IMG/VR virus record: IMGVR_UViG_3300036985_001460
Span: 1 to 23,633 of that record
From: a virus
Strand: one strand, 5' to 3'
DNA length: 23,633 bases
The notes under the pieces are model-generated. The model was not told where the DNA came from. It saw only the letters and a program-made list of their open reading frames with translations, and ran no database searches. Position 1 is the first letter of the stretch, and each line of letters opens with the position of its first letter. A program made the position numbers and the translations under genes. Shown in pieces: positions 1 through 23,633 of this stretch.

Positions 1-161
1 TTGCCTGTCATGTTAATGTAGAGCGCACGTCCAGCGCCAAGGCCAGCAACACGCACAGGAACAGGGACTGCCCAGTAGCCATTACATAACCAAGCTAAGC
101 CAGTGCTGTCATGCATAAGCACAACACGGCAAGATTTTTTAGTGAGTTTAGAGAATTTCAT
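1..161 (-). CDS. Small hypothetical protein, cut by left window edge
   Basis: A leftward ORF starting with ATG at 161-159 runs off the window after 53 codons without a stop, so only the N-terminus is visible (begins MKFSKLTKKSC). The ATG is preceded by an AAGAGGG Shine-Dalgarno-like stretch at good spacing, and the gene overlaps the end of the preceding 49-aa ORF by 14 bases, as expected for translational coupling in this cluster. The visible part begins with a basic segment, then a stretch rich in Trp, Val, Pro and Gly. I recognise no family. Its place at the end of a row of small leftward genes after the ArdA-like gene suggests an early accessory role, which is inference only. Confidence 0.55.
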   Translation of the reverse strand, partial: MKFSKLTKKSCRVVLMHDSTGLAWLCNGYWAVPVPVRVAGLGAGRALYINMTG

Positions 162-297
162 AATGCCCTCTTTTAATTGGTTCATTTGTGGTGGTTGCGT
201 TGTTTGTTAACTGCCCAGCCGGCACAGGCACTACTTGCGGCAATGGTAGCACAGCAAAGCCGCCGCATGATAGATGCTCAATTGTGTTATTCATCAT
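148..297 (-). CDS. 49-aa hypothetical protein
   Basis: This is a short leftward ORF beginning with two consecutive ATG codons (297-292) and ending at TAA 150-148, inside the start of the next gene. An AAAGGGG ribosome binding site lies just upstream, and the start is about 8 bases after the stop of the 68-aa gene. The product begins MMNNTIEHLSC, has a hydrophobic Pro/Val-rich middle and a Thr/Asn-rich C-terminal part, and matches no family I know. Spacing, ribosome site and overlap with the following gene support it being translated; its small size keeps confidence moderate. The first or second ATG could be used. Confidence 0.5.
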   Translation of the reverse strand: MMNNTIEHLSCGGFAVLPLPQVVPVPAGQLTNNATTTNEPIKRGHYEIL

Positions 298-305
298 TTG
301 CCCCT

Positions 306-512
306 TTAATCTTTTGATGCGTATGCTCTTATGGTGCCATCACTCATTACTATACAACTGCCATCGGCATAACAAAAAGTAGTAGCCTCTTGGTCAACGT
401 CAAGCTCTGCTGCTGTGTGCCTGTCCTCGTCAATAATAGCCGCTTGCAAGTCGCCCCCCTCCAAACCTTCCATGTTTTTGTAAAAATGTAAAATGTCTTG
501 TGCTATGCTCAT
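306..512 (-). CDS. 68-aa acidic hypothetical protein
   Basis: A leftward ORF starts with ATG at 512-510, preceded by GGGGTAGGAC, a good ribosome binding site formed partly by the end of the upstream 43-aa ORF (stop at 518-516). The product is strongly acidic: about 14 Asp/Glu against 4 Lys/Arg in 68 residues, with a DEDR cluster near residue 29. No family is recognised. Two genes downstream of an ArdA-like DNA-mimic protein, such an acidic small protein could be another inhibitor of a host DNA-binding enzyme, but nothing in the sequence proves that. It lies in a four-gene coupled cluster and is probably co-transcribed with ardA. Confidence 0.6.
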   Translation of the reverse strand: MSIAQDILHFYKNMEGLEGGDLQAAIIDEDRHTAAELDVDQEATTFCYADGSCIVMSDGTIRAYASKD

Positions 513-515
513 GTC

Positions 516-647
516 CTACCCCTTAGCCATCATTGATCTAAATACGCCAGCATACAATCTAATCCACTCTAATCCGCCATCCTCTAACTCTTTGCCATGC
601 TTGTTGCACCAAGTAGCCATTAGCATCATCTGTACTTTGTTAATCAT
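516..647 (-). CDS. 43-aa hypothetical protein
   Basis: This small leftward ORF fills the gap between the ArdA-like gene (stop 658-656) and the 68-aa gene (start 512). ATG at 647-645 lies 8 bases after the ardA stop, and an AGGCGG ribosome binding site overlaps that stop codon. The stop is TAG at 518-516. The product (MINKVQMMLMATW...) is rich in Met and amphipathic, with a charged centre around residues 16-24, and has no recognised relatives. Its precise fit between two genes with coupled spacing is the main evidence that it is real. Confidence 0.5.
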   Translation of the reverse strand: MINKVQMMLMATWCNKHGKELEDGGLEWIRLYAGVFRSMMAKG

Positions 648-655
648 AAAGCCGC

Positions 656-1204
656 CTATAAATCGTTTGCATTAGTAATTAGATAGCCGTTTAATTTAAC
701 AACTGCACCCTCGAGCACTAAATCTCGCCCAAATGCGCGGTAGTCTAGATTTAGATAGCCGTTTAATTTAACAACTGCACCCTCGAGCACTAAATCTCGC
801 CCAAATGCGCGGTAGTCTAGATAGTGCAACAGAGGCTCCGGTATACCATAGCAATCAGTCATTAGGCCATAAGCATAGTCATCTAAGCTCTCAGACGACA
901 CACAAACATCGTCATAGCTATCTATTGCTGCCTGTATGCCTTTACCACAATCGAGCAAAAACTCGACCGCTGTTAACTGTTCCTCATCCATGCCGTCTAA
1001 TACTTCAGCAATCTCAAAAGACTCTTCAATGTTAGTCTGATTGACTTTCATGCCAGCAAAAATAACACCATCAAAATCAGCATCAAGTAAGCCTATCTCG
1101 TATCCTTCTGCCCCTGATGCTATTACGCCAGCTTCATACTCGGCCAAGTTAGAAAACTGAAAGCCTTTGTAATCGCCATTATATGGTTGTGCGTATAGTT
1201 TCAT
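656..1204 (-). CDS. ardA: ArdA-like antirestriction protein with duplicated C-terminal segment
   Basis: ArdA proteins are acidic dimers that mimic DNA and block type I restriction-modification enzymes; phages and plasmids make them early after entry. This 182-aa product has about 33 Asp/Glu against 10 Lys/Arg. It carries the C-terminal signature region typical of the family, IPEPLLHYLDYRAFGRDL at residues 121-138, equivalent to the usual '(I/L)PE...Y(I/F)DYEAxARDL' motif. The motif region occurs twice: residues 129-151 are repeated exactly at 153-175 because of a perfect 72-bp DNA duplication (679-822). Without it the protein would be 158 aa, near the usual size of about 165. ATG at 1204-1202 follows an AGGAGATAAAAG ribosome site. 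It is the first gene of the leftward cluster. Family assignment is from remembered motifs, not a search. Confidence 0.82.
   Translation of the reverse strand: MKLYAQPYNGDYKGFQFSNLAEYEAGVIASGAEGYEIGLLDADFDGVIFAGMKVNQTNIEESFEIAEVLDGMDEEQLTAVEFLLDCGKGIQAAIDSYDDVCVSSESLDDYAYGLMTDCYGIPEPLLHYLDYRAFGRDLVLEGAVVKLNGYLNLDYRAFGRDLVLEGAVVKLNGYLITNANDL
679..822. repeat. Perfect 72-bp tandem duplication inside ardA
   Basis: Bases 679-750 and 751-822 are identical over all 72 positions and directly adjacent. The length is a multiple of three, so the reading frame of the ArdA-like gene is kept and 24 codons are repeated. TAGAT occurs at both ends of each copy, a short homology that could help slippage. Zero divergence, including at synonymous sites, implies either a very recent event or an assembly artefact. 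Confidence 0.97.
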
Positions 1205-1251
1205 CTTTTATCTCCTAGCCAGTTAATTATCAATCCCCTCTGCATGTATTA

Positions 1252-1281
1252 ACTATAGTACCTAACCAACCAAACACGCAA
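1252..1281 (-). promoter_or_regulatory. Candidate sigma70-type promoter for the ardA cluster
   Basis: On the minus strand TTGCGT (1281-1276) lies 18 bases upstream of TATAGT (1257-1252), a 5/6 match to the -10 consensus with a weak -35. Transcription would start near 1245, giving a leader of about 40 bases before the ardA start codon. The phased TGTAA repeats lie immediately upstream, where activators or repressors commonly bind. Assigned by eye; moderate to low confidence. Confidence 0.4.
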
Positions 1282-1290
1282 GCATATAAT

Positions 1291-1330
1291 TGTAAAGAAA
1301 AGTAAGGAAGTGTAATAAAGTGTAACCAAT
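1291..1330. repeat. Four 10-bp phased TGTAA-type repeats
   Basis: Four consecutive decamers begin TGTAA, AGTAA, TGTAA, TGTAA at 1291, 1301, 1311 and 1321, consensus (T/A)GTAAnnAAg. The 10-bp spacing places every copy on one face of the helix, and the runs of A are phased too, which favours DNA bending. The array lies in the divergent region between the leftward ardA cluster and the rightward 56-aa ORF. It could be an operator, an iteron set, or a bent upstream element; the sequence does not decide between these. Confidence 0.6.
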
Positions 1331-1412
1331 GCACTATGCAACTTGCAATACTGCCAAGCTATACAATACTTAAGTAAGACCAGCAATTATGATAGATATA
1401 AGGCAGTAAGCA

Positions 1413-1583
1413 ATGCAACTGATAAAAAGACTACTAGACAACATGGCACTACATGCAGCCAAAGAGGATGTAATCGAGGCACAAGCGCTAATACAAGCCA
1501 GGCTAGCGCATAAGCATGGCCTAGCAAGTACGCAAGAAATTGACTTAATCTGCGCGGCAGTCATTGCGTCTGCAATGACTTAA
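1413..1583 (+). CDS. 56-aa hypothetical protein
   Basis: A rightward ORF from ATG 1413 to TAA 1583 encodes a 56-aa product beginning MQLIKRLLDN. It has regular charged/hydrophobic alternation, consistent with amphipathic helices at residues 2-35, and a hydrophobic Ala-rich C-terminus. AAGG at 1400-1403 lies 9 bases before the start, a modest ribosome site. An in-frame TAA at 1407-1409 separates it from an upstream six-codon mini-ORF starting at 1389. No family is recognised. Its protein-like composition contrasts with the Cys- and Pro-rich nonsense read from other frames here. It is the only plausible gene between the leftward cluster and the late operon. Confidence 0.45.
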   Translation: MQLIKRLLDNMALHAAKEDVIEAQALIQARLAHKHGLASTQEIDLICAAVIASAMT

Positions 1584-1585
1584 GA

Positions 1586-1615
1586 GCCAGCCACGAGCAG
1601 GCCAGCCACTAGCAG
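1586..1615. repeat. 15-bp tandem repeat, two copies
   Basis: GCCAGCCACGAGCAG at 1586-1600 is followed directly by GCCAGCCACTAGCAG at 1601-1615, with one mismatch. It opens the non-coding region directly after the 56-aa ORF. Confidence 0.8.
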
Positions 1616-1675
1616 GCAGTGTGCAAAGCAAATCAAAGCAAAGCGCATAGCTCTGACTGCCAACCTAAGCATAAG

Positions 1676-1701
1676 GCCAAAGCGGTAAGGGTACCGCTGG
1701 C
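1676..1701. other. Stable hairpin
   Basis: AGCGGTA (1681-1687) and TACCGCT (1692-1698) form a 7-bp stem with loop AGGG. GCC (1676-1678) pairs with GGC (1699-1701) across an AA bulge, giving about 10 pairs. There is no T-run after it, so it is not a terminator. It may be part of a structured RNA or a protein-binding palindrome. Confidence 0.6.
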
Positions 1702-1840
1702 TATAGAGTGCAGAGTACACAGAGAGTGCAGGCCACTGCCTTACCTTAAGCGTGCTTTAGCCCTGCCTGCTCTACCTGCCTGCCTGCCACAACCAGCAGT
1801 TAGCGCCAGCAAAGGCCAGCAATTCTACTGCTTTTGGCAA

Positions 1841-1876
1841 GGGGCCAGCAGGGGGCGCAGGGGGTGCTTGCTTGGG
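1841..1876 (+). other. G-rich cluster, possible G-quadruplex
   Basis: Four G-runs occur on the plus strand: 1841-1844, 1851-1855, 1860-1864 and 1874-1876, separated by 6, 4 and 9 bases. This is close to the standard quadruplex pattern, though the last loop exceeds the usual limit of 7. It is conspicuous in an otherwise AT-leaning genome. Confidence 0.45.
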
Positions 1877-1930
1877 TGCACTGCAACTCGAAAATCTCGC
1901 CAGCAAATTTTTCCCAAGGAAAAACAAGGC

Positions 1931-2019
1931 CTTGCCTGCTGCCAGAGGTAAGCATGCTTGGTGTGCCTTGGCTGGTTAGCCTGTAGCCTAAGGTGTGCTG
2001 CCTAAGTGTGGCAGGCAAG
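1931..2019. other. Nested inverted repeats, possible structured RNA
   Basis: CTTGCCTGC (1931-1939) is the exact complement of GCAGGCAAG (2011-2019), enclosing a second stem. In that stem CCTTGGCT (1966-1973) pairs with AGCC-T-AAGG (1985-1993) with one bulged base. A 10-bp DNA palindrome, AAGCATGCTT, lies at 1950-1959. The nested pairing suggests a branched RNA or cruciform; no known RNA family is recognised. Confidence 0.45.
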
Positions 2020-2037
2020 TTGCTGCTCAAATGTAGC

Positions 2038-2066
2038 TTTACAGCAGCTTTATTTTGTGCTAGTAT
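2038..2066 (+). promoter_or_regulatory. Candidate late promoter, extended -10
   Basis: TTTACA (2038-2043, 5/6 match to the -35 consensus), a 17-base spacer and TAGTAT (2061-2066) preceded by TGC, the extended -10 signature, form the best sigma70-type promoter seen in the window. Initiation is expected near 2073. It points at the late operon, but two hairpins and a terminator lie between it and the first gene. AACAAT at 2079-2084 resembles the -10-like pause element found downstream of lambda pR'. Confidence 0.55.
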
Positions 2067-2132
2067 GCTTGGTAGGCTAACAATAATAATAAAGCCATGT
2101 AGTAGCTTGCCATTTAGCATGCCTGCTGCCTT

Positions 2133-2153
2133 GTAACAGTACCCTACTGTTAC
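2133..2153. other. Perfect 9-bp hairpin
   Basis: GTAACAGTA (2133-2141) and TACTGTTAC (2145-2153) are exact complements around a CCC loop. Only six bases separate it from the terminator hairpin that follows, so the two would stack as tandem hairpins in RNA. Confidence 0.75.
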
Positions 2154-2159
2154 TGCCTA

Positions 2160-2197
2160 CAGCCTTACTGTCCCTCCCAGTAAGGCTGCCTTTTATT
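2160..2197 (+). terminator. Rho-independent terminator
   Basis: CAGCCTTACTG (2160-2170) pairs perfectly with CAGTAAGGCTG (2178-2188), an 11-bp stem with a 7-base loop, followed by CC and TTTTATT (2191-2197). The T-run lies on the plus side only, so it stops rightward transcription just before the tailspike gene. Confidence 0.85.
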
Positions 2198-2221
2198 CTG
2201 CTCCCACTAACAGGTATGGTA

Positions 2222-4393
2222 ATGGCCAAAACTACTCTTACAGACGAATCTAGTGGCTTTCAAACCACAACACAAAGAAATGCCAACTATACTGCTATTG
2301 AAAATGCTTTCGAGAACACCCTGTCTAGGGATGGGACTGGCCCTAATGCTATGGGCGCTAACTTTGACATGAACAGCTACCGCATTATAAACCTGCCTGC
2401 ACCTGTTGCTAACAGTGATGCTGCTAGGTGGATTGATGTGGCAGCTGCTATAGGCTTAAGTACAGCTGTACCTAACCAGACTGGTAATGGTGGGAGGGTA
2501 TTAACGACTAATGGCACTGCAATGACTTGGCAGAATGCCCCTGTTGCTGTTGATACAGTAGCAGATATGAAAGCCCTTACTGGCCTTGTGAATGGCGCTT
2601 ACGTGTACTGTGGCGGTTATTATGCTAAAGGGGACAAAGGGGCTGGGACTTTCTATTATAACAGCGCTAGTGCTGCTACAGCGGATAATGGCAAGTACAT
2701 TACACCTAATACCATGGCTGGTAGGTTTGTACGTATTATAACAAGTATGTATATACCGCAGATGTTTGGTGCTAAGGGTGACGGGGTTACAGATGACACT
2801 GTTGCAATACAGAACTGCTGTAACGCTGCAAACCCAGGCTACGCCAATAACGGCTTTAGCGCTTCTTTCAGCGTAGACTACATCCACTTCCCCGCTGGTA
2901 TTTACCGTACCACTGGCACAATTACTGTATATGGCTCTCACACTGTAACAGGTGAAAGGGCTAGCTTTAAGCCTGATGCAGGTGTTACCGTCATTACAGT
3001 AGCCAGCGCATACCAGAATAGGTTTGATAATTTGGTATTTATTGGTGGCGCTAAAGCCTTATATATTGATACGGGCAACGTGGATACATCTACAATCACG
3101 ATTGAAAACTGTGAATTCCAAGACCAGACTGTTGCACACATAGAGACGTCTGCTGCCAGTGCATCTACACTCATGCGCATGAGTCACTGTAAGCTATACA
3201 GTAACAGTTCAAACGCTACATTTATCGGTGTTGACCTTAAGGGTGGCTCATTGCACCTCACAGCATGCTGGATGACTACAGCTCAGACTGGTTTCCGAAA
3301 TGGTGACGGTGTGACTGGGCAAGGGGGAAATTTAATACTCGACAACCTGTTTGGTGTGCCTAGATACGCTGGCAATGGTGGTGTGACCTGGATTAATAAC
3401 ACCTGCAACGTGGAAATGCGTAGTTGCCGCTTTGGTGGTGAAGGTGATGGGCTTATTATGACATGTAACCCGCCTGTAACAGCCACTGGCACCTATGTTA
3501 TCATTGACAAGTGTGCGCTATTCCCTGGTGACCAACCGTTGGTTTCTTTCAACTACATGCCGAATGATTTTCAGTTTACCAACAATCTAGGCTCTGACTC
3601 TGGTTGGGACAAGGGCTTCCTGTTTAATGCAGGCTCTACTACGACGTTCGGTCCTATTAGAGGCTCTCACAACACATTTATTGTCAGGGACAACTCGCCC
3701 ACTTCAGCACCCAATTACCAAGGCTCTACTGAAGGTATGTCTAAGACGCATGCCCTTAATAATGAGCATGTAAAGCCGTCTAACACCCTTTTTACAGCTG
3801 ACAAAGTAGCCCAGTACATAACGAATGGTGGTGGGGGTTGGAGTGGTAATAATTCTAATGTCACTGTTACCACGCCTATTACTAACGGTTTTGGTGCTGC
3901 TGTAAGAGCTATAACAGGGTCTTCTGCTTCTTATAACGGCGCATTCTCTGAAACATACACAACTGGGCTAAACGGCTTAGGTACCGGTATGTACACTGTA
4001 GTTGTGAATGTTAACATTACTACTCAACATATCACCTCAGTTAATTTATACGCTGGTACTAATGAGAAAGGGTTTAAATTAGGTAAAGGTCGCCATGTAA
4101 TTTGCTTACCTACTTACTACGTAGCTGGTACAGATGCCCAACTTACAGGCTATGGTTGTTACAATATGTCTAATGCGCAAGTGGCGGCTTTTGGGCCTTT
4201 GCGTGTATTTGCTGGTCTAGTGGAAGTTAAAACTGAGAATACTATTGTCTATGGGAGTGCAGCCCCAATTACTTTACGTTGGGAACTAGGCGATAGAGTG
4301 ATCAATTCAGCACCTACTGTGGGACAGCCTAAATCTTGGGTATGTAGTACAGCTGGCGTGCCGGGTACTTGGACGAGTGAAGGGAATTTATAG
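2222..4393 (+). CDS. Tailspike protein, pectate-lyase-type beta-helix
   Basis: This is the receptor-binding and probably polysaccharide-cleaving spike of the tail. Residues 1-75 form a virion-attachment head common in marine and environmental podoviruses (TTLTDESSGF, then TLSRDGTGPNAMGANFDMNS). Residues ~108-175 look like the neck found ahead of spike beta-helices. FGAKGDGVTDDTVAIQ at about residues 182-197 is the classic opening of the Pectate_lyase_3 right-handed beta-helix, which continues to about residue 500. The last 200 residues look like a separate beta-rich C-terminal domain. ATG 2216 is possible, but AGGT (2212-2215) abuts it; the second ATG at 2222 has proper spacing, so I use that (723 aa). 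It is the first late gene, just after the terminator. Confidence 0.88.
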   Translation: MAKTTLTDESSGFQTTTQRNANYTAIENAFENTLSRDGTGPNAMGANFDMNSYRIINLPAPVANSDAARWIDVAAAIGLSTAVPNQTGNGGRVLTTNGTAMTWQNAPVAVDTVADMKALTGLVNGAYVYCGGYYAKGDKGAGTFYYNSASAATADNGKYITPNTMAGRFVRIITSMYIPQMFGAKGDGVTDDTVAIQNCCNAANPGYANNGFSASFSVDYIHFPAGIYRTTGTITVYGSHTVTGERASFKPDAGVTVITVASAYQNRFDNLVFIGGAKALYIDTGNVDTSTITIENCEFQDQTVAHIETSAASASTLMRMSHCKLYSNSSNATFIGVDLKGGSLHLTACWMTTAQTGFRNGDGVTGQGGNLILDNLFGVPRYAGNGGVTWINNTCNVEMRSCRFGGEGDGLIMTCNPPVTATGTYVIIDKCALFPGDQPLVSFNYMPNDFQFTNNLGSDSGWDKGFLFNAGSTTTFGPIRGSHNTFIVRDNSPTSAPNYQGSTEGMSKTHALNNEHVKPSNTLFTADKVAQYITNGGGGWSGNNSNVTVTTPITNGFGAAVRAITGSSASYNGAFSETYTTGLNGLGTGMYTVVVNVNITTQHITSVNLYAGTNEKGFKLGKGRHVICLPTYYVAGTDAQLTGYGCYNMSNAQVAAFGPLRVFAGLVEVKTENTIVYGSAAPITLRWELGDRVINSAPTVGQPKSWVCSTAGVPGTWTSEGNL

Positions 4394-4401
4394 GGGGTTT
4401 T

Positions 4402-4797
4402 GTGGAGAATTTACTTGTTGATGTATTGAAAGGTGGTAGTCTATTTGGTGCCGCTGCTGTTGTTGTGCTTGCAAGCTTTACTTCTCGCCTTATTTACTCA
4501 TTGTATAAAGGGGAAAGGTCAAAGATTGACAGGTCAATTAAGGTAGCATTAGAGGACCAAAAGTTACTTAATAAAGAAATTGAAGGTTTAATTGCCATGT
4601 CCAGTGATAACAAACAAGCTATAAGCATACTACTGTCTAAATATGAACAACTAAAGGAAGACCAAGCTGGTTTACAAGCAAGGATTACTCTGTTAGACAA
4701 CAGGGTATCAGAGCTAGGCAAGGACATGCATACAGGCTTTTCTGATATAAAGACCTTACTTATACAGTTATTTGGGCAGAGGCGTAAAGATGGGTGA
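4402..4797 (+). CDS. Single-helix membrane protein with coiled coil, possible holin-like lysis protein
   Basis: This 131-aa protein starts with GTG at 4402, well placed after AGGGGG (4392-4396); no closer ATG exists. Residues ~13-34 are a hydrophobic membrane helix (LFGAAAVVVLASF), followed by a basic stretch (KGERSKIDR) and a long charged coiled-coil-like region to about residue 110. It lies between the tail fibre and small terminase genes, exactly where T7 has its type II holin (gene 17.5). A lysis role is therefore plausible from position. The basic residues after the helix favour a cytoplasmic C-terminus, which argues against an Rz-type inner spanin. Function is inferred, not shown; the family is not recognised with certainty. 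Confidence 0.65.
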   Translation: MENLLVDVLKGGSLFGAAAVVVLASFTSRLIYSLYKGERSKIDRSIKVALEDQKLLNKEIEGLIAMSSDNKQAISILLSKYEQLKEDQAGLQARITLLDNRVSELGKDMHTGFSDIKTLLIQLFGQRRKDG

Positions 4798-5401
4798 TTT
4801 TAAGAATGCAGACGCTTTAATCCCTGAAGATTTTATCCTAGAGCATGACATGAAGGGTACGGCAGAGTACGCTATAGCTGACTATAGCAGGAAGCCTACC
4901 AGGGCTTTGTTCTATGAATTCAAAAACCCTGCCTTAGAACCTACCTATACGGTACATTTTCAAGACAGGCGTGTTGGTGACAAGCTTTATAAGTCTATGC
5001 GTTTGGTTTACATAAACACCTGTGACCCTACTGAATGGACTTTTGTACAGCAAGTTTGCCATGGCGACTGGGAGTATTGGAACCAGTTGCAGCGTGCTTT
5101 GAATAACTACATATTAAAGCCTAAAAAAGACAGCATTGAACGCTGGCGCAAAGAGATGGAAATGAAAATACGCAGCGACGCTCTGCTTGCTATACACAAA
5201 GACAGTATATCAGGCGGCATGTCTGCTATTAGCAGTGCTAAGTGGCTTGCAGAGGGCCGTTACAAGCTTAAGCCTACTACCAATAAAGCCAGGGAAGATG
5301 TGGTTGCACCTGCTGAGCAGGTAAGCAAGGAGCCTGATATTTATGCAGAAGACATTCAACGTATGGCGCAGTACAGTATAGATAATGCAATCATCCAATA
5401 A
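4790..5401 (+). CDS. Putative terminase small subunit
   Basis: The small terminase recognises viral DNA and delivers it to the large subunit for packaging. I call this from its place directly before terL and from general features: 203 aa, charged and largely helical, with a central basic segment (ILKPKKDSIERWRKEMEMKIR) that could form oligomerisation or DNA-contact helices. No helix-turn-helix is clear by eye. The start at ATG 4790 follows AGAGG (4778-4782) at 7 bases; an in-frame TTG at 4772 lacks a ribosome site and is less likely. The gene overlaps the preceding one by 8 bases and terL by 17. It could be another packaging accessory. Confidence 0.65.
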   Translation: MGDFKNADALIPEDFILEHDMKGTAEYAIADYSRKPTRALFYEFKNPALEPTYTVHFQDRRVGDKLYKSMRLVYINTCDPTEWTFVQQVCHGDWEYWNQLQRALNNYILKPKKDSIERWRKEMEMKIRSDALLAIHKDSISGGMSAISSAKWLAEGRYKLKPTTNKAREDVVAPAEQVSKEPDIYAEDIQRMAQYSIDNAIIQ

Positions 5402-6932
5402 GATAAATAAGCAAGACATAAAGCAGCTAGCAGAAGCAGACTTTGCATTCTATGCAAGGCTTGTCTGCCCTGACCTGTGCTTTGGTGACATACATGACCA
5501 GCTATTTAGATGGTTAACAAGCACTGACAGGGACTTAGCTAGCCTTGTTTTATTGCCAAGGGGCCATTTAAAGTCTACTGTTGCTGCTATATGGACAAGT
5601 TGGCGTATAACAATTGACCCAAAGGTCCGTATACTGTACGTGTCAGCTACTAGCTCTTTAGCAGAAGCACAACTTTACAGTGTGGGGCAGATATTAACTA
5701 GCCGCGCATACAAACGTTACTGGCCTGACATGGTTGATGACAACAAAGTTAAAAGGGCTAGATGGAATACCAGCGAGATTATTGTAGATCACCCAGCCAG
5801 GCATAACACAATTATAAGGGATAACACCCTTACAGCAGTTGGTATAGGTGGTAACATTACAGGTAGGCATTGTGATATACTTGTACTTGACGATTTAGTT
5901 GTACCTGATAACGTGACGACAGCAGACCAAAGGAATAAGGTTGCTTCTGCATACTCCCAATTAGCCTCTATTAAAGATCCTGGTGCTATTACTATTGCTG
6001 TAGGTACAAGGTACCACCCTGACGACTTATACCAAGAATTATTAAGCCTAGAAGTGTATGACCACATCAAGGGCAGCAGTCGCAAGATGTATGACTTGTT
6101 TCAAAAGCAAGTTGAAGATGCAGGTGACGGCACTGGGGATTTCATATGGCCTAGACGGCAAGCTGCCAATGGGGCATGGTATGGCTTTGATGCTAATATC
6201 TTGGCTTACAAGAAAGCTGAATACTTAGACAAGAACCAGTTCTTTTGCCAGTACTACAATAAGCCTAATAATGAAGCTACTACGCTGATACAACCTGAAT
6301 GGTTCCAGTACTATGACAAGAGCCAGGTAAGGTTTGTAGACGGTATATGCACTGTTGCAGGTAAGCCTGTACTGGTAACAGCAGGGGTTGACTTTGCTTT
6401 TAGTATTAAGAAAAAGACTGACTACAGCGTAGTGGTAGTAGTGGGCATGGATGCTGACAGGCGCGTCTATATACTTGACTTAGCCAGGTTTAAGACTGAA
6501 ATGATCTCAGGATACTTTGCAGAAATTGAACGTCTATACCTGAAATGGGGTTTTAAACGTATACGCATGGAAACGACCACAGCACAGCAGCAGATTGTGA
6601 ACGAGTTAAAATACACCTACTTCCCCAATAACGGTATCTTATGTTCCATAGAGGAACACAGGCCTAACCGTAACCAAGGTACAAAGGAAGAGCGTATTCA
6701 ATCTACCTTAAAGCCCAGGTACGAGCAGCGAGTTATTTACCATTACAAAGGCGGTAACTGTGAACTACTTGAAGAAGAGCTTCGTTTTGAAAACCCACCG
6801 CACGATGACCTTAAGGACGGCCTAACTATAGCTGTGCTAGCAGCTAAGCCAGCAAGCAGGCAAATGCAGTCAGAAAGTTCCAGCAGCAATGTCGTTTATC
6901 ACCGTAAATTTGGAGGAGTCGCCTACCAATGA
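5385..6932 (+). CDS. terL: Terminase large subunit
   Basis: This is the motor ATPase and nuclease that pumps DNA into the prohead through the portal and cuts concatemers. All hallmarks are visible in the 515 aa. The Walker A-like LLPRGHLKST is at 56-65, and Walker B DILVLDD is at 164-170 with the catalytic acidic pair. A coupling motif AVGTRY lies at 205-210. RNase H-fold nuclease acids are at D336 (GVDFAFS) and in HDDLKDG at 473-479. Length is normal for T7-like large terminases (about 500-590). ATG 5385 has no obvious ribosome site and lies inside terS, suggesting translational coupling. The stop overlaps the portal start (ATGA). Confidence 0.95.
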   Translation: MQSSNKINKQDIKQLAEADFAFYARLVCPDLCFGDIHDQLFRWLTSTDRDLASLVLLPRGHLKSTVAAIWTSWRITIDPKVRILYVSATSSLAEAQLYSVGQILTSRAYKRYWPDMVDDNKVKRARWNTSEIIVDHPARHNTIIRDNTLTAVGIGGNITGRHCDILVLDDLVVPDNVTTADQRNKVASAYSQLASIKDPGAITIAVGTRYHPDDLYQELLSLEVYDHIKGSSRKMYDLFQKQVEDAGDGTGDFIWPRRQAANGAWYGFDANILAYKKAEYLDKNQFFCQYYNKPNNEATTLIQPEWFQYYDKSQVRFVDGICTVAGKPVLVTAGVDFAFSIKKKTDYSVVVVVGMDADRRVYILDLARFKTEMISGYFAEIERLYLKWGFKRIRMETTTAQQQIVNELKYTYFPNNGILCSIEEHRPNRNQGTKEERIQSTLKPRYEQRVIYHYKGGNCELLEEELRFENPPHDDLKDGLTIAVLAAKPASRQMQSESSSSNVVYHRKFGGVAYQ

Positions 6933-8686
6933 GTCAAGTAGAATGCCTAACAGGCCTAGCCAATCCTGACCACAAAGCTAAGCATGTAACTGATATGTGG
7001 ACTAAGTTTAAGACGTCTAGGCAGTGCTTTGAAGATGAAGTGGCAGAGTGCCGTGAATACGTGTATGCAACAAACACTAAGCAGACCAGTAATGCGAAGT
7101 TGCCTTGGAAAAACAACACCCACCTACCTAAGTTATGCCAGATTATGGATAACTTGCATGCTAGTTACTTCGAGTCACTATTCCCTAACGAGGAATGGGT
7201 TAAATGGGACGCCTACAGTGCCGATGCTGCCGATAAGACGAAGGTGCAGGCCATTACTGCCTACATGGCAAACAAACTGCGTGCAAGTGGCTTTAAGGAC
7301 GTTGTGAGCGATTTATTGCTAGACTTTATTTTATGGGGTAACTGTGTTGCTACCTGTGAGTACGTAGAAGATTATTATATTGATGACGAAACAGGTGAAA
7401 AGGTTATTACCTACATAGGCCCAAGAGCTAGGCGTGTACCTATGGCAGACATAGTATGGGATCCTACAGGAGTAAGCTTTGCTGCTAGCCCTAAAGTTGT
7501 AAGGTATGTTAAGACTTTAGGTGACTTACATGCAGAAGCCTTATCAGAACCTGAGAATTCTTACAAGCATGACATTGTGCGTAAAGCCTTAGCTAACAGA
7601 TCTTTCCACCAAGGATCTAGCAGAACAGAACTAAGTATGTTTGACAGTATGGTTGTTGATGGCTTTGGTAGCTTTGGTATGTACATGAGATCAGGCCTAG
7701 TGGAAATATTAGAATTCCATGGTGACATGTATGACCTTGAAACAGGACTATTCCTTAAGAACCACATTATAACTGTGATAGATAGGTGTGACCTTGTACG
7801 TTGTGAACCTAACCCTAGCTGGGTTGGTAAGTCCTACTTTGTACATGCACCTTGGCGGCAAAGGGCTGGCAGTACGTACGGGCAAAGCCCGCTCGTTAAC
7901 CTAATAGGTATGCAGTACAGAATAGACCACCTTGAGAATATTAGGGCTGACTTGTTTGACCTTATGGCAATGCCCCCTATTAAAGTGCGTGGCTTGGTTG
8001 ATAACTTTAAGTTTGGGCCTGGGGAAAAGATTATACTGCCTGACCCTGACTCAGATGTAGACTTCCTTCGTGTAGATGGCACAGCACTGCAAGCTGACAG
8101 CCAAATAGCAAACCTACTTGCCTTAATGGAAGAGTTTGCAGGGATGCCTAAAGAGGAACTAGGGTTCCGTACCCCTGGGGAAAAGACAGCCTTTGAGGTT
8201 GGGGAAATGAAGCGTGCACGTAACAAGCTGCCACAACAGAAGATTAAGTTATTTGAGCAGAAAGTACTTGAACCTTTGCTTAACAGTATGTTAGAATTAG
8301 CGCGAAGGAATATTAACGCTATAGACACTATTAGTGTACTAGATACTGATACAGGGGCTTTAGAGTTCCTAAGTATTACCAAAGCAGACCTTACAGCAAA
8401 AGGAAAAATAAGAGCTGTAGGAGCTGACCACTATGCAATGCGCAACAATGTTTTACAGAATTACCTGGGCTTTAGACAGGCATTTGCAGCAGATCCGGCC
8501 GTTATGTCACACGTATCCGGCTTAGCCGAAGCCAAGCTTTTTGAAGAACTTTTACAGCTAGGCCGCTACCAGTTAATGACACCTAACGTCAGGATATCAG
8601 AGCAAGCAGAAACACAAATGCTTGGCATGCAGTACCAAGAAAACATGCAAGTAGCACAAGAACAAGAATTACCTGATGGTATGTAA
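6929..8686 (+). CDS. Portal (head-tail connector) protein
   Basis: The portal is a dodecameric ring at one capsid vertex through which DNA enters and leaves; it binds the terminase and later the tail. At 585 aa it is in the range for podovirus portals. The N-terminal part carries a pattern typical of this family (NTHLPKLCQIMDNLHASYFESLFP at about residues 63-86). Further on come a portal-core-like stretch (RQRAGSTYGQSPLVNLIGMQYRID, about 310-333) and a Gln/Glu-rich helical C-terminus. It follows terL with a 4-base ATGA overlap and a GGAGGAG ribosome site some 12 bases upstream. Position between terL and scaffold fits. Confidence 0.9.
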   Translation: MSQVECLTGLANPDHKAKHVTDMWTKFKTSRQCFEDEVAECREYVYATNTKQTSNAKLPWKNNTHLPKLCQIMDNLHASYFESLFPNEEWVKWDAYSADAADKTKVQAITAYMANKLRASGFKDVVSDLLLDFILWGNCVATCEYVEDYYIDDETGEKVITYIGPRARRVPMADIVWDPTGVSFAASPKVVRYVKTLGDLHAEALSEPENSYKHDIVRKALANRSFHQGSSRTELSMFDSMVVDGFGSFGMYMRSGLVEILEFHGDMYDLETGLFLKNHIITVIDRCDLVRCEPNPSWVGKSYFVHAPWRQRAGSTYGQSPLVNLIGMQYRIDHLENIRADLFDLMAMPPIKVRGLVDNFKFGPGEKIILPDPDSDVDFLRVDGTALQADSQIANLLALMEEFAGMPKEELGFRTPGEKTAFEVGEMKRARNKLPQQKIKLFEQKVLEPLLNSMLELARRNINAIDTISVLDTDTGALEFLSITKADLTAKGKIRAVGADHYAMRNNVLQNYLGFRQAFAADPAVMSHVSGLAEAKLFEELLQLGRYQLMTPNVRISEQAETQMLGMQYQENMQVAQEQELPDGM

Positions 8687-8688
8687 AG

Positions 8689-8949
8689 ATGCCTACTAAG
8701 CGCGACTACAAGAAAGAATATAAAGAATACCACAGTAAGCCTGAGCAGAAAGCTAATAGAGCTAAAAGAAATGCAGCAAGAGCCACAATGGTTGAAGCAG
8801 GCCGTGCACGTAAAGGAGACGGTAAAGACGTTGACCATAAACATCCTCTTAAGCGTGGTGGCGGCAATGGAGTTAGTAACCTTCGTGTTGTTAGCAAATC
8901 TACTAATAGGTCTGCTGGCGCTGCTATACGCTATGGGCGGAAGAAGTAA
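8689..8949 (+). CDS. Small HNH-type nuclease-like protein
   Basis: This 86-aa protein is very basic (YKKEYKEY..., KANRAKRNAAR) and ends with an HNH-like core. The core comprises DVDHKHPL at 47-54 with the metal/catalytic histidine region, Asn64 in SNLRV, and Asn73 in the closing STNRS. Proteins of this short type are common in phages close to the terminase and portal genes. In some phages, HNH proteins help the terminase cut DNA, and that would fit this place in the packaging block. No zinc-binding cysteines are present. It starts 2 bases after the portal stop with a weak ribosome site and ends in a TAATG junction with the next gene. Another reading frame across its 3' half encodes a hydrophobic ORF. 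Confidence 0.75.
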   Translation: MPTKRDYKKEYKEYHSKPEQKANRAKRNAARATMVEAGRARKGDGKDVDHKHPLKRGGGNGVSNLRVVSKSTNRSAGAAIRYGRKK

Positions 8950-9185
8950 TGAATACACTAATACAAAGACATATACTCCCAGAGAACATAAGTAGGGTAA
9001 GTGTTGAGTTTACAGAAGCAGCACACCTGTTTGAATACGTAGCTAAAGCCCTTGCTGACATGGAGAATTCAATAAGAGCTAAGTCTATGGCTGATGATTT
9101 TAAGGGTGAATGGGCCTATAACCAAGCCTACTTAGTAGGGCAATTGAAGGCTTTAGATTTTTGTAAACAACTTATAACAAGGTAG
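8949..9185 (+). CDS. 78-aa hypothetical protein
   Basis: The start codon overlaps the HNH gene stop (TAATG, 8947-8951), with GGAAGAAG as ribosome site inside the upstream gene; the end is 5 bases before the scaffold gene. The product is mostly helical in appearance, with acidic and aromatic residues (FTEAAHLFEYVAKALADME) and no membrane segment, signal or known motif. Its place just before the scaffold and capsid genes suggests a minor assembly role, without direct evidence. Confidence 0.7.
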   Translation: MNTLIQRHILPENISRVSVEFTEAAHLFEYVAKALADMENSIRAKSMADDFKGEWAYNQAYLVGQLKALDFCKQLITR

Positions 9186-9190
9186 GATTT

Positions 9191-9856
9191 ATGGACAATG
9201 CTGACCAAGCTAGTCAAACAGCACCAACAATTTTTAACGACTTTATTGGAGCTGAGAAGAAGTACAAGACTGTCGATGACGCTTTAGCAAGCGTGCCCCA
9301 TGCACAGCAGCATATTGCCAAGCTGGAAGCTGACAATAAAACTTTGCGTGACCAGCAACTTGCTATACAAACTAGGCTAGACGCTCTACTCACAAGAAGC
9401 CCTTCTACAGACGGTGTACAAGCTATACCCCAGCAACACACAGCCGGGCAACCTGTAGACATGGAAGCTATTGTTGAAAAGGCTTTAGCTAAACGGCAGT
9501 TAGAAGCTAAGACACAGGAAAACAGTAGCAAGGTAGCTGCTGAACTTAAGCAATTATATGCTGACAAAGCAGAAAGTGTTTATGTGGAAAAAGCAAGAGA
9601 GCTTGGCTTAGACGTTCAAGACCTGAACAACATGGCCGCTAAAAGCCCTCAAGCAGTGTTAGCTTTATTTAAACAAACAAATGCACAGCCTAGCAGCGTG
9701 CAAGGGGGTATTAATACCTTAAGTTTAGGTGGTAGTGACAGTGTAGACGCACTTATGGCAGTCTTAACAACTGACCCAAAAGTTTACTACAGCAAAACAC
9801 ACCAAGAGCGCTTGTACAAAGCAATAGCTAGGCAAAACGGTAGCGCAGGCTACTAG
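9191..9856 (+). CDS. Putative capsid scaffolding protein
   Basis: Scaffolding proteins guide assembly of the prohead shell and leave before or during packaging. This 221-aa product is assigned by place directly before the major capsid gene and by composition. It is rich in Ala, Gln, Lys and Glu, with a likely coiled coil at residues 40-68 (HIAKLEADNKTLRDQQLAIQ), a flexible Pro/Gln linker around 70-90 and a second helical stretch at 92-165. The C-terminal 30 residues contain a basic helix (HQERLYKAIARQ) suited to contact the coat, as in other scaffolds. A strong AGGTAGGA ribosome site precedes ATG 9191. No protease signature is seen. Confidence 0.8.
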   Translation: MDNADQASQTAPTIFNDFIGAEKKYKTVDDALASVPHAQQHIAKLEADNKTLRDQQLAIQTRLDALLTRSPSTDGVQAIPQQHTAGQPVDMEAIVEKALAKRQLEAKTQENSSKVAAELKQLYADKAESVYVEKARELGLDVQDLNNMAAKSPQAVLALFKQTNAQPSSVQGGINTLSLGGSDSVDALMAVLTTDPKVYYSKTHQERLYKAIARQNGSAGY

Positions 9857-9880
9857 AAATAACAATTAAATGAGGTTTAT

Positions 9881-10867
9881 ATGATTAGATCAGCTGACAC
9901 CCATGTACGGGCTACAATATACTCAGAAGAGATTAAAAGGCTCTTAATGGCAGACTTAATGGCTGGCAAATGGTGTAAATGGATTACCCCTGACTTTGGG
10001 CATGGTACCACTTACAGTGTACCTTCTATAGGGCAACCTATGGTTAAGGACTGGAATGAAAATATTGACACCACTTCCAGCTCAAGGGATATTGGTGAAT
10101 TCACCATGATTGTTGATGAAGATGTCTATTCACAAGACACGATCACTGACAAAGCAAAAGAAGACTCCTACTTCCTTGACCAGCAGTACGGCAAGTCACA
10201 GTTTGTAGCAGACCAAGTAAGAGTACTTAATGAGTACTTAGAAACATCCCTGCTTAAAGCTGCTGGCCCTGGTGCTAAGTCTGGTGGTGGGCAAACGGTT
10301 GCTAGCCCTAACAGAATTAATGGTGCTGACCACCGTTTCAACGGTACAGGCGCTAGCCGTGTTATTACCATTAATGACTTCCACTATGCAAGGTCTGCCT
10401 TATCAAGAGCTAACGTGCCTAACCAAGGTTTAATAGCTGTTGTTGACGAATCTGTTGCTTATGAAATCAGCAAAATTGCTACTAACGTACTGTCCCCAGT
10501 GCCTATGTACAACGATGTTATTACAAGTGGTGTAGTTGGTGCTAATAGCCAGTTCCGCTTTAACATTGCAGGCTTTGACGTATATGTATCTCAATACCTG
10601 TACCAGCTAGCTGCTTCTGAAGCTATTACGCATGCTGGTGCTTCTGTTACCGCTCAAGTAGGTGATGTACAAAACCTATTATTTGCTGTACCTTCTGCTG
10701 ATTTTGCACCTTTCCGTGGTGTAATGCGTAGAGCACCAAGAACAGAAATGGAACGTGCTGCTCTTAAAGGTGGCGGTATGGAAACAATGGTTACGACAAT
10801 GCGTTTCGGTGTAAAACTCTATAGACCTGAAAACCTTGTTGCCATTAACACTAACGCTGCACTATAA
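9881..10867 (+). CDS. Major capsid protein
   Basis: This is the main shell protein, expected to have the HK97 fold as in T7 gp10. It is 328 aa, typical for the T7-like group (about 345). It has an E-loop- and spine-helix-like acidic N-terminal third (DEDVYSQDTITDKAKEDSY), a beta-rich middle and a closing stretch (MRFGVKLYRPENLVAI) that recalls the end of podovirus coat proteins. It follows the scaffold gene after a 24-base gap containing ATGAGG, a ribosome site 5 bases before ATG. No slippery site for a minor capsid form is visible at the end. Identity rests on position, size and composition. Confidence 0.85.
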   Translation: MIRSADTHVRATIYSEEIKRLLMADLMAGKWCKWITPDFGHGTTYSVPSIGQPMVKDWNENIDTTSSSRDIGEFTMIVDEDVYSQDTITDKAKEDSYFLDQQYGKSQFVADQVRVLNEYLETSLLKAAGPGAKSGGGQTVASPNRINGADHRFNGTGASRVITINDFHYARSALSRANVPNQGLIAVVDESVAYEISKIATNVLSPVPMYNDVITSGVVGANSQFRFNIAGFDVYVSQYLYQLAASEAITHAGASVTAQVGDVQNLLFAVPSADFAPFRGVMRRAPRTEMERAALKGGGMETMVTTMRFGVKLYRPENLVAINTNAAL

Positions 10868-10885
10868 CATAAGGGGTATACCAAT

Positions 10886-11416
10886 ATGACCGTTTACACA
10901 AATAATGATGGCTTAGTGCAATTCTACGGGCCACGGACAACGACCGAGGTTGCCGTTGCTAGGCAGTATATTTACGATGCTGGCTCTGAGAATGCTATTG
11001 AACTTGATGTTGATTACACAAACATCGGCTCAACTATTATTACTTTCTTAGACCAGGATGCCAACTTTAACGGCGCTAATGATAGCTTTAGCAGCGCCCA
11101 TGCTTACATCCCTGCAAATGCTATTGTGACCGAGGTTAAGTTTTATGTTAAAACTGCCTTTACGTCTGGTGGTGCAGCTACCTTAGATGTTGGCTTGTAT
11201 GCTAAAGCAGGCAGTGCAATTGATGCTGATGGCTTTATTGCTGCACAAGCAGTTGCTGGCCTTACTGCTAATACGGTAATTGTTGGTGCTGGTGCTTTAG
11301 CTACCAATGATGCTGTAGGCGCTTCAAATGCGTACATAGGCATGAATTACGGTACAGCTGCTTTTACGGCAGGCTCAGGCCGTTTAATTGTTAAGTACAT
11401 TCCACAAAGACCGTAG
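10886..11416 (+). CDS. Putative capsid decoration or head-associated protein
   Basis: This 176-aa protein is made almost entirely of small and beta-favouring residues (Ala, Gly, Thr, Val, Ile), with Asp/Asn-rich loops and only a few Lys/Arg, the look of a compact beta-sandwich structural protein. It is directly downstream of the major capsid gene (18-base gap, AAGGGG ribosome site about 9 bases before ATG). It is upstream of the structured spacer, which may set its expression together with the capsid protein. No specific family is recognised; a head decoration protein or head-fibre base is a reasonable guess from position. Confidence 0.6.
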   Translation: MTVYTNNDGLVQFYGPRTTTEVAVARQYIYDAGSENAIELDVDYTNIGSTIITFLDQDANFNGANDSFSSAHAYIPANAIVTEVKFYVKTAFTSGGAATLDVGLYAKAGSAIDADGFIAAQAVAGLTANTVIVGAGALATNDAVGASNAYIGMNYGTAAFTAGSGRLIVKYIPQRP

Positions 11417-11539
11417 TGATATGTTAGGCAGCCAAGGCTATGTGCATTAGCACACCTCAAACCGGCTGCCACTGCTCGCGCCAGCAGCCTGTCTTAAGCA
11501 GGGATAGGCGCACTAATTTTATACCCATAAAGGCATAAC
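11417..11539. other. Structured spacer after capsid genes (possible RNA processing or attenuation site)
   Basis: In an operon where genes normally touch, 123 bases here lack a gene and are full of inverted repeats. GGCAGCC (11427-11433) pairs with GGCTGCC (11464-11470). Inside it TGTGC (11441-11445) pairs with GCACA (11450-11454) around ATTA, and AGG (11435-11437) can pair with CCT (11455-11457). Further stems follow, such as CTGCT/AGCAG (11472-11476/11482-11486) and GCGCC/GGCGC. There is no clear T-run, so a classical terminator is unlikely. T7 places its Tphi terminator at the same point after gene 10. Confidence 0.65.
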
Positions 11540-12196
11540 ATGGCGAACATTGAACACAGCACAATGGGCCACAGCTCAGTGCACGAGCCTAAGCACATAA
11601 CAATATCTACCACAGCAGATGCTGGTAAAGTAATTACTAGCAGCAGTTCCACCAATGCTGTAAGTGTGTACCGTAAACTTGGTGTACATGAGCTTGATGC
11701 TGCTCTTGCAGGCCAAAACCCTTTTACAGGGTTTCAGTTATGGTCTGACAGTCTGTATGTCACCGGGGCAAGGCGTGCAATAAGCGCTACCACACGTACT
11801 GCTATAACTATTAATGGTGCTGGGGCAGGCCAGGTAACAACTTACACTGCAAGTGGGTCAGGTAACTGGTATAACACAGCAACTAACAAAATAACACCTA
11901 CCAATGTTAATGATGCTTATTTATGTGAGCTTTATTTCACTATAAGAATACCGTCAGGTACTAGCCATTATGTAACAGTAGATTTTGATGTGGCAGGTAC
12001 CACAGGTATATTAAGGGAAGCAACTCAAGCTGTAGCTAAAGGAGCGGCAGTAGACCAGCGTATGACTTACCCTTTCCTTATGCATGCAACAGCAGACTTT
12101 AAAAATAACGGGGCTGTTATGAATATAACCACAAGCCATGCTGCTGAACTGTTTGACATAAGACTTATAATTACCAGGTTACACAGGGCGGCATAA
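11540..12196 (+). CDS. Structural protein of unknown role
   Basis: The 218-aa product begins with a short head-like motif (SSVHEPKHITISTTADAGKVI, residues ~12-32) that I recall at the N-termini of various phage head, tail and fibre proteins, where it seems to serve attachment to the virion. The rest is Thr/Ala/Gly-rich and beta-strand-like, with a hydrophobic strand pattern near the end (LFDIRLIITRL). AAAGG lies about 8 bases before ATG 11540, and the next gene begins 1 base after its stop. Sitting between the capsid block and tail tube A-like gene, it could be a head or tail accessory or fibre-like protein. Exact role unknown. Confidence 0.6.
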   Translation: MANIEHSTMGHSSVHEPKHITISTTADAGKVITSSSSTNAVSVYRKLGVHELDAALAGQNPFTGFQLWSDSLYVTGARRAISATTRTAITINGAGAGQVTTYTASGSGNWYNTATNKITPTNVNDAYLCELYFTIRIPSGTSHYVTVDFDVAGTTGILREATQAVAKGAAVDQRMTYPFLMHATADFKNNGAVMNITTSHAAELFDIRLIITRLHRAA

Positions 12197-12197
12197 C

Positions 12198-12935
12198 ATG
12201 CAAATGACCTTACTTGATATTACACAAGATATATTGTCTGATATGTCTTCAGATAATGTTAACAGTATCAACGATACAGAAGAATCTTTACAGGTTGCCC
12301 GTATTGTACGTACTACATTTTTTGAGATTATTTCAGGGGCTGACTGGCCTCATCTCAAGGAAATATTCCAGCTTACCGCTTTAGGTGACACTAATAAGCC
12401 TACACACATGCGCCTACCTACAAGTATTTCTAAAGTGGAGACTATTAGGTACAACAAGTCAACTGACGGTCAAGTAGAGTGGAATGATGTTAAGTTTGTT
12501 GATGCCGAACGCTTTTTAGAGTATGTGTCAAGGTATGACAGTTCAAGCACCAGCAACCAGCTAGTTACAGATATTACAGGTATACAGTTTGCTGTCAGTA
12601 AAGCAGAGATGCCTAGTATTTGGACAAGTTTTGATGATGACTATATTGTATTTAACGGTTATAATAACACCGTCGATGGCGCGTTACAGCAATCTAAAAC
12701 ATTATGTACTGGCTACCGTGAAGCAACGTTTACCTTGACAGACAACGCAATACCTGACATGCCTGCCAAGATGTTCAGCTTGCTGCTTGCTGAAGCTAAA
12801 AGCACCTGCTTTAACGCCTTAAAGCAACAGCCTAATGCTAAAGAAGAACAGCGTGTAAGGCGTCAAAGGTCTTGGCTTGGGACAGAGAGACATAGAACAA
12901 TATCAACTATTGAGTACCCAGATTATGGCAGATAA
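12198..12935 (+). CDS. Tail tubular protein A-like (adaptor/gatekeeper)
   Basis: In T7, gp11 forms the adaptor ring between portal and nozzle. This 245-aa protein has the typical opening of that family: an early helical part with LQVARIVRTTFFEIISGADWPHL (residues ~29-51), then a region predicted to be beta-rich, and a final helix with a basic tail (KEEQRVRRQRSWLGTERH). T7 gp11 is 196 aa, so this is somewhat longer. Two start codons (12198 and 12204) are in frame and close; the first is used. The gene lies after the head genes and before the large B-like gene, the same order as T7 11-12. Confidence 0.8.
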   Translation: MQMTLLDITQDILSDMSSDNVNSINDTEESLQVARIVRTTFFEIISGADWPHLKEIFQLTALGDTNKPTHMRLPTSISKVETIRYNKSTDGQVEWNDVKFVDAERFLEYVSRYDSSSTSNQLVTDITGIQFAVSKAEMPSIWTSFDDDYIVFNGYNNTVDGALQQSKTLCTGYREATFTLTDNAIPDMPAKMFSLLLAEAKSTCFNALKQQPNAKEEQRVRRQRSWLGTERHRTISTIEYPDYGR

Positions 12936-13122
12936 AAAAGAGACTTATACCAAAGAAGATTTTAGTGTGTTATTTGACCGTTCACGTAACCTGCATTTAA
13001 TTGAAATGAAAACTGACGTTGAAAAGCCTTTACCAGAAGCTTTAAGTGAAACGTCTTACACCCGCTACGACTTCGCTAGAATCGCCATTGAAAACTTTGT
13101 AAGATCACAGAAGAAGGTCTAA
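12925..13122 (+). CDS. 65-aa hypothetical protein
   Basis: A short ORF overlaps the end of the A-like gene by 11 bases and ends in TAATG shared with the B-like gene. ATG 12925 is the natural start (MADKKETYTKED); the longer frame from TTG 12877 is unlikely. The product is highly charged with a helical C-terminus (YDFARIAIENFVRSQKKV), without membrane segment or known motif. The tight fit between two conserved tail genes supports translation. Function unknown; perhaps a small tail accessory. Confidence 0.6.
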   Translation: MADKKETYTKEDFSVLFDRSRNLHLIEMKTDVEKPLPEALSETSYTRYDFARIAIENFVRSQKKV

Positions 13123-15383
13123 TGCCTGCACAGTACCTGCTACCGTTTGTAAAAGGTCTTAATACTGACCAAGGTGTGATAACAGGGGATAGCGGGTTTA
13201 CCCGTGATGAGTCTAACGTTGTCTTGCAAAAGGATGGATCTAGGAAAGTAAGGCTAGGCCTGGACTATGAGTCCAGTGTACTGCAAGGCCTTACTGGGAC
13301 AGCCATTAATACAACTGCCTTCACAAGCTACACATGGGAAGCTGCCGGGAACAAAGACAAGACATTCATAGTAATGCAGCAAGGCTATAAATTGCATTTC
13401 TTTGACGCTGGATCTAGCAGTATTATCGCTGGCTTTCACAGTACAATAGAATTAACAACTACACCTTACTATAATACTACAACAGCCAGTGACTGCCGTG
13501 TAGAGTATGCACCTGGCAATGGCAGTCTGTTTATTGCTGGCCTTAAGTTTGAGCCTTGCAGGATTGGCTACAACGGCACTGCTCTTGATAAGGTTGATAT
13601 AGTCATTGAGACACGTGACTATTATGGCATCCCTGACGGTGTAGAGCCTGACACTAGGCCAACCAGCCTGTCAAACGATAACAAGTATAACCTTTTTAAT
13701 CAGGGTTGGTATCATAAAGCTAATAATCGCAGTGGTACTGTAGTTAACGTCATTGATGAGTTCTATACAAAAGAACTAGATTTTCCTGCTAAGATTTACC
13801 AGTGGTGGCGTGGCAAGCGTGAAGCTAACTATGGCCAGTTCTTCTCTGAAGATTTACGGAACATCTACTCAGGCCGCCTAGAAGCCCCTAAAGGCCATTT
13901 TGTAATTGATGTATTCAGACGTAATTACAGTAGGTCTGTGAAAACAAATACCACTACAAAGCAAGAATTTTTCGGTAACAGCGTTAACGGGCCTGCTGCA
14001 TTTGCTTATGTAAGCAAAGATGAAGAACGTAACAGGCCAGCAGCTGTAGCTTGGTATGCAGGCAGGCTGTTTTGGGCTGGTGCTATTTCAGATGTTGATG
14101 GTGCTCTAGCTAGCAGTCCTGACTTAACAGGTTACCTGTTCTACAGCCAAACAGTAAGGTCTGAGTTAGACTATGGTAAGTGCTACCAAGAAGCAGACCC
14201 TGCAAGTGAAGAAGATAGCGACCTTGTTGCATCCGATGGCGGTTACATGGTATTCCCAGGTGCAGGCCGTGTGCAAAAGATTGCTGTAATCATGGACAGC
14301 CTTATAGTGATGACTGATAAGCAAGTATTGGCTATAAGGGGTGGCGATGCAGGCTTTACTGCTGAAGAACAACAGTCATACAAAATATTAGATGTTGGCA
14401 TTGCAGGCCCAGGCTGTGCAGTAATAGCTGAAGGTAGCTTATTCTTGTGGGCTAAGGATGGTATTTACAGTTTAGGCTATAACGGGCAGTCAGGCGGCAT
14501 ATCAGCGCAGAACATAAGCTCAGGCAAAATACAAGATTATCTTACCCAAATAAACCCTATACAACAAGCTCATGTGCAGTCAGTGTATGACTCCCTCAAT
14601 AAAAAGGTCAGTTGGTGGTACAATTCTGACACCAGCTTTAATGGCGTACTAGACACAGGGAAGTTGGTCACAGAGCTTAGTTATGATATACTGTTACAGG
14701 CATTCAGTAAGAACGCACTAGCATCAAATAATAATTACCTTGCTACATCACCGTTCTATACAGTAAGCCCGCGTGTTAGCATTACAGCTAACAATGTGAC
14801 TTCAGGAGCTGACACAGTTGTATCAGGTTCTGACAATGTAACTGTAGGTGGTTCAGGTTACAGCTACACAGCTAACAAAGTTTTTATGTTCCTTATCAAT
14901 ACTTCAACAAGTACGCTAGGTGTGTCTTATTACAAGAATACAGCCTACAGAGACTACGGACTAACTACTTACACTGCATTCTTGCAGGGCAACAACGACA
15001 TACTTGGGGACGCAACAAGTAAAAAGTACCCTATATACTTTAGATGTCAATTTAGGCGAACTGAGACTGCTTTCATTAATAATGGGTCAGGCCAGCCTAC
15101 ACTAAACTTCCCTAGTAGCTGCAAGATGCAGGCTAAGTGGGACTATAGCGACTCTGATAACAGCGGGAAGTGGTCTACTGAACAAGAGATCTACCGCTTT
15201 ACTCGTGCTTATATGCCAGGGGCGATAGGCGATACTTTTGATTATGGTCAAGAGGTGATTACAACTAAAACTAAACTACTAGGCACTGGCCGTTCTTTGT
15301 CTATGAAGTTTTCAGCAGTGGCGGGTAAAGGCTTTCATTTACTAGGGTTTGGGTTTGAAGGAGTAGCTAATAATGCGTTATAA
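13122..15383 (+). CDS. Tail tubular protein B-like (nozzle)
   Basis: The 753-aa product is assigned as the T7 gp12-type nozzle that forms the distal tail tube. T7 gp12 is 794 aa. The N-terminus (LLPFVKGLNTDQGVI... then DESNVVLQKDGSRKVRLGLDYE, residues ~6-49) is the characteristic start of environmental podovirus nozzle proteins. The body is beta-rich with many Gly/Ser/Asn/Tyr residues and repeated short blades, consistent with a beta-propeller. Its start codon overlaps the previous stop, with AAGG about 6 bases before it. It ends 11 bases inside the next gene. Confidence 0.82.
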   Translation: MPAQYLLPFVKGLNTDQGVITGDSGFTRDESNVVLQKDGSRKVRLGLDYESSVLQGLTGTAINTTAFTSYTWEAAGNKDKTFIVMQQGYKLHFFDAGSSSIIAGFHSTIELTTTPYYNTTTASDCRVEYAPGNGSLFIAGLKFEPCRIGYNGTALDKVDIVIETRDYYGIPDGVEPDTRPTSLSNDNKYNLFNQGWYHKANNRSGTVVNVIDEFYTKELDFPAKIYQWWRGKREANYGQFFSEDLRNIYSGRLEAPKGHFVIDVFRRNYSRSVKTNTTTKQEFFGNSVNGPAAFAYVSKDEERNRPAAVAWYAGRLFWAGAISDVDGALASSPDLTGYLFYSQTVRSELDYGKCYQEADPASEEDSDLVASDGGYMVFPGAGRVQKIAVIMDSLIVMTDKQVLAIRGGDAGFTAEEQQSYKILDVGIAGPGCAVIAEGSLFLWAKDGIYSLGYNGQSGGISAQNISSGKIQDYLTQINPIQQAHVQSVYDSLNKKVSWWYNSDTSFNGVLDTGKLVTELSYDILLQAFSKNALASNNNYLATSPFYTVSPRVSITANNVTSGADTVVSGSDNVTVGGSGYSYTANKVFMFLINTSTSTLGVSYYKNTAYRDYGLTTYTAFLQGNNDILGDATSKKYPIYFRCQFRRTETAFINNGSGQPTLNFPSSCKMQAKWDYSDSDNSGKWSTEQEIYRFTRAYMPGAIGDTFDYGQEVITTKTKLLGTGRSLSMKFSAVAGKGFHLLGFGFEGVANNAL

Positions 15384-15681
15384 CTTATACCAAGACGAAG
15401 ATGTTACGCTTGATGTAGAAGAATTCAGAGGCGTTGCCTACCTGCACTGTGAAGTGTTTGGTAAATTCACAGTAAGTCGTTACAAGAAATTCCTTGTGAT
15501 CTTCACTTCTGCCCTTGAAGCTTTGAAGAGAGAGTACGCAGCTGTTAGGGCTGTGATCCAAGCTAGCAATAACAAACTAGCACGCTTTGCTGAGATGTTC
15601 CAATTCGAGAAAATAGGCTTTACCCCTAAAGACGGGAACAGACCTTCTTACCACATATATGAGGTGCAACGTTATGGGTGA
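15373..15681 (+). CDS. gp13-like protein with partial GNAT-type fold
   Basis: This is a 102-aa protein in the place of T7 gene 13, between the nozzle and the first ejection protein. Residues ~53-95 (REYAAVRAVIQASNNKLARFAEMFQFEKIGFTPKDG) follow the GNAT acetyltransferase C-terminal pattern 'Asn-x-x-a-x-r-f-x-e-x-x-G/q-F-e-x-x-G', seen in the T7 gp13/DUF2833 type. The N-terminal acetyl-CoA loop (Q/RxxGxG/A) is absent, so enzyme activity is doubtful. In T7, gp13 is needed for proper virion assembly. GAAGGAG precedes ATG 15373 at about 10 bases, and the start overlaps the nozzle gene by 11 bases. Confidence 0.65.
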   Translation: MRYNLYQDEDVTLDVEEFRGVAYLHCEVFGKFTVSRYKKFLVIFTSALEALKREYAAVRAVIQASNNKLARFAEMFQFEKIGFTPKDGNRPSYHIYEVQRYG

Positions 15682-16189
15682 CCCGATAACTGCTGTTCTA
15701 ATCGGCTCTGCTGTACTTGGCGTAGGCAGTGCAAGTCAACAACGTAAAGCGCAGAAAAAAGAAGGCCGCGAGCAGCAGAAGCTTGCAGCAATGGAAAACA
15801 ACAGACGTATACGTCAAGCACAAAGAGAGACCAGGCGAGCCAGGGCTGTTACAGAAGCTCAAGGCAGTATGGCTGGGCAGTTAGGTAGCAGTAGTGCTAT
15901 AGGTGTACTAGGTAACCTACAGAACCAATTGGCTAGTAATATCGAGTACATGGACAATGCAGCAGATTTAAATAATCGCGTGCAGAATGCCAGGCAAAAG
16001 AATGCTGACTGGGCCATGATTGGCCAGATGTCAGCTATGGCAGGCAGTGCAGCTTCCGCATTCGGCAAACCTGCTGGGCTTACTACCACAGCTACCACAA
16101 CTGCTAAGCCGGGTGTATCTAGTAGTAACTATACAACAACCCCAGCAATACAACGACCAACAGTTAATAGTTCCAGCACTTACGGGTAA
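15674..16189 (+). CDS. Internal virion (ejection) protein, T7 gp14-like
   Basis: T7 gp14 is ejected first and forms the outer-membrane part of the DNA delivery channel. This 171-aa protein matches in place, size and layout: an N-terminal hydrophobic segment (AVLIGSAVLGVGSA, residues 6-19), then a strongly basic Gln/Lys/Arg-rich helix (QQRKAQKKEGREQQ and RRIRQAQRETRRARA), and an Ala/Ser/Thr-rich C-terminus. ATG 15659 lies upstream in frame, but GAGGTG (15661-15666) fits ATG 15674, which I use. The start overlaps the end of the gp13-like gene by 8 bases. Confidence 0.75.
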   Translation: MGDPITAVLIGSAVLGVGSASQQRKAQKKEGREQQKLAAMENNRRIRQAQRETRRARAVTEAQGSMAGQLGSSSAIGVLGNLQNQLASNIEYMDNAADLNNRVQNARQKNADWAMIGQMSAMAGSAASAFGKPAGLTTTATTTAKPGVSSSNYTTTPAIQRPTVNSSSTYG

Positions 16190-16194
16190 AATTG

Positions 16195-19100
16195 ATGTCA
16201 TACTTTGGTGATGAAGTAACGCAAGCTGATGTAGATTACATTTTCAACGACAAGCCTTACAGGCCTGTTGTAGACCTTCGTGAGCAGTTCTATGCTGACC
16301 TAGCCACCAGACAACCACAAGCCTACAGACGCATGCAAGATGAAGCTGCTGTAGGTGTAGATACGACCTACCAGACACTGACTGCTGATGCTACGTCTGA
16401 ACGTAAGATGGCCTTAAACAAAGGCTTGCAAAGTGCCTTATTGGCTGCGCCTGTAGAAGAGGCCCAAGGCATTGTAGACAGCTTTTCTGATAAAGCTAAC
16501 CAACCTTTAACAATGCGTGAAATGTTCTTCGAGCAACAAGGGATTGAGTTAAAGGACGACTTAGAAGTAGCTAGAAACCTGCTGTCTGAAACGTCCGCTA
16601 AAATTCCTACCAACTTAATTAACCGCTCTAAAGCTAGAGCTACAACCAGCCAAATAGGTGCAGGTGCAGACCCTGGCAGCCTTATAGCTGAAGCAGGCAG
16701 GGAACAAGCCTATTTTGAAGGTTCAGACAAACCGGGGCAGCAAGCTTTCATACAAGAAGAGCAGGATATAGCGTCAGCTCAAGGTGGCCTAATAAGGTCA
16801 ATGCCAGCCTTCACTATGGCGTGGATGTCACAAGCTGCTAAAGAAGTAACTGGTGAGCAATCTTACCTTTATGGGAATGCTGTGGAAGCCCTGGCTGCTC
16901 ACATCTACTACAGCCCTGATCGCGCTAAAGCTACAGAAGCAGTTATTACCAGTGTACGTAAGCACAGCGGTCTGCTAGGTGAAAATGAGTTTGATGTAGC
17001 CTCTACACTAGACTTAGTTAATGACTATGTGGGTAAGATTGATGAAGGCACCACTGAAGAGTGGGGTGCTAAACTGCAAAACTTCATGCTTAACACTTTT
17101 GCTATTATAGACTTTGTACCTGACTGGGTGCCTAACTTTAACAAGACCATTAAGACAGCTAAAGCTAACAGTGCAGCAGCCCCTTTAGGGCGTGGTATTG
17201 ACACCCCTTTGGGTGATATAGCTGCAAATGATAAAGCGGCTGGTGACATACTAGCTAGCGCTGTATTGCAAGAACCTAGTGGCCAAGCAGGTAATGTATT
17301 AGGTGTAACTAAAGAGCAAGCTGCTATAAACAGTGTACCGGGCTTTGAGTATGACGGCCTGCGTGTAGCTGGGCAAGATGGCACTAAAGAGCTTAAAGAT
17401 AACGTAGCTGTGGCACTTGCTACTGCTGAGGACATTACACCTGCAAGCTTATACCAGTTTGTAGATGCCGCTAAACAAGAAAAGCAATTAGAAGGTGTGT
17501 TAACACAATTACCTAAAGACGGCCAATTACCGCCTTACCAATCTGACCTTACTTTAAGTGTCTTCAAGAAATCTGATGACGGCTTTTTAAGGTATGGCTC
17601 TGTATATGGTAAAGCAGACGGTTCAAGCTTTGCGTCTTATGACGAGGCTTTAGCAGCTTCACAAGGTATTAGGCAACAGTTCGGTGCTGGCCCTTTTGAG
17701 ACTGAAGGTGTGACTGTACTTGAACGTGTTGGGAGTGGCAATACCTGGTCAACCATTACAGGCGCACCAACTGAAGGTGCAGAGTTTAAAGTGCAGTTAG
17801 ATGTTAAGCAGCGTATGCGTTGGGATACTGACCATGTAATACCTGAAGCGGCTGTAACCCCAGCTTTGTTTGGTACCAGGTACTTTCAGAATATCCACTC
17901 AACGTTATCTAGTGACTATGTTACCGCTCTAACAGTGTCTAATGAACGTGCTTCTAGGCTACAGTCAGACATACTACGTATCAATGAGCCTATGTTTAAG
18001 TTGAACGAGTTTAAGAAGCAAGGTGTACTTAAAGCTATTGTAGACGGTGGGGAACAAGAGCGGGTATTTAACGACACTGAACTTGTGGCTATGTATAAAC
18101 TAGACCAAGACCAAATACATGCCTACCACTCTGAGAGAGCTATGTGGGATGTTATACACCAAATAAAGAACAAAGAAGAGTACACCACCAAACTGTCTGA
18201 AGGTTATGTGCGCCTTAAGTCTGATGCAGACGACGGTACACAGGCTATTGATACCATGGGTAAGGCTGTTGACTTAAGTAACTTCACGGGCGTAGAGAAG
18301 GTCGCTGTGATAGATAGAGGCCAGGTTACTGTTGTAACAAGAGCAGAAGCTGACCAGTTCAAACAGCAAGGCTACCAGGCTTATGCCTTAGCTGACGTGC
18401 ATAATGCGGCTGGTGAGAAGCGCTACAAGTTTATGATGGCTAAGCCTACAGAGCATGTGCAGCCATTGCCTGAGCAGATGCTGCCGTACCGTAAAGGGTA
18501 CTATTACAAAATAAACAAAGGTAAGTACTTTATTGAAAAAGAGTTCCAAGGTGAACTGAATGGTGTTGCTCACAGCTTTAAGCGTGCTGTTGCTATTGCT
18601 GACAGCCCTGCTGCTGCTGAAATGGCAGTTAAGCAAGGCATAGGAACGGGCTACAAGGTAGACGAGAACCTTGTGAACAACCATGACTTCGCTAACTGGA
18701 TTGAAATTAACACGCCTACCACAGGCTACTGGTACTCTGCAAGGCAGCCACAAATGCCTACATACAGTGTGGACATGGCTAACCAATTACAACGTGTGAC
18801 CAGTAAGTCTGAAGACCCTTTGTCTGCGGCAGAAGCTGCTGCTGCTAAAGTTAGTAACTTTGTTGCGTGGCGTGACACAATCAAAACATACGAGCAATTA
18901 CACAAGAACACCTACCCTGAACTTTGGACAAGTGATGGTGCAAGGTCTTTGTACTTAGGAACGCAAGCAGCTGACAACACTGCACGTGTAAGAGCTGCCA
19001 ATGCTATGTTTGAGCACATGACCAGTTTGACAGGCTATGCTAGCCAAGTTGACGCTACTTGGAATAACTGGATGGTGTCTATGGATAAGCTATTCAGTAA

Positions 19101-20943
19101 CCACAGGCTAGGACAACACACATCTAAACTGTTCCTTGATGCAGGTGTTAAAGCTAACCCTGCCAGGTTATTAACTAGCGGTACTTACTACACACAAGTT
19201 GTTTCTGCCCCTTTCAGGCAGTTCTTACTTAACATTCTGACACCTACCCTATACGCAGGTGTTGCACCTGTAACCTGGGCTAAGTCTATTAAAGAGGCTT
19301 ACTTTGTTTACGCCAAGCTTACAGGCGGGCACTTACCTTTACGCAGCGTGCAGATTGATAATGCATTACGTACAACTGGTGGAGGTGTTGTTGATGACAT
19401 TACAGAAGTAGCCAGACAGTTCGTAAAGACAGGTAAGACTGAAACAGTTGATAGCCATGTCCAACTGCACAATGAAATGCTAAAAGCCTTTAAAGGCGGT
19501 TCTGACACTAAAGCAGAAGCGCTGTTCAGGGAGTCTGTTAAGCCTCTCAACAAGGTCGTTGGTTTTGTTAGAGAACAAGGGGTTGTGAAAGGTGAATTAT
19601 TTAATAAGGTGTTTAGTTTTGTTTTCTCTAAGAACATGCTGCAAGCTGACAAGAAAGTCCCTCTTAAAGGTAATTGGTATGACAAGGCCAATCTAGAGCG
19701 TATCAGTAACAAAGCTAACCAATTAGGTTTAGATATGACTAAAGTTGGTGCTTATGCTTACCAAGGCGGGCTTGCTAGACCTCTTACCCAGTTCTTAGGT
19801 GTGATGCACCAAGCTATGGGCGTATTGGTGCCTAAAATACCTGGTGTAGTGCGTGGCAACAGAGCTTACGATGGCAAGCGTGCTGCTGTACTGCTCGGCC
19901 TTTTCTCTCTATGGGGCGCACAGGGCCTGCCATTCAGTCCTGACGAGCTTATTAATGGCGTACTAAGGCAGCAGCTAGAAGATAATGGCATTGACCTGTC
20001 TGTATTAGACAACGGCACATCTTATGCTTTAATGGAAATACTGCTAAGGGGTGCACTGGGGGCTTCATTTGCTGAAGTTATGCGCCTAGCTACTGGCCAA
20101 GAAGAGTCTGTTACTTCTGAATTTAGCGGGGTTATTAGCCCTGTAGCTTCCGGTGCCAACCCTTTCGTAGAGCGCCTACTTACCTCAGAAGGTACTTTGC
20201 TTGAGCTGCTAGCAGGGCCTAGTTTGAATTTTGTAAACAATGTCAGTGCAGCTGCTACAAGTACAAGGCTGCTAATGTACGGCTATAAGCCTGATGAGCT
20301 TAGCTTGGAAAAGCTAAAAGACATTGCAGTAACTTGGGCAGGCATACTACCTAGCTTCTCAAACTATATGCAGGCTTCTGCCTCTATTAAGTACAAGCAG
20401 GTCGTGGATGACTATTACAGCTTCAGTAAAAAAGATGTGCGTCTGCAATCTAACATGGGTGAGCAGCTTATAAAAGCTTTTGTAGGCATTAAGCCTGGCA
20501 ATGAACAGACCTTTTACGACATGATAGGCGATAATAAAAAGATGGAAGAGGACGCAAAACAGGATGTTAATGTTATTAAAGGTATGTGGTTGCGTATAGC
20601 TACAGATAACACATTGACAGACGAGCAAAAACAAGCTAAAATTGCAGGCATCAGCAGTGTACTAAGTAATAACCAATTATATAACAATAAGATACTAGAC
20701 ACACTGGCAGTTGAGCTTGTTAATGACAACACATTAGAGCCTATTGTTACTGCTTTCATTACTAAAAACCTACTAGACACACCTGAAAAGTCCATAACTG
20801 CTACCGAAAGGGAGTTGGACAGGTTCTTCTTAGGGCACCCTTTAGTACCTAAAGAAACTCAAATAAAAATACGTGAGATGGTTAAGACATACGCTGAAGA
20901 CGCTAGAGCTGCAATAGAGTTAAATAATGCCACAACAAATTGA
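16195..20943 (+). CDS. Large internal virion (ejection) protein, T7 gp16-like
   Basis: This 1582-aa protein is the largest in the window. It occupies the place of the T7 gp15/gp16 ejection proteins, which line the channel across the envelope and help pull DNA in. It is mostly helical and polar, with a few hydrophobic stretches in the C-terminal third (around residues 1003-1030, VSAPFRQFLLNILTPTLYAG, and 1230-1250, AVLLGLFSLWGAQGLPF). T7 gp16 (1318 aa) has an N-terminal lytic transglycosylase; I cannot find such a motif here, and a separate lysozyme gene follows later. ATG 16195 is preferred to TTG 16192; the ribosome site (GGGTAAAA) is weak. It overlaps the next gene by 17 bases. Confidence 0.78.
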   Translation: MSYFGDEVTQADVDYIFNDKPYRPVVDLREQFYADLATRQPQAYRRMQDEAAVGVDTTYQTLTADATSERKMALNKGLQSALLAAPVEEAQGIVDSFSDKANQPLTMREMFFEQQGIELKDDLEVARNLLSETSAKIPTNLINRSKARATTSQIGAGADPGSLIAEAGREQAYFEGSDKPGQQAFIQEEQDIASAQGGLIRSMPAFTMAWMSQAAKEVTGEQSYLYGNAVEALAAHIYYSPDRAKATEAVITSVRKHSGLLGENEFDVASTLDLVNDYVGKIDEGTTEEWGAKLQNFMLNTFAIIDFVPDWVPNFNKTIKTAKANSAAAPLGRGIDTPLGDIAANDKAAGDILASAVLQEPSGQAGNVLGVTKEQAAINSVPGFEYDGLRVAGQDGTKELKDNVAVALATAEDITPASLYQFVDAAKQEKQLEGVLTQLPKDGQLPPYQSDLTLSVFKKSDDGFLRYGSVYGKADGSSFASYDEALAASQGIRQQFGAGPFETEGVTVLERVGSGNTWSTITGAPTEGAEFKVQLDVKQRMRWDTDHVIPEAAVTPALFGTRYFQNIHSTLSSDYVTALTVSNERASRLQSDILRINEPMFKLNEFKKQGVLKAIVDGGEQERVFNDTELVAMYKLDQDQIHAYHSERAMWDVIHQIKNKEEYTTKLSEGYVRLKSDADDGTQAIDTMGKAVDLSNFTGVEKVAVIDRGQVTVVTRAEADQFKQQGYQAYALADVHNAAGEKRYKFMMAKPTEHVQPLPEQMLPYRKGYYYKINKGKYFIEKEFQGELNGVAHSFKRAVAIADSPAAAEMAVKQGIGTGYKVDENLVNNHDFANWIEINTPTTGYWYSARQPQMPTYSVDMANQLQRVTSKSEDPLSAAEAAAAKVSNFVAWRDTIKTYEQLHKNTYPELWTSDGARSLYLGTQAADNTARVRAANAMFEHMTSLTGYASQVDATWNNWMVSMDKLFSNHRLGQHTSKLFLDAGVKANPARLLTSGTYYTQVVSAPFRQFLLNILTPTLYAGVAPVTWAKSIKEAYFVYAKLTGGHLPLRSVQIDNALRTTGGGVVDDITEVARQFVKTGKTETVDSHVQLHNEMLKAFKGGSDTKAEALFRESVKPLNKVVGFVREQGVVKGELFNKVFSFVFSKNMLQADKKVPLKGNWYDKANLERISNKANQLGLDMTKVGAYAYQGGLARPLTQFLGVMHQAMGVLVPKIPGVVRGNRAYDGKRAAVLLGLFSLWGAQGLPFSPDELINGVLRQQLEDNGIDLSVLDNGTSYALMEILLRGALGASFAEVMRLATGQEESVTSEFSGVISPVASGANPFVERLLTSEGTLLELLAGPSLNFVNNVSAAATSTRLLMYGYKPDELSLEKLKDIAVTWAGILPSFSNYMQASASIKYKQVVDDYYSFSKKDVRLQSNMGEQLIKAFVGIKPGNEQTFYDMIGDNKKMEEDAKQDVNVIKGMWLRIATDNTLTDEQKQAKIAGISSVLSNNQLYNNKILDTLAVELVNDNTLEPIVTAFITKNLLDTPEKSITATERELDRFFLGHPLVPKETQIKIREMVKTYAEDARAAIELNNATTN

Positions 20944-22708
20944 CCTCAATCAGATCCAATACCAAGCTGCACAAGTAAGGCCTGTTGATAATAGCGCCTT
21001 TGTAAATGCTACCAGCAATCTTATTGATGTTGGTGCTCTACTGCAAGAGCGTAGTGCTTTCAAATCTTTACAGAAAGACGTGTCTAGCCTTGAGCAGGAC
21101 TACCAGAACGAGAAGCAGGCAGATGCTACAGCATTTGCTGACGTGCGTGCACAGCTAGCTAATGGCACTAAAGCTGACAGTGACACTGCTGAACTACAAG
21201 CACACGCTGTTAAGCTGGCTAACAAACTCAGGCAAGGTGGTAATAGCCTTGACTACGTGACCAAATTGCAGTTAGCGACCAAGCAAGCTAAGATGCGTGC
21301 ACCATGGGCAGCAGACAAGCTAGAAGCGACTTTCCAGCAATATGTGGGTAGTGAAGGTAGCAGTATGATATATACTGACTACCAGGTTAGTCAAAAGCTG
21401 CAACAGCAGTACCAGCAACAACTGCTTAGCGATGCCTCTGAAATGGGCTTACACCCAGCCGACCCTTTCTTAGAGCAGAAAGTATTACAAGGTAAAGCTG
21501 AAGCCTACAAATTAAAAACAGACATGCAGAAAATGCAGGCTGTTGGTGCATCAGATGAGCTAGTGTCTAGGTCTGTAATTAATGCATCTATTACAGGTAT
21601 TGACAACCAAATAGAGTCAGTTATAGCTGCTGCTGTAGCGCAGTATGGCAGCCTTGATATGGTACCAGTAGAGCAGCAGGCTATGTACGTACAACAACTT
21701 GCACAGCTTAAAGCTAATGCACGCCTGAGTATCGAGAACTCTGTAACCCGTAGTGGACTTATTAAGCCTGACAAAGAGCACCTGAACAGTATGGTGGCAT
21801 CTTTTACAAGTAAGGTTGACTTGATGACTGATATGATTAATGGGAAAGTATCTTCAGATATTATAAAGAACGGTTATAGTATTGCTGAGAACGGTGTAAT
21901 GCTTGACCTTTACAAGAAAGACGTCAACCTATTTAAAGCTGTATCACTTATGGCTAAAGCGCCTAACGCGCCTTTCTCAAGCTCTGTACAGAATGCAAAG
22001 CTTGGCGGCCAGATGATTAACTTTATTAATGGCGAATACCCTACAGATGCTAAAGAACGCAATGCAACTGTGAGCGCAATTACGTCAGCAATGCAGCACA
22101 AAGATACAGCACCAGAAACACAAGCACAATTAGGTTCGGCTATTGTAGATGCCCTTGACAAAGGGGTAAGGTCTCCTGGCACTATGACTGTGGCTGACAG
22201 AGATATACTGATTGACGCATACCGTAACCCAAGGAATAAGCCTGTATTTGAACAGGATCCTAAGTCATTACAGGTGTTAGAACGTGCTATACAGCATAAG
22301 CTATACCAAGAAATACCAAGTGTGCTAAAAGAGCGTTATGAACCTACTGAGCTAAAGCAAGTGCAAGCTAATGTAGCCCCTAGTGGTGCAGTACAGTTCG
22401 TACCTTTAAGGGCAGAAGGTGGTGACTTTGACAAGGCTAGTGCTATTGCCAGTGAACTGAATAGGCATGTTGCCCCCAGGGTAAACAAGGCTTTAGACAC
22501 ATGGGCTGCTTATAGTGGGGCACAAGGTAAGATTACTATTAACCCTTATACTAAACTGAAAGGTTTAATGCCTGTGCTAGGTGTTGAAGATGTTGTTATA
22601 CAACGTCAAACAAGCCCACAACAAACAAGCCAGCCAGCAAGTAAACCTGCAATACGGCGTGTTGTAAGGAAAGCAGACGGCACCGGCTTTATGTATGAGG
22701 AGCAGTAA
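20927..22708 (+). CDS. Internal core/ejection protein, T7 gp15-like
   Basis: The 593-aa protein is soluble, without membrane helices, and very rich in Gln, Ala and Lys, with long coiled-coil-like stretches (SAFKSLQKDVSSLEQDY at ~43-59 and VSQKLQQQYQQQLLSDASEM at ~149-168). These features and its place next to the gp16-like gene fit a T7 gp15-type core protein (747 aa), which multimerises into a tube after ejection. The start at 20927 lies within the previous gene and has only a weak GAG site, suggesting coupling. The stop forms TAATG with the lysozyme gene. The gp16-like gene precedes the gp15-like one, the reverse of T7, so the two roles could be swapped. Confidence 0.65.
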   Translation: MPQQIDLNQIQYQAAQVRPVDNSAFVNATSNLIDVGALLQERSAFKSLQKDVSSLEQDYQNEKQADATAFADVRAQLANGTKADSDTAELQAHAVKLANKLRQGGNSLDYVTKLQLATKQAKMRAPWAADKLEATFQQYVGSEGSSMIYTDYQVSQKLQQQYQQQLLSDASEMGLHPADPFLEQKVLQGKAEAYKLKTDMQKMQAVGASDELVSRSVINASITGIDNQIESVIAAAVAQYGSLDMVPVEQQAMYVQQLAQLKANARLSIENSVTRSGLIKPDKEHLNSMVASFTSKVDLMTDMINGKVSSDIIKNGYSIAENGVMLDLYKKDVNLFKAVSLMAKAPNAPFSSSVQNAKLGGQMINFINGEYPTDAKERNATVSAITSAMQHKDTAPETQAQLGSAIVDALDKGVRSPGTMTVADRDILIDAYRNPRNKPVFEQDPKSLQVLERAIQHKLYQEIPSVLKERYEPTELKQVQANVAPSGAVQFVPLRAEGGDFDKASAIASELNRHVAPRVNKALDTWAAYSGAQGKITINPYTKLKGLMPVLGVEDVVIQRQTSPQQTSQPASKPAIRRVVRKADGTGFMYEEQ

Positions 22709-23424
22709 TGCCTACTATAGAATACCAAGGCCAGCAATATGAATTCCCTGATGATGCAAGTGATGATGAAATCTTTGACTTCTTAGGGCAAGATCCTGCT
22801 AATACTGATGATGTCCCTGAACCTTTACTACCTGATGGCACTACTGACTATATAAAGCAGAATGAAGGGTACAGGGCAAGCCCTTATAAAGACAGTTTAG
22901 GTATACGCACCATAGGCTATGGTTTTAACCTACAAGACCAGGCTAACCAGGCACTAGCACAAAGGTTAGGTGTTAAGTTTGACAAGCCTTTGAATACACA
23001 AGATGCAGACAAGCTATTTAAGCACAGTATTATTGCAGCAGAGGACGCTTTACGTAACCTTGACTCCAAGTATGACAATAGGCCAGACGCTGTTAAGAAA
23101 GCTTTACTAGACATGTCCTATAATTTAGGGGCTAACCGTTTAGGTGAGTTTGAAGATATGTTTGCTGCTGTAAAAACAGGTGACTATAAGCAAGCTGGCT
23201 ATGAAGTTATGAAATCTTTATACGCATCCCAACTACCTGTAAGGGCACGTAACAACGCCAAGCTTTTACTGCAAGCAGCCGCTGCAAGGCCTACCGACCA
23301 GCGTTATGCAGCACAACAACCTGCTGCACCCAGCTATAGTGAAGGTGACTATGTTGACGAAGAGGGTAACCAGTTCTACGTAGATTTTGATGGGCAAGTT
23401 AACCTTGCTAGGTACGCACCATGA
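22708..23424 (+). CDS. T4-type lysozyme (GH24) with virion-protein N-terminal extension
   Basis: This enzyme cleaves the glycan strands of peptidoglycan. The catalytic triad of T4 lysozyme is present with exact spacing: Glu53 (NEGYRASPY), Asp62 (KDSLG) and Thr68 (TIGYG), as in T4 Glu11/Asp20/Thr26. The lysozyme fold runs from about residue 46 to 195. Before it lies a 30-residue segment ([23 protein letters not shown]) of a type common at the start of virion structural proteins. After it comes an acidic/aromatic tail. There is no signal peptide. Placed among ejection-protein genes rather than beside a holin, it is probably a virion-associated enzyme that opens the wall at infection; a second role in lysis is possible. 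GAGGAG is 6 bases before the start. Confidence 0.88.
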
Positions 23425-23633
23425 CAGCGCCAATAGGCAATTTGACTAAGATAATATACAAGCAAGGGCTTGACGGGCAAATAGGCCATGTAGGACCTGC
23501 TGGCCCCCAAGGGCCACAAGGTGTGCCTGGGCCACAAGGCCCTGCTGGTACTACGGGTGCTACTGGCCCCCAAGGGCTGCAAGGCTACCCAGGGCCTGTA
23601 GGCCCTGCTGGGTCACAAGGTCCTGTTGGCCCT
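23421..23633 (+). CDS. Collagen-like fibre protein, cut by right window edge
   Basis: The visible 71 codons start with ATG 23421, overlapping the lysozyme stop (ATGA), with AGGT about 8 bases upstream. After a 15-residue N-terminal segment the sequence becomes an uninterrupted Gly-X-Y repeat ([10 protein letters not shown]...) of 18 triplets that runs off the window. Such repeats form triple helices and are used in phage tail or head fibres as stiff trimeric shafts; the part beyond the edge probably carries a receptor-binding tip. It would be a second surface fibre besides the tailspike. The 3' end, size and final domain are not visible. Confidence 0.85.

Follow-up and report, generated by a model that had tools for sequence, protein, structure and literature searches.

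The window analysed here is the whole of a 23,633-nucleotide stretch of viral DNA (IMG/VR record IMGVR_UViG_3300036985_001460). As the terminase of this phage is 45–47% identical to those of SIO1, ICBM2, CRP-5 and MEP401, it was placed with the Zobellviridae, and it also displays the trait of this family that two gene arms diverge from a single hub. The hub and the start of the late operon contain the following features:

1205–2221 (no strand): divergent non-coding hub, with the early arm running left from it and the late operon running right, a layout also found in known Zobellviridae
1843–2037 (no strand): conserved non-coding block adjoining the late promoter, with CCAAGG/CCTTGG-type repeats
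2038–2066 (+): extended -10 promoter, with TTTACA at 2038–2043, a 17-nt spacer, TG at 2058–2059 and TAGTAT at 2061–2066
2073–2196 (+): predicted leader RNA, about 123 nt if the terminator stops transcription
2079–2091 (+): A-rich initially transcribed stretch with the -10-like hexamers AACAAT and AATAAT
2099–2129 (+): leader hairpin 1, kept in relatives although its length differs by 12 nt
2133–2153 (+): leader hairpin 2, of 9 bp
2160–2197 (+): hairpin of the intrinsic terminator type, with an 11-bp stem (2160–2188; -16.6 kcal/mol) followed by a CC spacer and TTTTATT
2222–4393 (+): first gene of the late operon, for a tail fibre/tail spike-like protein

For the first late ORF, the most likely start is the ATG at 2222 (MAKTTL...), not an in-frame ATG at 2216, since the first late genes of relatives likewise begin with MAK. 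The late operon thus begins 25 nt past the T-run, as an earlier sequence-only reading of this DNA had stated.

A related genome, G001 (41,639 bp), is probably complete, because it has identical ends of 141 bp; another contig, G003, is continuous across the joint of these ends. The late genes of G001 form one rightward block of about 24 kb that starts at this leader and ends at a convergent terminator (2220–2237 in G001 coordinates), and its early genes run leftward from the hub. By profile, these include DNA polymerase A, a nuclease, a pyrophosphohydrolase and a RuvC-like resolvase; putative thymidylate synthase, primase-helicase and ribonucleotide reductase genes were assigned by reading the sequence alone. 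The hub is also where the virion DNA of the ICBM phages has its direct terminal repeats. The phage RNA polymerase profile PF00940 gave no match, a search that was uninformative as the control was silent too, and the early arm contains no unassigned ORF of a size fitting an RNA polymerase. SIO1 reportedly has no RNA polymerase (PMC6775973). The phage of the window probably relies on the host RNA polymerase, and both it and G001 are apparently lytic.

Some other genes could be recognized in these genomes. The early arm carries a fragment of an IS6/IS240-type transposase beside the hub (L141 17265–17675, minus strand, G001; PF13610, 3e-24) and a match to an HslV-like peptidase family that overlaps a RuvC-like gene (L141 3823–4332, minus strand, G001; phrog_1040). 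The window encodes an ArdA-like antirestriction protein (656–1204, minus strand; PF07275, 1e-13), the C-terminus of which has a tandem duplication of LDYRAFGRDLVLEGAVVKLNGYL. A collagen-like protein with Gly-Pro-rich repeats follows the internal virion and lysozyme genes (window 23421–23633 and L143 10554–11021).

Conservation of the late promoter and its surroundings

The element is present in five further IMG/VR contigs related to the window. DNA-pattern searches with the promoter, terminator and upstream block retrieved only these five, a search with the exact terminator pattern of the window gave no match, and neither a DNA polymerase query nor the genome contigs added a relative with this hub. 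The extended -10 promoter (TTTACA-17-TAGTAT with TG) postulated in the sequence-only reading was upheld by these comparisons: the segment is 100% identical in each relative compared, and the spacer with its flanks is invariant in all six contigs, including the window. In the window as a whole, promoter-like sites occur about as often as chance would predict (32 observed versus 33.9 in shuffled sequence), so that the evidence for this promoter is its conservation. Its spacing predicts a transcript start at 2073–2074. The promoter scan detected no further promoter in the interval from the terminator to the first late gene, which implies that late transcripts should have to cross the hairpin.

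Compared with L001, L002 and L004, identity is 93–97% in the upstream block and 97% in the terminator, and about 60% in the remainder of the hub outside the conserved elements. Within the unit, conservation is lowest in the leader that separates promoter from terminator, at 82–85% identity and with indels. Fourfold-degenerate sites of the late genes differ by 18–47% from G001 and G003, two more distant relatives, and by 3–10% from the closest relative, G002; judged against the divergence from G001 and G003, the promoter, the upstream block and the terminator are more constrained than silent sites. The conserved promoter-leader-terminator unit ahead of the late operon is confirmed as a real element of the sequence.

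The non-coding block at 1843–2037 matches genes in its conservation. A coding role was rejected, as changes in the only long open frame (1850–2072) are distributed about 5:7:6 over the codon positions. The L002 version of the block contains a 32-nt direct repeat, with the copies 45 nt apart. The block may be a regulator site, a replication origin or a packaging site.

Many other Zobellviridae, including SIO1, ICBM1, P12053L and MEP401, have the same divergent hub with an extended -10 late promoter at the same position, here in the near-consensus form TTGACW-17-TATAAT ahead of the first late gene. This promoter, also seen in L088, L101 and others, is unmarked in those annotations that were consulted. 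It is stronger than that of the window clade but, unlike there, is not followed by a comparable terminator before the first late gene: the best terminators in the other Zobellviridae leaders tested have energies of -2.3 to -5.5 kcal/mol and are equalled by 3–16 of 100 shuffles. A family-wide terminator was therefore rejected; the terminator is a feature of the window clade, and antitermination is not a family-wide need. In L034 (2356–2410) and L031 (2805–2860) the late promoters are embedded in a long inverted repeat that has the -10 element at its centre (CCCGGT...ATATGGTATAATAACCATAT...ACCGGGGG in L034), which suggests an operator for a late regulator in these two relatives.

The predicted leader RNA and the terminator-type hairpin

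The predicted 123-nt transcript folds with -43.1 kcal/mol (z -5.2), a value reached by none of 200 shuffled sequences, and the predicted transcript of L002 (z -4.7) likewise folds better than 200 of 200 shuffles. The three helices are kept while the sequence drifts, with 99% of the cells paired versus 17–63% when the partners are slid. Covariation is thin: among the four distinct leader sequences compared there is a single double change, from U-A to C-G in hairpin 2, and 404 of 500 shuffles reach as much. The paired hairpins of the sequence-only reading are thus real, but there are three of them in tandem, the third being the terminator. The pause-like AACAAT noted there near +7 is indeed present in the window, but its sequence is not conserved, as relatives have AATAAA in its stead and, shortly downstream, AAAAAT; the -10-like hexamers in this A-rich stretch are likely of chance origin.

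Two forms of attenuation were considered and rejected. In relatives, a short frame (MANKNKNA...) begins with an AUG at about +1 that the window lacks, which argues against a leader peptide. Alternative RNA pairing was discarded since the terminator bases pair with probabilities of 0.98–1.0 in the window transcript, where no structure competing with them was seen. No Rfam family matched the leader, the single hit (E 0.52) being far under its gathering score.

Terminator-like sites in general are as common in the window as expected by chance (22 versus 17.3 in shuffles). An 11-bp stem with such a T-rich tail, on the other hand, was found in none of 5000 shuffled leaders and 0.05 times per window when the whole sequence was shuffled and both strands were counted; the real window has one, at 2160–2197. 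Its description as a strong terminator holds for the hairpin, but not for the T-run, which is parted from the stem by CC, is broken by an A and scores below the convergent-end terminator of G001. The CC spacer and interrupted T-run suggest that the terminator may be leaky. CC and T-run are invariant among the contigs. The same scan found only a weak version of the lambda terminator region (-3.1 kcal/mol), which means that its scores are uncalibrated for termination.

Proposed regulated readthrough and its alternatives

In bacteriophage lambda, the late promoter pR' is followed by a short terminated leader (6S RNA) and then by the late operon, which is read with the antiterminator Q. The window and the lambda-type systems (including 21Q and 82Q) have in common a sigma70-type promoter and a promoter-proximal intrinsic terminator directly before the late operon, a correspondence at the sequence level, and the host RNA polymerase that serves lambda is presumed to serve here too. 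The lambda logic proposed in the sequence-only reading stands as far as the order of promoter, leader, terminator and late operon is concerned, given its conservation and the gene order of G001; a pause hexamer conserved in sequence and a recognizable Q protein were not found. In contrast to lambda, the leader has three tandem hairpins, and the phage is an apparently lytic podovirus of another family.

No Q-family protein was found with Pfam, PHROGs and NCBIfam in the window proteins scanned, as the sequence-only reading had reported, or in the complete relative G001. The search for Q-like genes outside the window that it had recommended was equally negative, PF06530 and PF03589 (the Q/Antiterm families) being absent from G001, G002 and G003. 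These searches cover the early arm chiefly in relatives, since that of the window lies mostly outside the contig. The three databases also identified no antiterminator among the early ORFs. In G001, small early ORFs that were left without an assignment, and are candidates for such a gene, lie at 2915–3319, 4343–4582, 7267–7557, 10470–10751, 13383–13589, 13559–13879, 13885–14067 and 18161–18346, each on the minus strand. Structure predictions for two early proteins of no known function (pLDDT 58 and 42) were too low to use. Q proteins diverge widely, and an analogue too diverged for recognition is therefore possible; a Q-type mechanism is plausible.

Two further systems offer parallels. The antiterminator AlpA of Pseudomonas aeruginosa loads at an element between the -35 and -10 of PalpB, downstream of which lies an intrinsic terminator, tB, that is weak and requires NusA (PMC9371919). 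The invariant spacer and offset T-run of the window resemble this arrangement, and the offset T-run would fit a tB-like case; in contrast to PalpB-tB, no AlpA homologue was identified for this phage, and a role of the spacer is putative. GafZ, which acts with GafY at the PgtaT promoter of the Caulobacter gene transfer agent, likewise loads between -35 and -10, and there too an operon of structural genes is controlled by antitermination (PMC11150451). Its terminator lies after the first gene, whereas that of the window precedes the first late gene, and no inverted repeat was identified within the window spacer. The invariant spacer is compatible with, albeit not proof of, an embedded antiterminator binding element.

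We propose, with a probability of about one half, that the element consists of a late promoter and a promoter-proximal terminator at which readthrough is regulated, akin to lambda pR'-tR' or PalpB-tB. We infer promoter firing, termination at the hairpin and regulated readthrough, in the following manner. Host polymerase of the sigma70 type would initiate at the extended -10 promoter (2038–2066) and synthesize some 120 nt of structured leader. In the early phase of infection, a large share of the polymerase would halt at the hairpin (2160–2197), 25 bases ahead of the first late gene, and at later times readthrough into the late operon would be permitted by a phage product made early or by an altered state of the host. 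The likeliest loading site for an antiterminator would be the invariant promoter core. If the hairpin terminates transcription, the late operon can be expressed only by way of readthrough.

The main rival to regulated readthrough is a passive, leaky leader, the hairpins of which would shield the late mRNA at its 5' end or give that end a structure, with the third as a fixed attenuator that only reduces late expression and works without a dedicated antiterminator. The offset and interrupted T-run, the failure to find a Q gene among the window proteins scanned and in relatives, and the late leaders of P12053L and ICBM1, which are structured but have no T-run, are all in keeping with it. A simple protective hairpin, however, has no use for a T-rich tail, and neither the invariance of CC and T-run nor the far better conservation of the terminator than of the remaining leader would be expected of it; we consider this explanation unlikely, though by no means negligible.

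An independent small RNA gene is appreciably less probable. Its product would be the transcript of about 120 nt itself, 6S-like or regulatory, with the late genes mainly read otherwise, and a promoter and a terminator do bracket a strongly folded RNA in six contigs. Against this, the first late gene follows 25 nt past the T-run with no promoter seen between, the leader is less conserved than either promoter or terminator, and it matches no Rfam family. A functional terminator would in any case yield a 6S-like terminated transcript of about 120 nt by default, which is compatible with gating of the late operon.

Least probable is antitermination encoded in the RNA, in which hairpins 1 and 2 would act in cis, like the put RNA of HK022, and let polymerase pass the third hairpin and later stops: two hairpins do lie early in the transcript, between promoter and terminator, and are kept despite sequence drift, much as putL, which follows closely on its promoter, forms two stem-loops in about 70 nt (PMC9378689), but the stems here are simple and not bulged as described for put, the HK022 stretch compared, which may not cover put, gave a best E of 1.2 (not significant), no Rfam family matched, and a constitutive cis-acting antiterminator would leave the terminator without purpose. 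The resemblance to put seen in the sequence-only reading thus has no positive support besides the presence of the hairpins.

For regulated readthrough, a more specific version may tentatively be put forward, with the odds somewhat against it: a podovirus clade without its own RNA polymerase would gate its entire late operon by a promoter-proximal terminator and an antiterminator unrelated in sequence to known Q, AlpA, GafZ and P7 proteins, this device having been gained inside a family that otherwise uses its late promoter alone. In the literature found, no account is given of how late-gene expression is timed in the widespread Zobellviridae and other podoviruses that encode no RNA polymerase. 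The promoter-terminator element provides a concrete, testable switch point and narrows the set of early genes in which a new antiterminator should be sought, and the findings also point to a late promoter that is shared by the family.
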